Below are positions 1 to 64,000 of a stretch of 64,000 nt of DNA, piece by piece. How positions within the stretch are numbered: the stretch's first letter is position 1; each line of letters begins with the position of its first letter. The notes under the pieces are model-generated. The model was not told where the DNA came from and ran no database searches. It saw only the letters and a program-made list of their open reading frames with translations. The stretch is taken from contig NZ_LUKF01000003.1 of NCBI RefSeq assembly GCF_001592755.1, positions 62,001 to 126,000 of the forward strand. Direction: 5' to 3'. The translations under genes were made by a program, and so were the position numbers. Source of the stretch: Bdellovibrio bacteriovorus (GTDB lineage: Bacteria > Bdellovibrionota > Bdellovibrionia > Bdellovibrionales > Bdellovibrionaceae).

Positions 1-477
1 GGTGGTGGCGACTCAAGAAGCCCGCTGGAAGAAGCTGCTATTCGTGACGCTCAAAAACAGGGAATCGTTTTTGTGGCGGCGGCCGGCAATGAAGGGCGCG
101 ACACCGACCGCGTCGGCTACTATCCAGCGGGCTACCGGTTGAGCAATATTATTTCTGTCGCCGCCGTCGATTCGCGCAAACGCCTATTGGCAAGCAGTAA
201 CTATGGTTCAAAGTCCGTGGACATAGCGGCTCCGGGTAAGAACGTTTTCTCATCCCTCCCCGGAGGCCGTTATGGATTTATGACGGGAACATCTCAGGCG
301 ACGGCTTGGGTGAGCGGGCTGGTAGCTTCTTTGCTGGCTCGTTCGGAAAAGTCTCTGCGTCCCGAAGATATCAAAAGATATCTGGAGCAGAGTGCGACGA
401 AAGATCGCATGCTGACGAAGAAAATTCGCACTCAGGCGCGTATTTCCACCCTCGCCTCCTTGCACAGCACGCCTTAG
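1..477 (+). CDS. Subtilisin-like serine protease (S8), C-terminal part
   Basis: The reading frame is open from base 1, so only the C-terminal part of the gene is in the window. Two S8 landmarks are visible: the oxyanion-hole Asn in VAAAGNEG and the nucleophile Ser in the GTSQATAWVSG block (the family's usual GTSMAAP, here with Gln for Met). The catalytic Asp and His must lie upstream. S8 proteases cut peptide bonds and in predatory bacteria are usually exported. The downstream thermonuclease could belong to the same degradative set, but that is inference. Nothing follows the protease domain except about 35 residues, so no C-terminal secretion domain is present. Confidence 0.93.
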   Translation, partial: GGGDSRSPLEEAAIRDAQKQGIVFVAAAGNEGRDTDRVGYYPAGYRLSNIISVAAVDSRKRLLASSNYGSKSVDIAAPGKNVFSSLPGGRYGFMTGTSQATAWVSGLVASLLARSEKSLRPEDIKRYLEQSATKDRMLTKKIRTQARISTLASLHSTP

Positions 478-513
478 TTTGACGGCTGACAAAACAGAAG
501 ATAGGCTTAAATC

Positions 514-990
514 ATGAGATTTCACCTTCGACTTATCTTCTGCTTTGTCATCACGTCTGTCCCCTTTGCTTCGGGGGCTCAAGTTTGTCTTCACGATGAC
601 ACGACATTTCGCTGTGTGAAGGTTTTAAAGAACTATGATGGTGATACGTTGACCGTGAATATCCCCAATGTCCCCGCCTTGATCGGTAAAAATATTTCGG
701 TGCGAGTTTCTGGTATCGATACACCTGAAGTGAAAACAAAGAACCGCTGCGAAAAAGAAGCCGGGAAGATCGCCCGCAATTTAGTCGCAAACACCTTGAA
801 AAATGCGAAGACGGTTGAGCTTCACAATGTTCAACGCGATAAATATTTTCGCATTCTTGCGGATGTCATGGTGGATGGTCGTTCGCTGAAGGAAATCCTG
901 CTAAAGAACAATCTTGCGTACACCTATGACGGTGGAACAAAGAAACATCCTGATTGGTGCAAAGTTCTGCGTCAGCCCGCCAATCACTGA
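514..990 (+). CDS. Secreted thermonuclease (SNase-like)
   Basis: A 158-residue protein with an N-terminal signal peptide (about residues 1-22, ending near SGAQ). It is followed by a staphylococcal-nuclease fold: VKNYDGDTLTVNI-type strand, RVSGIDTPE with the metal-binding Asp and the substrate Arg, an AGKIARNLV helix and KYFRILADV carrying the second Arg. SNases are calcium-dependent nucleases that cut DNA and RNA. Export would put it in the periplasm or outside, where a predator could use it on prey nucleic acid (inference). Length is normal for the family. Confidence 0.9.
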   Translation: MRFHLRLIFCFVITSVPFASGAQVCLHDDTTFRCVKVLKNYDGDTLTVNIPNVPALIGKNISVRVSGIDTPEVKTKNRCEKEAGKIARNLVANTLKNAKTVELHNVQRDKYFRILADVMVDGRSLKEILLKNNLAYTYDGGTKKHPDWCKVLRQPANH

Positions 991-1049
991 TTCCTTGCAT
1001 AGCGAAGACGAAACCTTGACTGGTCCGACGGTCCAAGGAAAATGGGCCC

Positions 1050-1424
1050 ATGAGAATCAATGGCGTGCCCCAAAACCTTTACTCTTGGTATCAACAAAAC
1101 TTAGGCCTGATGAGGGATTCTGACGGTGCTTTTGTCATCCCTACCGAGCGGCTTTTAGAAAATTCGGTGCAAGTCAGCTTCTTTCCTTATGACACAAGTT
1201 ATATCTCACCTTCCCACACACGATGTCTTTTTAATTTCCAAGTGGACAACCTTGCCGCCCTACTGACTTCTATGGCGGAAAAAGGCGTGCGCATTGATGA
1301 TCGCATCGAAGAAACAGAACACGGCCTGTTTGCCTGGGTCTATGATCCTGCCGGCAACAAGATTGAACTTTGGGAGCCGGCTCACCACAAAGAAAACCTG
1401 ATCAATTTGCCAGAAGCCGAATGA
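1050..1424 (+). CDS. VOC-family (glyoxalase/dioxygenase fold) protein
   Basis: A 124-residue single-module vicinal-oxygen-chelate protein. Visible signatures are the N-terminal LYSWYQQNLGL helix and the C-terminal DPAGNKIELWEP strand, whose Glu is the usual metal ligand. The frame is closed by a stop at 1017-1019, so it is not part of a larger gene. An AAGGA-like ribosome site precedes the ATG. Substrate cannot be read from the sequence; family members include glyoxalases, fosfomycin/bleomycin resistance proteins and many orphans. It lies 10 nt upstream of the HD-hydrolase gene, suggesting co-transcription. Confidence 0.8.
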   Translation: MRINGVPQNLYSWYQQNLGLMRDSDGAFVIPTERLLENSVQVSFFPYDTSYISPSHTRCLFNFQVDNLAALLTSMAEKGVRIDDRIEETEHGLFAWVYDPAGNKIELWEPAHHKENLINLPEAE

Positions 1425-1434
1425 GCGGTTTAAG

Positions 1435-2100
1435 ATGGGAGTCATGGAAAACCACACCCCCACAATTCTAGACGAAAAAAAATGGTTTCAGCTTTTCAGC
1501 AATAAAGCGCGTGTCTTATATCCACCGACAGACCCAGCCCACGATTATTTGCATATCATGCGTGTCGTGAACACAGCGAAGAATCTTTGTTTGCACGAAA
1601 AAGCGGATTGGAATGTGGTTTTACCGGCAGCTTTTTTTCACGACTACATCAACGTACCCAAAGGGGATCCCCGTCGTCCCTATGCCTCTCAGCTTTCAGC
1701 GGAAGCGGCCATAGAGTACTTAAAGTCCGTCGGCTATCCAGAGCAGTACTACGAAGCCATTCGCCACGCGATCGAAGCCCATAGCTATAGTGCGAACATC
1801 AAAGCGACGACATTAGAGGCTCAGATTGTTCAGGATGCAGATAGGTTGGATAGTTTAGGCGCTATTGGCATTGCCAGATGCTTTGCTACTTCGACCATGA
1901 TGAGCCGACCGTTTTATGCAGAGGAAGATCCGTGGGCGCAATCCCGCAGCTTAGATGACAAAAGCTACGGTATTGATCACTTCTTTCAAAAGCTTTTCAA
2001 ATTAGTAGATCACTTGAACACGCCGACGGCAAAAAAAGAAGGCGAACATCGTATCGCCTTCATCAAAACTTACTTGGAACAAATTAAAAGGGAAATTTAG
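1435..2100 (+). CDS. HD-domain phosphohydrolase
   Basis: A 221-residue HD-superfamily protein. Metal ligands are recognisable: His36 in AHDYLH, the paired His69-Asp70 in FFHDYINV, and the distal Asp in QDADRLDSLG near residue 132. This pattern fits the YedJ-like group of small metal-dependent phosphohydrolases; the substrate is unknown. An alternative start lies three codons downstream (ATG at 1444). The gene converges on the MarR gene with only 15 nt between stops. Confidence 0.87.
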   Translation: MGVMENHTPTILDEKKWFQLFSNKARVLYPPTDPAHDYLHIMRVVNTAKNLCLHEKADWNVVLPAAFFHDYINVPKGDPRRPYASQLSAEAAIEYLKSVGYPEQYYEAIRHAIEAHSYSANIKATTLEAQIVQDADRLDSLGAIGIARCFATSTMMSRPFYAEEDPWAQSRSLDDKSYGIDHFFQKLFKLVDHLNTPTAKKEGEHRIAFIKTYLEQIKREI

Positions 2101-2115
2101 AAGCGAGAGTAAGTT

Positions 2116-2601
2116 CTACTTCTCACCAATCATGGGAGTGTAGCTGCCTTCAACAAAACCGGCGGCTTGAACGAACTCCTTCATTAATCCAGCAAGCTGC
2201 TTCGTTTTTTCAGGTCCCATTTTATGAAGACACTCGATCATCTCTTCTTGAACCGTGCGCGGAACCTGGCGTAGCTTCTCCTCCCCTGCCGGAGTCAAAG
2301 ACACAACCACACGACGCGAGTCTTCTTTTGAAGTCGTGCGAGACACGAAGCCTTGTTCTTCTAATTTTTTTACTACAACAGAAACAGAACTTTGATGAGT
2401 GGTGGTGCGAGAGGCAAGATCGTTGATGGAAAGACCGGGTTCAGCTTGAAGCTTTTTAAGAACAAATATTTGGGCTGCACTCAGTCCCAAATCTTTTTCT
2501 GATTGGCTGGAAGCAACCCGCAACGCTTTAAAAATAAAGCGTATACAATCCATGACTTCAGCAACTTCAGAGTGATACGACGACAGCGGTGCATTGTTCA
2601 T
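2116..2601 (-). CDS. MarR-family transcriptional regulator
   Basis: A 161-residue winged-helix protein. The recognition helix region is ASRTTTHQSSVSVVVKKLEE and the wing contains SKEDSRRVVVSLT, both typical of MarR repressors that respond to small aromatic compounds or oxidants. The gene stands alone, with a 16-nt imperfect palindrome about 45 nt upstream of its start that could be its own operator. No efflux pump or catabolic gene sits next to it, so its target is not apparent. Confidence 0.9.
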   Translation of the reverse strand: MNNAPLSSYHSEVAEVMDCIRFIFKALRVASSQSEKDLGLSAAQIFVLKKLQAEPGLSINDLASRTTTHQSSVSVVVKKLEEQGFVSRTTSKEDSRRVVVSLTPAGEEKLRQVPRTVQEEMIECLHKMGPEKTKQLAGLMKEFVQAAGFVEGSYTPMIGEK

Positions 2602-2645
2602 GAGTTCATTTAACGAGACTCATATTTAATAATCAAACTTATTTT

Positions 2646-2661
2646 ATATGCGTACACATAT
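2646..2661. promoter_or_regulatory. Candidate MarR operator (imperfect palindrome)
   Basis: ATATGC-GTAC-ACATAT is a 16-nt palindrome with one mismatched pair, lying between the MarR gene and the end of the pseudouridine synthase gene. MarR proteins usually bind such AT-rich inverted repeats upstream of their own gene. Assignment to this protein is inference. Confidence 0.4.
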
Positions 2662-2688
2662 ATGACGTTTTGCAAAGTCCGCAAGAAC

Positions 2689-3369
2689 TCACAGAGATGA
2701 CACTTCAATGACATTCGGAAGTCCCAGCATCGCGGCACCTTTTGCACTCGAAAAATCGATTTTATATGAACGAAGCGCAATTTTCTTTTCACCGAAAAAA
2801 ACTGTGGAACCGTAGAGTGAATCACCTAGAATTGGAAATCCGTGACGACTTAGATCAAAGCGAAGCTGATGCGAGCGGCCCGTGACCGGGCTTAAATCCC
2901 AAGCCAGATGCGCGTTTCCGGACTCGCCCAAAAAAGTGGCGATTGTCAGACTGGGCTTCCCTTGAGGACTTTCGAAAGCTCGACGCTTCCCTCGCAGAAG
3001 GCGTGATTTCCACTCAAAGACGTCGCCCGCGTGGATTTCAAAGAACTTTCTGCTGTTCGGAACATTGGCGGGAATATGATCAAATCCTTGTTTGCTGGTC
3101 AGCGCGCGATATGTTTTCTGCACTTGTTTTTGCTCAAACCAAGTATTGGCTTTGCGATGAGCATCCGAATTTTTCGCGTACATAACAAGCCCAGACACTT
3201 CAAAATCCAGACGGTGTATAGGAAAAATCTGTTTGTCTAACTTTTTCTGCAACGCCGTTCCTAAACAAAGACGCTCATCATCCTCTTCAAAACGGCTGGG
3301 AGTCGTGAGCACACCGCTCTCTTTGTCACAGACAACAAAGTTTTCGTTCTCAAAAACAATGTGAATCAT
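2689..3369 (-). CDS. RluA-family RNA pseudouridine synthase
   Basis: A 226-residue protein with the RluA-family catalytic block FPIHRLDFEVSG, where Asp55 is the nucleophile that isomerises uridine to pseudouridine. The later VTGRSHQLRFDLS and LGDSLYGS blocks are also typical. No S4 RNA-binding domain is present, so it is a short single-domain member; the target (rRNA or tRNA) cannot be decided here. Its start overlaps the stop of the RlmE-like gene in an ATGA arrangement, so the two RNA-modification enzymes are translationally coupled. Confidence 0.9.
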   Translation of the reverse strand: MIHIVFENENFVVCDKESGVLTTPSRFEEDDERLCLGTALQKKLDKQIFPIHRLDFEVSGLVMYAKNSDAHRKANTWFEQKQVQKTYRALTSKQGFDHIPANVPNSRKFFEIHAGDVFEWKSRLLRGKRRAFESPQGKPSLTIATFLGESGNAHLAWDLSPVTGRSHQLRFDLSRHGFPILGDSLYGSTVFFGEKKIALRSYKIDFSSAKGAAMLGLPNVIEVSSL

Positions 3370-3956
3370 TTTTTGCTGATACCGACAAGAAAGATCTCTT
3401 TAGATATTTTTCGAGTGGAGTCCGGCTTCACCGCTTCACACTTCACAAACGACTTTTTGATTTCATCGCGAAGTTTAGTGAAGTCATCGCTGTGAAAGAG
3501 CTTGCAAATAAAATGGCCGTCTTTTTTAAGAAAGCGACGAGCCACATCCAACGCAAGTTCGCAAAGCTCCATCGAGCGAGCTTGATCTGTCATGCGAATG
3601 CCCGTTGTTTTAGGAGCCATATCAGACATCACTAAATCGAACGGAGGTTCGAAGCCGTGCTCTTTAAAAATATCTTCCAGGTTTAAATCACGAAGATCGG
3701 CTTGAATAAAAACAGCATTTTTAAGCTTCACTGTGACCGGGCTTAAATCCACGCCCAAGACTTTGCCTTTTTCGCCCACCATCTTGGAGGCATATTGAGA
3801 CCACGAACCCGGAGAGGCCCCCAGATCCAAAACAGTTTGCCCCGGTTTAAAAATTTTGTATTTCTTGTCGATCTCTTCAAGCTTAAATACGGAACGGGCC
3901 GCGAAGTTTTCTTGCTTGGCTTTTTTGAAATAGTGATCGCGAGGATTGTAAGTCAT
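3366..3956 (-). CDS. rlmE: 23S rRNA 2'-O-methyltransferase RlmE (FtsJ/RrmJ)
   Basis: A 196-residue SAM-dependent methyltransferase. The SAM-binding loop is LDLGASPGSW (about residues 43-52). The K-D-K-E catalytic tetrad is in place: Lys25 in RSVFKLEEID, Asp in SDMAPKTTG, Lys in FICKLF and Glu in KEIFLVG. RlmE methylates U2552 of 23S rRNA in the A-loop during late 50S assembly. Length is close to the E. coli protein. The gene is the first of a two-gene operon with the downstream pseudouridine synthase. Confidence 0.92.
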   Translation of the reverse strand: MTYNPRDHYFKKAKQENFAARSVFKLEEIDKKYKIFKPGQTVLDLGASPGSWSQYASKMVGEKGKVLGVDLSPVTVKLKNAVFIQADLRDLNLEDIFKEHGFEPPFDLVMSDMAPKTTGIRMTDQARSMELCELALDVARRFLKKDGHFICKLFHSDDFTKLRDEIKKSFVKCEAVKPDSTRKISKEIFLVGISKK

Positions 3957-4049
3957 ATCGGAGGGTTATCGGGCTTTCGCAGGCCAAAGTCCACCACTTC
4001 TTGGAAGCGTGCTTACTTTGGCTCTTCAGCTTAAAAAAGATTCACTCTT

Positions 4050-5312
4050 TTAGGCGTTTTCACGAGCTGGTTCCCGCACTAATGCGAGAAGGCCTCCACC
4101 GAGTACGAAAAGCACCAAAAGCCCCATCATTCCCATGCGAGAATTTCCAGTGACCGTCACGCCCACGGCCACCACCAACGGACCCAGGATCGAAGCAAAT
4201 CGGCCGACTAGGTTGAAGAGACCAAAGTATTCTCCGCTTTCTTCAGGCTTGATCATTCGACCAAACATCGAACGACTGAGTGACTGCACGCCACCTTGAA
4301 CCATCCCAATCACGGTCGCGAGCAAATAAAAATGCCATGCTTGGGACATCCAAGTTGCGCCGATCACCGTGATCGCATAAATCGCGATGCAGACCATAAT
4401 GGGAGCTTTCGTACCCCAACGTCGGGTAAAGGTTCCAAAGAAATAAGCACAAGGAAATCCGATGAATTGTGTGATCAACACTGCGACGATCAGATCTTTA
4501 GATTCAAGTCCAATGGAGATACCGTAATCTACAGCCATGGTCATCACAGTGTAAACACCATCTATGTAGAGCCAATAGGCGACCATAAAAATCAAAAGAT
4601 TCTTTTCCAGCAACAAGGCTTTCAAGGTGCGACGAAGAGTTTTAATACTTTCTCGCGTGAGACCCCAGAAGTTATGCTTAGAAACTTGAATATGTGGTTC
4701 CGGAACATTTTTAGCCAAAGGTATCGAAAAGACGAGCCACCAAATAGCAACCGTCACGAATGAAATTTTAACGGCCGCCACTCCATCAGAAATTCCGAAG
4801 GTCGCTGGGAAAAGGTACATGAGTACATTGACAAGGAAAAGCACTCCTCCCCCTAGATATCCCATGGCATAACCTAATGAGGAGGCATAATCCATCGTGC
4901 GCCCTTGAGCGACGTACGGAAGAAGTGAGTCATAGAAAACGCTGGCTGCGTTGAAGGCCGCCATCGCAATTCCGTAAGCAACCATCGCCGCCAACCAATC
5001 CCCCATGGGGATAAAGCCCATCACGGCACATGCCAAAACACCGACGACAGTAAAAATCATACAGAAAAGTTTTTTAAAGCCTTTTAAATCAGCCATTACT
5101 CCTAGTGTAGGGCTCAGTAAGGCGATGGCTAAGCTAGAAATTGAGATGGCTGTTCCCAGGCGGGCCGTCGTAACAACGGCATCTGCGCCCTGACTCCAAT
5201 AAGATTTAAAGAAGATGGGGAAAAATACGGCCATGACCGTCGTTGAATAAGCACTGTTGGCCCAGTCATAAAGCGCCCAGCTAAAGATTTTTTTCTTCTG
5301 TGTTTGATCCAT
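4050..5312 (-). CDS. MFS transporter, UMF1/Atg22-like family
   Basis: A 420-residue polytopic membrane protein with about 12 hydrophobic segments. The N-terminal KKKIFSWALYDWANSAYSTT block is diagnostic of the UMF1 (Atg22-like) branch of the major facilitator superfamily. The substrate of bacterial members is not established. I chose the ATG at 5312, preceded by a GGGGGAAG ribosome site, over an in-frame GTG at 5342. The gene overlaps potC by 32 nt and so is the last gene of the potABC operon. Confidence 0.85.
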   Translation of the reverse strand: MDQTQKKKIFSWALYDWANSAYSTTVMAVFFPIFFKSYWSQGADAVVTTARLGTAISISSLAIALLSPTLGVMADLKGFKKLFCMIFTVVGVLACAVMGFIPMGDWLAAMVAYGIAMAAFNAASVFYDSLLPYVAQGRTMDYASSLGYAMGYLGGGVLFLVNVLMYLFPATFGISDGVAAVKISFVTVAIWWLVFSIPLAKNVPEPHIQVSKHNFWGLTRESIKTLRRTLKALLLEKNLLIFMVAYWLYIDGVYTVMTMAVDYGISIGLESKDLIVAVLITQFIGFPCAYFFGTFTRRWGTKAPIMVCIAIYAITVIGATWMSQAWHFYLLATVIGMVQGGVQSLSRSMFGRMIKPEESGEYFGLFNLVGRFASILGPLVVAVGVTVTGNSRMGMMGLLVLFVLGGGLLALVREPARENA

Positions 5313-6120
5313 TCTTCCCCCGGCTTTCTTCAAAGAGAACACGGAAAGAAGCAGAACGGAAGAAGAAAATCAGCACTGACAAAGTCATTAAAAACATAAT
5401 GCTGGATAGCGCATTGAGCTTCGGTGAAACACCCATCTTCATGGCCGTATAAAGCTTCACTGGCAAGGTGTCCTGACCCACGCCATTCACGAAATACGTG
5501 ATCAGAAAATCATCAAATGAAAGCAGAAAGCTTAAAACAAATCCGCCTAAAATCGCAGGCTTTAAAAGCGGCAACAAGACCTGTTGTTGAATCTGCCAGG
5601 TACTAGCTCCAAGGTCCCGGGCCGCATCTTCCAAAGATGCATCTAAGTTCGCCAAACGCGCATTCACCGTCATCATCACGTAAGAAATTGAAAAGCTCAC
5701 ATGGGCTAAAATGACCTTGGTTCTGCTAAGCTCAAATTGTAAAATGAAAAACCAAGAAAGCAAAGAGAGCGCAAAGACGATCTCGGGAAAGATCAATGAA
5801 ACCACAGAAAGACCTTCCACGCTGTGGCGCCACGACTTCTGATTACGACGCAAACCCAAGGCGCCTAGAGTGCCAAGGACGGTCGCTACACAGCTTGAAG
5901 CAAGCCCGATAAGAAGACTGTTCATCAAGGCTTGCATCAAAGCCGCATCTTGAATCACTTCCATAAACCAACGGACAGTGAAGTGAACTTCCTCGGCGTT
6001 TTTTTCTAAAAATGCACTGATGAGCATCACCACTATAGGAACATAGAGAGCCGCTAGCACAAAACCCAAAACGACTTTTGCGAGCACTGGCGCCGAGGGG
6101 CGAGCTCTTTCTTTATTCAC
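5281..6120 (-). CDS. potC: Polyamine ABC transporter permease PotC
   Basis: An inner-membrane permease of 279 residues from a GTG start at 6120, which overlaps the potB stop by 8 nt and has GGAAGAG upstream. An ATG at 6153 would give 290 residues. Six hydrophobic segments are visible, with the EAA loop LEDAARDLGASTWQIQQQVL that docks on the ATPase. With PotB it forms the channel for spermidine/putrescine-type import. The family call rests on its companions PotA, PotB and PotD. The preserved loop DDFLITYFVNG near the C-terminus is also typical of PotC. Confidence 0.88.
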   Translation of the reverse strand: MNKERARPSAPVLAKVVLGFVLAALYVPIVVMLISAFLEKNAEEVHFTVRWFMEVIQDAALMQALMNSLLIGLASSCVATVLGTLGALGLRRNQKSWRHSVEGLSVVSLIFPEIVFALSLLSWFFILQFELSRTKVILAHVSFSISYVMMTVNARLANLDASLEDAARDLGASTWQIQQQVLLPLLKPAILGGFVLSFLLSFDDFLITYFVNGVGQDTLPVKLYTAMKMGVSPKLNALSSIMFLMTLSVLIFFFRSASFRVLFEESRGKNGSNTEEKNL

Positions 6121-6940
6121 GCACTCTTCCCTTTCTTTGAACGACGACAACAACTCCCAGTAAAAGCACCATCAAAAGAACTGAAAGAGCGGAACCAAAA
6201 GGCCAATCACGCGCTTTTAAAAATTGTTCCGTGATAAGATTTCCAAAGAGCATGTTCTTAGCGCCACCCAATAAATCGGGAATGACGTACTCTCCAAGCG
6301 AAGGAATGAAAACCAGAAGCGACCCGCTCCATAGAGCTTTCTTCAAGTTCGGCAGAATGACCTTAAAAAGCGTGCGCCACGGCCCGGCTCCTAGATCTTG
6401 AGACGCCTCAACCAAAGTGAAATCCAATTTTTCAAAAGCTCCGTAAAGTGGCAGAACCATAAACGGCAGATACGTCGTAACCATTCCGTAAAGGACCAAA
6501 AACTTATTCTGAGTCAAAGCATAAGGATCAAAAGGAACATTTAAAAAAGTCAGAAAGGTCTGCAGAGGTCCTTCCACGCCCACAAACAGGCGAATCGCGT
6601 ATATACGAATCACCAAATTAGTCAAAAAAGGCAGTGCAATCGCCATCACATAAAGCGAACGAAGGGTCGCCGATGACGTTGCCATCGCCCAAGCGACAAG
6701 TGTTCCTAAGACCAGGCACAGAAAGGTTGTCAGCGAAGCCAGCGCCACGCTTTCAAAAAAAATCCCCACATAAGGACCGTTAAAAATGCGCACATAGTTC
6801 TGAAAAGTCCACGTCCACTCGATCCCTCCGTAAGTCCCACGAGTGGCAAAACTGACGACGATGACGATCATCAAGGGAGCTAGAATAAAAATCAGAAACC
6901 ACAAGAGTGCCGGAAGTAGAAAAAAATCGCGAAGCTTCAT
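6113..6940 (-). CDS. potB: Polyamine ABC transporter permease PotB
   Basis: A 275-residue permease with six membrane segments and an EAA loop LVEASQDLGAGPWRTLFKVI. The SLGEYVIPDLLGG motif near the C-terminus is characteristic of PotB-type subunits. Its ATG overlaps the potA stop in an ATGA arrangement, showing translational coupling. It pairs with PotC to form the membrane channel. Confidence 0.9.
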   Translation of the reverse strand: MKLRDFFLLPALLWFLIFILAPLMIVIVVSFATRGTYGGIEWTWTFQNYVRIFNGPYVGIFFESVALASLTTFLCLVLGTLVAWAMATSSATLRSLYVMAIALPFLTNLVIRIYAIRLFVGVEGPLQTFLTFLNVPFDPYALTQNKFLVLYGMVTTYLPFMVLPLYGAFEKLDFTLVEASQDLGAGPWRTLFKVILPNLKKALWSGSLLVFIPSLGEYVIPDLLGGAKNMLFGNLITEQFLKARDWPFGSALSVLLMVLLLGVVVVVQRKGRVRE

Positions 6941-7815
6941 TTGCTTCGCTCTCCAAACACCATGGCTTTTCGCACATAGGCATCTAAGTTCATACCCACA
7001 CGAAGCTGATCCGGTGGCACGCCGATCTTTCCTTTAATAAGACTACCATCCCCCAAGCGAATGGTCGCCAGATCCTGACTGACTTCGATCAACTCGCCCT
7101 TAAGACAGCTTGTTGATTCAATAAAATGAGACGCGAAAATACTTTCTGGATTTTCATAGATTTCACGCGGTGAACTGACTTGCTCAAGCACCCCATGATT
7201 CATGATGCCGATGCGATCGGATAAAGCCAAGGCCTCTTCTTGATCGTGGGTGACGCAGATAAAAGTCAGACCCAGCTTCCTTTGCAAAGCCCGCAGTTCT
7301 TTTTGCATGTGTTCACGCATTTTCAGATCTAAAGCCGACAGAGGTTCATCTAGTAATAAAACGCGGGGTTCATTGACCAAAGCGCGAGCCACCGCCACGC
7401 GCTGACTTTGCCCGCCGGAAAGTGTTTCGGGTTTGCGATCCCGGAACGAAGTCATATCAACCAGCGCTAGCACTTCCATCACCTTATCAGCGATTTGATC
7501 TTTGCTTAGACCTTTCAGTTTTAAACCGAAGGCGATGTTTTCACTCACGGAAAGATGCGGAAACAGCGCATGTCTTTGAAAAACCATGTTGAAGGGGCGC
7601 TTCTGAGCCGGAAGCGTATCGACGCGCTGGCCATCTAGAAGAATTTGCCCCGAGGTGGCTTTCTCAAGTCCCGCGATGATTCGCAACAGAGTCGTTTTTC
7701 CGCAACCACTCGGCCCCAACAAAGAGAAAAACTCTCCTTCAGCGATGGAAAGGTTGATTCCCTTTAACGCCGTTTGACTGGAAAAACTTTTACCGATATT
7801 CAGAAGTTCTAACAT
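6937..7815 (-). CDS. potA: Polyamine ABC transporter ATPase PotA
   Basis: A 292-residue ABC ATPase. Visible motifs are Walker A GPSGCGKTT at about residues 34-42, signature LSGGQSQRVAVA, Walker B LLLDEPLSALD and switch His in CVTHDQEEA. After the nucleotide domain there is a short C-terminal TOBE-like region (about residues 235-290), usual for PotA/MalK-type subunits. It is the first gene of the minus-strand operon potA-potB-potC-MFS. Its start lies only 29 nt from the divergent potD start. Confidence 0.92.
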   Translation of the reverse strand: MLELLNIGKSFSSQTALKGINLSIAEGEFFSLLGPSGCGKTTLLRIIAGLEKATSGQILLDGQRVDTLPAQKRPFNMVFQRHALFPHLSVSENIAFGLKLKGLSKDQIADKVMEVLALVDMTSFRDRKPETLSGGQSQRVAVARALVNEPRVLLLDEPLSALDLKMREHMQKELRALQRKLGLTFICVTHDQEEALALSDRIGIMNHGVLEQVSSPREIYENPESIFASHFIESTSCLKGELIEVSQDLATIRLGDGSLIKGKIGVPPDQLRVGMNLDAYVRKAMVFGERSK

Positions 7816-7844
7816 CCATTTAACAATAAGAAGGATTTAAAAAA

Positions 7845-8891
7845 ATGTCGAGAATATTGATCGCGATCTCTGTTCTTTCTGCTTTGCTGGCGGGTTGTAC
7901 GAAGAAAGAGGCTAAAGACACTTCAGCCAAAGTGGTGAACCTCTCAATTTGGGGCAACTATCTTTCTCCAGAAATGCAAGCGCAGTTTGAGCAACAAACA
8001 GGCATCAAGATCAACATTTCCAACTATTCCTCAAATGAAGAACTGTTGGCGAAGATGCAGATGGGTTCTTCGGGCATTGATGTCGCGGTTCCTTCTGACT
8101 ACATGGTCGATATCATGCGCAAGATGAATTTGCTTGAGCCTTTGAAGGCCGAGCTTCTCCCTAACAAATCCCTTATCTCTGAACAATTCTTAAAGCAGGA
8201 TTTTGATCCCAAAAATGAATTCTCGGTTCCCTATATTTGGACGACGGTAGGAATTGCGGTCAACCGCGAACTCTACAAAGGCCCGATGAATAGCTGGAAG
8301 GATCTTCTTACAAACAACCAGCTGAAAGGCAAAATGGCGCTGTTGGATGATGTGCGCGAAACGATGGGGGCGGCACTTAAGCTTCATGGCTTCAGCGTAA
8401 ATACCACGGATCCCGCGCAAATTGCCAAAGCCAAAGCGACCCTTCTGGAAACAAAGAAGAACGTAAAAATGTTCTCCTCCGACACAATTGACATTCTGGG
8501 AAATAAAGAAGTGGCAGCGGCTCAAGCTTACTCTTCGGATGCCTTGCAAGCGGCGGCTCGTGCTCCCGGCAAAATCGAATACATCATTCCTTCGGAAGGC
8601 GCGACCGTCGCCATCGACAACCTCGTCATTGCCAAAGGTGCAAAACACCTTGAAGCCGCTCATAAATTAATTGATTTTCTTTTAAGCCATGAGGCCGAGA
8701 TCAATAAGGTAAAAACCATTTTGGGAGGCCCCGTCCTTAGCAAAACTCAATCGGAACTTCCAAAAGAGTTGCAAAACAACGAAGCCCTCTTCCCGAAAGC
8801 CTCTACTTTAAAGAATCTGGAGCGCATCCAGGATCTCGGAGAGAAAAACAAACTCTTCGAAGATGCTTGGACGGAAATTAAAACTCAGTAG
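7845..8891 (+). CDS. potD: Polyamine-binding lipoprotein PotD
   Basis: A 348-residue solute-binding protein. The signal peptide ends in a lipobox (SALLAGC), so it should be anchored in the envelope by Cys18. VNLSIWGNYLSPEM and the FEQQTGIKINISNYSSNE stretch are typical PotD/PotF features. The 29-nt gap to potA contains its AAGGA ribosome site but cannot hold two promoters, so at least one promoter must lie inside coding sequence. Split divergent placement of potD from potABC is unusual. Exact ligand (spermidine, putrescine or other) is not decided by sequence reading. Confidence 0.9.
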   Translation: MSRILIAISVLSALLAGCTKKEAKDTSAKVVNLSIWGNYLSPEMQAQFEQQTGIKINISNYSSNEELLAKMQMGSSGIDVAVPSDYMVDIMRKMNLLEPLKAELLPNKSLISEQFLKQDFDPKNEFSVPYIWTTVGIAVNRELYKGPMNSWKDLLTNNQLKGKMALLDDVRETMGAALKLHGFSVNTTDPAQIAKAKATLLETKKNVKMFSSDTIDILGNKEVAAAQAYSSDALQAAARAPGKIEYIIPSEGATVAIDNLVIAKGAKHLEAAHKLIDFLLSHEAEINKVKTILGGPVLSKTQSELPKELQNNEALFPKASTLKNLERIQDLGEKNKLFEDAWTEIKTQ

Positions 8892-8892
8892 T

Positions 8893-9129
8893 TTATTTCG
8901 CCGCTCTCTGCACCTCGGGGGAACTTCCCGATTCGGCGCGAAGTTCCGAGTACAGGCAAAAAGCGCCAACGACTGTGCAGACCACGCCGGCCCCCAGATA
9001 AAGTAAAACGCTTCTTTTATCCTGTTTGAAGAGATAATAACACAGCCCGATCAGAATCAAGATCGGGCCGACCACAGCGGTCGACGCTAAGACCTGGCGC
9101 AGGGCAAAGGCCCCTACCTCTGAATTCAT
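8893..9129 (-). CDS. Small two-helix membrane protein, unknown
   Basis: A 78-residue protein with two hydrophobic segments (VVGPILILIGLCYYLF and LLYLGAGVVCTVVGAFCLY) joined by a short KQDKRS loop, then a polar tail. The ATG at 9129 has AGGTGG upstream. It is convergent with potD, leaving 1 nt between genes. No family recognised. The short, clearly bipartite hydrophobic layout and ribosome site support a real gene. Confidence 0.65.
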   Translation of the reverse strand: MNSEVGAFALRQVLASTAVVGPILILIGLCYYLFKQDKRSVLLYLGAGVVCTVVGAFCLYSELRAESGSSPEVQRAAK

Positions 9130-9277
9130 AACCACCACCTACGTTCAATAATTTGGTTATTCTGTAGAACTCTTCGGCAGGACTGTGGGGAAGCTTGATG
9201 GAGGTTCCTGAATATGGAAGCGCAGAAAAACAGTTTTAATTTATCTGCCTCATCTTGAAGCTCTAAAACAGGAAAAA

Positions 9278-10072
9278 TTAAAACCGCGACAAATAACTGT
9301 CTGGCTTTGAGACGATGCTCAGATGATTCAGCCCCGGCACGATCTCAACTGGAATATTTGCTTTAGTGAAAAGCTCCAGATGTCTTTCGGGAATATCGAC
9401 TTCATCATCCGCACCCGTAAAAACCTTCAAAGGCGGAGAAAGCTTCAAGAGCTTTTCCATCACGTCGTCTGGTGGCGATGCGGCTTTTAGAAACTCTTTG
9501 GAGTAAGTGATCTTTTCCTGACCACTGCGCAGAGCTTCGGGCATATTGACCGCAAAACTTCCATCCTCATTCGGAGAAATCCAACCGCCATAGTTTGGGT
9601 AAAAAGCTTGCAGATGAGCCGGCAAACGCGGAGCCAGAGCCACAAACTTTGCAAACTGTTTGTGCAGTTCTGACGTCGCCACTCGCAACGTGAAACCGCC
9701 GCCCAGAGAATGGCCCGCTAAAGTGATTCGCGAAATCGCTCGCTGCATTTTTACGTGAATAAGCAACTCTTCCAGATCGATCTCAAGTTGATTTTCAGGA
9801 ATGATATCGGAAACACCAAGGCTGGCGCCATGCCCGCGAAAATCTGGAGTCACGACATTCGCAACACCGGCTTGCGCCAACGCAGAAGCCAGCACGCACA
9901 TGTAGCGACTGTCACTCCCCACCCCGTGATACAGAACAATCAAGTCCTCGCACCACGCCGGGTACAGGCGATAAGAAAGTGTGGCACCCTGTCGCGTTTT
10001 AAAAGTTTCCAAGGGAGCTAACTTTCCCAGAGGAATCTTAAACTTGCGAAGATCCAGGATGCGGCCTTTCAT
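9278..10072 (-). CDS. Alpha/beta-hydrolase (lysophospholipase-like)
   Basis: A 264-residue alpha/beta-hydrolase. The nucleophile elbow is LAGHSLGGG with Ser122; the likely acid is in TGADDEVDIP and the catalytic His in GLNHLSIV. LYHGVGSDSRY provides the oxyanion region. These features resemble monoacylglycerol lipase/lysophospholipase-type serine hydrolases, but substrate is open. No signal peptide, so cytoplasmic. Its ATG overlaps the stop of the ABC-F gene by one base (TAATG), implying translational coupling. Confidence 0.85.
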   Translation of the reverse strand: MKGRILDLRKFKIPLGKLAPLETFKTRQGATLSYRLYPAWCEDLIVLYHGVGSDSRYMCVLASALAQAGVANVVTPDFRGHGASLGVSDIIPENQLEIDLEELLIHVKMQRAISRITLAGHSLGGGFTLRVATSELHKQFAKFVALAPRLPAHLQAFYPNYGGWISPNEDGSFAVNMPEALRSGQEKITYSKEFLKAASPPDDVMEKLLKLSPPLKVFTGADDEVDIPERHLELFTKANIPVEIVPGLNHLSIVSKPDSYLSRF

Positions 10073-11703
10073 TACGCCAAGGCCTCTTGTTGTTTTTTAC
10101 GAGTGTAATATTCGTAGTTGCCTTCGTAGATACGGATTTGATTTTTATCCACTTCAAAAACGCGTGTCGTGATTTCTCTTAAGAAGTGGCGATCATGGCT
10201 TACGATCATCACAGTGCCCGGGAAGTTTTTAATTGCTTCCAATAAAACTTCACGAGACTTGATGTCCAAGTGATTCGTCGGCTCATCCAGAATCAGAAGA
10301 TTCACGGGTTGCGCCAAAATAGTCGCTAAAACTACGCGAGATTTTTCACCACCGGAAAGAATGGAAATTTTCTTTTCCGCTTCTTCGCCTGAAAATTTAA
10401 ACGCGCCCAAAAGACTTCTCACAAAACCCAGTCCCGCATTCGGCATGCGCGCGTGCACTTCGTCTAAGATTGTCGACTTCGGATCTAAGACATCCAAAGA
10501 GTTCTGACTGAAATAACCAACATTGATAGAAGCACCAATATTGACCGCGCCATTTGTCGGCTCTGCATGGCCCGCGATAATTTTTAGAAGCGTCGATTTA
10601 CCGGCCCCGTTCACGCCGACAACCGCAATGCGGTCCATGCGTTTCACCAAAGCATTGGCGCCAGAGAATACTAACTTCTCTTTACCATCATCGCGCTTCC
10701 AAATTTTAGAAAGCCCTTCAAACTTGACGACCTCATCACCACCGCGAGGGGGCACGGGCCATTCAAATTTGATTTCCGCTTCTTCCGGTGGAATTTCAAT
10801 ACGGTCAATTTTTTCTAACTTCTTCACACGCGATTGCACTTGCGCCGCGTGGGAAGCGCGAGCCGCGAAGCGAGCAATAAACTCTTCTTCCTTCGCTAGC
10901 ATATCCTCTTGGCGTTTCGCCGCCGCGATCAATTGCTGCAAACGGATTTCGCGTTCTTTTTCATAGAAATCGTAGTTGCCGCCATAGACCGTGATAGTTT
11001 TATTGGCGATCTCGACAATTTTGGTGACCAGACGATTCATGAAATCGCGATCATGGCTTGTCATCAAAATCGCGCCGGGGAAGTTGCTCAACCACTCTTC
11101 AAGCCAAATGATGGATTCTACATCCAAGTGATTCGTCGGCTCGTCCATCAGAAGAACTTCAGGATTCAATGCCAGGATTTTCGCCAAAGCAATACGCATT
11201 TTCCAACCACCAGAAAAACTGTCGGTCGGACGATGATAGTCTTCAGGGCCGATACCAAGACCCGTCAAGATTTCAGCGGCGCGAGATTCAAGGTCATAAC
11301 CACCTAAGCGTTCAAACTCCGCTTGCAGTTCACCGTACTCTTCAAGGATTTTCGTCATCTCATCCGCATCAAGCTCCGGGTCTGCAAGTTTGGTTTCGCA
11401 TTCTTGCATGCGCGCTTGCATATCGCCGATGTTACCTACTGCCGACTTCACTTCTTCAATAGCCGAACGGCCCTTCATCTCTTCAATGTTTTGAGAGAAA
11501 TAGCCAATGACGGTGCGATCGGATTTAGAAATCGTTCCGCCATCCACACCCTCTTCGCCCGTGATGATACGGAAGATGGTTGTCTTACCCGCCCCATTCG
11601 GTCCTACCAATCCAATTTTTTCGCCGGCATTGATTTGGAAAGAGCCATTGCGATAAAGGATCTTGTTACCGTGTTGTTTAGAGATGTTTGATAAGTGAAT
11701 CAT
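10072..11703 (-). CDS. ABC-F family ribosome-associated ATPase
   Basis: A 543-residue protein with two ABC nucleotide-binding domains and no membrane segments. Walker A motifs are GPNGAGKTT (near residue 35) and GVNGAGKST (near residue 362). The signature motifs are FSGGWKMRIALA and LSGGEKSRVVLA, with LLMDEPTNHLD and LILDEPTNHLD Walker B motifs. The charged linker around residues 235-300 is the P-site tRNA interaction motif typical of ABC-F translation factors (EttA, YbiT, Uup). Which paralogue this is cannot be settled by eye. A very GC-rich palindromic leader precedes it, which could serve attenuation. Confidence 0.92.
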   Translation of the reverse strand: MIHLSNISKQHGNKILYRNGSFQINAGEKIGLVGPNGAGKTTIFRIITGEEGVDGGTISKSDRTVIGYFSQNIEEMKGRSAIEEVKSAVGNIGDMQARMQECETKLADPELDADEMTKILEEYGELQAEFERLGGYDLESRAAEILTGLGIGPEDYHRPTDSFSGGWKMRIALAKILALNPEVLLMDEPTNHLDVESIIWLEEWLSNFPGAILMTSHDRDFMNRLVTKIVEIANKTITVYGGNYDFYEKEREIRLQQLIAAAKRQEDMLAKEEEFIARFAARASHAAQVQSRVKKLEKIDRIEIPPEEAEIKFEWPVPPRGGDEVVKFEGLSKIWKRDDGKEKLVFSGANALVKRMDRIAVVGVNGAGKSTLLKIIAGHAEPTNGAVNIGASINVGYFSQNSLDVLDPKSTILDEVHARMPNAGLGFVRSLLGAFKFSGEEAEKKISILSGGEKSRVVLATILAQPVNLLILDEPTNHLDIKSREVLLEAIKNFPGTVMIVSHDRHFLREITTRVFEVDKNQIRIYEGNYEYYTRKKQQEALA

Positions 11704-11744
11704 TCTTGTTTCCTATCTAGTTCGCGTGGGAGCGAGTCCAGTTG

Positions 11745-11792
11745 CGCGAGCGTCGCTCGCTCCACATCCTGCGCGGGCGCGCCCGCCGCGCG
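11745..11792 (-). promoter_or_regulatory. GC-rich palindromic leader of the ABC-F gene
   Basis: Two strong inverted repeats lie in the 150-nt gap upstream of the ABC-F gene: GCGAGC-GTC-GCTCGC around 11749-11763, and the perfect 14-nt palindrome GCGGGCGCGCCCGC at 11773-11786. The local GC is far above the surroundings. They could form attenuating hairpins in the 5' leader, a mechanism known for several ABC-F genes, but no leader peptide was identified. Confidence 0.4.
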
Positions 11793-12001
11793 AATTTATA
11801 TCTCGAAAATGGCGAAAGTGCGCTAAAAATTTTTAAATATTTTGCTTAGTTTGTATGCACTTTCCAGAGTGTACACGGAAAAATAAACTTCGGGAAAAAA
11901 TCGCGCAAGGAAGCTTCAAGAATTTCAAGCACTTCGCGAAATGTAGAACGCTCTCACATGGTCTTAGTGTTGCTTTTTTAAGCCGGTGGAGGGCTTCTAA
12001 G

Positions 12002-12799
12002 ATGGCAACCACGATCTACACAAGCTTCAAACAGCATATACTCGTAACGACATTCTTTTCGGCTCTGGTCCTGTCGATCGGATGTTCACAATCAGGGCAA
12101 TTTCCAGTGACTCACCTCGGAGATTCCAACCAAAGTTCAGGCATTGTCGACCCGGCCCCAGAGACTCCGGAAACTGAAGAACCCACGACTCCGACAACAC
12201 CGACAGAACCTGAAACACCCTCTTACAAAATGCAAGCCCTCGCCTGGGAAAGTACGAGCTACCCTCAGCGCACATTATGGTCCCAGCACTTGCAAAAGAT
12301 TATCAGCACGGACTGGAACACCCTGCTTGCCGGAGCTGACGACATCGAAGACTTCTGCCCGACCTACTACAAGCTCGCTAACGATGAGCGCGCCAATGTG
12401 TGGGCGCAGCTCTTTGTGGCCATCACGAAATATGAGAGCGCTTACAGTCCGACATCTCGCATGCAAGAAACCACGATGGGGACCGACCCCGTAACCGGAA
12501 GACCTGTTTACTCTGAGGGACTTTTACAGCTCTCTTACCAGGACATCCAGTGGGCGCCTTGGTGCGAGTTTGATTGGTCAAAGGATAAGAGCCTTTCAGC
12601 CACAGACCCTAAGAAAACCATCTTGGACCCCTATCTGAATCTAGATTGTGGTGTCGGAATTATGGCCAAGCAGGTAAAAAATAAGGGGGCCATCGTCCTG
12701 AGCTCCGGAGTGTATTGGGCCGTGATCAAGAGAGGCGGAAGTTATCAAAAGATCAGCGCAATTCAGTCTATCGTAAAATCACTCGCTTTGTGCAAATAG
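12002..12799 (+). CDS. Secreted SLT-like (lytic transglycosylase-type) lipoprotein
   Basis: A 265-residue lipoprotein; lipobox ALVLSIGC. The ATG at 12002 is preceded by GGTGGAGG at good spacing, which is why the longer upstream extension to 11855 is rejected. After the lipid anchor comes a Pro/Thr/Glu linker (about residues 45-75), then a compact domain with FVAITKYESAYSP (Glu as candidate catalytic acid) and YSEGLLQLSYQD, the GLLQ-type signature of SLT lysozyme-fold enzymes. The C-terminus SLALCK matches the ending of the protein at 14858-15568 (SNLAFCK), so the two are paralogues flanking the helicase gene. Predicted to act on peptidoglycan. Confidence 0.75.
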   Translation: MATTIYTSFKQHILVTTFFSALVLSIGCSQSGQFPVTHLGDSNQSSGIVDPAPETPETEEPTTPTTPTEPETPSYKMQALAWESTSYPQRTLWSQHLQKIISTDWNTLLAGADDIEDFCPTYYKLANDERANVWAQLFVAITKYESAYSPTSRMQETTMGTDPVTGRPVYSEGLLQLSYQDIQWAPWCEFDWSKDKSLSATDPKKTILDPYLNLDCGVGIMAKQVKNKGAIVLSSGVYWAVIKRGGSYQKISAIQSIVKSLALCK

Positions 12800-12889
12800 T
12801 ACATTCCAGCTAAAAAGCCAAGAAATAGGGAGCTTTTGACCTCAAGATCGTTTATCTTCGGGGCCACTTATTCTGAAAGGTTCCCTTTA

Positions 12890-14722
12890 ATGACTCCATT
12901 GACAACTGTCGATAGTTTCGAAAGCTTTGGTCTGAGCGCGCCGGTGATGGCCGCTATGCTGGACATGGGCTTTACGACACCGACCCCTATCCAACGCCAA
13001 GCTTTGCCTATCCTCCTAGCAGGAGCTCAAGACTTCATCGGTCTTGCATCAACAGGCACAGGAAAAACAGCCGCATTCGGTATCCCTCTTGTAGAGTCTA
13101 TCGATGCTTCCACAAAAGACACTCAAGCTTTAGTGATGAGCCCCACACGTGAGTTGGCTCTTCAAGTTGCCGAGCAATTGACTTTGCTAGGTAAGAAAAA
13201 AGGCCTTCGTGTTGTTACGATTTACGGTGGTTCTAGCTACCGCACTCAAATCGAAGGAATTAAAAGAGGCGCGCACATCGTGGTGGCAACACCCGGCCGT
13301 CTTGTGGATTTCCTAGAGCAAAAAATTATCAAACTTCAAAACGTAAAAACGGTCGTGCTTGATGAGGCCGATGAAATGTTGAACATGGGTTTCAAAGATG
13401 ACCTCGAGTTCATCTTGAAAGCCACACACTCTGAAGGCGAAAGCTCTCACCGCGCGGCTTGCCGTACTTGGTTGTTCTCTGCAACTATGAGCGGCGATGT
13501 TCGCCGTATTGCTGAAACGTATTTGGAAAGCCCAGAAACGGTTCAAATCAATAAATCAACTGGCACCGCTGATACTATCGAGCAAGTTTACTACACGGTG
13601 AAAGATTCCGCGAAAACGGAAGTCATCGGTCGCTTGCTGCAAACTTTGCCTGAATTCTACGGCATCATCTTCTGCCAAACGAAAATGGAAGTGGCAGAAC
13701 TGGCTGACATTTTGACTCAGCGTGGATTCCCTGCAGATTCTTTGCACGGTGATAAATCCCAACAAGAGCGTGAAGCGACTTTAAAAAAGTTCAAGCAACG
13801 CCAAGTCAAAGTGATCGTGGCTACTGACGTGGCGGCTCGTGGTTTGGATATCAAAGATCTAACTCACGTGATCAATCACTCTTTACCTTGGGATGCGGAA
13901 TCTTATGTTCACCGTATCGGTCGTACGGGCCGTAACGGTCAAAAAGGAACAGCCATCACTTTGGTGAACCCAGAGCAATTGAATCTTCTTCGCCGTGTGA
14001 TGAACACGACGAAAGCGGTTCTTACTAAGGGTGTTGTTCCATCTGCGGATGAAGTTGCGGGTCTAAAAATCAAAGACGTTTTAGATCGCGTCAGCACAAT
14101 GCCTGCAGAAGGCGCTGAGCTTCAACTTGCTAATGACTTAATCCAAGACTTGATCCAAAGCGAAGACATCAATTTGCAAAACTTCTCGAAAGAAGAGCTT
14201 TTGGCTCGCTTTATCGTGGCTTACTTCCCGAAAGTATTCGTGAAGAAAGACCAGATGCTAGATTACATGGGCGATCGCATTCCTCGCGAATTGTTGCCGC
14301 GTGATCCTAACGACAATCGTTTCACTCGTGGTCGCAGCGATAGCGGTGGCCGCAGTGGTGGTGGTTACCGTCGCGGTGGTTACAGCAGTGGCGGCGGCGG
14401 TGGCCGTCGCTTTGAGCGTAGCGATCGTGGTGACCGTAACGAACGCAGTGATCGCGGTGGTGAACGTGCAGAACGTGGCGAGCGCACTGAGCGCAGCTTC
14501 GCTCCACGCGCAGAACGCCAAGAGCGCGCGGAGATCAATCCTGTTACGGGATATCGTCCACGTGCAGAAGCGTCAGCTCCCCGTCATGCGACGAAGCGCA
14601 CAGAGCGTTCTGAGCGCGCTGAACGCAGCGAGCGCAGTGATCGTGGTAGTGAACGTGGCGAACGCCGTGATCACCCGGGCATTAAGCGTTTCCGCCCTGG
14701 GAAAAAGAAGTATCAAGACTAG
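12890..14722 (+). CDS. DEAD-box RNA helicase with RGG/RSER-rich tail
   Basis: A 610-residue RNA helicase. In order: Q motif (FESFGLSAPV...PTPIQ), motif I ASTGTGKTAA, Ia PTRELALQ, Ib TPGRLVDF, II DEAD, III SATM, and VI HRIGRTGRNG. About residues 480-610 form a low-complexity tail of Gly-rich and repeated Arg-Ser-Glu-Arg/Arg-Gly-Asp units, as in CsdA/RhlE-type cold-shock and RNA-degradosome helicases, which bind RNA. The ATG at 12890 starts right at the helicase core; a TTG at 12836 would add 18 residues. A strong terminator follows at 14778-14810. Confidence 0.93.
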   Translation: MTPLTTVDSFESFGLSAPVMAAMLDMGFTTPTPIQRQALPILLAGAQDFIGLASTGTGKTAAFGIPLVESIDASTKDTQALVMSPTRELALQVAEQLTLLGKKKGLRVVTIYGGSSYRTQIEGIKRGAHIVVATPGRLVDFLEQKIIKLQNVKTVVLDEADEMLNMGFKDDLEFILKATHSEGESSHRAACRTWLFSATMSGDVRRIAETYLESPETVQINKSTGTADTIEQVYYTVKDSAKTEVIGRLLQTLPEFYGIIFCQTKMEVAELADILTQRGFPADSLHGDKSQQEREATLKKFKQRQVKVIVATDVAARGLDIKDLTHVINHSLPWDAESYVHRIGRTGRNGQKGTAITLVNPEQLNLLRRVMNTTKAVLTKGVVPSADEVAGLKIKDVLDRVSTMPAEGAELQLANDLIQDLIQSEDINLQNFSKEELLARFIVAYFPKVFVKKDQMLDYMGDRIPRELLPRDPNDNRFTRGRSDSGGRSGGGYRRGGYSSGGGGGRRFERSDRGDRNERSDRGGERAERGERTERSFAPRAERQERAEINPVTGYRPRAEASAPRHATKRTERSERAERSERSDRGSERGERRDHPGIKRFRPGKKKYQD

Positions 14723-14756
14723 TCTCACTCTGAGACGGTTGCTTTTTTCGGCAACC
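14722..14756 (+). repeat. Two adjacent hairpins in helicase 3' region
   Basis: GTCTCA-CTC-TGAGAC (14722-14736) is followed directly by GGTTGC-N8-GCAACC (14737-14756). The first hairpin shares its GTCTCA/TGAGAC arms with palindromes at 54688-54702 and 55964-55978. They lie between the helicase stop and the main terminator and could protect the mRNA 3' end. Confidence 0.5.
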
Positions 14757-14777
14757 AACTGTTAGTGAGTTCGACAA

Positions 14778-14810
14778 TGGGAAGGCCTCTATGCCTTCCC
14801 ATTTTATTTT
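14778..14810 (+). terminator. Rho-independent terminator after helicase gene
   Basis: A 9-bp perfect stem TGGGAAGGC / GCCTTCCCA with a 6-nt loop, followed by TTTTATTTT. It ends the helicase transcript before the next SLT-like gene. Confidence 0.85.
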
Positions 14811-14857
14811 GAGATTTAGGCACCATGTTTGCTTTAGCTGTAGATATGGAGATGCCT

Positions 14858-15568
14858 ATGAAAACTACGACATTTATTTTCACTTTTGTTTTCATGATGC
14901 TTGGGACACAAGCCGAAGCGACGAAACACTCAAGCGCTCAAGCTGGGACTTGCACTTCTTGCTCAACGGCTCAGAAAAATGCCCAACAGCAACTTCGCGA
15001 CATTCGCAACACCATCACGGCTCAAGAAAAAGTGGAAGACATGATCGATGTGACAGAGATCATGACCTTTGCCGATCGCTGTGACAATTTCATCGATTCA
15101 GATGGATTAGGGTCATGGGGCCGCACCATTGCCGAAGAGATGCGTAAAGAGCGCTACGAAAACCTTTACCATGCGACTCCGGACTTACTTTCCGTCTGCC
15201 CCGCTTTTAATTCTTTAAACGACAATGGAAAAGAGATGGTGTGGGTGATGATCATCAATACCATGGTTCACCTTGAAAGCTCCTGCACGAAGTCGGTCAC
15301 AGCTCGTGGTCCGAATGGAACTTTAAAAGGCCTGCTTCAACTTCACAAAGGTCGTGAACAAGTTTACGCCGAGGGCTGCCGTCGCGGTGACGCGGATTCT
15401 CCAGCGACAACATTCCGTTGTGGTCTTTCGATGTTAGATAAACAGATGGCTTCGCAAGACGCGCTTTTCTCTCGCAAATCTTATTGGGATGTATTACGTC
15501 CTCAGGCGCGCTCGCAAAAATACAAAAAAGTTAAAAAAGCCGTTAGCAATCTAGCATTCTGCAAATAG
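14858..15568 (+). CDS. Secreted SLT-like protein, paralogue of 12002-12799
   Basis: A 236-residue exported protein. The ATG at 14858 follows GGAG at 8 nt and starts a clear signal peptide (residues 1-21, TQAEA); an ATG at 14825 would add a poor prefix. A CTSC motif follows the signal. The central block has IINTMVHLESSC (candidate catalytic Glu), then GTLKGLLQLHKG and a FRCGLSMLDKQM segment matching the LDCGVGIMAKQV segment of the protein at 12002-12799. Six or more Cys suggest periplasmic disulphides. Probable muramidase, possibly for prey or self wall remodelling (inference). Confidence 0.75.
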   Translation: MKTTTFIFTFVFMMLGTQAEATKHSSAQAGTCTSCSTAQKNAQQQLRDIRNTITAQEKVEDMIDVTEIMTFADRCDNFIDSDGLGSWGRTIAEEMRKERYENLYHATPDLLSVCPAFNSLNDNGKEMVWVMIINTMVHLESSCTKSVTARGPNGTLKGLLQLHKGREQVYAEGCRRGDADSPATTFRCGLSMLDKQMASQDALFSRKSYWDVLRPQARSQKYKKVKKAVSNLAFCK

Positions 15569-15988
15569 TTAGAACGATAAAAGTGCGGCTTTCAAGTCGT
15601 CTGCTACTTCTAAACCGCGGACGACTCCCATGCGAATCAATTTTTCTCTTAAGCTGACACGCAATGAGGCCAATCGCAAATCAGCGGGTTTGGCGCGGAT
15701 TTCTCTTTGCATTTGCGCTAATACCGGGACGGCATCGAGGCTGATCGCGTCGACATCTTGAAAATAAATCACCACCCGACTGAAATCCTTCTTACCCAAA
15801 AGCTCTTGGCGACAGGCTTCCAAGGCCGGTACGACTTGGCTTGTTATTTCTCCTGTTAAAGAGACAACAAGCATGTTGTTTCTTTGGTTAAAGGCATACT
15901 GAAACGACTTCTGGTCTTCCAACGTACAACTCCCGCGAAATCGATGCTTTTTATCTAAGTTTTTTACAATTTTAACATAGCTCCCCAT
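15569..15988 (-). CDS. STAS-domain protein (anti-sigma-antagonist-like)
   Basis: A 139-residue protein whose residues about 30-135 form a STAS domain: strand MLVVSLTGEIT, then RVVIYFQDVDAISLDAVPVL, which aligns with the phosphorylation loop of SpoIIAA (normally D-S-S/T-G; here I-S-L-D, so one Ser remains). STAS proteins relay signals in partner-switching pathways. No anti-sigma kinase gene lies nearby. The gene ends one base after the convergent SLT-like gene stop. Confidence 0.75.
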   Translation of the reverse strand: MGSYVKIVKNLDKKHRFRGSCTLEDQKSFQYAFNQRNNMLVVSLTGEITSQVVPALEACRQELLGKKDFSRVVIYFQDVDAISLDAVPVLAQMQREIRAKPADLRLASLRVSLREKLIRMGVVRGLEVADDLKAALLSF

Positions 15989-16044
15989 GCATTAAAGTTT
16001 TCTCATTCCTGTATCCCATGATGGAACGAATACACGAGGGCGAC

Positions 16045-16071
16045 TTGGGACCCCATGGTAATTTGGGACCC
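16045..16071. promoter_or_regulatory. Direct repeat TTGGGACCC upstream of TolC-family gene
   Basis: TTGGGACCC occurs at 16045-16053 and again at 16063-16071, 18 bases apart centre to centre, in the gap between the divergent STAS and TolC-family genes. Spacing near two helical turns suggests a regulator site. No regulator is assigned. Confidence 0.35.
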
Positions 16072-16147
16072 GAATAAAGACGTGTTTGACAACTAGCTCG
16101 GTGGCTAATAACTCTGTGGGTCACATAAATGAGGGAGGGATCCTTTA

Positions 16148-17491
16148 ATGAAATTTCTTACTCTGCTTCTGACATTCTTCTTAGTGACGACATCTGCATT
16201 TGCGGCTCCAAAAAAACAACAAGGGCCGGTGAAGATCAATCCTACAACTTTACGCCAACTTTTCTTGTCTCGTAATATCGACATCGCGATTGCGCTGAAC
16301 GAAGTGCAACAGGCAAAGACGCAAGTTTCAATTGCTCGTGGCAACCTTCTGCCTTCTGTGAATTTAGGTGCCGTCATTTCTAGCGGACCTAGCTTCATGC
16401 TGACATCCGTAAGCATGCTTTTACCTTTCCTTATGCCTAGCAGCTGGTTGGACTTAAAAGAAAATACTTACCTTCTTCGCGCTCAAGGAACGTCTTACTA
16501 TCTTGCGCAGTTAAACGGTTATGCTTCGGCTTATTCGATCTACTTGACGGTTCTGGGTGACATCGAACTTCGCAATGCTCTTCAAGCTCAATACGAAAAC
16601 TACGAAGAGATCGCGGAAGCTCTGCGCTTGCCTGCAGAAGTGGGCATCATCCGCAAAGAAGAATACTTGCAAGCCCAAGCCCAAGCAAAGAACGCTTTGG
16701 TGCAAGTGTCGCAAGTGGATGAATTGATCAAAAGAGAAAAAGCGTCCGTACGTCAAATGCTGGGTCTTGAGCTGACTCAAGAAATTGTTTTTGAAGGAGC
16801 AAGTGTTCCTTCCTCAGCAGCGGAAAGCATGACTCCGATTGCTCTCTTAGAGAAAATCCACGAAAGCTCGCCAGAGACTGTGCAAATGAATGCGATGATC
16901 ACTGCGGCTCAGTATAACAAGTGGAGCAAGGCTTTCAGCTTCTTGACGGGAAGCTCTTTAGGAATGAACCGTCCCGCTTCAGGTGGCGCGTTCAGCTCTG
17001 TGACTTCGACGGGTTCTGTGAACATGGGCTTTGGCTACTTCCCAAGTCTTGAACTTTCTAACCTGAATGTGGAGCAACTTCGTCTTCGTAAAAAAGAGTT
17101 GCGCTACGACCAAGCGGCTTTGATTGAGTCCACTTTAGGAGCTTTGCAAGAAGCTCACCGTCAGTATCAAGCGGCTTCTTTGGCAGAAGCTAATTTGCGT
17201 GAAGTGTACGATGCAGAATACAAGCGTTACCAATTAGGTATCACGGATATCTTGCACGTCCTTCAAGCCGGCAATTCTTTGACGACGGCTCTTTTGAATA
17301 AAGTGAAAGCGACGACGAATCTGCACACACTTCGTATCAGCCTTCACCGCATCATGATCTCAGATCAATTTGCGAACATTGAAAAGTGTACGATCGAGCG
17401 TCAAGGTTCTGGCGGCATCAAAGGGAAATTGGGTCGTATCTTTAAACCCGAAAAATACCGCGTCACTTTAGACGAAGTCTGCGGTAACTAA
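16148..17491 (+). CDS. TolC-family outer-membrane channel protein
   Basis: A 447-residue protein with a 20-residue signal peptide (ending TSAFAA). It then shows the alternating long amphipathic helices typical of the outer membrane efflux protein family, for example RNIDIAIALNEVQQAKTQVS and the repeat half ending in YQLGITDILHVLQAGNSL. TolC proteins trimerise into outer-membrane/periplasmic tunnels for efflux or type I secretion. No adaptor or inner-membrane pump lies beside it, so it is probably shared. An atypical basic/Cys tail (KCTIERQ...CGN) closes it. Confidence 0.85.
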   Translation: MKFLTLLLTFFLVTTSAFAAPKKQQGPVKINPTTLRQLFLSRNIDIAIALNEVQQAKTQVSIARGNLLPSVNLGAVISSGPSFMLTSVSMLLPFLMPSSWLDLKENTYLLRAQGTSYYLAQLNGYASAYSIYLTVLGDIELRNALQAQYENYEEIAEALRLPAEVGIIRKEEYLQAQAQAKNALVQVSQVDELIKREKASVRQMLGLELTQEIVFEGASVPSSAAESMTPIALLEKIHESSPETVQMNAMITAAQYNKWSKAFSFLTGSSLGMNRPASGGAFSSVTSTGSVNMGFGYFPSLELSNLNVEQLRLRKKELRYDQAALIESTLGALQEAHRQYQAASLAEANLREVYDAEYKRYQLGITDILHVLQAGNSLTTALLNKVKATTNLHTLRISLHRIMISDQFANIEKCTIERQGSGGIKGKLGRIFKPEKYRVTLDEVCGN

Positions 17492-17583
17492 TTTTTTCGG
17501 GTGAGACTATAAAGATTTTCTTTGGCCACGACCGACAAAGACAATTCAGTTCCGTCTTTATCTCAACCGTAGTTAGATATTAT

Positions 17584-17612
17584 AAAAGGGCTCTTTAAGA
17601 GCCCTTTTTTTT
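17584..17612. terminator. Bidirectional rho-independent terminator
   Basis: AAAAGGGCTCT-TTA-AGAGCCCTTTT followed by further T residues. The symmetric A and T flanks let it serve both the TolC-family gene and the convergent gene at 17611-17946. Confidence 0.88.
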
Positions 17613-17946
17613 ACTGAACGCCTGAAGACGAAGAGCTATCTTGTCTTGGAGGGCGTCCCCCATGACCACCGCGACCAAACTTCGGTGGTTCAAAACCTTT
17701 TTCTTTTAAGCACGCATCCATCTGCGCCCGCGTTTCTTCATCTAAGGCCTGCGGTCTTTCACCTTGTACTGGTGCTGGCAACCCCAACTCTTCACGACAG
17801 GCTTCGAAAGCCGCGCGATGCTCTTCATGCGACTTACTGCGCGCGCTGTCCGTTTGTTGTGCCCAAGCCGGAGCCGAAAGTGCAAGAACAATACTTGTGG
17901 CGATATAGAGTTGAAGATCTGCAAGGGTTTGTCTTCTATTTTTCAT
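17611..17946 (-). CDS. Small exported charged protein, unknown
   Basis: A 111-residue protein with a signal peptide (cleavage likely after APAWA). The mature part is hydrophilic, with two similar segments each containing a Cys: EACREELGLPAPV and DACLKEKGFEPPK. The C-terminus is Gly/Pro/Arg/Ser-rich. The paired cysteine-containing helical repeats resemble small periplasmic metal- or stress-related proteins seen in Bdellovibrio, but I recognise no family. Preceded by an AGGAGA ribosome site. Confidence 0.7.
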   Translation of the reverse strand: MKNRRQTLADLQLYIATSIVLALSAPAWAQQTDSARSKSHEEHRAAFEACREELGLPAPVQGERPQALDEETRAQMDACLKEKGFEPPKFGRGGHGGRPPRQDSSSSSGVQ

Positions 17947-18140
17947 AGGATTCTCCTTCGTTTGTTAGAATGAGAATAGGCAGACACTATGGAGGCAGAG
18001 TGGAAAAGTCTCATTTCAAGGCGGCCTTCTTCTGCCAATCTAGACCTTTTTAATTAGCCAATAGTTCGGCATTTCCTCGAACTTTGTAAGGTGATCCTTA
18101 TTTATGTCATAATGTTTCAACATTCTAAAGAAGGACGACA

Positions 18141-18689
18141 ATGAGATCTCTGATTCTGATTTTACCTGCCTTGATACTTGCGGCGTGTACGACGGCGCCC
18201 AAGAAAGAAGTTTCGACTCCCCCGCTCGCAGCCGAACCCGTTGCTGAAGAAACTACAGCTATTGATTACGTCGCCATCCAAAGACATCTGCAACTTGAAA
18301 GAGACCGTGATAGCTTGGGCTTTTCAGAAAAATCTTTTAACACTTGTGATACGGGCTATGGCTATTCACGTTCTCAGAACTGCCACAAAGAGCATTTAGT
18401 TGTGATTCACTTCCGTCTGCTCTGTCGCGATTCAGAGGGCACCATTTCGACGGTTCTTTCCGATGCCGACTTACAGCCTTTAAACGGTCGAAGTGTGCGC
18501 TGGAACTTAAAAGGTATTCAAGGTGTCACAACGACGGACAGCCAGGGTTACGGTCAAATCGTCACCGCGGCGGTCCCCTCGCAAAGAACCCAGCGTTTGA
18601 AATTGGCCGTGGGCTCGCAGTTTCTTTATATGCGCGCGAATGAAATTCAGAAAGTCATCACGCCTCAGCCTTGGTGCGATTCCTACTGA
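18141..18689 (+). CDS. Lipoprotein, unknown function
   Basis: A 182-residue lipoprotein: lipobox LILAAC at residues 12-17 or so. A Pro/Ala-rich linker leads to a domain of about 120 residues with paired cysteines (FNTCDTGYGY, NCHKEH, RLLCRDSE) and a beta-rich half (GVTTTDSQGYGQIVTAAVPS) resembling a small immunoglobulin-like or carboxypeptidase-regulatory fold. No family recognised. Convergent with the coiled-coil gene, one base apart. Confidence 0.72.
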   Translation: MRSLILILPALILAACTTAPKKEVSTPPLAAEPVAEETTAIDYVAIQRHLQLERDRDSLGFSEKSFNTCDTGYGYSRSQNCHKEHLVVIHFRLLCRDSEGTISTVLSDADLQPLNGRSVRWNLKGIQGVTTTDSQGYGQIVTAAVPSQRTQRLKLAVGSQFLYMRANEIQKVITPQPWCDSY

Positions 18690-18690
18690 T

Positions 18691-19641
18691 TTAGCGAATC
18701 AAACTGAGCTCTTCGTTTTTCTGCTGCAGATTCGACTCTAAAACGCGAATCTGCTGTTCTTGTTGGCGCACGTTTTCTTGGGCCTGCCGAATCTGTGAAC
18801 TCAAAGTCGTCTGAGTATTTCGCGATTGGGATTGTGCCTGTTGTATCTGCACCATTTCTTGGCGTAATGCCGCGATCTCGTCACGAATATCCAAACGTGT
18901 TTGTTGAAGATCGGCTAAGGCCTGTTGTTTTTCCGCTTGAATAGCTTGAGTGTTTGCGACGGCTTGTGCGGAAACATCCGCTCGCTGCTGCTTTAAAACT
19001 TCAATCTGTTGCCTTTGCATTTCTAAAAGAGTCTGCAGTTCTGAAAGTCGCGCAGATTTTTCATTGATGTAGTTTCCATTATAAACCCAGAAGGTCCATT
19101 CTTGCTGAGTTTCACGAACAGCCGCTTCCATATTACGAATATCCTGATCTAATTGCTCTTTCAGCATCTGCGCCTGGCTGGTCTGATCGCGCATCAAATC
19201 AGAAGCGTGTTGGTTGATGTCTTCTTGAATGCGATCGAATCCTTGCAGATCCTCTAAAAAATCCTGAATCTGATTCGAGGTAGATCGCAACTGCGTGCCA
19301 TAAGAACCTTGCGGAGAAATGGCGGAAGAACTATTGGGGTTCTGATTCTGCATGCTGTTTTGTGTGCGCGTACGAATTTCTTCTAAAAGCCTTTGTTGAT
19401 TCTGAAGCTTTGTTCTTTCCTCATTGATCCGCTGCTGAAGCACAGTGATCTCGGATTGCACACGAGCGCGTTCCACGGCTAAGTTTGTCTCTGGCACGGC
19501 GGCCACAGTGCGAGTCGGACGCTCGGCCTGTTGCAGGATCAGACTTTGGGTCTCGCGCATTTCACGATTGACATAGAAGAGCCACACGGACACTCCGACG
19601 ACAAAAGCGATAATAGCATAGAAAAGATTTTTACGTGTCAT
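18691..19641 (-). CDS. Membrane-anchored coiled-coil protein
   Basis: A 316-residue protein with one N-terminal membrane segment (about residues 6-24, FYAIIAFVVGVSVWLFYV). Almost the entire remainder is Gln/Glu/Arg-rich heptad sequence, predicted to be long coiled coil with a break near residues 95-115 (Asn/Ser-rich). The layout fits an envelope-spanning or scaffold protein; no enzymatic motif. Function unknown. Confidence 0.75.
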   Translation of the reverse strand: MTRKNLFYAIIAFVVGVSVWLFYVNREMRETQSLILQQAERPTRTVAAVPETNLAVERARVQSEITVLQQRINEERTKLQNQQRLLEEIRTRTQNSMQNQNPNSSSAISPQGSYGTQLRSTSNQIQDFLEDLQGFDRIQEDINQHASDLMRDQTSQAQMLKEQLDQDIRNMEAAVRETQQEWTFWVYNGNYINEKSARLSELQTLLEMQRQQIEVLKQQRADVSAQAVANTQAIQAEKQQALADLQQTRLDIRDEIAALRQEMVQIQQAQSQSRNTQTTLSSQIRQAQENVRQQEQQIRVLESNLQQKNEELSLIR

Positions 19642-19742
19642 ATGAAGAGTTTAACTGAAAGCTCTTCAAAAACGAATGCGGCCTGCCTAGACACTGTTTC
19701 TATACATCTGGCATCGACATGTTCGCGATATAAAATGGACTT

Positions 19743-21308
19743 ATGAACACATATAACACACACGAAACACACTCTTATTGGATGGATTCGGTGGAGATGC
19801 CACCGACGAAAGCTTTGGACAAAGACCTTATGGTCGACACATGTATCGTCGGCGGAGGTCTTGGCGGATTGATCACGGCCTATCTGCTGATGAAAGAGGG
19901 ACGCTCCGTCTGCGTCTTAGAGGCCCACGAATTAGGAAGTGGGCAATCCGGAAGGACCACCGCCCACTTCACAACGGCCCTGGACGATCGCTACTTTGAA
20001 ATTGAAAGACTGCATGGTGAAGAAAAAGCTTCTATGGCAGCGGAAAGTCATCAAGCAGCTATTGATGAAATCGAAAACATCATCAAAGAAGAAGGCATTG
20101 AGTGTGAGATGCAACATCTCGACGGATACCTTTTCTTAGCCGAAGACGATCATTTAACGACGCTCGAAGAAGAATTCCGCGCCGCCACTCGTGCCGGGCT
20201 GATCGTCAAGCTGGTGCAACAACCTCCGCTAGGATTTGATTGTGGCACCTGTCTTTGTTTTCCAAGACAGATTCAGCTTCATCCCTTAAAACTCTTGCGC
20301 GGGCTTGCTGACGCTATTTTAAAAAAAGGCCAGGCGATTTTCACAAACACCGTCGTTGTCGATGTTCAAGGTGGAGAACAAGCCTTTGTTACGACTCGCG
20401 ACGGTCACACTGTGCGAGCGCAAAATATCGTTGTGGCGACGAACTCTCCGATTAATGATCTTTTCGCTATTCACACAAAACAAGCTCCTTATCGAACTTA
20501 TGTGGTGGCAGGACTTATTGAAAAAGGACGCTTTCCGCACGTGCTTTGTTGGGACACTGGAGACCCCTACCACTATATCCGCACCACGCCGTATTCAGTG
20601 ACTCATGATCTTATTATTGTCGGCGGCGAAGACCATAAGACCGGACAGAATCCTTATCCTGAACACTCTTTACAAAAATTAGAAGAGTGGGCGCGCACTC
20701 GATTCCCTATTGAATCTGTGCGCTATCGTTGGTCCGGACAAGTGATGGAACCTGTCGATGCCATGGGATTCTTGGGTCACAACCCGATGGATAAGAACAA
20801 TGTCTATGTTATCACCGGTGACTCTGGCAACGGCATGACCCATTGTGTGGTGGGTGGACTTTTGATCCGTGATCAAATCATGAATCGACCTAATCCTTGG
20901 CAAGATCTGTATGATCCAGGTCGCGTAAACTTAAAAGCCACGAAAGAATTTATTTCTGAAAATGCTAACGTGGCGGCTCAGTACACGGAGTATGTGACTC
21001 CGGATCACGTGAAGTCTTTAGATGATATTCCTGAGGGTGAAGGAGCGGTCATTAACTTAGGTCTTAAAAAAGTGGCCGTGTATAAAGACGAGGTGGGACA
21101 CTTGGAATTTATGTCAGCCGTATGCCCGCACTTAGCTGGTGTGGTCCACTGGAACTCTTTAGAAAAATCCTGGGATTGTCCTTGCCATGGCTCGCGATTT
21201 GATTGCCATGGAAAAGTGATTGAAGGACCGGCCTTCGACGACCTCACCCCTGTTGGGCATAAAGATCGACCGAAGGATCAAGACAGTATTAGTCCGCCAC
21301 CAGCCTGA
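19743..21308 (+). CDS. FAD-dependent oxidoreductase with C-terminal Rieske domain
   Basis: A 521-residue fusion. The N-terminal DAO-type flavoprotein shows the ADP-binding loop GGGLGGLITAYLL (about residues 37-49) and the SGRTTAHFT block. The C-terminal 100 residues are a Rieske 2Fe-2S domain: CPHLAG and CPCHGSRF supply the Cys-His and Cys-His ligand pairs. Such fusions are widespread in bacteria, usually of unknown electron acceptor; no partner is nearby. Its 3' end overlaps the convergent S1-domain gene by 20 nt. Confidence 0.88.
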   Translation: MNTYNTHETHSYWMDSVEMPPTKALDKDLMVDTCIVGGGLGGLITAYLLMKEGRSVCVLEAHELGSGQSGRTTAHFTTALDDRYFEIERLHGEEKASMAAESHQAAIDEIENIIKEEGIECEMQHLDGYLFLAEDDHLTTLEEEFRAATRAGLIVKLVQQPPLGFDCGTCLCFPRQIQLHPLKLLRGLADAILKKGQAIFTNTVVVDVQGGEQAFVTTRDGHTVRAQNIVVATNSPINDLFAIHTKQAPYRTYVVAGLIEKGRFPHVLCWDTGDPYHYIRTTPYSVTHDLIIVGGEDHKTGQNPYPEHSLQKLEEWARTRFPIESVRYRWSGQVMEPVDAMGFLGHNPMDKNNVYVITGDSGNGMTHCVVGGLLIRDQIMNRPNPWQDLYDPGRVNLKATKEFISENANVAAQYTEYVTPDHVKSLDDIPEGEGAVINLGLKKVAVYKDEVGHLEFMSAVCPHLAGVVHWNSLEKSWDCPCHGSRFDCHGKVIEGPAFDDLTPVGHKDRPKDQDSISPPPA

Positions 21309-22122
21309 TGCCGTCATCGTCGATCGTGATAAGACGTTTTTTATAAAGGCCGCCTAAAGCCATCTTGTATTTCTTTTTGCTGACGCCAAAGAGTTTGTAA
21401 ATTTCTTCAGGCGCGGTTTTCTCTGTCAAAGGAAGAAAGCCGCGTTTTTCATTTAAAAGTTCTAAGATTTTTTCACCGATATCGTCAGAACCTTTATGCC
21501 CCGCTTGTTGCAAGCTTAAGTCCACTTTTCCATCGGGGCGGATTTTCTTGATATACCCTTTTAACTTTTCACCATGGTACAGAGGTTGAAAAACTTCGTT
21601 TTCATAAAGAATGCCCCAGTGACGGCCATTGATCACGGCCTTGAATCCCAAATCAGTTTTGGCCGCGATAAAAAGATCTACGACGTCGCCTTCTTTGTAA
21701 TCACCGGGCTCTTTATCAATGAAACGATCTAAGCGCATGCTCGCCGTAATGCGATCAGTTTTATCCAAGTAAATATGAACCACAACATACTGACCTATGC
21801 GCAGTTCGCGCGATTGCTCGCTATAAGGAAGAAACAAGTCCTTCGCTAAGCCCCAATCCAAGAAAGCACCGACTTTTTCGATAGCTTTGACTTTAAGGTG
21901 AGCAAACTCTCCCACTTGCGCAAAGGGTTCTTCGGTCGTGGCCATCAAACGATCTTCAGAGTCATAACAAATAAAGACTTCAAGCTCGTCACCGACTTCG
22001 CACGGGTCCGGCATATAACGTAAGGGAAGCAGAATTTCCCCGTCATCGCCGCCATCCAGAAAGACACCGAAATCCGCATGTTTGACGACCTTGAGTTTGT
22101 TAAAATGACCAATCTGTACCAC
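21289..22122 (-). CDS. CvfB-like S1-domain RNA-binding protein
   Basis: A 277-residue protein with tandem OB-fold/S1 modules (starting GHFNKLKVVKHADFGVFLDG, FAHLKVKAIEKVGAFLDWG, GLAKDLFLPYSEQ) and a C-terminal winged-helix region (LLNEKRGFLPLTEKTAPEEI...GVSKKKYKMALGGLYKKR). This arrangement fits the CvfB/YitL family, an RNA-binding regulator known from staphylococci. Cytoplasmic. Divergent from hflX, another RNA/ribosome-linked gene. Confidence 0.85.
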   Translation of the reverse strand: MVQIGHFNKLKVVKHADFGVFLDGGDDGEILLPLRYMPDPCEVGDELEVFICYDSEDRLMATTEEPFAQVGEFAHLKVKAIEKVGAFLDWGLAKDLFLPYSEQSRELRIGQYVVVHIYLDKTDRITASMRLDRFIDKEPGDYKEGDVVDLFIAAKTDLGFKAVINGRHWGILYENEVFQPLYHGEKLKGYIKKIRPDGKVDLSLQQAGHKGSDDIGEKILELLNEKRGFLPLTEKTAPEEIYKLFGVSKKKYKMALGGLYKKRLITIDDDGIRLVAD

Positions 22123-22231
22123 GAGCTTATGTTCCTTTAATTTAAGGCGGACTATACCCGAAATTCCATTTCGGAACCATGGGAATTCTGCTATGATGCC
22201 GTAAATTCATCCCTTTCTTCACGGTGGCCCC

Positions 22232-23653
22232 ATGGACATTCTTAATAACTCAAAACCTCTTAAAGCTGTTCTCGTGGGTGTGCAACTTCCCCGCGTTTCC
22301 GATGAAGAGACCCAAGGCTCTTTGGCAGAGCTTTCGCGCTTGGTGACGACCTTGGGTTACCAAGTTGTGGGACAAACCTCACAAAAACGCAGCTCCACTA
22401 AAAGCGCCACGGTCTTAGGCGATGGCAAAATGAAAGAATTAGCTTCTTGGACCGGCGGAACCGGTGTTGTCGGACCGATGGTGGTGAAAAAGAAACACAA
22501 AGCCGCTCTTCGTTTTGAAAAAAATCAAGAGGACGACGACTTTGAAGCCGAAGAGGATTTCGAAGACGTCCCTGAAGAAAGCGAAGACTTATCTCTGGAT
22601 GCTTCGTCGGAAGTACCTCGTGAAAAAGCCCAAGTCGTGATCTTTGACTGCGACCTTTCCCCATCCCAACTTCGCAATTTGGAAAGTGCTACGGGGGCTC
22701 AGGTCTTAGATCGCACGGGTGTGATTATTGAAATTTTCAGTCGCCATGCCCGCACCAAAGCAGCACGCCTGCAGGTGGAAATCGCCCGACTTACTTACGT
22801 GGCTCCGCGCTTGCGCGAAACTGCTGGTGGAGAAGATCGTGGTGGTGGTGGTATCGGCGGTAAAGGGGCCGGTGAAACTAGTATCGAGCTTGATCGCCGT
22901 AAAATCCGCGATCGCATTAAAGAACTTAAACAAGAGCTTTCAGCGATTTCTCAAGAGCACGTCACACGTCGCTCGCGTCGCAATCAAGAGATCTCTGTGG
23001 CTTTAGTGGGCTATACAAATGCGGGTAAATCTTCTTTGATGCGCGCATTGACTGGCAGTGAAGTTTTAGTGGCCGATAAACTTTTTGCGACTTTAGATAC
23101 GACGGTGCGTGTTTTGTATCCCGAGTCCCGTCCCAAAATTTTGATTTCTGATACGGTTGGGTTTATCAAAAAACTTCCGCATGATCTTGTGGCTTCTTTT
23201 AAATCCACACTGGACGAGGCCGCCAATGCGTCATTGCTTTTGTACGTCGTGGATTCTTCAGACCCTACGTTCCGCTCGCAGCTGCAAGTAACAAAATCAG
23301 TTTTAGACGAAGTCGGCGCCAGCGACGTTGATAGCATTCTGGTTTTAAATAAAGTAGACCGATTGTCTTCGGAGGAGCGTGAAAAACTGCAGCAAGAATA
23401 TCCCGAAGCGATATTCTTATCTGCCCACAACAAAGAAGACGTCGCCAATTTACGTCTGCGTTTGATTAAACACTTTGAAACCGCGATGATTGATGAAGAG
23501 ATTCTTATTCCCTACGACGTGCAAGGCGCTATCGGAGAAATCCGCGCCAAGATGCGTGTGCTTTCAGAAAACTACGACAATCGCGGTTTGACTTTGACCG
23601 TGCGGGGACATGTTCAAGACATCGAAAAAATGCGCAAAAAATTTGGTATCTAA
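22232..23653 (+). CDS. hflX: Ribosome-associated GTPase HflX, with acidic insertion
   Basis: A 473-residue GTPase. N-terminal HflX domain, a glycine-rich linker (GGEDRGGGGIGGKGAGE), then G1 GYTNAGKSSL, G2 Thr in LDTTVR, G3 DTVGF, G4 NKVD. HflX splits 70S ribosomes stalled by heat or antibiotics. Unusual is an insertion at about residues 85-135 rich in Asp/Glu (FEAEEDFEDVPEESEDLSL), placed inside the N-terminal domain. Length is slightly above typical HflX for this reason. A short SRPBCC gene follows 14 nt downstream. Confidence 0.93.
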   Translation: MDILNNSKPLKAVLVGVQLPRVSDEETQGSLAELSRLVTTLGYQVVGQTSQKRSSTKSATVLGDGKMKELASWTGGTGVVGPMVVKKKHKAALRFEKNQEDDDFEAEEDFEDVPEESEDLSLDASSEVPREKAQVVIFDCDLSPSQLRNLESATGAQVLDRTGVIIEIFSRHARTKAARLQVEIARLTYVAPRLRETAGGEDRGGGGIGGKGAGETSIELDRRKIRDRIKELKQELSAISQEHVTRRSRRNQEISVALVGYTNAGKSSLMRALTGSEVLVADKLFATLDTTVRVLYPESRPKILISDTVGFIKKLPHDLVASFKSTLDEAANASLLLYVVDSSDPTFRSQLQVTKSVLDEVGASDVDSILVLNKVDRLSSEEREKLQQEYPEAIFLSAHNKEDVANLRLRLIKHFETAMIDEEILIPYDVQGAIGEIRAKMRVLSENYDNRGLTLTVRGHVQDIEKMRKKFGI

Positions 23654-23667
23654 CGAAAGGTTTCACC

Positions 23668-24096
23668 ATGAAAGACATCATTGAACTTTCTGTCAGCATC
23701 AAAGCTCCCGCTGCCTGGATTTGGAAGGCGTTGACGGATTCCACCGAACTTGAAAACTGGTGGAGTGATGACGTGGTCTTGCAAGCCAAAGTCGGTGGCG
23801 CCTTTAAAGAACCTTGGGAAAATGACGAAGGCGAAAAACAGTTGGCTTCAGGCAAAGTCACGGCGGTTAAAAATGAAAAGCTGATCAGCTTCACTTGGAA
23901 AGAAAGAAACTGGCCGAAGAACGCCAACACCCAATGTTCGTTTATTATTGAAGACAAAGGATCCGTGCGCACTCTGACGGTGAAACACGAAGGCTGGGAC
24001 ACTCTTCCAGAAGCTTTAAGATCTTCGACGATGAAAGATTTTAAAGTGGGATGGAACTACCACCTCAAAGAGTTGAAATCCTATTTAGATGACTAG
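23668..24096 (+). CDS. SRPBCC/AHSA1-domain protein
   Basis: A 142-residue single-domain protein of the START/SRPBCC ligand-binding fold, Aha1 C-terminal-like. Signature segments are APAAWIWKALTDSTELENWW, VGGAFKEPWEN and the C-terminal helix LRSSTMKDFKVGWNYHLKEL. Ligand unknown. Ends with a 4-nt overlap into the convergent DUF488 gene. Confidence 0.82.
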   Translation: MKDIIELSVSIKAPAAWIWKALTDSTELENWWSDDVVLQAKVGGAFKEPWENDEGEKQLASGKVTAVKNEKLISFTWKERNWPKNANTQCSFIIEDKGSVRTLTVKHEGWDTLPEALRSSTMKDFKVGWNYHLKELKSYLDD

Positions 24097-24599
24097 GCGG
24101 AAGAGGCTCGGCCCCTCTTCCCGATATTGAACAGAAAAATCCCTTCTTGATCTTTAAGCACTAAGTTTTCGACTTTGAGTTTTCCTTTTTGATGGCGATC
24201 CATTTCTTCTGCCACATACCGGCGATGACAATCCGATGCATCACTTTCATAACAAAGAAGGGTCAGACCCTTTTTTTTGCCAAGCTTTAAAAGCTCCAAT
24301 ATTTCTTCTTGCTGCTTCGGCAACACCTTTTTAACGTAATCACGAAACATCTTTTCTCGCGTGATCAAGTGAGTCTTGGCCTGCTTACGCCAAAGCGTTG
24401 GCACACCGAGCCCCGGCATGTGGGTGTAGGCGATCTCTTTTTTCGCCAGCTCTTCTGCTAATTTCTTTTTGGAAAAGCCGCGCTTACGACTTAAAGGATT
24501 TTTTCGGATGTCGACAACGTGTGTGACTCCTTTTTCCTTCAATCCTTCTGTAAACTCATCGATATCGCAGCCTTCATATCCGACGGTGAAGATTTTCAT
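24093..24599 (-). CDS. DUF488-family protein
   Basis: A 168-residue protein beginning MKIFTVGYEG, the typical DUF488 start; the upstream extension to 24764 is discarded because it runs over the end of the TonB receptor gene. Conserved parts are VVDIRKNPLSRKRGFSK and the CYESDASDCHRRYVAEE motif with its two Cys and His. Biochemical role is not established for the family. Confidence 0.82.
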   Translation of the reverse strand: MKIFTVGYEGCDIDEFTEGLKEKGVTHVVDIRKNPLSRKRGFSKKKLAEELAKKEIAYTHMPGLGVPTLWRKQAKTHLITREKMFRDYVKKVLPKQQEEILELLKLGKKKGLTLLCYESDASDCHRRYVAEEMDRHQKGKLKVENLVLKDQEGIFLFNIGKRGRASSA

Positions 24600-24639
24600 G
24601 TCCCTGATTATAAGGCGGCGATGAAAAAAGAGCGATATG

Positions 24640-26754
24640 TTAAAGTGCGGCTTGCAAACTGAACCAGAAAGTTCTTGCCTGACCTGGATATAAATACAAG
24701 TGTCCGTACTGTTCAGGTGATTCCTTCCAGTAACGTGTATCAAGCACGTTATCGACAGAAACACGCCATTGAGTTTTCACGCCGCCCCAAGCCCCAGCGT
24801 AAGAAGCCCCTACATCCCAGCGAGTCCATGCTGGCAGCGTCACTGCATTGTCAGCTGTCACCGCGCGCGCACCTTCCTGCACAAGACGCGTGCTAAGTGT
24901 CAGGCCTTTGACGTCAGAGATTAAGTACGAGGCTTGCGCCCGTAAAGTATGACTAGGAACATTGATCGGATTTTTGTCGTTAAGGCTGCTTGCGACTGTC
25001 GCATCTTTGCGACGGGCTTTAAGAGCCATAGCACTTCCTTCAAAATGCCATCTTGAAAAACGGTATTCACCACCGAACTCCACTCCTTGATGTTCTGCGG
25101 TTCCGTCCACTTGATACAAAGGTTTTTGATCTAAAATCAAGGGACGATCAATGTGAAAGGCCGTAATAAACCAAGTGTTTTCTTCAGTACCGCGAAGTCC
25201 GACTTCGTACTGATGACTGATCACATCTGGAACATATTCACCGGCGTGTGTGTAATCGACTTTATTCGGAGTCACGAAAGACTCAACACCTTGAGCGACG
25301 CTGGCATAGGTTAAGAACTTTTCAAAATCATACGAAAGCGCAAACCACGGCAAAGTAAAGGCTTGATCGTGAGAAACCGCACGACTGCCATCCGTGCGAA
25401 TGCTTTCGCGCTTCATCATGCTGTGACGCAATCCCAGCCATAGGTTCCAGCTTTGATATTTAAGATTATCAAAAACAAAAACATCGGTCGTTGTTGAATC
25501 ACGGTTCGTACCTTCATCTGTTAAGGCCGGATTTTCTGGAAGCTGAGCTGTCCCTGCGACGTTCCCAACACCCACATAGTTGTAAGCTTGCTTTTGCACG
25601 CGGGTTTGTTGCTGGGCGGTCATGACGCCCACACTGAGTTTGTGAGTGAGCACGGCCGTTTTCAAAACACCATCGAAGGACACTTTGCCAGAATAAGTCG
25701 CACGTTTTTCATCGTCGCTGCGAAAGTCGTAAAGATCGTAAGTTCCATCAGAACAATAGCGATCGTAATTATTTTCCGCAGAACATCCGTACGGATAAGC
25801 CAATCGATCATCCGTGGTGAGATTTTGGAATCCGGCAACGACTTGAAGATTCCAAGACGAACTTAAATTGTGTTTTAAACCAGCACTTCCCGTCACCCCT
25901 TCAAAAACAACGGGCTGAGTCCAAGCTTGGTTGTTCAAATTCAGTCGCGGATTGACCGGGTCTGGAAGTTTATTTCCTAAAAGACTGAATCCCGCCTGAC
26001 TGGGTTGAGAGCGGCGAGACCACTCTAGCTCTGTCTGTAAAAGAGTCGCCGAAGACCTATTCCAATCACCAGCAAAAGAAACCAAAGAGCGACTGCCCTC
26101 CGCATTTTTTAATTCCGGAGCGAGATTTTCTTGAGCCAAGTTCAAGCGATAACCAAATTCGGGAGCAGACTCGACCCTGCCACCCACATCCGCCGCCGTT
26201 AAAAAACTTCCCTGTTCGCCGACTTGCATCTTCACTTCACGCAGATCTTTGATCGTAGGTCTTTTCACCTTGTAGTTTACAACACCACCGGGGCTTGACA
26301 CTCCCACCTGGGCGCCGCTCAAGCCTTTTAAGACATCGATTTGTTCTTTATTATCCAAAGCGATAAAAGTCTCGGCATTGATGGGTAAATTTTCACGTAA
26401 ATAACTGGTGCAATTATCTAAAGTAAATCCGCGAACGGAAAGAGCATCCCAGTATCCCGCGGCATTGTAAGAATCAGACGCCGAAGCGTCTAAAATGGTG
26501 ATGTCTGAAAGTTTTTGAATATTGTTTTCTTCTAATTTCTTAGACGAAAGAATACGCAACGACGCTGGAAGCTCTTTGACGGAAACATCAAAGAAGCCAC
26601 TGACTTCCGTATCCGTGTCTTGACTGTCTGAAATCGTGACGGAAGAAAGTGCAGACTCTTGGACTGTGGTCGTCGTTACTTCGTCGGCAAATGAGTTTGT
26701 GGAAAAATGGAGCGTCAGAAAACTGGCGAATGCCAGCATAGATATCTTATTCAT
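24640..26754 (-). CDS. TonB-dependent outer-membrane receptor, TPP-riboswitch controlled
   Basis: A 704-residue TonB-dependent receptor with a signal peptide (about residues 1-23) and a plug domain (ELPASLRILSSKKLEENNIQ through GGVVNYKVKR, residues 60-180). A beta-barrel ends in aromatic strand YPGQARTFWFSLQAAL. The ATG sits a few bases after a full TPP riboswitch, so expression should fall when thiamine pyrophosphate is plentiful. By this control, and because TonB receptors import large or scarce nutrients, the likely substrate is thiamine or a thiamine precursor. Siderophore receptor similarity of the plug would mislead without the riboswitch. Confidence 0.9.
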   Translation of the reverse strand: MNKISMLAFASFLTLHFSTNSFADEVTTTTVQESALSSVTISDSQDTDTEVSGFFDVSVKELPASLRILSSKKLEENNIQKLSDITILDASASDSYNAAGYWDALSVRGFTLDNCTSYLRENLPINAETFIALDNKEQIDVLKGLSGAQVGVSSPGGVVNYKVKRPTIKDLREVKMQVGEQGSFLTAADVGGRVESAPEFGYRLNLAQENLAPELKNAEGSRSLVSFAGDWNRSSATLLQTELEWSRRSQPSQAGFSLLGNKLPDPVNPRLNLNNQAWTQPVVFEGVTGSAGLKHNLSSSWNLQVVAGFQNLTTDDRLAYPYGCSAENNYDRYCSDGTYDLYDFRSDDEKRATYSGKVSFDGVLKTAVLTHKLSVGVMTAQQQTRVQKQAYNYVGVGNVAGTAQLPENPALTDEGTNRDSTTTDVFVFDNLKYQSWNLWLGLRHSMMKRESIRTDGSRAVSHDQAFTLPWFALSYDFEKFLTYASVAQGVESFVTPNKVDYTHAGEYVPDVISHQYEVGLRGTEENTWFITAFHIDRPLILDQKPLYQVDGTAEHQGVEFGGEYRFSRWHFEGSAMALKARRKDATVASSLNDKNPINVPSHTLRAQASYLISDVKGLTLSTRLVQEGARAVTADNAVTLPAWTRWDVGASYAGAWGGVKTQWRVSVDNVLDTRYWKESPEQYGHLYLYPGQARTFWFSLQAAL

Positions 26755-26756
26755 AA

Positions 26757-26850
26757 CCTTCCCTGCGCGAGTATTATCTCTATCAGGTTCAAAGGGTCAT
26801 TCTCAGCCAGCAACCCCCATGGTCACTAGCACCCCTAGTTGCCTGGCAAC
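26757..26850 (-). promoter_or_regulatory. TPP (THI-box) riboswitch
   Basis: On the minus strand the conserved THI-element runs GGGGTGCT, then GGCTGAGA, ACCCTTTGAACCTGAT and TAATACTCGCGCAGGGAAGG. These are the universal helix-junction sequences of TPP aptamers. The 3' GGGAAGG is also the receptor's ribosome binding site, 3-4 nt before its ATG. The 5' arm AACT can pair with GGTT beside it (P1), and upstream a GTTGCC-A-GGCAAC hairpin (26838-26850) competes for the same arm, suggesting translational control by masking the ribosome site. Confidence 0.93.
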
Positions 26851-26890
26851 TTCGCGCAGAACGGGTTCTTTAGTCAAATAAAAAATATCC

Positions 26891-29800
26891 CTACTTCAAA
26901 CCTAGAAGAATATCGAAGTCTTCTTTGCTTAAAGCGCCAGATCCCGGGCCCAATTCTCCGGCAGTTTCCGCCGCAGAGAACAAAGACTGGAACTTTTTGT
27001 CTTTGCGCCCTTTTAGAAGTTCGATTTTTTCTTCTAAAGATTCATGCATGATGTAACGGAAAACTTGCACCGCTTTACTTTGCCCCAAACGATGAGCTCG
27101 GTCGGTCGCTTGGTTTTCAACGGAAGGATTCCACCAAGGCTCTAAGTGAAAGACGTAGCTGGCTTTAGTTAAGTTCAAGCCGACGCCACCGGTTTTTAGA
27201 GTCATAACCAGAACGGCTCCACCTTTTGTGGCATTGAAGTCCGCTAAAATCTTTTGTCTCTGCTTCGTTGGTACGCCCCCGTGCAAGGCAAAGACCGGGA
27301 TGTTGGATTTCTTAAGTAACTCCACCGTGTGTTCCAAAGTTTGAATAAACTGTGTGAACACCAAAGCACTTTCGCCGGACTCGACAACTTCTTGCAAAGA
27401 GTCTTGAAGAGCTTCTAGTTTCGGTGGCACACGGTCGTATCGCACATTCGGAAGAGCGGCTGGGTCCGAGCAGGCCTGTCTTAGGCGCAAAAGTGCCGTT
27501 AACATTTGCAGTTGCACGCTGGCTTCAGCTTGCGTCAACAAGCTTTCTTGAACTCGCTGATTGTAGGACAAAGCAATATCGCGATAAATTTCGCGCTGTC
27601 TGTCTTCAAAGGCGATACTGACCTTCGTTTCTTGTTTTTCTGGAAGCTGATCTAAAATCTCTTTTTTTGTACGACGCAGAAGCAAAGGCTTCATTTTTAA
27701 TTTCAGATCTTCGATTTCTTCGCGAGTCACCATTTCCGTATTTACGAATTGGCGACGGAAGTCCTCAAGTCGTCCCAAGCTTCCCGGAACTAGTAAATCA
27801 ACCAAAGAATAGAACTCGCCATAGTGGTTTTCCATCGGCGTTCCCGTCAGGCAGATTTTAAATCGCGCATTCAGCGCACGGGCCGAGCTGGTTCGCTTCG
27901 TCGTGATATTTTTTAGGTTTTGCGCTTCATCGAAAATCAAAACTTTCCATTGATACTGACTAAGGAAGTCTTCGTTTTCCATTAAGAGGCCATAGGTCGT
28001 GATAACGACGACGTCTTCTTTCAGCTCTAGTTTTTTACCGATGTTGTTTCGATCTTTCGACGTGAAGACGCGGAAAGGCAACTCCGGCGCGAACTTTTCG
28101 ACTTCACTTTGCCAGTTAAAGATCAATGAAGAAGGCACCACGATTAAAACCTGTCCTAAGTCTTCCTTCGTTCGCAAATCCTCAAGGAAAGTTAGAGTCT
28201 GCAGTGTTTTCCCAAGACCCATATCATCCGCCAACAAAGCTCCTAAACGCAGACGGTAAAGATCCTGCAGCCATTGCACACCTTTTAACTGATAAGGTTT
28301 TAAGTGGGCTTTGATAGTTTTTGGAATGTGAATCTCTCGGTTCTCTAACCCCAGGCTGTCATAGAACTGACAGAGCTTTTTCCATTCTTCATCACCACGG
28401 ATGCCGACACCGGAAGCGCGCAAAGCCAAAAGCTCTAAAACCTGATGTCTAGGCAATTGATAAACCTTGTCACCAATGCTCTTTTTCGCAGAGTCTTTTT
28501 TCCCTTTTTGCAACTTCAACCAGAAATTTTCAAGGCGACGTAGCGACGGCATTTGCTTGCGTGGCACCAGGAACAATTTCCCTTGATACTCAATCACGCC
28601 ACCGCTACCAAAGTTGCGCATATTCATCGGATCGATCTCTTCACCGCGCAAGAAGAACTTGGGATTCAGTTCAAACCAATTGATATCGCGCTTTTCATCA
28701 TCCGACTGAAGAATAAAGTCGACTTTGAATTCATCTTCCTGCAACTCTTGTAAAGGCTGTCCGTTGAAGTAAATTTGAAATCCAAAAGGAATCAGGGCTT
28801 GGAATGTCTCTAATGTTTCATGAAGATGGGATACATCTTTTTTGGCGGAAGGCAGATGAAATGTACCCTTCGCTAAATAGGGATCCGCGTCCGGGTCGCC
28901 ACTCCAGATTTTTGAAAGCAAAGAGGTCCGAGATTTCTTAAACGCTTCACCATTCGTGGATATCGCCCACTCTTTCAACATCTCATAGATCAGGCGGAAC
29001 TCGCGTTCGACTAATCCTTCCAGCGTCACTTCTCCTTGATCTGAATAAAAAGATTCTGAGGAGTTTAAAACTTCAAATGTCTTGCGAACAAAGTCTTCAA
29101 AATTTGTTAAGACACTTTTTGAACACAGTTCTTCAAGCGTCATATCGCGAGCCAGAATAAGGCCAGAACCGCTCACTAACAATGCTTGAACTTTTTCATG
29201 TAAAGACGTGAAAAGCTCTTCTTTAGCGACTTTTCTTCCATCTGATAAAATACCACCGTCGAAATGATGGTTTAAAACTTCAAACACGAGATACTGGATA
29301 ATTCCCAAGTGCCGCAAAAGCTTTAAGTCCCAATCGCGCTTCAGACGACTGCGCGTGGCCACATCTTTGGCATCGGCGTTTAGTAAAAACGCCAAACCTT
29401 CCGACATCGCCTGAAGGTACAAGGTTGTTCGTGGCGTAAAACCTTTGCGAGACAGATCTTTCTGACCCTTGATACGCGCCTTGTGCTCGATATAGAACTC
29501 GCCCTTGTCATTCAATTGCAGAGCGATAAGACCTTGCCCCGGCGACAGTGTCACAGAAGTGCCCGTCACCTTCGCCGGAATTTGCCGAGAACGCAGATAT
29601 TTTAAAACTGACTTTGCTTCAAGTTCGCCAATCACGGAAACAATCGGCATCTCACCGGGATGATGCACCCATGTGACATTCTCTTGAGAAACGCTGTAAA
29701 GAACTTCTTCGAGTTGATTCCATTCTCTGAGCCACGGATGCACCATCAGAGTGCCGCTTTCAGGATCCAAAGCCACCGTTTCAAAAAACTGAAAGTTCTT

Positions 29801-30889
29801 CTTAGTCGCGCTGATAAGCTTAAAGTCACATTCTAAATAATCACGTTCGACAAACTCGCAACGCCAATCTAGCTCTGTACTAGGATCAAATTCGATGTCT
29901 TTAATCTGCAAAGCCCGCATATTGGTGCTCTTTGTCTGCAAATAAAGGTCTATCTTTTTTTGGCGCAGTTGCGTAGCCACGGTGCTGAGAAGTTGTTGCA
30001 CAACCTCTTCAAGCTCTCGCAGATTTTGACTGACGAAAAGATGCTCTTTCTGCTGGGTCAAAGGCCATTGATTGAAAACAGAGGTTTGCGAGGCCTTTTG
30101 TGGAAGAAGATGGCGCGGCACCACGCGATGCAAAGGATGGCGCAAAATATCTTTGGCACTCACCTGCATCCCGTTACTGAAGTTATAACGAATCATCCCG
30201 GCCAAGCGATTTTGTTCATTCACTTCGTTCAAATAAAAATCGGAATAAGCTGTTAGTTTTTTTCTGAAAACCTCGGGCATATTCCAAAGCAAGGGCGATA
30301 AAAGTTCTTTTTCTTTCGAGATGTCTTGTAAGCGGTACTTGCTAAAGTCTTTATCTAAAAAAGAATTCAGCGGAGAACCCTTTAACAAAGGATGATCTTC
30401 CAGCACCAGGCTTAATGAATCCAGCTGACAGTCTTTAGGAATCGCGTTGCGCGCTTCCCCTGTCTTACCCTGACTTAGAAAAAGAGGCGATTTAAGATCT
30501 TGCGCTAACTTCAGCAGAACAGGATTTTCTTCTTTGCTTTCATCCAAAGTCAAAGCCTGCCACAAGGTCACGTAAGCCGCCCATTTGTGCGCGCAGTTTT
30601 CATGTTTAGGAAAATGTTTTGCGCAAAACTCGCAGGAAAAATTCAAACCGCCCTGATAGTTCACTTCTTCAATGCGAACTTTAACACCCTTGTTTAACTG
30701 CGCATCGTGAAAGAACAAAAGAAGTTGCAAAGCTTCTTCGTCTTTCGAAAGCAATTCATAACCTTCAAGACCTTTTTCTTCCAAAAGTCCTAAGCCATCG
30801 ACATAAGCCTCGCGCTCGCTGAAAGGCACACGCTCTCCAGAATCACGAAGTTGAGAAATTTGCAGTAATGTCAGAGGCGTTAAAAACAC
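26891..30889 (-). CDS. SNF2-family DEAD/DEAH ATPase with SWIM zinc finger
   Basis: A 1332-residue protein. Near residues 75-110 is a SWIM-type zinc motif (CEFCAKHFPKHENCAHKW: Cys-x2-Cys ... Cys-x-His). A long middle region is uncharacterised. The last 480 residues are a SNF2 ATPase: motif I DDMGLGKTLQ, II DEAQ, III LTGTPMENH, VI ATDRAHRLGQ. Such HepA/SWIM proteins translocate on DNA and are thought to remodel protein-DNA complexes. It stands alone with its own 3' region facing the thiamine riboswitch. No defence-island neighbour is recognised. Confidence 0.92.
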   Translation of the reverse strand: MFLTPLTLLQISQLRDSGERVPFSEREAYVDGLGLLEEKGLEGYELLSKDEEALQLLLFFHDAQLNKGVKVRIEEVNYQGGLNFSCEFCAKHFPKHENCAHKWAAYVTLWQALTLDESKEENPVLLKLAQDLKSPLFLSQGKTGEARNAIPKDCQLDSLSLVLEDHPLLKGSPLNSFLDKDFSKYRLQDISKEKELLSPLLWNMPEVFRKKLTAYSDFYLNEVNEQNRLAGMIRYNFSNGMQVSAKDILRHPLHRVVPRHLLPQKASQTSVFNQWPLTQQKEHLFVSQNLRELEEVVQQLLSTVATQLRQKKIDLYLQTKSTNMRALQIKDIEFDPSTELDWRCEFVERDYLECDFKLISATKKNFQFFETVALDPESGTLMVHPWLREWNQLEEVLYSVSQENVTWVHHPGEMPIVSVIGELEAKSVLKYLRSRQIPAKVTGTSVTLSPGQGLIALQLNDKGEFYIEHKARIKGQKDLSRKGFTPRTTLYLQAMSEGLAFLLNADAKDVATRSRLKRDWDLKLLRHLGIIQYLVFEVLNHHFDGGILSDGRKVAKEELFTSLHEKVQALLVSGSGLILARDMTLEELCSKSVLTNFEDFVRKTFEVLNSSESFYSDQGEVTLEGLVEREFRLIYEMLKEWAISTNGEAFKKSRTSLLSKIWSGDPDADPYLAKGTFHLPSAKKDVSHLHETLETFQALIPFGFQIYFNGQPLQELQEDEFKVDFILQSDDEKRDINWFELNPKFFLRGEEIDPMNMRNFGSGGVIEYQGKLFLVPRKQMPSLRRLENFWLKLQKGKKDSAKKSIGDKVYQLPRHQVLELLALRASGVGIRGDEEWKKLCQFYDSLGLENREIHIPKTIKAHLKPYQLKGVQWLQDLYRLRLGALLADDMGLGKTLQTLTFLEDLRTKEDLGQVLIVVPSSLIFNWQSEVEKFAPELPFRVFTSKDRNNIGKKLELKEDVVVITTYGLLMENEDFLSQYQWKVLIFDEAQNLKNITTKRTSSARALNARFKICLTGTPMENHYGEFYSLVDLLVPGSLGRLEDFRRQFVNTEMVTREEIEDLKLKMKPLLLRRTKKEILDQLPEKQETKVSIAFEDRQREIYRDIALSYNQRVQESLLTQAEASVQLQMLTALLRLRQACSDPAALPNVRYDRVPPKLEALQDSLQEVVESGESALVFTQFIQTLEHTVELLKKSNIPVFALHGGVPTKQRQKILADFNATKGGAVLVMTLKTGGVGLNLTKASYVFHLEPWWNPSVENQATDRAHRLGQSKAVQVFRYIMHESLEEKIELLKGRKDKKFQSLFSAAETAGELGPGSGALSKEDFDILLGLK

Positions 30890-31072
30890 TGAGAATTCCT
30901 TTTTTAAACCCGAGCAAAGGGCATCAAATAGAATGGCAAACTTTTATTAAAAAGTCATCATAGAATCCTAGATAAAGGGCTTTGTGGCCGTGATCTCCGA
31001 CAGAAAAGGAGCGTTCTTAGGATCATCTCCTCTGAAATCCTCTATAATGAAGTTGGAAACAAGGAGGCATCT

Positions 31073-31576
31073 ATGAACACACTGCTTCGCGGTCTTTGGG
31101 CTGGAGTTATGGCAACAAGTTCGATGACGATTTCTCTTTTCCAGGCATTTAAAAGTCTGCCCTTTCTACAAAAAGCACCTCTTCCTCCCGCTCTCCTCAG
31201 CAAAGAAATTGGCGAGAAGACAGGCCTTGCAAAAAATCTGACGTCGCAGCAGCAACAGATGTTCACGATGGTGTCCCATTTCGGGTATGGCGCCGCAGCC
31301 GGTGCGGTTTATGCGATCCTTGCCTCGAAAGTTCCGGGCAATCCTGTCGTCAAAGGAAGTCTCTTTGGTATGGGGGTTTGGCTTGCTAGTTATTATGGTC
31401 TTATTCCCAGCATGGGGCTTTCAACTTCAGCACCCAATATGACTAAGAAAAGAAATTTTATGATGTTTGCTTCCCACATTGTTTGGGGCATCAGTCTGGG
31501 TTACGCCGAACAAGAACTGCGTCGCCGAGGATCGAAAATGCTAGATGGAAGAAGAAATCCAGTGCTCGCGAAATAG
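31073..31576 (+). CDS. Small inner-membrane protein, YagU/DUF1440-like
   Basis: A 167-residue protein with AAGGAGG upstream of its ATG. Three or four hydrophobic segments are visible (GLWAGVMATSSMTISLF, HFGYGAAAGAVYAILAS, GSLFGMGVWLASYYGLIPS, ASHIVWGISLGYA). Pattern and length resemble the YagU/DUF1440 membrane proteins linked to acid resistance in enteric bacteria; this is a weak similarity by eye. First of a run of three short plus-strand genes that look stress-related. Confidence 0.65.
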   Translation: MNTLLRGLWAGVMATSSMTISLFQAFKSLPFLQKAPLPPALLSKEIGEKTGLAKNLTSQQQQMFTMVSHFGYGAAAGAVYAILASKVPGNPVVKGSLFGMGVWLASYYGLIPSMGLSTSAPNMTKKRNFMMFASHIVWGISLGYAEQELRRRGSKMLDGRRNPVLAK

Positions 31577-31585
31577 GAGGTTTCC

Positions 31586-32011
31586 ATGGTTGACAGAGAT
31601 CGCACACCCATCCCCGAATTCACCCAAGTGTCCCGTGGTGAACCTTCGGAAAATACACGCGATGAAAACGAGATTTTGCATGATCAGGATCTGACCAATA
31701 AAAGCAATCTTCGCCCTGACGATGAAAACTTGGGAGCTAAGACACGCTCCTATGAGTCCTTAGAAGATGAGCCCGGAGATTTCATGCGTGGCGAGGTCGA
31801 CGTAAAAGAACAAATGGATCGTGCGGCTGATGCCCTGGATGCGTCTTTGCACGGTTATCAAAATCAAGGTGCAGAGGACAGTCCACAAACCGAACTCGGA
31901 GCCTCTTTTAAATACACACCAGGAGGCATTGAAGAAGTGGCAGCAAAAACAGACGAGTATCTAGCGACCCATCAAAAACCTCGCAAAAAGGATCGCGACC
32001 TAAGCCAATAA
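31586..32011 (+). CDS. Small acidic hydrophilic protein, unknown
   Basis: A 141-residue, strongly acidic, low-hydrophobicity protein (for example YESLEDEPGDFMRGEVDVKE) with no Cys and no membrane segment. TAGGAGG lies just upstream, 9 nt after the preceding stop. Composition suggests an unfolded, hydrophilin-like stress protein; no family recognised. Confidence 0.68.
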   Translation: MVDRDRTPIPEFTQVSRGEPSENTRDENEILHDQDLTNKSNLRPDDENLGAKTRSYESLEDEPGDFMRGEVDVKEQMDRAADALDASLHGYQNQGAEDSPQTELGASFKYTPGGIEEVAAKTDEYLATHQKPRKKDRDLSQ

Positions 32012-32104
32012 CGCTATTTTTTTGTGTGTGCAGAAACAAGCGGTTCACTTGAATGATTTTAGGTGTCGTCAGAAAGTGAGATAATAATAAAAAAAGGAGG
32101 CCGT

Positions 32105-32290
32105 ATGGCTGAAATGAATAAACCAGGCTCTAAACGAGATTCTTTCGCTGATAAAGTAGGTGAAAGCCTTGAAAAAGCAGGACGTAAAATTTCTGATATG
32201 GGTGCTCCGAAGGTGGGTCAAAAAATCCACGATGCCGGAGATAAAATGGAAAAAACGCATCAGAACCCACAGCATCCTGGCAAAGTTTAA
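32105..32290 (+). CDS. 61-residue hydrophilic (LEA/CsbD-like) protein
   Basis: The ATG at 32105 is preceded by AAGGAGG, which makes it the real start rather than one 14 codons earlier. The 61-residue product is Lys/Asp-rich with amphipathic repeats (DKVGESLEKAGRKISDMG, GQKIHDAGDKMEKTH), like small LEA or CsbD-type stress proteins. A terminator hairpin follows at 32315-32341. Confidence 0.7.
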   Translation: MAEMNKPGSKRDSFADKVGESLEKAGRKISDMGAPKVGQKIHDAGDKMEKTHQNPQHPGKV

Positions 32291-32314
32291 TTCAATAGAT
32301 AGGGGAGTCGTTCT

Positions 32315-32341
32315 ATAGGGGGATGGCTTCCCTATTTTTTT
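32315..32341 (+). terminator. Rho-independent terminator
   Basis: ATAGGG-N9-CCCTAT followed by seven T residues. It ends the run of small stress-type genes just before the ribosome site of the PEBP gene. Confidence 0.75.
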
Positions 32342-32352
32342 GGAGGTCACTT

Positions 32353-32829
32353 ATGCAAACGCATTTTACGATCAGCTCGCCGGTTTTTGAAAACAATGGC
32401 GAGATTCCTAAACAGTACACTTGCGAAGGCGACGATATGTCTCCGCCCTTAGAGTGGTATGGCGCACCTCAAGGAACTAAAAGTTATGCGATCATTGTTG
32501 ATGATCCTGATGCTCCAGATCCATCGGCTCCGAAAAGAACTTGGGTGCACTGGGTGGTTTATAATATTCCCGCAGAGATTCATGCCCTGCCTGAAAACTT
32601 TCACGATTTTCCAGAGGAAACTCAAGAGGTGGAAAATGACTGGAAAGCTTCGGGTTACCGTGGCCCCTGCCCTCCTATTGGAAAGCACCACTATCATCAT
32701 AAAATTTATGCTCTGAACACATTTCTGCCTCAAAACGGCATCTTAACCAAAGAGGATTTGTTGAAGGCCATGAAGGGTCACATCCTGGGCGAGGCCGATC
32801 TTGTCGGCACTTACGAAATGAGACACTAA
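32353..32829 (+). CDS. YbhB/YbcL-type PEBP (Raf-kinase-inhibitor-like) protein
   Basis: A 158-residue phosphatidylethanolamine-binding-protein homologue. TGGAGG precedes the ATG at 32353. Ligand-site motifs are present: IVDDPDAPDP, TWVHWVVYNI and CPPIGKHHYHHKIYAL. Ligand in bacteria is unknown. Only one base separates it from the DDAH-family gene, so the two form an operon. Confidence 0.9.
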   Translation: MQTHFTISSPVFENNGEIPKQYTCEGDDMSPPLEWYGAPQGTKSYAIIVDDPDAPDPSAPKRTWVHWVVYNIPAEIHALPENFHDFPEETQEVENDWKASGYRGPCPPIGKHHYHHKIYALNTFLPQNGILTKEDLLKAMKGHILGEADLVGTYEMRH

Positions 32830-32830
32830 A

Positions 32831-33637
32831 ATGGCGACTTCACTCCGTCCCACTCTAGTAGTCAGCACCTGTGATGCCGAGGACTTGTCCATCTGGGATC
32901 GGCAGGAAACTTGTGAGCAACACGAACGCTTCCGACATGTTTTGCGAAAAGCGGGAGCGCGTGTCTTAGAAGTGCCGCTGGTACCTGATGACCTCGATTC
33001 GGTTTTTGTGAAAGACAGCGCCTTGCTTGTCGATAACGGCCAAGAGCGTTTGGCCTTTATGGCCCATCCCCGGCATCACGCACGAAGGGATGAACAGTAT
33101 CATCGCGGCCATGGCCTGAGCGATCTTGGCTTTCGCATCGTTGGCGAGGCGGCACATTATTTTGAAGGTGGTGACCTGACGCTTCTGCCTGCGAAAAACA
33201 AGGCCTTAGTGGGTTACGGACAAAGAACTGACTATGAAGCCTTAGCAGAAGTGGAAGATTTTTTAGGAATCGAAGCAGTGCCCTTAGAGCTGACTCATAA
33301 AAGTTTCTTTCACCTGGATTTGGCCTGTGCCGTTTTAAGCGATGGCACCGCCTTTGCCTGCCAGGACGCTTTTTCCGAGGAGTCTTGGCGGAGACTGACG
33401 AACTTATCAGACTTAAAACGGCTGATCCCCGTTTCTAAAAATGCTGCGTATAATTTCGGCTTAAACATGGTCGAAGTCGGCGACACCATAGTGCTGGGCG
33501 ATGATGTCAAAGAAGTCATCGATCAATTGGAAATGATGGGGAAAAACGTGATTGTGACTCCGTTAGACTGCTTTCATAAATCCAGCGGAAGTGCCGCATG
33601 CCTTTCGGCTCGCGTTCATCATATGCCCGAGATTTAA
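32831..33637 (+). CDS. Dimethylarginine dimethylaminohydrolase/amidinotransferase-fold hydrolase
   Basis: A 268-residue pentein-fold enzyme. Substrate-binding FVKDSALLV, FEGGDLTLL (catalytic acid region), a His in KSFFHLDLA and the nucleophile Cys in SGSAACLSARVH near the C-terminus match DDAH-type arginine-modifying enzymes. It would cleave methylated arginine to citrulline plus amine, perhaps recycling arginine from degraded prey proteins (inference). Nothing truncated; length close to bacterial DDAH. Confidence 0.86.
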   Translation: MATSLRPTLVVSTCDAEDLSIWDRQETCEQHERFRHVLRKAGARVLEVPLVPDDLDSVFVKDSALLVDNGQERLAFMAHPRHHARRDEQYHRGHGLSDLGFRIVGEAAHYFEGGDLTLLPAKNKALVGYGQRTDYEALAEVEDFLGIEAVPLELTHKSFFHLDLACAVLSDGTAFACQDAFSEESWRRLTNLSDLKRLIPVSKNAAYNFGLNMVEVGDTIVLGDDVKEVIDQLEMMGKNVIVTPLDCFHKSSGSAACLSARVHHMPEI

Positions 33638-33676
33638 AATTCCTTTTCGCATTTAAACCTGATATGTTCGCGAGCA

Positions 33677-34381
33677 ATGAATCCGTTTAAAATTCTTTTT
33701 CAAGATAAACACTTTTTTGCTATCGATAAGCCGGCGGGATATTTCGTGCATCCTCCGGAACTATCGCCTTATCCCGTGCCTCGCGAAAAAATCTGTCTTT
33801 ATCATTTAAGAAAGCATTTTAATCAGGATGTTTTTCCTGTTCATCGTTTAGACGCTCCAACCAGTGGCGTGCTGCTTTTTGCAATGAGCCGAGATTCCGC
33901 ACGAGAGCTGAACCGTCTTTTTGCCGATCGCAAAATGCACAAAACTTATCAGGCCGTGGTGCGTGGAATTGTTGAAGAAGAAGGACGTATTGACCTCCCT
34001 CTGGAAATCGATGAAGGGCGAGTCCTTGCCGAATCGACCACACTGTATAAACGACTTAGCACCATCGAACTTCCCTTCCCTGTCGGTAAGAAATATCCGA
34101 CTGCGCGCTATTCATGGGTGGAAGTCAATCCGGTGACAGGACGCTGGCACCAAATCCGTCGGCACTTTGACAGAATCGCTCACCCTTTGCTGGGCGATAT
34201 TGAGCATGGAGATTCCCATCACAATCGGTTCTTTCGCGATCACTTGGAAATTCGTGGTCTGTGTTTGAAAGCCACTTCCATTCGGATGCAGAATCCCTGG
34301 AGCCAAGAAGAAATTACGATTCGTACCGAGCCCTGTGAGAAATGGGACAAAATCGAAAAACTGTTCTCACAACAGAGCTAG
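33677..34381 (+). CDS. tRNA pseudouridine synthase TruC-like
   Basis: A 234-residue RluA-family enzyme; catalytic block VFPVHRLDAPTSGVLLFA with the nucleophile Asp. Besides this, segments HKTYQAVVRG, PTARYSWVEVNPVTGR and LGDIEHGDSHHNRFFRDH match TruC better than RluA-D. TruC makes pseudouridine at tRNA position 65. This is the second RluA-family gene in the window (the other is at 2689-3369) and they are clearly different. Confidence 0.87.
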   Translation: MNPFKILFQDKHFFAIDKPAGYFVHPPELSPYPVPREKICLYHLRKHFNQDVFPVHRLDAPTSGVLLFAMSRDSARELNRLFADRKMHKTYQAVVRGIVEEEGRIDLPLEIDEGRVLAESTTLYKRLSTIELPFPVGKKYPTARYSWVEVNPVTGRWHQIRRHFDRIAHPLLGDIEHGDSHHNRFFRDHLEIRGLCLKATSIRMQNPWSQEEITIRTEPCEKWDKIEKLFSQQS

Positions 34382-34475
34382 ATCTTTTTTGCCATTTGCC
34401 AACATGACGAGAACCTAACTTCATTTTTGAATCAAGACTTGCTGAACTTGTCTGATCAAAAAAAGGGATTGGTTC

Positions 34476-35795
34476 ATGAAAATCGAAAGACGAAATTTTA
34501 TCAAGCTAGGCCTTCTTCAAGCGGCCGCTCTAGGACTTACACGTAAAGCCAACGCTTATCAAATTCCAAAAATTCTGCGCCGTTCGGGACCTTCGATTCT
34601 GCAAGGCGCGACGGATGACACTAAAACACAGTTTTCGATTGTTCATAACAACACCGAAATTCTAGATATATACGCGGTCGACTCTGCCGGTCGCCGTCGC
34701 ATTCCTGACTTCACTCGAACAGTGGCTTTCCGCGATCACGGGAAAAAGATCACGAAAGTTTATTTTTCATTCTTGGATGTGAACGAGACTTATGAACTTC
34801 ACTTAGTAAACGCGATAACTCGCGAGCTTCTAGATCAAAGAGAATTTCAAACTTTGGATTTAAGCAAGCCCGATTTGAACTTTGCCTTGTGCTCATGCAT
34901 GAACGACCGTGAGCACGCGCCCGAAATTTGGCAGAACATGGTGCAAAAGAAGCCGGATATTTTGCTATTTATCGGGGACTCCGTCTATGCCGACAGTGAT
35001 TCGCCGCTAACAGGGGCAGATCCCTCACATCTTTGGAACCGCTTCTGTGAAGCACGCACCACTTTAGAAATTTACTACAGTCATCGTCTCATCCCCATCT
35101 TCGCCACTTGGGATGATCATGATTTTGGACTAAACGACACCAACGGTGTGGATTTTAAATTTGTCAAAGAGTCGCAAGAAAATTTCCTGAACTTCTTTGC
35201 GCAAGACACCAGCCACTGCCACATCCTTGAAAAAGGTCCCGGCGTAGCCAGTGCTTTGAAGTTCTCCAATCAAACAATTCTGCTCTTAGATGATCGCAGC
35301 TTCCGACAACGTCGCGGCAGTAAAGATCGTTATGCTCATTGGGGAAAAGAACAGGAAAACTGGATTTTACAAAAGATCCGCGAAAATCCAGGTCCCACTT
35401 GGCTTATGAACGGAAGCCAGTTCTTCCCGAATGTGCCTTGGAAAGAATCTGTCTCGGGAGACCATCCTGAAAACTTCCTGGCCTTCTTACAAGAGCTAAA
35501 GCAGATTCCACGTAAGGTGCTATTTGCTTCCGGCGACGTCCACTATAGCGAAATTTCAAAGATTGAAAAAGAGGCGTTGGGCTACGAAACTTACGAGCTC
35601 ACTTCAAGCTCTATCCACAGCCGAAATATTCCAGGGTCTCCAGACATCATCCCGAACAATCGACGTATTGCCGGCAATGGCCAACGAAACTACCTGATGG
35701 TGAAGGCCGCGGCGATCAACGGAGGTTGCTCTTTGGATGTCGCAAGTTATGGCGTTGCCGGTGACGCCCGCTTTCAAATGAGTTTACAGGTGTAA
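34476..35795 (+). CDS. Tat-exported PhoD-like phosphatase
   Basis: A 439-residue metallophosphatase with an N-terminal twin-arginine signal (ERRNFIKLG then a hydrophobic stretch to KANA). PhoD metal ligands are recognisable: LCSCMNDR, FIGDSVYAD, ATWDDHDFGLND and the later SGDVHYSEI. Such enzymes hydrolyse phosphodiesters or monoesters using Fe/Ca; Tat export fits cofactor loading before translocation. Single gene with its own upstream gap. Confidence 0.88.
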   Translation: MKIERRNFIKLGLLQAAALGLTRKANAYQIPKILRRSGPSILQGATDDTKTQFSIVHNNTEILDIYAVDSAGRRRIPDFTRTVAFRDHGKKITKVYFSFLDVNETYELHLVNAITRELLDQREFQTLDLSKPDLNFALCSCMNDREHAPEIWQNMVQKKPDILLFIGDSVYADSDSPLTGADPSHLWNRFCEARTTLEIYYSHRLIPIFATWDDHDFGLNDTNGVDFKFVKESQENFLNFFAQDTSHCHILEKGPGVASALKFSNQTILLLDDRSFRQRRGSKDRYAHWGKEQENWILQKIRENPGPTWLMNGSQFFPNVPWKESVSGDHPENFLAFLQELKQIPRKVLFASGDVHYSEISKIEKEALGYETYELTSSSIHSRNIPGSPDIIPNNRRIAGNGQRNYLMVKAAAINGGCSLDVASYGVAGDARFQMSLQV

Positions 35796-35880
35796 GGGCC
35801 TTCCCATAGCCCTTATCGTCTAGAAGTTCGACAAAATACGGAAACGCACTTTTCAAATTGGATCGTGTTAATATTTGTTT

Positions 35881-36738
35881 ATGATCAAAGAACTTTGGAG
35901 TTCGTTTCCACGTTTGCTTGAACAAAGAATCAATGCCCTGCTAGATGAAGCTGAGCCGAACGCGATGAAGGCCTTTCAGCTTTACAAAACTTGCCAACGA
36001 GAAAATCTATGGACGGACACTTTTGAAAAGTTCTCGAAACAGCTGGAAAGCTTTTTCTCAATACCCAAAAATGAAAGAAAAAAAAGTTCTTTAGATGCTC
36101 TGCTAGAGCGTCCTGCGGATGTGTTAGTATGGGAAGATTTCCATTTGAATTTCCGCACAGGCCTTGTCGATAGCCGAGCCGTTTCCAACATCGTCAGTTG
36201 GGCCCATCACCTCATGCGCGTCAGTTTAAAAAGTAATAGCAGCGTCATTTCAGAGGACGTTTTACAACGCACCATGAATTACATCACAAACCCGCCACTT
36301 TATGAAAAAGCAAAGGACATCACCTTTGAAGACTTTTGTGCGGCTTGGAAAAAGGTCGTCTTTCAGCTTTTTGGAAAAAAGCATGATGATGATCTCAATC
36401 ACATCCTTAAAGAGCTTCACTGGTTAAATACCCAGCTGAAATACGTTGAAGAAAACAAAGAACCTGGCGGTCGATTTCATCCGACAATATACCTAACCCA
36501 AACGGAAATAGACTGGGTGACTGAGGTGCACAAAAGTGTGGTGGCGAACACTCCTCTGCCCAAATTTCCTCTGTCTCGCGGCCCACAGAAGCAACGACTC
36601 GCAGATCTTGAACGAGCCATTCAGCTTTATCGAATCGTGCAAACGACGAAACTTCCTGAACTGCTAGAGCACCGAGAGAATATTCGCGTGACGATATTAG
36701 ATCGTTGTACGGGTCTTCTTCGCGAATGCGCTCGCTAA
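35881..36738 (+). CDS. Hypothetical alpha-helical protein
   Basis: A 285-residue, mostly helical, soluble protein with no signal or membrane segment. The ATG at 35881 is chosen over a TTG two codons earlier. Central DVLVWEDFHLNFRTGLVDS and the N-terminal MKAFQLYKTCQRENLWTD stretches are distinctive but match no family I know. Codon use looks like the neighbours. Confidence 0.7.
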   Translation: MIKELWSSFPRLLEQRINALLDEAEPNAMKAFQLYKTCQRENLWTDTFEKFSKQLESFFSIPKNERKKSSLDALLERPADVLVWEDFHLNFRTGLVDSRAVSNIVSWAHHLMRVSLKSNSSVISEDVLQRTMNYITNPPLYEKAKDITFEDFCAAWKKVVFQLFGKKHDDDLNHILKELHWLNTQLKYVEENKEPGGRFHPTIYLTQTEIDWVTEVHKSVVANTPLPKFPLSRGPQKQRLADLERAIQLYRIVQTTKLPELLEHRENIRVTILDRCTGLLRECAR

Positions 36739-36829
36739 AACTCTAGGCCATATACTAAATACTATTTCTTGGAATGGACGTTGCAGCCCCTATTTTCAAT
36801 CTTACTTAAGATTCATAAAAGGGGGTACC

Positions 36830-37984
36830 ATGTTAGCAATGGACTATCGCGGGCCGTATCGAGTCCGTGTTGAGGAAAAGCCAGATCCTGTGATTGAACA
36901 TCCCAACGATGCCATCGTCAAGGTCACCCGCTCGTGCATTTGCGGTTCGGACCTGCACCTCTATCACGGGCTGGTGCCTGACACGCGTGTGGGGTCGACG
37001 TTTGGTCACGAGTTCACAGGAATAGTTGTGGAGGTCGGGCCCTCGGTGCAGAATCTTAAAGTGGGTGACCACGTTTTGGTGCCTTTTAATATCTTTTGCG
37101 GATCCTGTTTTTTCTGCAAACGAGAACTCTACAGCAACTGCCATAACACCAATCCCGAAGCCACAGCCGTCGGTGGCATCTTTGGTTATTCACATACTAC
37201 AGGTGGCTATGATGGCGGCCAGGCCGAGTATGTTCGCGTGCCCATGGCGGATGTGGGACCTACAAAAATTCCTTCGGACTTAGACTTAGATGATGCTGTC
37301 CTTCTGACTGATGCCTATCCTACAGGTTATCAAGCGGCAGAGATGGGAGAAATCAAAGAGGGCGACACCGTCGTCATTTTTGGCGCAGGTCCTGTCGGAA
37401 TATTCGCGGCTAAGTCGGCTTGGATTCTTGGTGCAGGTCGAGTCATCGTGGTTGACAATGTCGAGTATCGATTGGAATTCGTAAAGAACTTTGCACATTG
37501 TGAAGTGGTTAACTTTCGAGAAGTAGATGACATGGCTATCCACATAAAAAAAATGACGGATTGGCTGGGAGCAGACGTCTGTATTGATGCCGTCGGTTGC
37601 GAGGCCTCGGGTAACGCCACCCAAAGCATCACCGGTCGAGCCACCATGCTGCAAGGTGGTTCCGCAACTGTTCTGCATTGGTGTATCAACTCTGTCAGAA
37701 AAGGAGGCGTGGTTTCCATCGTCGGAGTTTACGGTCCAACGTTCAATGCGATTCCTATTGGCAACGCTGTAAACAAGGGCCTGACTTTAAGAATGAATCA
37801 AGCCAGCGTAAAAAGACATTTGCCTCGACTGATCGAACACATTCAAGAAGGCCGTATCGAACCTAAGAAGGTGATCACACATAAAGTTCCCTTAGAAGAG
37901 GTTGCCGATGCTTACCATATTTTTTCAAGCAAATTAGACAACTGCATTAAAACCGTGTTGGTACCTCCAGGCGCACCTCACTGA
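36830..37984 (+). CDS. Zinc-dependent alcohol dehydrogenase (formaldehyde-dehydrogenase-like)
   Basis: A 384-residue medium-chain dehydrogenase. Catalytic zinc ligands lie in CICGSDLHLYHG and FGHEF. The structural zinc site is CGSCFFCKRELYSNC (Cys-x2-Cys-x2-Cys-x7-Cys). NAD(P) binding uses VIFGAGPVGIFAAKSA. The long VTRSC...GATVLHWC-type spacing resembles the glutathione-independent formaldehyde dehydrogenase branch, so aldehyde or alcohol detoxification is likely. A small membrane protein gene follows 14 nt downstream. Confidence 0.88.
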   Translation: MLAMDYRGPYRVRVEEKPDPVIEHPNDAIVKVTRSCICGSDLHLYHGLVPDTRVGSTFGHEFTGIVVEVGPSVQNLKVGDHVLVPFNIFCGSCFFCKRELYSNCHNTNPEATAVGGIFGYSHTTGGYDGGQAEYVRVPMADVGPTKIPSDLDLDDAVLLTDAYPTGYQAAEMGEIKEGDTVVIFGAGPVGIFAAKSAWILGAGRVIVVDNVEYRLEFVKNFAHCEVVNFREVDDMAIHIKKMTDWLGADVCIDAVGCEASGNATQSITGRATMLQGGSATVLHWCINSVRKGGVVSIVGVYGPTFNAIPIGNAVNKGLTLRMNQASVKRHLPRLIEHIQEGRIEPKKVITHKVPLEEVADAYHIFSSKLDNCIKTVLVPPGAPH

Positions 37985-37998
37985 AAAAGGAGTATTCT

Positions 37999-38481
37999 AT
38001 GGAGACACAAAAAGATTTTCGGAGCATTCAAGGCTGGGGCGCTGATTTAGATCATAAAAACCGCCCCGCTTATCCCAAAGAGCGTCTTCCCGCCCGAGAT
38101 ATCGGCGTGCATTGGTTAAGTCCGGACTATCAAGACAGAAAAATCGAGATTTTAAAATCCAATGAGCGACCCGAGATGACGCCGGTGTTTGGAACCACCG
38201 TTCCGCCTTCGGGTTTCAGCGGTGTTCTTCGTCGTTGGGCTTTTAAGTTTAGCGAAAATGACGTGCGACACTGGCTCATACTTATAACGGCCGATCGCAT
38301 CAACATGATCGAAGGACTTTTTGATGATTTGTTACGAGGGAAAATTCCAAACGTCTTTAAAGAGATGGGCGGGAAAGCAGAATTCAAATACAACAAAAAA
38401 GGCTTTATTAAAAAAGCAGCCTTTACGGCAGTGGTTCTAGGTGGCGTGAGTTACCTACTCTTAAGAAAAAGAAATCGTTAA
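37999..38481 (+). CDS. Small C-terminally anchored protein, unknown
   Basis: A 160-residue protein, soluble for 130 residues and then one membrane helix (AAFTAVVLGGVSYLLL) with a basic RKRNR tail, so a tail-anchored topology is likely. N-terminal GWGADLDHKNRPAYPKERL is Pro/charged. It follows the alcohol dehydrogenase closely and ends in a strong terminator. No family recognised. Confidence 0.68.
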   Translation: METQKDFRSIQGWGADLDHKNRPAYPKERLPARDIGVHWLSPDYQDRKIEILKSNERPEMTPVFGTTVPPSGFSGVLRRWAFKFSENDVRHWLILITADRINMIEGLFDDLLRGKIPNVFKEMGGKAEFKYNKKGFIKKAAFTAVVLGGVSYLLLRKRNR

Positions 38482-38482
38482 T

Positions 38483-38512
38483 AAAAAAGCGCCTTGATTG
38501 AGGCGCTTTTTT
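38483..38512. terminator. Bidirectional rho-independent terminator
   Basis: A perfect 12-bp inverted repeat with A6 and T6 flanks (AAAAAAGCGCCT / AGGCGCTTTTTT, loop TGATTG). It serves the plus-strand dehydrogenase operon and the convergent ArsR gene. Confidence 0.92.
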
Positions 38513-38837
38513 ATTTTGTTGTTAGAATCACCTCAATCAAACCGGGAAATCTTTTTTCTAGTTCGTCGAGACGTAAAGACACCAGCTTCTTCGTGCCGTC
38601 TTGACGACTGCGGGTGACACCCGCCTCACGCAAAATCTGCATATGATGAGAGAACGTCGCTTTTGTCACTGAATAATCAAAAGAACCGCAAGCAATTTCG
38701 CCCGCAGGGTCCTTAAGAAGCTGCTTCACAACGGAAAGACGCACAGGATCCCCCAGTGCTTTCAGCACTTGTTCCAAACTAATATCTTTGAGCTTCGGAT
38801 GATCGATAGTTTCCATTGTTAGATAAATATCTAACAT
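38511..38837 (-). CDS. ArsR-family transcriptional repressor
   Basis: A 108-residue winged-helix protein: LKALGDPVRLSVVKQLL, then the recognition helix YSVTKATFSHHMQILREAG and wing RQDGTKKLVSLR. No paired-Cys metal site is seen, so a non-metal inducer is likely. If the ATG at 38837 is used, the operator palindrome lies inside codons 1-7; a second ATG at 38816 would place it just upstream. Divergent from an MFS pump gene with matching operator, hence a likely local repressor of the pump and itself. Confidence 0.9.
   Translation of the reverse strand: MLDIYLTMETIDHPKLKDISLEQVLKALGDPVRLSVVKQLLKDPAGEIACGSFDYSVTKATFSHHMQILREAGVTRSRQDGTKKLVSLRLDELEKRFPGLIEVILTTK
38818..38835. promoter_or_regulatory. 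ArsR operator, copy 1
   Basis: GTTAGATA-AA-TATCTAAC is a perfect 8-2-8 palindrome at the start of the ArsR gene. A near-identical copy lies before the MFS gene, which is the strongest argument for it being the repressor's binding site. Confidence 0.75.
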
Positions 38838-38873
38838 TCTTCTTGCGCGGACGCAAGAACAGGTTTATTTATT

Positions 38874-38891
38874 GTTCGATAGGTATCTAAC
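38874..38891. promoter_or_regulatory. ArsR operator, copy 2
   Basis: GTTCGATA-GG-TATCTAAC differs from copy 1 by one arm base and by the two-base centre. It lies 14 nt before the MFS gene start, so bound repressor would block the promoter or translation start region. Confidence 0.75.
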
Positions 38892-38905
38892 AAACGAAGG
38901 TTCTC

Positions 38906-40120
38906 ATGTCTTCCTCTACTCAGCCCTCCTCTCATTCGCTTTCTAAGTCTCTTGTATTGCTTTTAGGTCTGGCGGTCGGCGTTGTCGCTGCCAATCTCTA
39001 TTATGCGCAGCCCCTTGTAGGCCTTATCAGCAAAGCGCTGAATCTGGATCCCTCTATGGCTGGCCTGGTCGTTACGCTCACTCAAGTGGGTTACGGGTTT
39101 GGTGTCCTGATGATTGTTCCTTTAGCGGATATCGTGGAAAATCGGAAACTCATCCTGACAATGATCCTACTTACTATTATCAGCTTGTTGGGATTGGCCT
39201 TCGCGACAAGCCTAGTTCCTTACTTCCTTGCCGCTTTGGCAACGGGACTGGGAGCTTCAACAGTGCAAGTGATTGTTCCTTACGCCGCACACTTAGCGCC
39301 AGAAGCGACTCGAGGTCGTGTCGTCGGAAGTTTGATGAGTGGCTTGATGATCGGTATTATGCTTTCCCGTCCTATCTCTAGCCTTCTGACGGATTTATTT
39401 TCTTGGCATGCGGTTTTTTATTTTTCAGCCGCTCTTATGTTATTGTTGGCGCTCGCTCTTTATAAACTTCTTCCCGAAAGACAACCGACCAATACCGGCA
39501 TTCGCTATTCCAAATTGATGGCCTCGATGGGAAGTCTTTTTGCACAAACACCGGTCCTAAGAAGACGCGCGATCTATCAGGCATTTATGTTTGGAGCATT
39601 TTCTTTATTCTGGACAACAACACCTTTATTGCTTGTTGAGGAGTTTCATCTTTCGCAAACAGCGATCGCTCTTTTTGCATTGGCTGGCGTTGCCGGTGCG
39701 GTTTCGGCGCCTCTTGCTGGACGTATGGCTGATAAAGGATTCAGTCGACAAGCCACGACCGTCGCTATGATTTCAGCTTCCGCTTCATTTTTAATTACGC
39801 ATATCTTTGCGCCAGGCTCTGGATGGGCTTTAGCTGTCCTTGTTTTTGCCGCGATTCTTCTTGATGCCGGCATCACTGCCAACTTGGTGTTGGGGCAACG
39901 TGCGATCTTTTCTCTCTCCGCAGAGCTTCGAGGCCGTCTTAACGGACTTTATGTAGCAACCATTTTCGTGGGTGGTGCTGTCGGAAGTTACGTTGGCGCG
40001 TGGGCCTATGCGCATGGGGGATGGATGCTCACTTCGTGGGTGGGTTTCTTATTTCCGCTGCTCGCATTTATTTATTTCGGAACAGAGTGGTTGACGGGAT
40101 TTCAAAAGGTCTCGCAATAA
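38906..40120 (+). CDS. MFS efflux transporter
   Basis: A 404-residue 12-helix major facilitator. The cytoplasmic loop between helices 2-3 reads LADIVENRKLILT, and motif GVLMIVP precedes it. Helix 4-5 region RGRVVGSLMSGLMIGIMLSRP is typical of the drug/arabinose-type efflux group. With a divergent ArsR repressor and shared operators it is likely an inducible exporter of a toxic compound; substrate unknown. Confidence 0.9.
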   Translation: MSSSTQPSSHSLSKSLVLLLGLAVGVVAANLYYAQPLVGLISKALNLDPSMAGLVVTLTQVGYGFGVLMIVPLADIVENRKLILTMILLTIISLLGLAFATSLVPYFLAALATGLGASTVQVIVPYAAHLAPEATRGRVVGSLMSGLMIGIMLSRPISSLLTDLFSWHAVFYFSAALMLLLALALYKLLPERQPTNTGIRYSKLMASMGSLFAQTPVLRRRAIYQAFMFGAFSLFWTTTPLLLVEEFHLSQTAIALFALAGVAGAVSAPLAGRMADKGFSRQATTVAMISASASFLITHIFAPGSGWALAVLVFAAILLDAGITANLVLGQRAIFSLSAELRGRLNGLYVATIFVGGAVGSYVGAWAYAHGGWMLTSWVGFLFPLLAFIYFGTEWLTGFQKVSQ

Positions 40121-40230
40121 CTCTGTCTTCTGTCTAGGTCCGGGCAAATATAATCTTTACCATAGCCGTCCTGTGTTATCCTCGAGAGGATTTTTAATCA
40201 CTCGTCGCAAGACCTGGAGGCTATTAAAAG

Positions 40231-41922
40231 ATGAAATTCAATGCCCTTCGTTATTTGATCTTGCCGTGGTTTGCACTTTTCTGTTCCATTATCGCGGCCT
40301 TGGTTTTAGATGGTACTGTCATTCACTTTCTTCCTTTCGTTTATGAATATTACTTAGCACTTATCGGTGCTGGTGCCCTGATCTGTCTTTATTTTAATTT
40401 CCGCACGCTGACTAAAGCAGGGATTTGGATTGCACATTCTTTACCGACGCACCTAAGAACAAATCCGTGGTGGTGGTTTGCTCGCGCCGCGGTCGCCATC
40501 GCCTTTGCTTACATTATTTATGGTATGGGAAAAGCGGATTGGGCCCCCGTGGTTTGGCAGGCGGCGGTGATCCCCGTTGTTTCCATGATCTGTCTATTCT
40601 TTGCGATTCGCAGCTTGATGGGCCCTGTCCTTGTCTGGTGCTCGCGTGTTGCTTTTAGCCGCATCTCTGCTTTTATCTTAAGCTGGCCGATCTTTCTTTT
40701 AGTCCCGATTGTTGCTTTGTTTTTAGGAAGAACAATTTCGACGGCGTATCGTGAAAGCCGCCCAGACTTTGCCTTTTCTCAACGAGCCGAGACGCGTTCC
40801 GATGAAACAGAACAAGCTAGCACCGAAGAAAACGCTGAAACTCCTGTCGTCCAAGCGGTTTCGGCCGTAGCTGTAGAACTAAAACATGCCGCTGAGTCCG
40901 GAGAATCCTGCAACGATAAAAATAAACTCGTGCAAAGAACTTTGACTCCGCAGGGTGAAGCTGACTCTGTGTATTGGGCTATTAAAGCTGTTGCCTGTAC
41001 GGAGATGAAGTCTGTCGTCGGACTGCCAAAACTTGCAGACATTATGTTGAAGCATCCAAATTCTGTCGTACGAGCCGCAGCCATCAGTCAAATGATGAAG
41101 TTTGGTGCCGCGAATGTAAAACAAATCGGTTATCTGTTAGTAAAACGCATCACCGACAAAGAACCTCTTCCGGTTATTGAGGCGTCTTCATTAGTGATGC
41201 TAAAACTGGGAGAAGAAGAACGCGCGTGGGTGAGCAAAAGACTGACAAATCTTTTGGACACTCCGAAAACCAGTGCCTTGGCCTCTAAGATCTTGGTGTC
41301 CGAATTAAAAAAGGAAGACGTCGTTAATAACTTCGTCGCTACGAACTTGTCGGAAGAAAGTTCTGAAAAAAATCTGGCGATCAGCATGGTGTGCTCTTTG
41401 CCAGAAAAAGCCCGTCACTTCAACGAAGAACAAATCAACGTCATTGTTGCTTCTATTAAAACTGGCGATGCCGAAGATCCTGCTGTGAAAGCTCTGGAGT
41501 GCTTGGGTCCTGTGGGCCTCACCGCTTTACAAAAAGAAATCTTTACGCCACAAAAAACGGACAAGTCCCTAGCCGCGCGCGCTTTTGCCGAGGTGGAGTG
41601 GAAAGACAGTAAAAGCGTTTTAGAGACCGCAAGCTCCTGTGTGCACGACAAAGAAAATGGTGTTCGTGAATGGTGCAGTCAAGCCCTGGGACAATCTGGA
41701 GCTCCGGCCATTCCTAACATTCTTAAACTTCTAAAATCGGACGACGAAAATCTCAAAGCGGTCGCCACACGGGCTTTAAGTTTTGTCGACGACCCTGCCG
41801 CTAAAGATAAATTGATGGAAGAGCGTTCCAAAAATTCAGGTTGGATGGCCAACAAGAAAAACCTGGAATGGGCTCGTGCCATTGATCATGCTCTGGTCAA
41901 TATGGAAGTATCTCAACACTAG
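40231..41922 (+). CDS. Membrane-anchored HEAT-repeat protein
   Basis: A 563-residue protein. The first 170 residues hold five or six membrane helices (from YLILPWFALFCSIIAALVL to FILSWPIFLLVPIVALFLG). A charged linker follows to about residue 230, then alpha-solenoid repeats of HEAT type (SVVRAAAISQMMKFGAANVK, NLKAVATRALSFVDDPAAKD). The repeats should lie on one side of the membrane and act as a scaffold. Function unknown. The next gene's ribosome site is masked by a hairpin formed just after this stop codon. Confidence 0.78.
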   Translation: MKFNALRYLILPWFALFCSIIAALVLDGTVIHFLPFVYEYYLALIGAGALICLYFNFRTLTKAGIWIAHSLPTHLRTNPWWWFARAAVAIAFAYIIYGMGKADWAPVVWQAAVIPVVSMICLFFAIRSLMGPVLVWCSRVAFSRISAFILSWPIFLLVPIVALFLGRTISTAYRESRPDFAFSQRAETRSDETEQASTEENAETPVVQAVSAVAVELKHAAESGESCNDKNKLVQRTLTPQGEADSVYWAIKAVACTEMKSVVGLPKLADIMLKHPNSVVRAAAISQMMKFGAANVKQIGYLLVKRITDKEPLPVIEASSLVMLKLGEEERAWVSKRLTNLLDTPKTSALASKILVSELKKEDVVNNFVATNLSEESSEKNLAISMVCSLPEKARHFNEEQINVIVASIKTGDAEDPAVKALECLGPVGLTALQKEIFTPQKTDKSLAARAFAEVEWKDSKSVLETASSCVHDKENGVREWCSQALGQSGAPAIPNILKLLKSDDENLKAVATRALSFVDDPAAKDKLMEERSKNSGWMANKKNLEWARAIDHALVNMEVSQH

Positions 41923-41938
41923 ACCTTACGCCTTCGGG

Positions 41939-41974
41939 AAGCTCCTCCTATCTTTGTTTTTGGAGGAGGAGCTT
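41939..41974 (+). promoter_or_regulatory. Hairpin masking the ribosome site of the M23 gene
   Basis: AAGCTCCTCC (41939-41948) is perfectly complementary to GGAGGAGCTT (41965-41974), with a 16-nt loop. The second arm contains the whole Shine-Dalgarno sequence and ends one base before the ATG at 41976. A shifted pairing with GGAGGAG at 41962-41968 is also possible. Such an arrangement would limit translation until melted, bound or processed. It could alternatively act as a weak terminator for the HEAT gene. Confidence 0.65.
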
Positions 41975-41975
41975 T

Positions 41976-43754
41976 ATGAAAGCCCTAAAATTCCCGATCG
42001 CCTGCATTCTTCTTTTTTCGACACCTTCGACATTTGCAGAAAAAAAAGTAAATCTTCGTGGCGTCTATGACGTCAAAATCTATCAAGGCCCTGATCGACT
42101 TTATGAAGATCATGATCAGCACGTCGGCACAGATCCTGGCCAGCCTGCACCGCCTGATAAGAACTTTCCTGGCGATAAAGGCTTGTGTACCGCTCCACGT
42201 GTGGCGAGTGACTGTTGTAATTATAAAATCCTCGATACAGTCGCTAACAAAGAAGTCACTTACAAAGGACCTAAATCGGTTTTTTCAAACGAAACGACCG
42301 CGCGAAATTGGGCGGCGAAACTTCATCCTCAACTGCCCTTCTTTCTTCCGTTTGACGGCACCGAAGTCTCTTTGATTCAAGGTTGGTACTACGATAATGG
42401 CGAAGCCCATTCCGGAGTTGATTCATGGCGAGACTCCGTTCAAGAAGGCACAGACGTTGCCTTTGATGTCGTCGCGGTAGCTCCGGGGCGAGTCGTGACG
42501 AAAATTTGGGACAATTGGTTTGGCAATGTCGTGGTGATCGAACACGTCGCAAAAGACGGCTCGAAGTATCGCAGCTTATACATGCATCTGCGCAACGGCT
42601 ACACTCATGATATAAATGCGGCAAGCGCGATTATTTCTTTAGATCCGAATGCCACAGACAGCTTCGCGAAGTACAGTCGTTACACTCGAACGCACACAAG
42701 CAATTTGTATTGGGGTGAAGAGTCTCACGCCATTGCCGTGAATGTCGGCGACTGGGTCAGCACTGGACAGTATATTGGAAAGTCCGGCAATACAGGCGCC
42801 GGTGGCGTCGGGACGGGACTCAATGATGATGGCACACCGATGGATACAGTTCGTGCGAACAATCACTTGCATTTTATGTTGGCAGTGCCCAATCCTAAGA
42901 ATGCCACCGAATGGGTTTTCCTAGATCCATTTGCCGTTTACGCTCAGATGAATACGGGCTGTTATGCTCCACTGAAAACAATTAACTTTCCGCGCTTCTT
43001 TGCTCCCTACTTTCCTGACTTTCACAACGTCAGCTGGAGTCTCGTTGATTTTTACAAAGGCTACTACACGAATATGGGATTGGGTTTACAAAGCCTGAGC
43101 GTTTACACCTCAGGTGGGTCCGTTAAAGCGGCGGGAACTTTTGACGACAAAGTGGGCTTTCCTTGGGCCGCCGAAGGCTGGTTGAGTGCCAACGAATTTA
43201 ATAAAGCGGTTCACGCCTATGATCTTAAAGGACTTTTACCACGGGAATTGCAAGTGCAAGTGCACAATGGTCAACCGCGCTTTACTGCCTTGTGGAAAAA
43301 GAATTCAGGCCTTCCTTACTACGTGTTTACAAATATGAACGACGCGGACTTTCAAACGAAGTACAACTATCTGGTCATTAATCAGGGCTTCCGCGTGGAA
43401 GATTACGTATCTTATCCCGTCGGAGGCACACGCCGTCATGCCGCCGTTTTTGTGCAAGACGGATTGGAATTTCAAATTTGGTATGGATTAGATCATCAAC
43501 AATATCTTACGAAATCCAGCGAACTTCTTTTACAAGGCTGGAAGAGCACGTCGTTAACAGCGGCCACGTTCTCTAAAGGAGATCGCTTCGGAGGTGTGTG
43601 GATGAAAATGCCAGGTGATTGGGTCACTGTGATGGATATGACGAGTGATGTCTATCAAAGCAAGTACAATGAGATGAGTAATCAAGGATATCGTCTCTGG
43701 AAAGTGCAGGCCTATGGAGCGGGAGGAAAGTTCGGAGCGATTTGGACAAAATAA
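41976..43754 (+). CDS. Exported M23 metallopeptidase with C-terminal tandem repeats
   Basis: A 592-residue exported protein (signal peptide about residues 1-22). The M23 (LytM-like) domain shows HSGVDSW (His/Asp zinc ligands, near residue 145), YRSLYMHL and NNHLHFML (His-x-His near 296). Such enzymes cleave peptidoglycan cross-bridges. From about residue 355 on, five degenerate repeats ending in units such as RFTALWKK, HAAVFVQD, FGGVWMKM and FGAIWTK look like bacterial tandem repeat domain 1, found in secreted bacterial proteins. The start follows GGAGGAGG within a masking hairpin. Confidence 0.87.
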   Translation: MKALKFPIACILLFSTPSTFAEKKVNLRGVYDVKIYQGPDRLYEDHDQHVGTDPGQPAPPDKNFPGDKGLCTAPRVASDCCNYKILDTVANKEVTYKGPKSVFSNETTARNWAAKLHPQLPFFLPFDGTEVSLIQGWYYDNGEAHSGVDSWRDSVQEGTDVAFDVVAVAPGRVVTKIWDNWFGNVVVIEHVAKDGSKYRSLYMHLRNGYTHDINAASAIISLDPNATDSFAKYSRYTRTHTSNLYWGEESHAIAVNVGDWVSTGQYIGKSGNTGAGGVGTGLNDDGTPMDTVRANNHLHFMLAVPNPKNATEWVFLDPFAVYAQMNTGCYAPLKTINFPRFFAPYFPDFHNVSWSLVDFYKGYYTNMGLGLQSLSVYTSGGSVKAAGTFDDKVGFPWAAEGWLSANEFNKAVHAYDLKGLLPRELQVQVHNGQPRFTALWKKNSGLPYYVFTNMNDADFQTKYNYLVINQGFRVEDYVSYPVGGTRRHAAVFVQDGLEFQIWYGLDHQQYLTKSSELLLQGWKSTSLTAATFSKGDRFGGVWMKMPGDWVTVMDMTSDVYQSKYNEMSNQGYRLWKVQAYGAGGKFGAIWTK

Positions 43755-43799
43755 ACACCGCACGCGTTCCAAGGGATTTCGCCAGAAATTTTAAAATTA

Positions 43800-43820
43800 C
43801 AGAGTCTTAAGAAGACTCTG
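43800..43820. repeat. Small perfect hairpin before SBP gene
   Basis: CAGAGTCTT-AAG-AAGACTCTG, with no following T-run. Probably an mRNA processing or weak transcription-attenuation element between the M23 gene and the next gene. Confidence 0.45.
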
Positions 43821-43846
43821 TCCCACTCTTGTTAGAAAACAGGGGC

Positions 43847-44635
43847 ATGCGTACTTTCCTTTTTCTTTTATTCATGGCGATTCTTTCGTCGACAAGTGAG
43901 GCCGCACTTCCAAAAATTATGGTGGAAGATGCGTGGCCTCCGTTTGCATTTAAAAAACAAGGACAACCCGCCGGACTTTCAGTCGATCTTGTACAAGAAG
44001 CTTTTCGTCTGGTTGATGAAAAGCCGCAATTAGTTCAAGTGCCCTATCCGCGATGTCTGGCGTTGACAGCCGCGGGTAAATTCCCTGCCTGTTTTAACTC
44101 CGCGCACAGTTCCGAAATGAATAAAGATTTTCTTTTTCCCAAGGAGTCTTTATTTAAAAGTCGCGGTTTGATTGTTACGAATCTTTCTTCTTCCGCCCGA
44201 CTGAAAATCGAAAGGGTGACGGATTTAGAAGGTCGCAGTGTCGCCCTTCCTACCGGCTTTCCTTTTGGGCCTCAGTTTGACGAAAATAAAAAGATCAAAA
44301 AAATCTTCACGGCTTCGGACTACAACAGTTTGCGTATGCTTAAAGCCAACCGTGTGGCCTTTATCGCCATCGATGAATTCGTTTACTATTATCTGGTGAA
44401 AGAAAATCCCGAATTTCGCAACTTTTCGGTCCTTCTTCTTTTAAGCGAGGAGGATATTTTTGTGCACTTTGCAAAAAATGAAGAAGGTCGACTTTTGTTA
44501 AAAAAGTTTGAAGTGGGTCTGGCTAAGCTAAAAAAATCCCCGCGTTATCAAGAGATTCTTGAGTCATGGATTGGTCCCATCAAAAAAGACCAAGAACAAA
44601 TCTTAACGAGTTTGCCCGAGGCTCCGCCACTTTAA
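43847..44635 (+). CDS. Periplasmic solute-binding protein, SBP_bac_3-like
   Basis: A 262-residue protein with signal peptide (MRTFLFLLFMAILSSTSEA). The bilobal binding fold is marked by MVEDAWPPFAFKKQGQPAGLSVDLVQEAF at the start, where only the first part is quoted in families, and by LPTGFPFG and KANRVAFIAIDEFVYYY later. The family binds amino acids or acts as sensor input. No permease follows, so it may be a stand-alone receptor or degenerate relative. The ATG at 43847 with AGGGG upstream was preferred over a TTG at 43829. Confidence 0.78.
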   Translation: MRTFLFLLFMAILSSTSEAALPKIMVEDAWPPFAFKKQGQPAGLSVDLVQEAFRLVDEKPQLVQVPYPRCLALTAAGKFPACFNSAHSSEMNKDFLFPKESLFKSRGLIVTNLSSSARLKIERVTDLEGRSVALPTGFPFGPQFDENKKIKKIFTASDYNSLRMLKANRVAFIAIDEFVYYYLVKENPEFRNFSVLLLLSEEDIFVHFAKNEEGRLLLKKFEVGLAKLKKSPRYQEILESWIGPIKKDQEQILTSLPEAPPL

Positions 44636-44678
44636 AATCCTCTTTGACCCCTTGACGGTTTTATCTGAAACTTGCCTT

Positions 44679-45503
44679 ATGGCAAAGGAACCGCAAGAAC
44701 TAAAATGGATTGAGAGTTTGCTCCCCGAAGGCGAGTATCGCAGGAAAGCGATGTTCGGCGGATTTATTTATTATATCGAAGACAAAGCGGTTCTTCTTAT
44801 TTTTGAAAGTGAAGGTGGAAGTCGCACTTACAAAGGAAAAAAGTACGACTTCGATCTTTGGAACGGGTGTATGTTTCCCGTCGACAAAGAATTCCAAGAG
44901 CAGGCCTTGCAGCGCTGTCCTTTTTTGATTCCTCATCCCATTCTGCCGAAGTGGCTTTATCTACCCGTTCACACCGAACACTTTGATGAATTGGCAACCG
45001 AGGCTCTTAAGCAAGCCGTTCGCCCGAACAGCTATTGGGGAAGTATTCCGAAATCCAAGTTAAAGGCCAAGAAAGATCCCTTTCGTGGTATCTCTGACAA
45101 GATGGACACCACTCGCCCCCGTATGTTTACCGATGAACCAGCGGAAACGGTTTTGAAGCGGGCCAAAAAAATATCGGACTTGAAGAATCTCGGTGCCGAA
45201 AGCGAAAAGCATTTTCATAAAGCGGGAATAAAAACGCCTCAACAGTTTATCAAGTTAGGCTGGAAGAAGACGCTTCTAAAGTTGATCGCGATGAATCCCA
45301 AGCATCGCCACAGCATCTATGCTTATGCACTCATCGGAGCCCTCACGAATACGGAATTCAATCTTATTTCTCAGGCCGAAAAAGATGAGGCCCGCAGCTT
45401 TGTGCAAGGGCTAGCAAAAAAAGAAAAAGAACTGAAGAAGAAAGCTTTAGCGAAGAAGGCACCTCAAAAGGTCACAAAAAAGAAAACAAAGAGAAAGAAA
45501 TAA
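44679..45503 (+). CDS. TfoX/Sxy-like two-domain protein
   Basis: A 274-residue protein. N-terminal TfoX-like domain (MFGGFIYYIEDKAVLLIF), a linker with KTTRPRMFTDEP-like residues, a C-terminal TfoX_C-like helix-hairpin region (ISDLKNLGAESEKHFHKAGI, TPQQFIKLGWKKTLLKL), and a very Lys-rich tail. Enteric TfoX/Sxy stimulates CRP-dependent competence genes; here the length and tail differ, and no competence genes are adjacent. Domain identification is by eye. Confidence 0.68.
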   Translation: MAKEPQELKWIESLLPEGEYRRKAMFGGFIYYIEDKAVLLIFESEGGSRTYKGKKYDFDLWNGCMFPVDKEFQEQALQRCPFLIPHPILPKWLYLPVHTEHFDELATEALKQAVRPNSYWGSIPKSKLKAKKDPFRGISDKMDTTRPRMFTDEPAETVLKRAKKISDLKNLGAESEKHFHKAGIKTPQQFIKLGWKKTLLKLIAMNPKHRHSIYAYALIGALTNTEFNLISQAEKDEARSFVQGLAKKEKELKKKALAKKAPQKVTKKKTKRKK

Positions 45504-45504
45504 G

Positions 45505-45768
45505 CTATTCTGAGGAAATACGGCGTATCGCGTTTTGTGGAATCTTAGTTCCATCGGACATCACCATGTACTCGATCTTATTCTCTAACACAAAGTCGCT
45601 GATTTTCCCGCGGCAGGTTTTCACTTCTTCGTGAGGTTCACCGTATGTGACAGTCACTTCATAGGATTTTACCGAAATCTCTTCCAGCTCATCGGTGAAA
45701 TCGCAAGTGATTTTGCCCTCAGGTGGCTTTAGATCGATGTGCAGTTTTTGGTCTGATTTCCATTTCAT
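45505..45768 (-). CDS. Small hypothetical beta-rich protein
   Basis: An 87-residue protein starting at the ATG preceded by AAGGA (45768). Beta-rich and acidic (KLHIDLKPPEGKITCDFTD), with two Cys. Lies 20 nt after the TetR gene stop and may be co-transcribed with it. No family recognised. Confidence 0.6.
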   Translation of the reverse strand: MKWKSDQKLHIDLKPPEGKITCDFTDELEEISVKSYEVTVTYGEPHEEVKTCRGKISDFVLENKIEYMVMSDGTKIPQNAIRRISSE

Positions 45769-45788
45769 AGAAGTTCCTTGTTTCGATA

Positions 45789-46379
45789 TTAACAAAACAT
45801 CTTGAAGAAGAATTCAACTGTCATTTTCTTAATGTTCTTAAGATCGTTTGCCGTCACCTTTTTCATGCCAAATAAAACAGGATAAAAAAGCTGACCTTTG
45901 ATAAAGGCGTGCATTTGATCCGCAATAACTTGGTTGGAAATCTTGGCTTTGATTTTTCCGTCTTTTTTTGCAGACTCAATCCATTTTAAAAATTTGATTT
46001 CCGACTCATTGAACTTTGCAAGGTGCTTTGCACTGAGTTTCTTCCCCTTCATGACCTCGCTTAAAACAATGCGCGCCGTGGTTAGATATTCTTCCGATGT
46101 CAGAAGCTCCGCTTTTTTTTCCACAAGTTCTTTCACTTGTGACTCCAGACTTTCGCTTTTTGAATAAACGATGGTCGGCCCCCCGCAAGCGACCTCCACC
46201 AGCTCTAAGACCATGTCGTCAAAAACGGCTTCTTTGGTTGGATAATACTTATAAAGAGTCCTTTTCGAGACCTGAGCGCCTTTCGCGATGTCTTCCATAG
46301 AAGCCGCATCAAGGCCCCACTTCATAAATTCGACGACGGCCGCGTCTTTGATTTTTTTTGAGATTTCTTCTTTTGACAT
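45789..46379 (-). CDS. TetR-family repressor
   Basis: A 196-residue TetR regulator beginning MSKEEISKKIKDAA; the extension to 46469 would run over its own operator. The helix-turn-helix is ASMEDIAKGAQVSKRTLYKYYPTKEAVFDDM, of which the core AQVSKRTLYKYY is the recognition helix. The C-terminal half is a ligand-binding helical domain. Two matching operators lie between it and the divergent metallo-beta-lactamase-fold lipoprotein gene. Confidence 0.92.
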   Translation of the reverse strand: MSKEEISKKIKDAAVVEFMKWGLDAASMEDIAKGAQVSKRTLYKYYPTKEAVFDDMVLELVEVACGGPTIVYSKSESLESQVKELVEKKAELLTSEEYLTTARIVLSEVMKGKKLSAKHLAKFNESEIKFLKWIESAKKDGKIKAKISNQVIADQMHAFIKGQLFYPVLFGMKKVTANDLKNIKKMTVEFFFKMFC

Positions 46380-46406
46380 ATCTATGATTTTACATGGGTT
46401 TTTATA

Positions 46407-46430
46407 AAAGTAAACGACTTCGTTTACTTT
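46407..46430. promoter_or_regulatory. TetR operator 1
   Basis: AAAGTAAAC-N6-GTTTACTTT, perfect 9-6-9 palindrome just upstream of the TetR gene start; the symmetry extends one or two further bases on each side. Same architecture as operator 2. Confidence 0.8.
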
Positions 46431-46458
46431 TATATTGAAAACTGTCCGCAAACGACCT

Positions 46459-46482
46459 AAAGTAAACACAACCGTTTACTTT
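46459..46482. promoter_or_regulatory. TetR operator 2
   Basis: AAAGTAAAC-N6-GTTTACTTT again, perfect 9-6-9, ending 11 nt before the lipoprotein gene start. Together with operator 1 it covers the intergenic promoter zone in both directions. Confidence 0.8.
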
Positions 46483-46492
46483 GTGAGGTTTT

Positions 46493-47593
46493 ATGAAAAC
46501 GGCGTCCCTTCTTCTCACTTTGATCCTCGCCTTAATAGGAGGCTTTTATATGGTTGGTTGTGCTGCATTTGGAACTCGTCCCGGTAAGGACTATCAAGAA
46601 AAATTCTCTCAGTCGCCGAACTACGATAAAAACGAAAAGGCCTTCGTGAATCGTCAGCAAGAGGCCATCAAGGAAATGCGCAAGCGCGCGATGTCTTTTT
46701 CGACCTTGAAAGAATGGTTTAGCAAAGGTGAAAATCGCACGCCGGCTCACCCCCTACCCGAAGTGAAGCCGGATTTGGCTGAGTTCCTAAAACCTTCCGA
46801 CCATTTAAAAACCATCTGGTTTGGTCACTCGACGTTTTTACTTAATATGGACGGAAAGATTATTTTAGTGGATCCCGTGTTTTCAGGAAGTGCGGCTCCG
46901 TTCTCTTTCATGGTCAAAAGATTCCAGAAAACCGTCTTGGATCTTCATTCTCTGCCAGAAATTGATTATATCGTAATCTCTCACGATCATTACGATCACC
47001 TCGACATGACTTCCATTCAATTTTTCAAAGGTAAAAAGGCGCGATTCCTGACTCCGCTAGGAGTTAGCTCTCACCTGATCGGCTGGGGCATTGAATCTTC
47101 GCGCATCACAGAGTTAGATTGGTGGCAAAGTCACAAGGTCGATGGGATTGAGTTCGTCGCCACGCCCGCGCAACATTTTTCGGGCCGCACAGGTCTGCGC
47201 GACAACGAAACTCTTTGGGCTTCTTGGGTTTTAAGAAATGACAAACACAATATCTATTTTAGTGGAGACTCAGGATACGATATTCACTTTAAAGAAATCG
47301 GCGAAAAATACGGCCCCTTTGACATCGCCTTTATCGAATGCGGTCAGTACAACGAAAAGTGGAAAGAAGTGCATATGCTTCCCGAAGAATCGATGCAAGC
47401 TTATGCCGACCTTAAAGCAAAGCGATTCTTCCCAGTGCATTGGGGCATGTTTGTCTTGGCCTTCCATGCTTGGAACGATCCTATCTTAAAACTGCAAGAA
47501 GCCTCGACGTCAAAAGGAATCAACTTAGTGACGCCTCGTCTGGGGCAAATCGTTGTTGTGAATGACGATTATAAAAATGAAGCATGGTGGTAG
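46493..47593 (+). CDS. Metallo-beta-lactamase-fold lipoprotein (UlaG/NAPE-PLD-like)
   Basis: A 366-residue lipoprotein; lipobox in YMVGCAAFG near residue 20. Metal-binding core SHDHYDHLD (His-x-His-x-Asp-His), FSGDSGYD and C-terminal PVHWGMFVLAFH resemble the UlaG/NAPE-PLD branch of the metallo-beta-lactamase superfamily, which hydrolyses phosphodiesters or lactones. Divergent TetR gene and paired operators suggest an inducible response to a lipid or hydrophobic compound. Confidence 0.88.
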   Translation: MKTASLLLTLILALIGGFYMVGCAAFGTRPGKDYQEKFSQSPNYDKNEKAFVNRQQEAIKEMRKRAMSFSTLKEWFSKGENRTPAHPLPEVKPDLAEFLKPSDHLKTIWFGHSTFLLNMDGKIILVDPVFSGSAAPFSFMVKRFQKTVLDLHSLPEIDYIVISHDHYDHLDMTSIQFFKGKKARFLTPLGVSSHLIGWGIESSRITELDWWQSHKVDGIEFVATPAQHFSGRTGLRDNETLWASWVLRNDKHNIYFSGDSGYDIHFKEIGEKYGPFDIAFIECGQYNEKWKEVHMLPEESMQAYADLKAKRFFPVHWGMFVLAFHAWNDPILKLQEASTSKGINLVTPRLGQIVVVNDDYKNEAWW

Positions 47594-47668
47594 GCACGCG
47601 CTCCAAACTAGTTTTAGGTTGATCCTTTCGCCGGGAACACATTAGCATCAAACTCTCACCCAAGGAGT

Positions 47669-48727
47669 ATGATGATGAAATACAACTTCCGTCCCGGCCC
47701 TCGTAATCGTATCACTGACGTGGACTCTATTCGTGTCGGTCAAGCTGAAGATCAAAAGGCATGGAGTGGTGTTTCCGTCATTCTGTTTGATAATCCGGCT
47801 GTTGCCGCGGTGGACGTGCGCGGTGGTGCGCCTGGCACTCGCGATACCGACGCTTTAAATCCCAGCTGCTTAGTGGACCGCGTGGATGCTATCGTATTAA
47901 GTGGTGGATCTGTTTTTGGTTTAGGCGCTTCTTCTGCCGTCACGGACACTTTGGCGTCGCGTGGAATTGGATTTCCTATTGGTCCTGCTCGCGCACCCAT
48001 TGTTCCTAGTGCCGTGCTTTTTGATTTACTCAATGGCGGCGACAAAGGTTGGGGTGATAAATCACCTTATTGGAATTTAGGACGTTCCGCTCTTGATGCG
48101 GCTTCGTTGGATTTTAAATTAGGTTGTGCGGGTGCAGGCTTTGGCGCCAAAGCAGGGCCTTTTAAAGGCGGACTAGGAAGCGCCTCTTCTGTTTCCGGTG
48201 ATGGTTTACAAATCGGCGCGATCGTCGCTGTCAATTGCGTAGGAACTGCTGTGATGCCGGGTCAGTCCTCCTTCTGGGCATGGCCGTTTGAGCAAGCTAA
48301 TGAAATGGGTGGACAACCCATTCCCACGGCACCCATTGATTTCAATTCGGCCGCAGAAGCATGGACGGGTTCCCCGTTAGACAGTCTCACAAACCAAGCC
48401 GGCGAAAACACAACTATCGGAGTTGTCGCAACGAATGCTCGCTTAACAAAAGCTGAAGCCCAACGTGTTGCGATCATGGCTCAAGATGGATATGCGCGCT
48501 CGATCCGTCCAGTGCACACTCCTTTCGATGGCGACACGGTGTTTGCGGCTTCTACTGGAACTTGGGGAGCTGACATTCAAGAACGGGCGGACCTTGTCAA
48601 TCGTATCGGTCTTGTCGCTGCCGATTGTTTAGCGCGCGCGGTGGCTCGCGGAGTTTATGAAGCTACGGCTTTGGGAGCTCTTCCGGCTTACCGAGATGTG
48701 CATGGCAAAAACTTGCGCGTGAAATAA
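47669..48727 (+). CDS. P1-family peptidase (DmpA/BapA-like aminopeptidase)
   Basis: A 352-residue Ntn-fold peptidase. Family blocks RGGAPGTRDTDALNP and GVVATNARL, with the autocleavage/nucleophile Thr in ENTTIGV near residue 250, match P1 peptidases that release N-terminal L-amino or D-amino residues. No signal peptide. Followed 14 nt later by a PrpF-like isomerase gene; the pair may handle an unusual amino-acid or carboxylate substrate. Confidence 0.86.
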   Translation: MMMKYNFRPGPRNRITDVDSIRVGQAEDQKAWSGVSVILFDNPAVAAVDVRGGAPGTRDTDALNPSCLVDRVDAIVLSGGSVFGLGASSAVTDTLASRGIGFPIGPARAPIVPSAVLFDLLNGGDKGWGDKSPYWNLGRSALDAASLDFKLGCAGAGFGAKAGPFKGGLGSASSVSGDGLQIGAIVAVNCVGTAVMPGQSSFWAWPFEQANEMGGQPIPTAPIDFNSAAEAWTGSPLDSLTNQAGENTTIGVVATNARLTKAEAQRVAIMAQDGYARSIRPVHTPFDGDTVFAASTGTWGADIQERADLVNRIGLVAADCLARAVARGVYEATALGALPAYRDVHGKNLRVK

Positions 48728-48741
48728 ATCAGAGGCTTCGC

Positions 48742-49839
48742 ATGTCACTTCTATCTTATCCCTGCACTTACATGAGAGGCGGCACAAGTCGTGCTTTGAT
48801 CTTCAACGAAAACGATTTGCCTACGGAGCGTGCGGGGTGGGATGACATTTTTTTACGAGCTTTAGGAAGTCCTGATATTTACGGCCGTCAATTAAATGGC
48901 ATGGGTGGTGGTATTTCTTCTCTGTCCAAAGTAGCCATCTTAAAGCCTTCCACTCGTGAAGATGCCGATGTCGAATACACTTTTGCCCAAGTATCAGTGA
49001 CCGAAAAGAAAGTCGACTATAAGGGAAATTGTGGGAACATCAGTTCTGCTGTCGGCCCCTATGCTGTTTATAAAAAATGGGTTTCTGTTTCCGGCCCTGA
49101 AGCTCACGTACGCATTTATAATACGAACACTCAAAAAGTAATTCATGCCCACTTCCCAGTTGAAAATGGTGAAGTGGTTTTTAGTGGTGATCTAGAAATT
49201 CCTGGAGTCAGCGGCAGCGGCTCCCCCATTCGTCTGGAGTTTCAAGATCCCGGCGGCGCTGCAACCGGGAAACTTCTTCCGACAGGAAATACAAGGGACA
49301 TTTTGAAGTTATCTAATGGAAAATCCTTGCAGGTTTCGATGATCGACGCTGCGAATGCCTGTGTGTTTTTGAATGCCTTGGATCTGGGACTTCGCGGAGA
49401 TGAGTCCTCCGCAGAACTCGATAGACCGAATCTTCTAAAAGCTCTTGAGGAAATTCGACTAGAAGCTTCGGTGGCAATGGGCATCGCTTCTAGCATTGAA
49501 GACGCGAAGAAATCCATCGCTATTCCCTATCTGGGGTTGGTGGCTCCCCGTTACTCTTCAGAGATGGATTTTTCTTTACGTGTGATTGCCAGTGGACAGC
49601 CGCATAAGGCTTTGCCTTTAACCGTTTCCTTGTGTGCCGCTGTGAGCGCGAAACTTCCAGGAAGTTTAATTCATGAAGTGCTAGAGAATAAAAGTTTAGA
49701 TGAAGTTCGAATCGGAATTCCTTCGGGAGTTTTAACTTTAAACGCGAAGGTGGAAGAAAAAAACTCGCAGTACGTGGCTTTAAGTGGAAGCTTCTATCGT
49801 ACCGCGAGAATTCTATTTGAAGGACGCGTGTTTGTTTAG
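48742..49839 (+). CDS. PrpF-like isomerase (aconitate/oxalomesaconate-type)
   Basis: A 365-residue protein of the PrpF fold (two DAP-epimerase-like domains). Start block CTYMRGGTSRALIF and the catalytic region KGNCGNISSAVGPY with its Cys are typical of PrpF and 4-oxalomesaconate tautomerase, which move double bonds in tricarboxylates. The methylcitrate genes prpBCD are not adjacent, so the substrate is open. 3' end overlaps the convergent protease gene by 4 nt. Confidence 0.86.
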   Translation: MSLLSYPCTYMRGGTSRALIFNENDLPTERAGWDDIFLRALGSPDIYGRQLNGMGGGISSLSKVAILKPSTREDADVEYTFAQVSVTEKKVDYKGNCGNISSAVGPYAVYKKWVSVSGPEAHVRIYNTNTQKVIHAHFPVENGEVVFSGDLEIPGVSGSGSPIRLEFQDPGGAATGKLLPTGNTRDILKLSNGKSLQVSMIDAANACVFLNALDLGLRGDESSAELDRPNLLKALEEIRLEASVAMGIASSIEDAKKSIAIPYLGLVAPRYSSEMDFSLRVIASGQPHKALPLTVSLCAAVSAKLPGSLIHEVLENKSLDEVRIGIPSGVLTLNAKVEEKNSQYVALSGSFYRTARILFEGRVFV

Positions 49840-50636
49840 TTCAGAGTTCCAAAATCCCGAAGAACTTTTTCAACCCAGGGAAGATGAAAGTCGATACGAG
49901 TGTAAATCACTGTGCCGTCACAAACGTGTTTTCTTTCTTTCGTCGTACGAACTTTGCTCGTGACACCGAAAACTTTAAGCTCGCCATTTTCAGTCGTATA
50001 AGCCGGACCACCCGAGTCGCCATGGCAACTGCCGGTATCATCAGATTGATCAAACTGAATTTCATCTTTCATGTAAAAGGGCTTCAAGATTTTAAGCTGA
50101 GTTTTGCGAAGGGTTCCCTCACCCATTTTCATTTTTGGCAAACTGCGACCATATCCTGCAACGGTGATTTTTTTTCCGGCGGTCAGCACTGAGAAATCGT
50201 TCAAGATGTTAATCGGTCTATAGCCTGAAGGCAGACTGCCTGCGAATTTTATAAGGGCGATGTCACGCTCTGGGCCGAAGATGATTGTGTTTGTGTAGTG
50301 AGGTTCACGAAGAGCTTCGACCACCTTACGTGAAACCCCTTTAGAAATTTTTGTCCCGAATCTGATTTCCATCTCGGATTTTGAACCCACCAAACAGTGA
50401 GCCGCGGTAAGAACGACATTTTTCGCAATCAAAGTCCCAGTGCAAATGGCCTTCTTCTCTGTATTGTAGATACCCACGGTCGACTGAGCAATACGCTCAT
50501 CACTGTCGACTTTATCTCCCCCAAAAATCCCCGCACTCGTGTCTGAAAGAACAACACCGCCATCATCTGCTGAAGGAGCGCAAGCCACAAAAAAGACCGT
50601 AGTTAAGAGTACTAAGAGTTTTGCAATCGTATTCAA
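49836..50636 (-). CDS. Trypsin-like serine protease lipoprotein (S1)
   Basis: A 266-residue lipoprotein (lipobox VFFVAC). Chymotrypsin-fold triad: His in VLTAAHCLV, Asp in ERDIALIKF, Ser in CHGDSGGPAY; the activating-type N-terminus IFGGDK follows a propeptide of about 20 residues. Secreted trypsin-like enzymes are abundant in Bdellovibrio relatives and would be suited to prey protein digestion (inference). Isolated minus-strand gene. Confidence 0.93.
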   Translation of the reverse strand: MNTIAKLLVLLTTVFFVACAPSADDGGVVLSDTSAGIFGGDKVDSDERIAQSTVGIYNTEKKAICTGTLIAKNVVLTAAHCLVGSKSEMEIRFGTKISKGVSRKVVEALREPHYTNTIIFGPERDIALIKFAGSLPSGYRPINILNDFSVLTAGKKITVAGYGRSLPKMKMGEGTLRKTQLKILKPFYMKDEIQFDQSDDTGSCHGDSGGPAYTTENGELKVFGVTSKVRTTKERKHVCDGTVIYTRIDFHLPWVEKVLRDFGTLN

Positions 50637-50766
50637 GGGAACCGCCTTTAGCTTTCTTTTAAAGGCGGCTCCTCATTTTCGACAGTGAAACTTATGTCAT
50701 GAGTAAAAAAGTGCGTCCTGTCTAAAATATGGTCTTTCTGGAAACTGGTGGAAACACTCACTATAC

Positions 50767-51474
50767 CTACTTCATTCTAACTTTATATCCTGACGACAAC
50801 ATAACGTGCACACTGGTCGCTGTAGGTTCAGCCACATAGCCGTTGAAATCGCCTGTCATTGGTCCCGTAATTTCCGTACAAGTACCATCTTCTTCTTTTT
50901 TCGAACGAGGATAGCAATGAGTAGGTATAACTCCTAACCGATAAAAACGATCCCAATAGATGAATCTATTCCCCATTCCGAACCTAAATGAATTTATATC
51001 GGGATTTGTCTGATAAACACCTGGGCCAGAACAATCACGAGAGTCATAATAAATAGCCCGATCTCGAGGAATGATCATCCCATTTTCATATTGAGCAATC
51101 GCCTGATCCTGCTCATACCAAATTGTAATCAACTCCGTATTATTAGAGCTTTTCGTCACTGAAATTAGATAGTCACCCACTTGCACGTTTTGGTTTTCAG
51201 GGTTTCCATTTGTAGGACCGTTGATTAGTACGGGAACTTTCGCCGTTACCGGATTGGCAGCCACCGGCAAAAAAGCACTTGTTTCACCACACGTGATTTG
51301 TGCTCCACCATCCACATTCTCAACCTTACATCCCGAGTCCTGGCTTTTCACAACTGGAAGTTGAGTGCTAGTCAAATCAGTCGAGGCAGAATCCGTCGTC
51401 GCGGCTTCTTGCTTACACCCTACTGATACCGCAAGCATTAACGGTGCAATCAAGATCATATACTTCGTATTCAT
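50767..51474 (-). CDS. Lipoprotein, unknown function
   Basis: A 235-residue lipoprotein (lipobox LAVSVGC). The ATG at 51474 is right: the ATG four codons earlier forms part of the GGAGGT ribosome site itself. After a Thr/Ser linker, a beta-rich domain with four Cys (DSGCKVEN, QITCGET, RDCSGPG, THCYPRS). No family recognised. Confidence 0.75.
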   Translation of the reverse strand: MNTKYMILIAPLMLAVSVGCKQEAATTDSASTDLTSTQLPVVKSQDSGCKVENVDGGAQITCGETSAFLPVAANPVTAKVPVLINGPTNGNPENQNVQVGDYLISVTKSSNNTELITIWYEQDQAIAQYENGMIIPRDRAIYYDSRDCSGPGVYQTNPDINSFRFGMGNRFIYWDRFYRLGVIPTHCYPRSKKEEDGTCTEITGPMTGDFNGYVAEPTATSVHVMLSSGYKVRMK

Positions 51475-51710
51475 ACGTACCTCCATAAACAGCTCGACGT
51501 ATAGAATATCTTTCTCGTAAAAAATGTTGTTAACGACTTGTAAATATCAGTAAGTGCTCGGAATCCCGCTAAAAATCACGTGTCACCCTTGGGCGTTTTA
51601 AATTCGCGTAGCGCGAAAGCCACAGTACACACCCCCGTATTTTCTCATTTTTATACAGTGAAACTTTCATTTAACTTCTCCTCTTTAGAAGCCTGCGGCA
51701 CAATCAAGGC

Positions 51711-52565
51711 ATGACTGACAAATACACCGTAGCTCCAGAACACACCGCCGTTCGAGTCGCCTTATGGCGGGCTCTTCATGTTAAAATTGATCCTCCACCG
51801 CACATCTTTACGGACGAAGTTGGCGCGGCACTGGTCGATGAAAAAGACTGGCAAAATCGCCAAGACATGGCACCCGGTTTTTCTAAAAGTATGCGGGCCT
51901 CTATCGTTGGCCGCGCACGATTTATTGAGGACTTGCTGAAAGAAGAAATCAAAAACGGCGTCACCCAATATGTTATTCTTGGAGCGGGTCTTGATACGTT
52001 TGCCCAACGTCACCCCAATATCGCTTCGCACATACAAATCTTTGAGGTCGATCAGCCCGGCCCACAAGCATGGAAAAAGAAACGCTTGCTTGAAAAAGGC
52101 TTTGAGATTCCTGAATCACTTCATTTTGTCCCTGTGGATTTTGAAGCGGGAGAATCCTGGTGGGACCGTCTTCTCGCTGCGGGCTTTAACCCTGCAAAAC
52201 CCGCCTTCGTTGTGTCGACAGGTGTCTCGATGTATCTGACAAAAGAGACTAACCTAACAACCTTCCAACAGATCGCAAAGCTAGCTAAGGGTTCTACGTT
52301 CGCGACAACTTTTATGCTTTCGTTGGACTTACTTCCTGATCAAGAACGTTCGATCATGGAATTCGTGATGAAAAAAGCGGCGGAGTCTGGAACTCCATTT
52401 AACAGTCTTTTTTCTCCGGAAGAAATTTTGGCTCTTGCACGCAAAGCGGGCTTTAGCGAGTCCAAGTATGTTTCTGCGCAGGACATTTACAACCGTTACT
52501 TTAGCCTTCGCACCGATGGCTTGAGCGCCGGCACCGCCGAAGCCTTTTTAGTGGCGACGACGTAG
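51711..52565 (+). CDS. Class I SAM-dependent methyltransferase, PPM1/LCMT-like
   Basis: A 284-residue methyltransferase. SAM loop YVILGAGLDTFAQR, followed by the acidic strand IFEVDQPGPQAWKKKRL, is diagnostic of the leucine carboxyl methyltransferase-like (PPM1) branch, which in bacteria often acts on unknown or polyketide-like carboxylates. An SFGLRTDGLS-type C-terminus closes the fold. Isolated gene with a small hairpin (GCCCTT/AAGGGGC) behind it. Confidence 0.85.
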   Translation: MTDKYTVAPEHTAVRVALWRALHVKIDPPPHIFTDEVGAALVDEKDWQNRQDMAPGFSKSMRASIVGRARFIEDLLKEEIKNGVTQYVILGAGLDTFAQRHPNIASHIQIFEVDQPGPQAWKKKRLLEKGFEIPESLHFVPVDFEAGESWWDRLLAAGFNPAKPAFVVSTGVSMYLTKETNLTTFQQIAKLAKGSTFATTFMLSLDLLPDQERSIMEFVMKKAAESGTPFNSLFSPEEILALARKAGFSESKYVSAQDIYNRYFSLRTDGLSAGTAEAFLVATT

Positions 52566-52719
52566 CCCTTGCTAAGGGGCCACGTTTGCTATTTATCGAT
52601 AACAAATCACCGACAGACCGACAAAGAAGTCTAGCCGCTCTAGGCTTCTGTATTCACACAAGAATCGTTTAAAACTTTATCTTTTTAAGACACCCAAGGT
52701 TTGGATAAGGAGTTCTTTG

Positions 52720-52750
52720 TTGACAAAATTTACATACTATTTAGTATGTA
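52720..52750 (+). promoter_or_regulatory. Promoter with overlapping perfect palindrome
   Basis: TTGACA (52720-52725) at 16 nt from TAGTAT gives a fair sigma-70-like promoter. The palindrome TACATACTA-TT-TAGTATGTA (52731-52750) covers its spacer and -10 region, so a bound repressor would block it. The controlled gene is the VOC gene 31 nt downstream. The repressor gene is not identified; MarR/PadR/TetR types use such sites. Confidence 0.65.
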
Positions 52751-52781
52751 ATGAAATATCACATTTAACGTTGGAGGATTT

Positions 52782-53273
52782 ATGAAGCCTTTTGGTATTG
52801 GTATTTGTCTTTGGTTTGATTCCGAAGCAGAAGATGCAGCAAAGTTTTACACTTCTATTTTTAAAGATGGCCGCATCGGCACCATTGCCCGCTTCGGCAA
52901 AGAAGGCTTTGAACATCACGGAAAACCAGAAGGTTCGGTTATGACAGTGGACTTCACCGCAAATGGACAGAAATTTGTGGCGATTAACGGCGGCCCTATT
53001 TTCAAATTCAACGAATCTATTTCCTTGATGGTTTATTGTGACACCCAAGCACAGATTGATGAATACTGGGAAAAATTAATGGCCGGCGGAGGCAAACCTC
53101 AGCAATGTGGATGGCTGAAAGATAAGTTTGGTCTTTCATGGCAAGTCGTTCCGACCATTATGGACGAGATGCAAAAAGACGGCACACCTGAACAAGTCAA
53201 ACGCGTGATGGCTGAAATGTACAAGATGGTGAAATTCGATATCGAAACTTTAAAGCGTGCTTATAAAGGATAA
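52782..53273 (+). CDS. PhnB-like VOC protein (3-demethylubiquinone methyltransferase-like)
   Basis: A 163-residue VOC protein with the 'FDSEAEDAAKFYTSIF' start, TVDFTANGQKFVAINGGP middle and GWLKDKFGLSWQVVP end that mark the 3-dmu-9_3-mt/PhnB-like group. Enzymatic activity is not shown for most members. Cotranscribed with the YCII-like gene 3 nt downstream, both under the palindrome-covered promoter. Confidence 0.88.
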   Translation: MKPFGIGICLWFDSEAEDAAKFYTSIFKDGRIGTIARFGKEGFEHHGKPEGSVMTVDFTANGQKFVAINGGPIFKFNESISLMVYCDTQAQIDEYWEKLMAGGGKPQQCGWLKDKFGLSWQVVPTIMDEMQKDGTPEQVKRVMAEMYKMVKFDIETLKRAYKG

Positions 53274-53276
53274 TCC

Positions 53277-53645
53277 ATGAAAACATTTTTGGCTGTCTAT
53301 TTGGGAACGGAAGAGTCCACCCATCAAAAGTGGAAATCTCTCAACGAAAAGGAAAGACACGAACGCGAAAAACAAGGTGTTGAAGCCTGGATGAATTGGG
53401 GCAAAAAACATCAGCTGGCGATTAAAGACAACGGAACTCCGCTTGGAAAAACAAAACGCGTGGACTCAAGCGGTATCTCTGACACTCGCAATAATCTTAC
53501 GGGCTATGTGATTGTCGAAGCACCCAATGCTGAAGAAGCTGCAAAGATGTTCTTAAATCATCCGCACTTCACTATCTTTCCCGGAGATGGCGTTGAAATC
53601 ATCGAGTGTTTGAATTTAGAAGAAGTGATGAAAAAGAAAACTTAA
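53277..53645 (+). CDS. YCII-like small protein
   Basis: A 122-residue protein resembling the YCII/DGPF fold: N-terminal MKTFLAVYLG, GYVIVEAPNAEEAAKMFLNHP and GDGVEIIECL. Such proteins often pair with VOC enzymes, as here, and with ECF sigma factors elsewhere. Substrate unknown. Ends at the 13-bp hairpin terminator. Confidence 0.78.
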   Translation: MKTFLAVYLGTEESTHQKWKSLNEKERHEREKQGVEAWMNWGKKHQLAIKDNGTPLGKTKRVDSSGISDTRNNLTGYVIVEAPNAEEAAKMFLNHPHFTIFPGDGVEIIECLNLEEVMKKKT

Positions 53646-53646
53646 T

Positions 53647-53679
53647 ATAATTTCACTGCTACCGTGGCAGTGAAATTAT
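53647..53679. terminator. Bidirectional terminator hairpin
   Basis: ATAATTTCACTGC / GCAGTGAAATTAT, a perfect 13-bp inverted repeat with a 7-nt loop between two convergent genes. It reaches into the stop codon of the SpoIIAA-like gene. Confidence 0.82.
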
Positions 53680-54080
53680 GGTTTAGGGCTGTTCATTCTA
53701 TTTTCGTCCGTAAGGAATGGCTCTGAAACCCATGCGGCCGCTTTATCGTAATCATCTAAGGTAAAGCCCTGCACTTTTCCTGGCACCAAAGGACTTAAGG
53801 CATCGTAGAAAAGGCGCACCGTCTTTTGGTCAGAAACAATCGCCATACGATTCCAGCGACGAATATGTTTGAAGCTGATTTTTAGATAATCCAGCAGAGC
53901 ATTCAGAGTGTAGTTCTGCATTCCTGTTTCTAAGCGTACAATCAGATTGATGGCATCATACTTCTGAGCCACCTCGTCCACCCTCTTCATCACGATTTTT
54001 TTGTATTCATCCGCATCGACAATTCCAGAGGCTTTATAAGCGACGACATAGGACGGAAAATTTTCGAGTAGCTCTACCAT
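53676..54080 (-). CDS. SpoIIAA-like (STAS/SEC14) protein
   Basis: A 134-residue protein of the SpoIIAA-like family (STAS-type fold): SYVVAYKASGIVDADEYK, YDAINLIVRLE, RWNRMAIVSDQKTVRLF. ATG at 54080 gives the typical family start; a start five codons earlier is possible. Role unknown. Confidence 0.8.
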   Translation of the reverse strand: MVELLENFPSYVVAYKASGIVDADEYKKIVMKRVDEVAQKYDAINLIVRLETGMQNYTLNALLDYLKISFKHIRRWNRMAIVSDQKTVRLFYDALSPLVPGKVQGFTLDDYDKAAAWVSEPFLTDENRMNSPKP

Positions 54081-54166
54081 GATAACTCCCATCAAAGATG
54101 TGATGTTGAGTGTAGAGAATACTCGTGCAGACTCAATGAGGCAGATTGTGTTTTACGCTAGTGGAA

Positions 54167-54595
54167 CTAATTCGAAGCGTCTTTGACCCCAGCCCACTCT
54201 AAGGCCTGTTCGTTTTTTAAGTAAGAACGCATTTTAACGATCTTGTCGTCTCGGAAAACGAAAACATCGGCAACGCGCCCGTCGATCCATTCTGTTTTAT
54301 TTTTCAACCTTACGCGAACATGCACAAATACAACGACCTTGTTGCCCGAGACGAGATAACGCTCGGGCTGACAGCTACCCTCGGCCCAGGTTGAACGGCC
54401 CGAGGTAATATGCGCCCTCATTTCGTCAAGTCCACGATAAGTTCCACCCGTTGGCAAATCTTCGAATTCGACGCGCTCAATATTCGGATCAAAGAGTTTC
54501 ATAGCTGCAGATATATCATTGCTGTTGAGTGCTTCATAAAAGGCTCTGACAGTTTCAACCTCGGGCGTCTGCATTGAACTTGGGTGTGTCGACAT
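54167..54595 (-). CDS. SnoaL/NTF2-like protein
   Basis: A 142-residue NTF2-fold protein (VRAFYEALNSNDISAAMKLF, then YRGLDEMRAHITS and IDGRVADVFVFRDDKIVKM). The ATG at 54595 is used; a longer reading to 54820 would enter the structured gene-free region. Ketosteroid-isomerase-like members bind small hydrophobic ligands; activity unknown. This is the last clearly host-type gene before the phage region. Confidence 0.8.
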   Translation of the reverse strand: MSTHPSSMQTPEVETVRAFYEALNSNDISAAMKLFDPNIERVEFEDLPTGGTYRGLDEMRAHITSGRSTWAEGSCQPERYLVSGNKVVVFVHVRVRLKNKTEWIDGRVADVFVFRDDKIVKMRSYLKNEQALEWAGVKDASN

Positions 54596-55244
54596 GGCAA
54601 CCTCGTTAGTTCTTTTATGATGATCGAGAATGCCTTCGGGATCACCATAAAAAAGTGCAGCGACGCAACAGATGCCGAATAACGTGAGTCTCACATTGAG
54701 ACAAAAGTGAGACAGTGAAAGTTTTGCAAGGTACATTTCCAGAGGGAAATGCCTGAAAAATATGCACGTTTTGCGAGTGCCACAGGTGGGCGGAGTCGCG
54801 TAGCCAGCGGCGCGGCCCATCTGGGAAACTCGTTCAAGCGTGCAAGCACATGGTAGAGTGCGTTCTCATGCTTGGCCGATAACTCGTCTTGCGGTGGGGG
54901 CGCAATAGGAATGAAAAACAGTCTATTAAACGCTCTCACAAGCCTGTGAGAGCGAAAAGAATCACAGGGCATACAAGTTAAAAGCCAAGTTCCCCCAACG
55001 CGTGCAGGGCCTCGTAAGAGGGTAAAAGGGGGATGCGCCGAAGCGTGCTAACGACTCGGTGGAGCTGGGTGGGATTAACTATAGGGAAGCAATTTTTTTG
55101 TGGACCTATAGGGCTCACTGCGCCTTGCGGCATCCGATCTGATGGAACTGGCCGGGAATTTCGGCCCTTCCCTCTCTCGAAACGAGTTTCAAAATCCAAG
55201 ACACAACTTAACCGCACTGCGGTTGTCGAACGGAGGACGAAACT
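54596..55244. other. Gene-free, hairpin-rich stretch at the left edge of the phage region
   Basis: About 650 nt with no convincing gene. It holds many inverted repeats: GTCTCA-CAT-TGAGAC (54688-54702); CAGGTGGGC/GCCCATCTG (54783-54791 with 54815-54823); CGCTCTCACA-AGCC-TGTGAGAGCG (54931-54954); TCCCCC/GGGGGA (54991-54996 with 55028-55033) enclosing CCTC-GTAA-GAGG, a GNRA-type tetraloop (55010-55021); CTATAGG/CCTATAG (55079-55085 with 55105-55111); GGCCG/CGGCC (55150-55154, 55162-55166); AACCGC-ACT-GCGGTT (55210-55224). It could be a structured RNA, phage origin/promoter leader or the integration zone. tmRNA, RNase P and group II intron signatures were not found. Confidence 0.6.
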
Positions 55245-55490
55245 ATGCGCTACCCGAAAACGTGGGCCGAAGACTTTGCAAAGTCTCTCTCGCAGCTCGT
55301 TTTTTCAATCGAAGAGCTGGACAGATTTATTAAAATCTTTCAGCGCGAATCAAAACGAAAATTCGACTTTAAAAAAGAAGGTCTTTGCATGACCGCCGTC
55401 GAATTTTTCCAATACCAGAAACAGGTGAAAGAGTGTCTCGCGGCCTTGCGAAAACGTCGCCGCGAAATTCTGCGGGAGGCAAAAATATGA
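55245..55490 (+). CDS. Phage-region protein, unknown (81 aa)
   Basis: First gene of the phage block. GGAGG lies 9 nt before the ATG. The 81-residue product is basic and helical (FSIEELDRFIKIFQRESKRK, KECLAALRKRRREILREAK), suggesting nucleic-acid contact or a regulator. Ends in ATGA overlap with the next gene. Confidence 0.65.
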   Translation: MRYPKTWAEDFAKSLSQLVFSIEELDRFIKIFQRESKRKFDFKKEGLCMTAVEFFQYQKQVKECLAALRKRRREILREAKI

Positions 55491-55660
55491 AAAATAAAGT
55501 CGGTCGGCCAAAACTCGCTCTTAAACCAGCGATAGCGGCGCATAAAAGACTCAACCCAAAGGGCTGGGACGGAAAAAAGAAAAACCGCGCCACGGCCTCC
55601 ACAAGCGAAATAAACACATTGCCTATCGGAAGGGAGCAAAACACCTATGGAAGTAACTAA
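55487..55660 (+). CDS. Phage-region basic protein with AT-hook-like motif (57 aa)
   Basis: A 57-residue, Lys/Arg-rich protein starting MKNKVGRPKLALKP; GRPK is the AT-hook core, which also appears in the protein at 56883-57491. Likely DNA-binding. Overlaps the preceding gene by 4 nt and the next by 14 nt, showing very tight packing. Confidence 0.6.
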   Translation: MKNKVGRPKLALKPAIAAHKRLNPKGWDGKKKNRATASTSEINTLPIGREQNTYGSN

Positions 55661-55964
55661 AAGGCCGCGCGCGGCGATCTGTCCGAATGACGTTCATTGC
55701 GAAATTTACAACCCAATGGAAGAGGAGCTGATTTTTGAGAGAATGGAAGATCACGCCCGCCGACGCCTAAAAATGAACTTGCAGCCGGGACCGCAAAAAG
55801 TCCTCTGCAAGCCAGACGGCTTTTGCTACCTCCCGCACCAATACTACACTGTGAAAACCAAGTCCGGGCGGCCATGCAGCTTTATCAAAAATTTTGGCGA
55901 CGAAATGTTTAAAGGAAATAAAAAGCCCTCCGCGCCGGAAGCTTGGGAGAAAAAACATTTCTAG
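55647..55964 (+). CDS. Phage-region protein, unknown (105 aa)
   Basis: A 105-residue protein with five Cys (AICPNDVHCEIYN, VLCKPDGFCYLP, GRPCSF), perhaps a small zinc-binding or disulphide-stabilised fold. No family recognised. Followed at its stop by the GTCTCA-CGA-TGAGAC palindrome. Confidence 0.62.
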   Translation: MEVTKRPRAAICPNDVHCEIYNPMEEELIFERMEDHARRRLKMNLQPGPQKVLCKPDGFCYLPHQYYTVKTKSGRPCSFIKNFGDEMFKGNKKPSAPEAWEKKHF

Positions 55965-55978
55965 TCTCACGATGAGAC
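55964..55978. repeat. GTCTCA/TGAGAC palindrome
   Basis: GTCTCA-CGA-TGAGAC; same arms as the sites at 54688-54702 and 14722-14736. The local context CTAGTCTCAC...TGAGACGGT is shared with the helicase copy. Could be a host regulatory or termination element captured by the phage region. Confidence 0.5.
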
Positions 55979-56024
55979 GGTCAAGAAAATTTACCTAACC
56001 GTTTTTCAGTTTAAGGCCGAAAAT

Positions 56025-56633
56025 ATGAGCATGAAACCGATCATATTTTTGGCCCTTTTTTCAATAATGGTTTTGTTTTTTCAAAACTGTTCCGGCGGCG
56101 GCGAAACGGCTTTAAAAATTGACTCAAAAACCCCCACAGAAACGCCCTCAAATGAGCCCCAAGAGCCAGTAAAAGAAGTGCAAGAGCATCAAAAAGTCGT
56201 TTATATAGACCCGAAAGCACAGAGTATTTATCAAAAATTCTTAGATATGGGAAAAAACGTTATCGTCACTGATCTAATCATTGAGGTCATTGACTATGAT
56301 GGCGCAGTCGTGAACACGGCAGTTCCGGGTATTTGCATCAAAGAAGAGAATAAAACTCCGAGAATTATATTGCAAAAACATATCTGGGATAGTTATGGCG
56401 ACAGTTACTTGGGCGACTGGGATAAGACAGCGTCTTTAGGATATCACTTTGGCAAGTGCTTCTTAAATAGAGAGGATGACCTCACTATGTATGCAGGTAT
56501 GCCCGAAAGCTTCATGAATCCAAATTGGCGCTATTGGCAGTTTCAAAGCGGCAATAACACCTACTGGTTTGATTCGCAGCCTCGTCTTGGTTTTTCCGAG
56601 TTTTACTGGGGCACGCCTTATTTTATTGAATAA
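56025..56633 (+). CDS. Phage-region lipoprotein, unknown
   Basis: A 202-residue lipoprotein with a hydrophobic signal ending LFFQNC. Bdellovibrio-type lipoproteins commonly end their signal in such an FQNC motif. The mature part starts Gly/Pro/Glu-rich, then has a globular domain (GKNVIVTDLIIEVIDYDG, YWQFQSGNNTYWF). It sits between phage genes and could be a lysogenic-conversion cargo gene or a surface-exclusion factor (inference). A few codons upstream, an alternative ATG begins at 56031. Confidence 0.62.
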   Translation: MSMKPIIFLALFSIMVLFFQNCSGGGETALKIDSKTPTETPSNEPQEPVKEVQEHQKVVYIDPKAQSIYQKFLDMGKNVIVTDLIIEVIDYDGAVVNTAVPGICIKEENKTPRIILQKHIWDSYGDSYLGDWDKTASLGYHFGKCFLNREDDLTMYAGMPESFMNPNWRYWQFQSGNNTYWFDSQPRLGFSEFYWGTPYFIE

Positions 56634-56745
56634 ATAAAAAAATCCTTGCGCTAAATTCAGACATTTTTTCTTCTTAAAGAGGTCTTTTTGACCAGCTCGG
56701 AGGGGCCCCCAAGCCCTCTCTGGGCGACTTTTAAAGGAGCTAAAA

Positions 56746-56883
56746 ATGCCTTATTTAATTGCCGCCCTTGTCGCAGGTTTTTTAGCCGCCGGACTTTTTG
56801 GCGACGAAAACACCGAAGAAAACGAAACAAAAACATCCAAAGCCCCTCCCAAAAAATCAAAAAAGTCTGAGGATGAAGAATAA
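56746..56883 (+). CDS. 45-residue membrane protein
   Basis: AAAGGAG lies 8 nt before the ATG at 56746. One N-terminal membrane helix (PYLIAALVAGFLAAGLFG) then a charged Lys/Glu/Ser tail. The stop TAA overlaps the next ATG by one base (TAATG). Likely a small virion membrane protein. Confidence 0.7.
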   Translation: MPYLIAALVAGFLAAGLFGDENTEENETKTSKAPPKKSKKSEDEE

Positions 56884-57491
56884 TGGAAACGGAAGTTATT
56901 GAACAACCGTCAACGGAAGTTTCCGAACTAATTCAGTCGATTGGCGAAGCGAAGCAAGAAATTGCAGAGGTGACTCAGGCGATTGACAAAAAAGAGCGCA
57001 AAGGTGGGCGTCCGAAAGGCTCAACCGACAAACAACCGCGAAAAAAGAAGGGGCAAGTTGAGGTTCAAAGCAACCTTAACCCTTCTCCTTCCGTAGATCA
57101 GGGCCAAGATTTAGCGCCGACGGCTGAAATGATTATGCCGATGCTCGAAGGAGTTATCAAGTTTCCGTTCGATATTGCGGCCTCACGCACGGGTTGCGAA
57201 AAACTTCGAGTTACCGAAGAAGAAGCAAAACCCACTGTGCAAGCACTCGATCAGTTTTTGCGTTTTTATATGCCGGACTTGAATCAAGCCGACCCGAAAC
57301 TTGTTGCGGCTTTCACTCTTATTTCATCGGCGAGTCTATTGGGATATGCCAAGTTCCAGGTGTATTCAGATTGGAAAGCAGAAGAGGATGCGAAGCTAAA
57401 AAAACAGCTTGAGCAAGCGCAGCCGCAACCTCCAACGCCCCAGCCAGTGAGAGCCCCACAGAGTCCTTTCGAGGTTATTCAGGCGAATTGA
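56883..57491 (+). CDS. Phage protein upstream of packaging ATPase (202 aa)
   Basis: A 202-residue protein. N-terminal acidic coiled coil (QSIGEAKQEIAEVTQAIDKK), basic AT-hook-like stretch KGGRPKGSTDKQPRKKKG, then a helical domain with a hydrophobic helix (LVAAFTLISSASLLGYAKF) and a Pro/Gln tail. Position just upstream of the ATPase and similar length match PRD1 P10/P6-type assembly or packaging factors; homology is not shown. Confidence 0.65.
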   Translation: METEVIEQPSTEVSELIQSIGEAKQEIAEVTQAIDKKERKGGRPKGSTDKQPRKKKGQVEVQSNLNPSPSVDQGQDLAPTAEMIMPMLEGVIKFPFDIAASRTGCEKLRVTEEEAKPTVQALDQFLRFYMPDLNQADPKLVAAFTLISSASLLGYAKFQVYSDWKAEEDAKLKKQLEQAQPQPPTPQPVRAPQSPFEVIQAN

Positions 57492-57492
57492 T

Positions 57493-58143
57493 ATGTTTAA
57501 AGTGACCGACTTTACCCTTGCGATGGGCATTAAAGGAAGCGGCAAGACTTACCTTTCAAGGAAGGTTCAAAGTTTTTTCCCAAAAGTCGTAGTCATTGAT
57601 ACCATGAACGAGTATCACGACGGCCTTGTTTTTAGTGATTTTGATAGTTTTTGCGAAACTCTCTTAGAGTTTAAGAAAAATCGAAAAAAGGTTTTTCGGT
57701 TAATTTTTAAGTTTTCGCCTGAAACAAAAAATAAGGCGGTTATTTTTGATAACCTTTTAAGAATACTCTTTAAGTGCGGCAATCTCTGTATTGTGATCGA
57801 AGAGATACACATGTACTCGTCACCGCACAAGCTCCCTCAATGGCTTGAAAACTGCGTCCTTATTGGGAGACATCAAAATCTTTCAATGGTTTTCACATCA
57901 CAAAGACCGGGCGAAATTAACAAAACAATCCTCTCTCAATGCCAACACGTTTTTTGCGGGCGGGCTTTTGAGAAAAACGATATTGATTATCAAAAATCAT
58001 TTTTAGGGGTTTTTGCAAATAACCTAAAAACTATGAAAAAAAGGATGTTCATTTATTTTTCGCCGGACAGAGAAACTCTGCTTTTGATGGACAATGATTT
58101 AAAAACAGGACTTGAATTAAAAGAAGACACTTCCGACCCTTAA
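57493..58143 (+). CDS. Genome-packaging ATPase (A32/FtsK-HerA/PRD1 P9-type)
   Basis: A 216-residue P-loop ATPase. Walker A is GIKGSGKTYLSRKV (near residue 12-20); Walker B LCIVIEEIHMY with paired Glu; a downstream sensor-like SQRPGEINKTILSQCQ. Short size, no extra domains and this motif set fit the A32-type packaging ATPases of tailless internal-membrane viruses (PRD1 P9, PM2). It would pump DNA through a unique vertex. Next gene is a tiny membrane peptide, then the capsid protein. Confidence 0.85.
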   Translation: MFKVTDFTLAMGIKGSGKTYLSRKVQSFFPKVVVIDTMNEYHDGLVFSDFDSFCETLLEFKKNRKKVFRLIFKFSPETKNKAVIFDNLLRILFKCGNLCIVIEEIHMYSSPHKLPQWLENCVLIGRHQNLSMVFTSQRPGEINKTILSQCQHVFCGRAFEKNDIDYQKSFLGVFANNLKTMKKRMFIYFSPDRETLLLMDNDLKTGLELKEDTSDP

Positions 58144-58207
58144 GGTCAGAGGTTCAAAACAACAACAAACTTTTTTTGCCCGATAACTACGGGCCAAGGA
58201 GTACACA

Positions 58208-58312
58208 ATGCCAAGCAAAAAGGCAATTATCACAGGTCTCGCTCTAGCAGCGGCTTTCATGTTGATCTATAACAAGGTGCCCGCAGTTAAACGCGCCCTT
58301 GGCGGCGCGTAA
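58208..58312 (+). CDS. 34-residue membrane peptide (PRD1 P20-like position)
   Basis: AAGGAG 7 nt before the ATG. The 34-residue product has one hydrophobic helix (AIITGLALAAAFMLIYN) flanked by basic residues. In PRD1, a membrane peptide of about 42 residues (P20) lies exactly between the ATPase and the capsid protein and forms part of the packaging vertex; the same role is inferred here from position and size only. Confidence 0.7.
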   Translation: MPSKKAIITGLALAAAFMLIYNKVPAVKRALGGA

Positions 58313-58323
58313 GAGGTGCGATC

Positions 58324-59454
58324 ATGGCAGGAGTTATGACGCAAGTTCCTCGTGCTGAAAGGCAGAGGATTCTAGAACACATTGACTTTAAAGAGGGACA
58401 AGTTCTCTCTCGTGACCTTCCTAAAGATACGGTGCTGAAGCACCTAATCTTGCGCTTGAGCGGTGCAGTTCAAACAACCTACGCATCCGGCACTCCTATT
58501 GCCAATGCGGAGAGCACTTTCGACAGTATCATTAGCCGAATTGACGTGAAAATCAACGGCGGGACGACGGTAAAGTCTGTGCGTCCTCACTTGATGCACG
58601 TTCAGCAGCTCTTCTCAACACTTATTCAGGCAGAGAGAAAAGCGCAGGCGAAGGCAGCGGCGGGTATCATACCAAACCCAACAACCGAGGGCGGTTTTGT
58701 TTACGGTACGACCGGACAATTCACAGAGGTTGCTGAAACTGTTTTGGTGTCTTTCCAAAACGTCTACGCAAAACGCTACAATCACACTCAGTTTGGGCCT
58801 GAGAGCACTTGGTTAAACCTAAAGCAAGTTTCGAGTGCAACTGTCGAGTTGAGCTGTGGAAACTTTAAAAGTTTGCAAAATGAAGCGACAAGCTCCGTTG
58901 CAGTCACCTATGGTCCCGCGAACCATACTTTTAAAGTTCACATTCAAACGGTTGAGGCACAAGACGTTCCGGCGAACTTCAATTTCACAATTTGGAAGCA
59001 AACCACTCGTGAAGTTACTTTCAGCGGTCCGGTGACAGACTATGCCATCGACATTAACAAAGGGAACCGTTTGCAAGGTATCATGCTCTTTGCGAAAGAT
59101 GGCTCTAACAATAAGTTGGCAAGCAATCTTTTGATCAAAGACGTGGCTCTTGTTTTGAATGGTCAAACGACCATCAAAAAATCACGTTTCCTTGATCTGC
59201 AAGCGGACAACCGCTCTCGTTTCGGTGTTGATGCAAAATTTGCGGGCGGCGTCTCACGACTTGATGGGGTAGCTTATCTTGACTTCCTTCAAGATGGCGA
59301 TATTTCGAGTGCCCTTGAAGTAATGCAGCCGCTCGTAGATAACGTACAGCTTGTCTTGTCTCTACACGGTAACGGTGACGTTCCGAATTTGTTTGATACT
59401 GGTAAATCAGCGTCAATCACGATCGAGACTCAAGAGCTGATCCTGCCTCGTTAA
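58324..59454 (+). CDS. Major capsid protein, probable double-jelly-roll type
   Basis: A 376-residue, beta-strand-rich protein without membrane segment. The start ERQRILEHIDFKEGQVLSRD followed by LPKDTVLKHLILRLSGAVQTT resembles the amphipathic lead-in of tailless-phage capsid proteins; the rest shows two comparable beta halves (about residues 35-190 and 195-370). Size is close to PRD1 P3 (about 394). Its place after ATPase and membrane peptide, and the many membrane proteins following, support the call. Fold not proven. Confidence 0.75.
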   Translation: MAGVMTQVPRAERQRILEHIDFKEGQVLSRDLPKDTVLKHLILRLSGAVQTTYASGTPIANAESTFDSIISRIDVKINGGTTVKSVRPHLMHVQQLFSTLIQAERKAQAKAAAGIIPNPTTEGGFVYGTTGQFTEVAETVLVSFQNVYAKRYNHTQFGPESTWLNLKQVSSATVELSCGNFKSLQNEATSSVAVTYGPANHTFKVHIQTVEAQDVPANFNFTIWKQTTREVTFSGPVTDYAIDINKGNRLQGIMLFAKDGSNNKLASNLLIKDVALVLNGQTTIKKSRFLDLQADNRSRFGVDAKFAGGVSRLDGVAYLDFLQDGDISSALEVMQPLVDNVQLVLSLHGNGDVPNLFDTGKSASITIETQELILPR

Positions 59455-59517
59455 AATATCCATTGGAGTTTGCGCGGGCCTTCTCCTTAAAACCGCGCAC
59501 CTTTTTGGAGATTTTAA

Positions 59518-59856
59518 ATGAAACTGTATGCCGAATATCTTAAAGAACGTCGCAACCGCAATATGGTTTTGATTCCTGATATTGCTTTTGCAACCTATGA
59601 GATTAACGGCGACGAGTGCTATATCGTCGATGTTTACGTCACTCCCGAAGAGCGGCACAAGCATCATGCAACCAACCTTGGCAACAAAATCGCCGAAATA
59701 GCAAAAGAAGCCGGGTGTAAATATCTCAAAGGCTCAGTGGACCTTGAGGACGGTACGAACGGCGCGGCTTTGCCGGGGCTTTTAAATTGGGGCTACCGCG
59801 TGGTTCACGCACAAAACAATATCATCATTTTGAAAAAGGACCTCGCGGATGGGTGA
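59518..59856 (+). CDS. GNAT-like N-acetyltransferase in capsid cluster
   Basis: A 112-residue protein. CYIVDVYVTPEERHKHHATN resembles the GNAT strand plus acetyl-CoA-binding loop (normally R/Q-x2-G-x-G/A; here degenerate), followed by LGNKIAEIAKEAGCKYL and LLNWGYRVV. It overlaps the next gene by 8 nt. GNAT genes in virion clusters are unusual; it may modify a virion or host protein. Confidence 0.65.
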   Translation: MKLYAEYLKERRNRNMVLIPDIAFATYEINGDECYIVDVYVTPEERHKHHATNLGNKIAEIAKEAGCKYLKGSVDLEDGTNGAALPGLLNWGYRVVHAQNNIIILKKDLADG

Positions 59857-60724
59857 CGTTGAAAGAGAAGTCAAAAACGCGACGAACACCGTAAGTAATG
59901 CCGTAGGCGGCGCAGTGAAAGCCGTCGATCAGGCTTGGAACACGGGACGTGAAAGCTTTGAACGCAGTGACGTTGGCCGTGTCGTGAGCACCGGGCTTAG
60001 GCCGATCACTGCGACAGTCGAAGCGACTGGGGACGTTGTGCGCGGCGTGGGCACCGGACATATTGACCGAGGATTTACGATGGCCGGACGGCGACTCATT
60101 GGCGCTGCGGGAGAGGTCTTTAATCCGGTAGCGCAAGCCTCTAATGCTTTTGACTTTGTCGAAGACGGTCTCAAACGCGATCACTTTTTTAGTTCCTTCG
60201 CCGAGTCAGCGGACGCATATAGAACCTTGCAGCGTGGTGAGGCACTCACCGACGCAGAAAAAAACTCTCTGGTAAATATGACGGTCAAGCAGGCAGCTAT
60301 TGCGGGCGCGGTTGCGGCTGCGCCTTACGCGGCCAGTGCCGCGTCATCCGCAGGCTCTTGGGTTGCGGCTAATCCGATGACGGCCACGGTTGCGGGCTCT
60401 CAAGTTTATTCAGGCTTGCAGCGCGGGAACATGGCTCAGGTCGCCAGCGGCTTGGCCGGGACCGGGATGTTTGACGGTATCGAATGGCCGAACTTGGAAC
60501 TTCCACAGTTTCCTTCCTTGCCTCAGGAATGGACCGACGCGTTTAAGGACATTCAAAATAACTTGAACTCCGGGCAACCCAAAGTGAGTGCTCCGGCGAC
60601 AAGTCCAATAGTTATTCCCTACCCCAATAGCGCCCAAAGCTCTGGAACGGCTCTCAGTCCAATTATTTTGATCGGGGCAGCCCTTGGGGTAGGTCTAATT
60701 TTCATGCTTAAGAAACGACGATAG
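59849..60724 (+). CDS. Virion membrane protein with C-terminal anchor (291 aa)
   Basis: A 291-residue protein: amphipathic N-terminal helices (VEREVKNATNTVSNAVGGAV), Ala/Gly-rich hydrophobic centre (AAIAGAVAAAPYAASAASSAG), Pro-rich linker and a C-terminal membrane helix (IILIGAALGVGLIFML) with basic KKRR. This topology is typical of inner-membrane proteins of PRD1-like virions. No enzymatic motif. Confidence 0.72.
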   Translation: MGDVEREVKNATNTVSNAVGGAVKAVDQAWNTGRESFERSDVGRVVSTGLRPITATVEATGDVVRGVGTGHIDRGFTMAGRRLIGAAGEVFNPVAQASNAFDFVEDGLKRDHFFSSFAESADAYRTLQRGEALTDAEKNSLVNMTVKQAAIAGAVAAAPYAASAASSAGSWVAANPMTATVAGSQVYSGLQRGNMAQVASGLAGTGMFDGIEWPNLELPQFPSLPQEWTDAFKDIQNNLNSGQPKVSAPATSPIVIPYPNSAQSSGTALSPIILIGAALGVGLIFMLKKRR

Positions 60725-60734
60725 GAGCTTTTAA

Positions 60735-61037
60735 ATGAGTTTGTTTGATGACCTAAAAAAAGTTGCCGAAGAGGGCGCAAAAAAAGCAGGGGCCGACATT
60801 TCGGTTTACCTCGCGAATCAAGTAAGTGCCCCGTTTGTAAAAATTGCACAAGACATGGGGGCTAACCTCACCGTGGCGCAGATCGAGGCCGGAAAGACGC
60901 CCGCGCCACCAACGGTTGCACCTCCGAACAACACAGACCCTACGCCGTCGGCCTCGTTCTTTGGAACGCGTGTTGCCCCTTGGATGCTTTTGGCTGCGGT
61001 CGGCGTCGGCGCATTTTTCATTTTTAAAAGGAGATAA
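60735..61037 (+). CDS. Small membrane protein with C-terminal anchor (100 aa)
   Basis: A 100-residue protein, GGAG before its ATG. N-terminal helix DDLKKVAEEGAKKAGADI, Pro/Thr linker, then a membrane helix (WMLLAAVGVGAFFIF) with KRR tail. Same architecture as the 291-residue protein just upstream. Likely virion membrane component. Confidence 0.7.
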   Translation: MSLFDDLKKVAEEGAKKAGADISVYLANQVSAPFVKIAQDMGANLTVAQIEAGKTPAPPTVAPPNNTDPTPSASFFGTRVAPWMLLAAVGVGAFFIFKRR

Positions 61038-61040
61038 GCC

Positions 61041-61733
61041 ATGACGTTCACGCGTGAACAGGTCTATGCACTTTTAGAAAGAATCAGAGAGGTCGATCAG
61101 GCCGGGATTTATGAGGGTGCCACAGACAAGCCGCATGACATCCAAGAGATCGTTTTGAACTTGGACGAAGAGCGTCCCGAAACCAACCCTCTTGTTATTC
61201 ACACACCTTTTAAAAATCTTTTTGTCGAAGAGGCGACCTCTACGACGAATCACTTCTTCTTAAAACCAAACGCACCAGAAACTTATCAACGGCCATTTAA
61301 GTTTGAAGTGAACTCCTCGGTAGAGTTTGAGCCTGCGGTTGCGAAAGCATACTTGCATTGGCCGCGACAGCCGGGTGCTAAAATGGTGCTCAAGCTTTCG
61401 GTCAATTCAAAATTCAAAACCGGAAAGCTATTGTCACTCAACGCGGGCGGGATTTCGCTGTCAGAGGGTGCGAGCATTGTTGGACCGACACACGTCGTGC
61501 TTGTTGCGAATACAGCCGCGCAGATTGCTCCGGCGAATTTTAATCGCAAAGTCGCAACGATTGAAAACAAAACAGGTGCAGACCTTTTTGTCGGCGGTGA
61601 TAACACGGTCAACGCGACAACAAACGAGGGCATCAAGATCCCGCCAGGTTCCAAGATTTTTTGGAAAAACTCGGCGGCTCTTTGGGGATTCTCAGTGCCG
61701 GGCGGCAAAGTCACGCGCATAGAGGAGGAGTAA
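61041..61733 (+). CDS. Vertex/spike-type structural protein (230 aa)
   Basis: A 230-residue beta-rich protein; AGGAG before the ATG. N-terminal helix YALLERIREVDQAGIYEG, middle strands, and a C-terminal module ATIENKTGADLFVGGDNTVN...IKIPPGSKIFWKN that matches a beta-sandwich common in phage head-decoration and vertex proteins (sequence quoted in parts). Probable penton or spike protein. Confidence 0.65.
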   Translation: MTFTREQVYALLERIREVDQAGIYEGATDKPHDIQEIVLNLDEERPETNPLVIHTPFKNLFVEEATSTTNHFFLKPNAPETYQRPFKFEVNSSVEFEPAVAKAYLHWPRQPGAKMVLKLSVNSKFKTGKLLSLNAGGISLSEGASIVGPTHVVLVANTAAQIAPANFNRKVATIENKTGADLFVGGDNTVNATTNEGIKIPPGSKIFWKNSAALWGFSVPGGKVTRIEEE

Positions 61734-61734
61734 A

Positions 61735-62211
61735 ATGGATATTTTGCTTGCGAACCCTACTCGCAAAGTTGTCGAGGCCGCTGGGAACATCGGAGAGATT
61801 GTTAAAAGCAAAATCTTTGGTTCAAGCACATTTGCAAATCCTTGGTATGTGAACACTGTTTCCAATACCGTGATTGGCGACTCACAAATTAGCCTAAAAT
61901 GTTCCGGCGGGCGTCCTGTTCTACTTTGGATTGGTGGCTTTAACGCGAAGTTCTCACAAGAAGCTATATCCACAGCTATCAATGGCAGTATGCGCTTGAT
62001 TAGAAACGCATCTGTTATTGCAAACCCATCTTTGCAGATCAGTCTTGGGACTGGGACCTTCTTTCAGCAGCCTTCTTCATTCTGGTTTATAGATGAAAAC
62101 CCGCCAGCGGGAACAAACAACTATTACCTCGATGCCAACAGAACCGGAAGCGGGAACGCATCGGACCGCTACCGCTTTGATAACTGCGTTCTATACGCAA
62201 TGGAGCTTTAG
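61735..62211 (+). CDS. Structural protein, possible spike (158 aa)
   Basis: A 158-residue, beta-rich, Gly/Asn/Ser-rich protein (ASVIANPSLQISLGTGTFFQ). It begins two bases after the previous stop. Composition fits a trimeric spike or tip protein; no family recognised. Confidence 0.6.
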   Translation: MDILLANPTRKVVEAAGNIGEIVKSKIFGSSTFANPWYVNTVSNTVIGDSQISLKCSGGRPVLLWIGGFNAKFSQEAISTAINGSMRLIRNASVIANPSLQISLGTGTFFQQPSSFWFIDENPPAGTNNYYLDANRTGSGNASDRYRFDNCVLYAMEL

Positions 62212-62212
62212 A

Positions 62213-62686
62213 ATGAACTCTCAGCAAGTTGACGAACAACGCGGGCGAATGATTCTAAATCACTTTCACAACTATAACGTAAAGCACTTTCCGAACGTAT
62301 ATAAGTTGGATTTTGAAACGCTGATTCGCACTATCGAAGCAAAAAAAGGCGCAAGGTTTTTCCTTGAGGGCCTCGGCATGGCTGCAAACGCAATCCCAAT
62401 GGATGACGAAGACTGCGAAGACGCAATGATAAAACTTGCGAAACTTTCGCAAGGTCGTATCCCGGAAAACTGGAATACTTTTATCAAAGCACTCAGCGAT
62501 CAGGCGCAAGATATTAAATGGGATAATCTTGTGATGACAGTCGGCGGTGAGGTTGCCGAAAAAGTCGCCGACGGTTTTGCGGAGGTTGGCAATGTTACCT
62601 TGGACACACTCAAGAGTGTTGGCACAGTGTTGCCGCTTTTTGTGGTGGGCGCATTGGGCTTTTTTATCTTCAATAAGGTGAAGTGA
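62213..62686 (+). CDS. C-terminally anchored phage membrane protein (157 aa)
   Basis: GGAG lies 8 nt before the ATG at 62213. Residues 1-125 are soluble and helical, then one membrane helix (VLPLFVVGALGFFIF) with NKVK tail. Stop overlaps the next start (TGATG). Same tail-anchored layout as its neighbours. Confidence 0.68.
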   Translation: MNSQQVDEQRGRMILNHFHNYNVKHFPNVYKLDFETLIRTIEAKKGARFFLEGLGMAANAIPMDDEDCEDAMIKLAKLSQGRIPENWNTFIKALSDQAQDIKWDNLVMTVGGEVAEKVADGFAEVGNVTLDTLKSVGTVLPLFVVGALGFFIFNKVK

Positions 62687-63255
62687 TGCCCTTTTATTTG
62701 TTGGCCGGACTGATCGGCGTGGTTTTTTTAGGTTTTTCGCAGAAAGAGGAGATCAAAACCGTCATGCAAAAAACAAACGGCTCTTGGACAAGGTGGGATG
62801 CTGATTTTAAAGCCGCCGCCGCAAAATGGAAGCTTTGGCCGAACGCTTGGAAGGACTTGAAAGCTATCTGCATGAATGAGTCGAGTCTTGGCGAAGCAAA
62901 ATCAGTAAAGCACGGCTTGCAATATCCCAACGATATTGAGGCATCAAAGTCCTACGATGGAAAGTCATGGGGAATAATGCAAGTGACCTTAACAACTGCG
63001 CAGTGGCTTGACAGCTCTGCAACGGAGGCGAAACTCAATGACCCAATATATTCCATTGATCTTGCTGCTCGTTATCTTGCTTATCTCCGCAAGCTTTTTC
63101 CCGGTGAGTTGGCCACTGATATTCAGTGGATTATTAAGTCGTATAATCAAGGGCCGGGAAACTCCCAAAAAGAACGTGCCGGAACGTCCAAGGGATATGC
63201 TGGAGAGTATTGGGCAAGATTTCAGCGAAACCGACAACGTGTCGAGGAGGGATAA
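62686..63255 (+). CDS. Membrane-anchored lytic transglycosylase (PRD1 P7-like)
   Basis: A 190-residue protein with an N-terminal membrane segment (FYLLAGLIGVVFLGF). Its SLT domain shows catalytic Glu in CMNESSLGEA, GKSWGIMQVT, IIKSYNQGPGN and GYAGEYWARFQ. In PRD1 the virion transglycosylase P7 opens peptidoglycan during entry; the anchor here fits a virion-bound entry enzyme rather than a free endolysin. Its 3' third contains another reading frame. Confidence 0.85.
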   Translation: MPFYLLAGLIGVVFLGFSQKEEIKTVMQKTNGSWTRWDADFKAAAAKWKLWPNAWKDLKAICMNESSLGEAKSVKHGLQYPNDIEASKSYDGKSWGIMQVTLTTAQWLDSSATEAKLNDPIYSIDLAARYLAYLRKLFPGELATDIQWIIKSYNQGPGNSQKERAGTSKGYAGEYWARFQRNRQRVEEG

Positions 63256-63394
63256 GATGTTCAAAAAAATAAAACTGAAAGTTGTGGGCATGATAATCGC
63301 AATCGCTCTTGCAGCGGCAGCGGGTTATCTTGGCGTGAGTGAACAAGACTTGCGAGACGCAGCTCTTGGAACGGCACCTATTGAGGCAGAATAA
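63038..63394 (+). CDS. Overlapping hydrophobic protein, possible long form (118 aa)
   Basis: ATG at 63038 with GGAGG 9 nt upstream, inside the transglycosylase gene in another frame (overlap about 218 nt). It begins with two hydrophobic segments (YIPLILLLVILLISASFF and SWPLIFSGLLSRII), then polar residues, and is in frame with the short gene starting at 63257. It may be a long holin-like form with the short form as antagonist. Chance overlap is possible. Confidence 0.4.
   Translation: MTQYIPLILLLVILLISASFFPVSWPLIFSGLLSRIIKGRETPKKNVPERPRDMLESIGQDFSETDNVSRRDKMFKKIKLKVVGMIIAIALAAAAGYLGVSEQDLRDAALGTAPIEAE
63257..63394 (+). CDS. 45-residue membrane protein
   Basis: Strong GAGGAGG at 63244-63250 before the ATG. 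One membrane helix (VVGMIIAIALAAAAGYLG) preceded by a basic FKKIKLK segment and followed by an acidic tail. Either the sole product or the short product of a two-start gene. Confidence 0.65.
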   Translation: MFKKIKLKVVGMIIAIALAAAAGYLGVSEQDLRDAALGTAPIEAE

Positions 63395-63612
63395 TGGAAG
63401 AGATAAGAGCGGTCATCGGCGATCAAAATATGCAAAATGCTTTTTGGCTTGTGGTGGGCTCTTTGGTTCTTTCAAACGCGGGACTTATCGCAAGCGGCGT
63501 GGTCTCGCACTTTCGCAAGATTCGCAAAATGCGAAGGGATATTGACACAGCTTGGGTTGAAATTCGTTTACTAAAAAAGGCTTTGGCCGACAAAGAAGGA
63601 GAAGAAAAATGA
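63394..63612 (+). CDS. 72-residue membrane/coiled-coil protein
   Basis: Begins one base over the preceding stop. One membrane helix (AFWLVVGSLVLSNAGLIASG) then a basic, helical coiled coil (RRDIDTAWVEIRLLKKALAD). Layout resembles spanin or holin partners in lysis cassettes; assignment uncertain. Confidence 0.6.
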   Translation: MEEIRAVIGDQNMQNAFWLVVGSLVLSNAGLIASGVVSHFRKIRKMRRDIDTAWVEIRLLKKALADKEGEEK

Positions 63613-64000
63613 AGTCTTGGATTGTTCACTATAAAAATAAGTTTCCGGGTTGCACAGTAAACGCGACAGAAAACTCTCTTGATGTTTTCGGCGCGGACGG
63701 CTCGCACCTTGTGAGTCTCGTCAAAAACGGCGCGGGCCAGTGGGTTGACCGCTCTGAAGAGATGGGTTGCGCAAAAAAGCACTGCACAGCTCCTATTCCA
63801 CGCGATGCGCGAGTCCACAAACTTTGCAAAGTAACGGGGAATATCATTCCCGATGAAGAAGCGGGCGAACGCGTGAAAGCTCGTCGTGCAGTGATGAACT
63901 CTGCGGGTGAGGTTCGCACTATTGCTGAAATGCAAGCACAGGGGCACGAGTTCGATGCGAAGGGTGGGTTGATCAAAAAGACTCAGACTCCGCAAGTATC
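63609..64000 (+). CDS. Partial phage-region protein, unknown
   Basis: Open to the right edge of the window (about 130 residues seen). Starts MKSWIVHYKNKFPG. Several Cys and His (EEMGCAKKHCTAPIP, VHKLCKVTGNI) suggest a zinc-binding fold. Overlaps the previous gene by 4 nt (ATGA). No family recognised. Confidence 0.6.
   Translation, partial: MKSWIVHYKNKFPGCTVNATENSLDVFGADGSHLVSLVKNGAGQWVDRSEEMGCAKKHCTAPIPRDARVHKLCKVTGNIIPDEEAGERVKARRAVMNSAGEVRTIAEMQAQGHEFDAKGGLIKKTQTPQV

Follow-up and report, generated by a model that had tools for sequence, protein, structure and literature searches.

A TPP riboswitch in Bdellovibrio bacteriovorus probably represses translation of a TonB-dependent outer-membrane importer of thiamine or thiamine phosphate, a reading to which we give a probability of about 80%. 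The aptamer, the receptor family, the linkage of the two across the genus, the position of the Shine-Dalgarno (SD) sequence and the gene content were computed. The arrangement is of a known kind (omr1/OMthi), ordinary and well supported. What sets this case apart is a TPP regulon of a single gene in a predator without recognised thiamine synthesis, and a set of orthologous leaders which carry the same aptamer and appear to mask the ribosome site in two modes.

The window, the whole stretch of 64,000 nucleotides that was analysed, contains one Rfam match over threshold, a full-length TPP riboswitch (RF00059) on the minus strand (26846..26742, model positions 1–105, E 2.1e-10), scoring 64.6 bits against a gathering score of 54.3 bits. 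The earlier note had described a complete THI-element directly before a TonB-dependent receptor and had named RF00059 as the check. The match bears this out and overlaps the receptor start, since the 704-codon open reading frame (26754..24640, minus strand) begins within it. No other TPP riboswitch was found in the host genome, an assembly of 3.66 Mb in 20 contigs. At its 3′ end the aptamer has the sequence AGGGA-AGGTT-ATG, thus the ribosome site lies within the element, as had been claimed: AGGGA (26760..26764, minus strand), formed by P4/junction nucleotides, is also the SD, 5 nt ahead of the receptor ATG, which itself falls inside the RF00059 match.

Comparison of 33 leaders, that of the window and 32 homologous sequences, indicates strong conservation of the aptamer (26742..26846). 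The core nucleotides are invariant or nearly so, 96.7% of the cells at paired positions are paired, and both sides have changed in 14 of the 24 pairs. The covariation was 0.363, against 0.124 for shuffled data, and 0 of 500 shuffles were as high; the underlying leader alignment (A2) excludes L086, L088 and L094. P1 is short, with three pairs counted and 89.9% of cells paired. In the covariance-model alignment the 5′ arm of P1 is CAACT (26837..26841, minus strand), and P1 of the window is shifted by one.

The gene behind the riboswitch (24640..26754, minus strand) encodes a protein of 704 residues with a signal-peptide-like and TonB-box-like N-terminus. By eye, some N-termini contain segments that resemble a TonB box, for example LSSVTISD. 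Residues 59–158 (26281..26580, minus strand) match the Plug domain at 2.1e-8, and the protein scores 253.7 bits against TIGR01783 (TonB-siderophor, cut-off 223.5), membership of which denotes a sequence subfamily and is no proof of substrate. In the PDB, its sequence matches FemA, FhuA and further siderophore receptors. A model generated from 16 orthologues (mean pLDDT 77.2) has FemA, BauA and FhuA as its best fold matches (TM 0.77–0.83 over the first ranks, 18–20% identity), and the Plug match together with this FhuA/FemA fold agrees with the plug plus 22-strand barrel expected of a TonB-dependent receptor. Thus, the Plug, TIGR01783, fold and RF00059 matches establish that the element and the TonB receptor gene described earlier are both real. 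The receptor shares the TIGR01783 family and the fold of FemA, BauA and FhuA, but differs from them in its distant sequence, in the TPP riboswitch on its gene and in a loop signature of its own.

This loop, GCSAENNYDRYCSDGTYDLYDFRSDDE, contains two cysteines and spans residues 323–349 (25708..25788, minus strand). In the model it connects barrel strands as a long loop, and is putatively extracellular, judging the side from the strand order of the model. The consensus, approximately GC..E..[YF]..DR[YF]C[SA]DG.[YF]D.YD[YF]RS, is found in most of the 36 members of the receptor clade, while G156 and a few others deviate. DR[YF]C is found in most of the TPP-linked receptors and in 0 of 8 outgroup receptors; the plasmid relatives at 29–31% identity share most of D[YF]D.YD[FY]RS and lack DR[YF]C. 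The loop is a candidate substrate site, and the Burkholderiales-Bdellovibrio receptor clade is a place in which to seek thiamine substrate residues.

The promoter-like hexamers lie on the minus strand with the aptamer and the gene. TTGAC is placed 39–43 nt ahead of TAGGGG in 18 of 19 genus leaders, and in most of them CATAA- follows, by eye, 17 nt past TTGAC. The −35-like hexamer of the window, TTGACT (26872..26877), is followed after 17 nt by CGAAGT at the −10 position (26849..26854), a poor match common to G005 and G011, such that the geometry of this predicted promoter is conserved and its sequence is weak. The conserved geometry predicts a transcription start near 26844–26842, and AGTTG (26851–26847) therefore falls outside the predicted transcript. 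AGTTG is able to pair with the P1 5′ arm CAACT (26841–26837), and together they form the palindrome AGTTGCCAGGCAACT (26837..26851, minus strand), which the earlier note had read as an upstream hairpin that swaps with P1. The complementary arms do exist, but among the 19 genus leaders this arm pair is confined to two, those of the window and G005, and the palindrome probably lies before the transcription start, overlapping the promoter rather than forming RNA. We therefore rejected the hairpin as a general anti-P1 mechanism.

We searched 66 genomes of the family, 24 of them in the genus, for TPP riboswitches, using strict filters by which weak matches may be lost. Exactly one was found in 19 of the 24 genus genomes, and one in 4 of the 42 others. 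As at the window, each of the 19 genus riboswitches has the same TonB-dependent receptor directly behind it, in the manner of omr1 and OMthi. The receptor is present in 20 of 24 genus genomes. The exception, G020, carries it approximately 20 bp behind an HflX-like gene, and its locus (L069) has zero RF00059 match; G013, G016, G019 and G024 have neither riboswitch nor receptor. Riboswitch and receptor co-occur with a Fisher p of 4.7e-4, uncorrected for the kinship of these 24 related genomes. The neighbouring genes vary by species, and no conserved operon partner was seen across the 19 genus neighbourhoods (open reading frame starts, by eye). At this locus, 2 kb of genus genome G009 match B. 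bacteriovorus strain kdesi without a difference, which identifies the genus as Bdellovibrio. Across 368 genomes of the phylum, the receptor was detected at E 1e-100 or better in 23, namely 20 Bdellovibrio and three of one other genus. All three receptors of this second Bdellovibrionota genus are preceded by a TPP match; the scores are 66.8, 61.6 and 49.1 bits, of which the third falls short of gathering.

Elsewhere in the family, TPP riboswitches of a related genus, g17 (L042, L043, L044), and of G038 (L045) stand ahead of salvage genes and not of the receptor. From their motifs, we take these to be a thiM-thiE-thiL-thiD-cytX-like set, a YkoE-like ECF operon, or thiM. A divergent TPK-like gene accompanies the YkoE-like operon, and TPK profile matches there are weak. 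At L109, a cobalamin riboswitch match (2021–2086, minus strand, 35.6 bits) lies close upstream of the TPP riboswitch and on the opposite strand.

The genus leaders fall into two kinds. The distance from AGGRA to the receptor ATG is 5–6 nt in 9 of 19, including the window, and 47–83 nt in the other 10, whose start codons were picked by signal peptide. In the short group, the SD is the P4/junction strand of the aptamer, leaving no separate platform. In the spaced group, the SD is predicted to become more open when the 3′ strand of the aptamer is freed, by a mean of 0.28 against 0.08 with shuffled spacers, and 0 of 150 shuffled sets reached the mean seen. G021 and G023 show zero predicted change in SD access, and the changes for G004, G006 and G010, taken singly, are not outstanding. 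The spacers of G009, G022 and G025 carry a CTTCCCT-like copy, complementary both to AGGGAAG of the aptamer and to the SD. The E. coli thiM type is a translational TPP riboswitch with a sequestering hairpin. The 10 spaced leaders resemble this type in that the aptamer 3′ strand is predicted to compete for a segment which could otherwise mask the SD, clearly in about half of them, whereas in the window and 8 other leaders the AGGGA of the aptamer is itself the SD.

Both kinds are seen beyond the genus. In the second Bdellovibrionota genus, all three leaders are short (5, 7 and 9 nt), and the 13 Burkholderiales leaders listed, a set without L088, L079 and L080, have spacings of 62–99 nt. ACCTGCC, complementary to GCAGG of the aptamer, is found, by a count by eye, in 10 of these 13 leaders, and also in Bdellovibrio G003, G006 and G008. 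By a hand count in which an open fork was resolved for the fewest changes, the tree topology would require at least four changes between short and long leaders. In two spaced leaders, L031 (G023) and L036 (G004), an ATG 8 and 7 nt, respectively, past the AGGGA of the aptamer opens a short upstream reading frame, that of G023 being MVLP-stop, ahead of the receptor start; these may encode leader peptides or represent stages of a transition.

When the window RNA was folded freely from its predicted start, both SD and AUG were paired to AUGACC, close to P2; AUGACC and GGUUAU are both present, by eye, in G000, G005 and G011. Since the SD and AUG are masked in this folding even without the aptamer fold, the off/on direction is unreadable from energy alone. 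We infer that TPP is the off signal by analogy with the riboswitch family.

The gene content of the genus is consistent with a need for the vitamin. Profile searches of the 24 genus genomes gave no ThiC, no ThiE over the cut-off (one weak match) and no thiamine pyrophosphokinase (TPK), whereas the same profiles matched in 13, 11 and 7, respectively, of 14 named control genomes; a very divergent enzyme could escape such searches. Thus, the genus is without recognised thiamine synthesis. No ThiK was found over the cut-off in the 24 genomes, so that the first step in using plain thiamine has no recognised enzyme. The best ThiK candidate of the host genome was rejected because the APH(6)-type phosphotransferase family gives it a better score. 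ThiL is over the cut-off in 20 of 24 genomes and is missing from G007, G013, G016 and G024, three of which also lack the receptor (receptor-ThiL Fisher p 0.0076, uncorrected for kinship). G007 has the riboswitch and receptor, with none of ThiL, ThiC, ThiE and TPK over the cut-off, and would therefore need ready-made TPP or an unrecognised kinase. A ThiB-subfamily protein is over the cut-off in all 24 genomes. In the host genome, this protein has the thiamine-binding protein 2qry as its top PDB match (2.9e-52). Behind its gene lie those for a permease, whose best family is ThiP, and an ABC ATPase; the three proteins score under the ThiB, ThiP and ThiQ equivalog cut-offs. We rejected PnuT as the inner-membrane partner because PnuC/PnuT was found in 0 of 24 genomes.

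The genus-wide linkage, the missing ThiC, ThiE and TPK, the ThiBPQ-like transporter with its ThiB-type protein and the presence of ThiL make uptake of thiamine or thiamine phosphate the best reading of the receptor, and the suggestion in the earlier note of thiamine import across the outer membrane is strengthened accordingly. In the mechanism that we infer, which extends to ligand binding, switch direction, substrate and inner-membrane route, low TPP would leave the 3′ strand of the aptamer, AGGGA, which is the SD in this species, open and the receptor would be made. The vitamin would pass the outer membrane using TonB energy, the ThiB-like binding protein and ABC transporter would carry it over the inner membrane, and ThiL would phosphorylate TMP to TPP. 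Ample TPP would then close P1 and P4 and so cover the ribosome site. As ThiL is the sole recognised thiamine-pathway kinase, TMP (or TPP) would be the cargo of use to the cell, which, if ThiL is indeed the only kinase, is a sharper prediction than thiamine. The vitamin is probably taken from outside or from prey. A published Bdellovibrio metabolic model has an incomplete thiamine pathway (PMC7529429), a gap that the proposed importer would fill with a concrete route to vitamin B1 for a bacterial predator.

Against the thiamine reading count the siderophore-receptor score and fold, and the receptors of G020 and of two Variovorax loci, which lack the riboswitch. The former could signify a ferric-siderophore receptor that merely follows TPP status, with TIGR01783 over the cut-off and FemA, BauA and FhuA as the best folds; family alone cannot predict the substrate of a TonB-dependent receptor. 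Such a role is nonetheless very improbable, given that the TPP riboswitch is linked to the receptor in three lineages, that DR[YF]C is specific to the clade and absent from the outgroup, and that zero iron genes were recognised alongside in the 19 genus neighbourhoods (reading frame starts by eye). The receptors without a riboswitch would fit an element that is a relic beside a constitutive receptor, as would the small shift of the Bacteroides OMthi transcript with thiamine in passages of PMC5613172. We consider a relic very improbable too, since in 33 leaders the core is near-invariant and the aptamer pairs covary strongly, the spacing of SD and ATG is fixed in 9 of 19 and that of the promoter is kept in 18 of 19.

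Import of a precursor (HMP or thiazole) or of a thiamine breakdown product is about as doubtful as a relic. The switch of the related genus, heading what by their motifs are thiM-thiE-thiL-thiD-cytX-like and YkoE-like genes, would agree with such a cargo, as would TPP riboswitches that control precursor uptake, described in parts of PMC3766115. However, ThiE, which joins the precursors, is over the cut-off in none of the 24 genus genomes, and ThiC is equally absent.

The TonB receptors linked to TPP riboswitches and named omr1 were reportedly described by Rodionov in 2002. The nearest counterpart in its arrangement is OMthi (BT2390) of Bacteroides thetaiotaomicron, likewise a TonB-dependent outer-membrane transporter whose gene is preceded by a TPP riboswitch, for which passages of PMC5613172 give growth phenotypes and genetic evidence for thiamine uptake. 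This likeness is one of arrangement. Unlike Bdellovibrio, with one switch on one gene, a ThiBPQ-like system and no PnuC/PnuT, Bacteroides has in that account a full thi biosynthesis operon and PnuT under TPP riboswitches. Excerpts from metagenome and marine MAG studies place omr/omr1 receptors near TPP riboswitches (PMC2211319, PMC10881298), and one from PMC12442306 concerns omr1 expression. The Bdellovibrio receptor resembles omr1 in its position and in the predicted B1 uptake; in PMC2211319 omr is called a BtuB homologue, whereas the Bdellovibrio receptor is FhuA/FemA-like. Thiamin-predicted TonB-dependent transporters fall into several clusters in parts of PMC2771747 and PMC3400609, one beside siderophore receptors, thus a siderophore-like thiamin transporter is not unheard of. 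A Bdellovibrio transcriptome study discusses a c-di-GMP riboswitch, with neither TPP nor thiamin in its main text (PMC3627812), and in a paper on delta-proteobacterial regulons Bdellovibrio receives a single mention, as part of the background (PMC545781). The matches listed, from literature outside subscription, included no paper on the receptor in Bdellovibrio.

The nearest relatives of the Bdellovibrio receptor are in Burkholderiales, at 40–50% identity. When genome contigs were scanned for close relatives, 17 loci were found, one from Bdellovibrio and 16 betaproteobacterial (among them Variovorax, Ramlibacter, Polaromonas, Aquabacterium, Rubrivivax, Ideonella, Caldimonas and Leptothrix), nearly all of which we take to belong to Burkholderiales. 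A TPP riboswitch over gathering lies upstream of 13 of the 17, including that of Bdellovibrio, and two further loci have matches below gathering (52.8 and 36.3 bits); both Variovorax loci have the receptor without any TPP riboswitch match. Burkholderia and Ralstonia, which parts of a TPP-regulon survey describe as without TPP-controlled transporters (PMC3766115), are not among the genera found here.

We calculated a tree of 44 receptors, 36 of the clade and 8 outgroups, the latter being relatives at about 29–31% identity from plasmids, with a TPP riboswitch in 0 of 4 loci. L081 (in-frame stop), L094 and L109 (partial) were left out of the tree, and L081 and L094 out of the protein alignment. 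The clade receptors group together against the outgroups with support of 95/96, and the 20 Bdellovibrio and two other Bdellovibrionota receptors form one group (99/100). In this tree, which carries a long-branch warning, the Bdellovibrionota group lies inside the Burkholderiales rows, with support of 92/93 and 89/88 at the two enclosing forks, and 1% of the bootstrap trees separate Burkholderiales from all other rows by a single branch. The riboswitch and receptor likely moved together from a Burkholderiales donor, which is the simplest reading, not a proven one. More tentatively, and with the odds rather against it, the acquired unit may import TMP/TPP released by prey, the leader having shrunk in part of the genus to little more than the aptamer, such that TPP and the ribosome would compete for the same nucleotides, with the platform changed at least four times.

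Most of the betaproteobacterial loci (L078–L093) have a tRNA gene within approximately 250 bp past the receptor, possibly an integration or hotspot context. In the Polaromonas MAG locus (L081, 2950–5142), an in-frame stop codon interrupts the receptor gene early in the plug, which may reflect either a pseudogene or a fault of assembly. Finally, an Acinetobacter lwoffii plasmid (NZ_CP072551.1; L113, 1387–4168) carries a 29%-identical TonB receptor, annotated as a siderophore receptor and without a TPP riboswitch, flanked by an APH/homoserine-kinase-like phosphotransferase and a PnuC-family transporter; this is perhaps another vitamin receptor.

Follow-up and report, generated by a model that had tools for sequence, protein, structure and literature searches.

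A candidate P7-type membrane peptide gene between the packaging ATPase and capsid genes of double-jelly-roll prophages in Bdellovibrionota

Positions 58208–58312 of the window (the whole 64,000-nt stretch of Bdellovibrio bacteriovorus DNA analysed here) likely encode a single-span peptide of P7 type that resides in the virion membrane of a tailless double-jelly-roll (DJR) phage integrated here, and we propose below a mechanism for its action. The order of an ATPase gene, a membrane peptide gene and a DJR capsid gene in this prophage was confirmed. That a small gene occupies this slot is not new as a general statement, since in 2007 a small P7 gene was described between the ATPase and major capsid protein (MCP) genes of all thirteen PM2-like prophages (PMC1950889), and in 2022 the P7 slot gene was reported across Vinavirales, where it is probably ancestral (PMC9502842). 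The modest new point is a Bdellovibrionota group in which a tectivirus-like capsid protein is accompanied by a P7-type peptide. It adds to the phylum a DJR prophage group (nine elements in eight of 369 genomes) and shows the P7-type peptide outside phages whose capsid proteins are of the PM2 type. Our literature search, supplementary tables aside, found no publication linking Bdellovibrio with DJR phages.

The prophage and its ATPase, peptide and capsid genes

The prophage measures 10.3 kb (about 54694–65036), and its borders were taken from the empty site in a sister genome, G018, where alignment shows that the sequences corresponding to window positions 54162–54693 and 65037–66485 abut with a 9-nt overlap. 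No convincing exact att repeats of at least 13 nt were found around it. A tyrosine recombinase gene lies just outside the window (64067–64636, minus strand, PF00589 E 1.9e-18); such right-edge recombinases are small (178–191 aa), and the G018 element apparently has two. Within the 10.3 kb the genes run in the order 202-aa GGRPKGS protein, ATPase, peptide, MCP, GNAT acetyltransferase and 291-aa protein with a C-terminal membrane segment, followed by a short membrane protein, a 230-aa protein, a 158-aa protein, a membrane protein, an SLT transglycosylase and small ORFs; no replication gene was recognised among them. The features are as follows.

54694–64000 in the window, right edge about 65036 beyond it (G000:C3:127036), no strand: integrated DJR prophage, delimited by the G018 unoccupied-site alignment
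56883–57491, plus strand: 202-aa protein in the place of PRD1 P10 and PM2 gp-h; position and motif kept in four relatives
57493–58143, plus strand: packaging ATPase, HerA/FtsK-like, B204/P9 type, 216 aa; identified by motifs, family matches and a B204 match
58144–58207, plus strand: 64-nt gap between ATPase and peptide genes, with an A/C-rich stretch CAACAACAA and a GCCCG/CGGGC hairpin; place equivalent to the PM2 late promoter region
58196–58201, plus strand: AAGGAG, ribosome-binding site of the peptide gene, identified by sequence; all nine elements have a purine-rich site here
58208–58312, plus strand: P7-like single-span membrane peptide MPSKKAIITGLALAAAFMLIYNKVPAVKRALGGA, 34 aa, ATG start; upstream sequence CGGGCCAAGGAGTACACA
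58324–59454, plus strand: predicted DJR MCP, 376 aa; AAGAGG upstream; assigned by AF2 fold
59518–59856, plus strand: GNAT acetyltransferase directly 3' of the MCP gene; PF00583 E 1.6e-6
59849–60724, plus strand: 291-aa protein with a C-terminal membrane segment; position kept in relatives
61041–61733, plus strand: 230-aa conserved protein; position kept in relatives
62683–63255, plus strand: SLT-type lytic transglycosylase; PF01464 E 5e-12

The 230-aa protein is a probable virion component. A tail-collar-like protein (DGFMLCDGR ... DYRGRFLRG) is encoded in the G018 element (L018 rc 11513–11992) where the window has an unrelated-looking 158-aa protein (61735–62211), and this position probably holds an exchangeable receptor-binding protein. 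Elsewhere in the window, a trypsin-like protease (49836–50636) belongs to a large paralogous family; this genome has 13 of its members, and genomes of genus relatives have up to about 31.

The ATPase carries Walker A (GIKGSGKT) and Walker B (CIVIEEI) motifs and matches AAA_22 in Pfam and a terminase-like PHROG family, and its residues 6–197 match the solved STIV packaging ATPase B204 (E 1.3e-4); both Walker motifs, a length of about 200 aa and likeness to a known packaging ATPase are what is expected of a HerA/FtsK-type packaging ATPase. The 202-aa protein encoded upstream of it contains an AT-hook-like GGRPKGS stretch. A GRPxGS stretch of this kind is also found in PRD1 P10 (KRGRPAGSGTGAKRGRPAG; L037 7029–7640) and in Badulia gp11 (GRPPGSTNK; L047 1701–2198), which suggests that DNA binding by the protein in this assembly-factor position is worth a look; homology of the 202-aa protein to P10 or gp-h was not supported by hhalign, the GRP stretch excepted.

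By sequence, the MCP had no match in Pfam and only chance hits in the PDB. An AF2 model built from a five-sequence alignment (pLDDT 79.5, pTM 0.84) is a double jelly roll, with Z scores of 26.6 to the P3 protein of PR772/PRD1, 26.5 to the STIV MCP and 21.5 to PM2 P2, 257 of whose 269 residues were aligned. This is the fold that characterises Bamfordvirae, and on the strength of the model the product of 58324–59454 is a DJR major capsid protein.

The peptide gene is separated from the ATPase stop codon by 64 nt and from the MCP start by 11 nt. Its product had no match in PHROG or Pfam. Modelled from a nine-sequence alignment (mean pLDDT 84.8, pTM 0.40), it is predicted to form a helix at residues 4–23, a break at Val24-Pro25 and a short helix at residues 25–30. 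When the gap in the window was shuffled with dinucleotide composition preserved, a comparable ORF (ATG, ribosome site, 30–55 aa and a hydrophobic segment) arose in none of 2000 shuffles. Differences between the window gene and its counterpart in G024 are distributed 18/14/24 over the three codon positions, the third being the most variable. The small single-helix gene that the initial annotation had placed between the ATPase and capsid genes is thus real, with the ORFs as described, none of the shuffles matching it and relatives keeping it, and the ribosome site of its own that had been claimed for it is the AAGGAG listed above.

The slot in Bdellovibrionota and in other phages

Across the 369 genomes of the phylum that were searched, the MCP was found in eight, amounting to nine elements (two in G225), and the ATPase gene adjoins the MCP gene in every one. 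All nine have a slot ORF of 33–38 aa with a basic N-terminus, a single helix and a ribosome site of its own; the peptides of the other eight are MPSKKTIMVTAVIALAVVLAVFKVPQIRNALKI (G024), MPKFDKSTVITALVVIVAFMFAYNKNILGIKQKLGGS (G018), MKTLAKQIALGVIGGLLAMYIAKKVPTVGAIVK (G350), MNKNMLIGIGIGIALVWAGKNVPGVKDVAGPVLTKVGI (G232), MSMLKKAVPYLISGGVAVLIIVGMKRLAPGAASKLGL (G187), MKTELKHIGKILLVSLVAIAGYNIVRAKFPQTKLP (G139), MAKFKRYAIMAIAGVVGVAIAFRTPVLKDYIVPMQK (G225b) and MKGLFSKRNLIQTAMTIGVIILIRKSPLAKYIQV (G225a). Each of the nine begins with ATG after a purine run resembling a ribosome site, has a net positive N-terminus, enters its helix by residue 10 and ends in a positive tail, and the window peptide is 42–47% identical to its nearest two relatives. 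Shuffling the gaps of the other eight elements gave a comparable ORF in 0–14 of 2000 trials (at most 0.7%), as against nine of nine real gaps. Relatives lacking a short ORF here, or having lost its ribosome site and helix, would have counted against the initial annotation; in the related prophages all three are kept in nine of nine cases. Searches of IMG/VR with a single MCP, a single ATPase and two alignments returned no close relative, phage records searched with the MCP returned none, and GTDB genome contigs gave none with the MCP and three loci with the ATPase alignment, all already among the elements found by the genome search. The G225:C6 contig (L021, L042) carries two different DJR elements about 8.7 kb apart, with diverged MCPs and ATPases.

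Outside the phylum, at least one short membrane ORF occupies the same slot in PM2, Cr39582, fNo16, PG21, the 10N Vibrio phages and an autolykivirus, and likewise in PRD1, GC1, phiG2, Toil, Forthebois, Badulia and a Pyrobaculum element. In PM2 the ATPase gene IX is followed by gene VII (P7, 34 aa, MINKTTIKTVLITLGVLAAVNKVSALRSVKRLIS) and then by the MCP gene II, and the slot of Cr39582 has the same order; in PRD1 and GC1 the slot holds two ORFs. The slot ORFs of fNo16 and PG21, MIKKYLPLVLVTLVTMAAVNRVPMAKNIVNPL and MKKYLITAAVVVVTMAVVNRVEPVSNIVYNK, are unannotated: the GenBank records of these Vibrio phages miss the P7-like ORF (fNo16, L038 1541–1708 and 1626–1724; PG21, L050 3233–3328), and in that of fNo16 a CDS on the minus strand is annotated across it. 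Further Vibrio elements have slot peptides of the form ...WASNNVDAVED.... In the Pyrobaculum extrachromosomal element (L062 3769–3870) a 33-aa peptide, MKIKSWLLVVAAVIVGFAIYQFIIYPAIVRVAR, lies in the same ATPase–MCP slot inside an annotated 54-aa CDS. Thermus phage phiKo, however, has only 13 nt and no slot ORF between its ATPase and MCP genes, and it has three small membrane proteins 3' of the MCP; loss or relocation of the slot gene therefore happens. The proposal that a small gene is kept here across distant phages thus holds for PM2-type, tectivirus-type and archaeal elements but not for phiKo.

The initial annotation had equated the gene order with PRD1 IX-XX-III and the peptide with PRD1 P20. 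PRD1 does have XX-III downstream of IX, but ORFi (42 aa) also lies between IX and XX, so that with two small ORFs the order is not exactly equal. PM2 IX-VII-II is the better match, and in sequence, charge pattern, length and spacing the peptide resembles PM2 P7 instead of P20. The gene lies on the same strand in the ATPase–MCP slot, and its product has the size (about 30–40 aa), basic N-terminus, single helix and basic-V/T-x motif after the helix of a P7-type peptide.

Sequence similarity points the same way. An HMM trained on eight Vinavirales slot peptides only, and compared against 372 small membrane ORFs, most of them unproven, as controls, scored the G024 peptide at 18.5 bits (E 2.7e-5) and the window peptide at 12.2 bits (E 0.0025, weak, as single-peptide scores are at 34 aa), both above all 372 controls. 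As a set, the nine Bdellovibrionota peptides exceeded the controls (Mann-Whitney p 1.9e-6), and the reverse HMM, built from the Bdellovibrionota peptides, recovered the Vinavirales peptides (p 7.8e-7); these p-values, like those that follow, are indicative only and serve to rank hypotheses, because sequences within each set are related and rows are not independent. With 52 annotated small membrane CDS from the same phages as controls, the corresponding values in the two directions were p 2.7e-5 and 7.1e-6. Similarity to P7 above unrelated small membrane peptides was therefore found with both HMM directions, modestly so for single peptides. PRD1 P20 shares the ATPase–MCP slot, but it was outscored by 236 of the 372 controls with the Vinavirales HMM and by 109 with the reverse one, no better than control membrane peptides, and the tectivirus set did not differ from the 372 controls with the Vinavirales HMM (p 0.4). 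Against the annotated controls, neither the Vinavirales nor the Bdellovibrionota model recovered the tectivirus peptides (p 0.82 and 0.57). An HMM restricted to tectivirus peptides did pick up both other sets faintly (p about 0.01), so that a very distant kinship is conceivable.

Transcription unit and proposed role of the peptide

The distances before and after the peptide gene are 64/11 nt in the window, 88/12 in G024, 113/1 in G018, 166/52 in G350, 121/-1 in G232 and, counting the first distance from a small ORF 3' of the ATPase gene, 217/13 in G225a, 167/105 in G225b, 175/13 in G187 and 188/98 in G139, that is, 64–217 nt before and -1 to 105 nt after, with 13 nt or less after it in six of nine. 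PM2 (134/12), fNo16 (192/12) and PG21 (129/14) are spaced similarly (120–192 and 12–14 nt). In tectiviruses, the slot ORF mostly follows within 20 nt (PRD1, 11 before ORFi and -1 before XX; phiG2, 20/35; Toil, 3/16; Forthebois, 15/14; Badulia, 73/36). By these distances the spacing follows PM2, with a long gap before the peptide gene and usually tight coupling to the capsid gene. The late promoter of PM2 lies between IX and VII (PMC1950889), and both G225 copies have a rho-independent-like terminator of nine pairs between the ATPase and peptide genes; from spacing, promoter position and terminators together, the peptide gene is probably transcribed with the capsid genes, as in PM2, rather than with the ATPase gene. 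A sigma-70 promoter scan gave no promoter-like site within the 64-nt gap. An A/C-rich leader with ACAAC repeats lies just 5' of the peptide ribosome site in the window (58155–58168) and in G018, G024 and G232 (L018, L017 and L020 gaps), and is perhaps an unstructured late mRNA leader.

On a P7-type reading, the gene for this virion peptide would open the capsid (late) transcription unit and, in the window and in most relatives, is coupled to the MCP gene. Residues 4–23 of the peptide, about 20 in all, would span the host inner membrane and later the internal vesicle of the phage, and beyond a kink at the NKVP motif the C-terminal end would lie on the membrane surface as a short basic helix (25–30). 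Beneath one capsid vertex a number of copies would probably assemble, forming or lining a membrane passage where the ring of the packaging ATPase docks. We infer a location in the virion membrane from P7 of PM2, a minor, membrane-located structural protein (PMC9502842) that is annotated as "virion structural protein" in its sequence record. The vertex and conduit role is plausible by analogy with PRD1 P20 and P22, each predicted to have one long membrane helix and one short one, which form a transmembrane conduit under the P9/P6 portal (PMC4267777); only for these two has a packaging-vertex role been demonstrated (PMC4267777), and the PM2 and Vinavirales papers cited here give none for P7. If the peptide does sit in the packaging vertex, a minimal membrane conduit has been kept over a large evolutionary distance, and the nine diverged sequences point to the NKVP kink and the basic tail as targets for tests of that role.

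With only 34 codons, the gene might be suspected of being a chance ORF in an intergenic spacer, but the empty shuffles and the similar sequences in nine of nine elements leave that explanation a negligible probability. Short single-span peptides can be holins. The form of this one would fit a pinholin-like lysis peptide, and its place directly 5' of the MCP gene, which it overlaps in one relative, would fit a leader controlling MCP translation; such a lysis or regulatory role is nevertheless very improbable, because both amino acids and position are conserved, whereas lysis genes of such phages vary and sit elsewhere, 4 kb separate the gene from the transglycosylase and other membrane ORFs downstream of it, and P7 of PM2 is part of the virion (PMC9502842). 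The strongest alternative is a general membrane–capsid organiser acting over the whole vesicle, as a tie between membrane and shell or through curvature, with no special vertex role, in view of the usual coupling of its gene to the MCP gene (1–14 nt or overlap in six of nine) and not to the ATPase gene (64–217 nt away, with a terminator between them in two elements); both ends of the peptide are basic, as expected for holding lipid head groups. A shell-wide organiser would be abundant, however, while P7 is called minor, the slot next to the ATPase gene is kept across distant phages, and P20, in the same slot of PRD1, is a vertex protein (PMC4267777). We regard such an organiser as a genuine possibility, though we would not expect it to prove correct.

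Descent from one ancestral vertex peptide of all Tectiliviricetes, with the peptide a true orthologue of P20 and P7 and P20 as diverged forms, would account for the slot being shared by PM2-type, tectivirus-type and archaeal elements and for the long and short helices of both peptides (PMC4267777). The weak preference of the tectivirus-slot model for these peptides over the annotated controls (MWU p 0.0097) and the basic-x-Pro motif after the helix in the phiG2 and Toil slot peptides ([KR]x(1,2)P, a motif picked after inspection of the sequences) are in keeping with it. We nonetheless consider this orthology unlikely, as P20 scored no better than controls with either model, the Vinavirales and Bdellovibrionota models miss the tectivirus peptides, these are neutral rather than basic at the N-terminus and 42–51 aa long as against 33–38, and PRD1 and GC1 have two slot ORFs. 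Also unlikely, and speculative, is the wider idea that in tailless DJR phages the single-span peptide is an ancestral, near-universal third part of the ATPase–MCP morphogenesis module. On that view a single vertex protein would have diverged into P7, P20 and the archaeal peptide, and the elements of Bdellovibrionota, with a P7-like peptide beside a tectivirus-like MCP, would be the link that reveals it. A P7-type virion peptide remains our preferred reading.

Affiliation and comparison with known systems

The element carries mixed signals. By sequence its MCP is not of the PM2 P2 type (hhalign 1.9% to Vinavirales MCPs, about 2% to PM2 P2, against 95.3% to phiG2/phiKo), and the element is therefore not simply PM2-like. 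The ATPase profile is equally near Vinavirales and phiG2/phiKo; the best ATPase tree places the elements with Vinavirales (support 81/74), and a tectivirus placement was not rejected (p-AU 0.136). A GNAT gene between the MCP and spike genes has been reported for Vinavirales (PMC9502842), and here, too, P7 and GNAT genes surround the MCP gene. Because MCP, ATPase and GNAT signals are mixed, we assign the element to neither order on its sequence.

Among known phages, Lysinibacillus phage phiG2 and phiKo have the nearest MCP profile (hhalign 95.3%, E 2.3e-8). phiG2 also gives the best ATPase hit and has a 49-aa slot peptide with TKFP after the helix, but that peptide is longer and lacks a basic N-terminus, and phiKo has no slot ORF. 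The fNo16, PG21 and 10N Vibrio phages share slot peptides that are P7-like and carry an N-[KRN]-V motif, but have a 265-aa PM2-type MCP. PRD1 P20 resembles the present peptide as a small single-span membrane protein encoded immediately before a DJR MCP gene and in its long and short helices (PMC4267777). It differs in its 42-aa length, its neutral N-terminus, its lack of detectable sequence similarity and the absence of a gap in front of its gene, with ORFi between it and the ATPase gene, and the gene for its partner P22 lies 3' of the MCP gene, where a GNAT gene is found here. PM2 P7 belongs to a phage of another host phylum, and the neighbouring MCP here, at 376 aa, has a profile nearer to phiG2/phiKo than to PM2 P2. 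P7 is nonetheless the closest counterpart described, with 34 aa, a basic N-terminus, one hydrophobic helix, an NK-V-x-A motif and a basic tail (AAVNKVSALRSVKR vs LIYNKVPAVKRA), encoded between ATPase gene IX and MCP gene II with a long gap before it and a 12-nt gap after.
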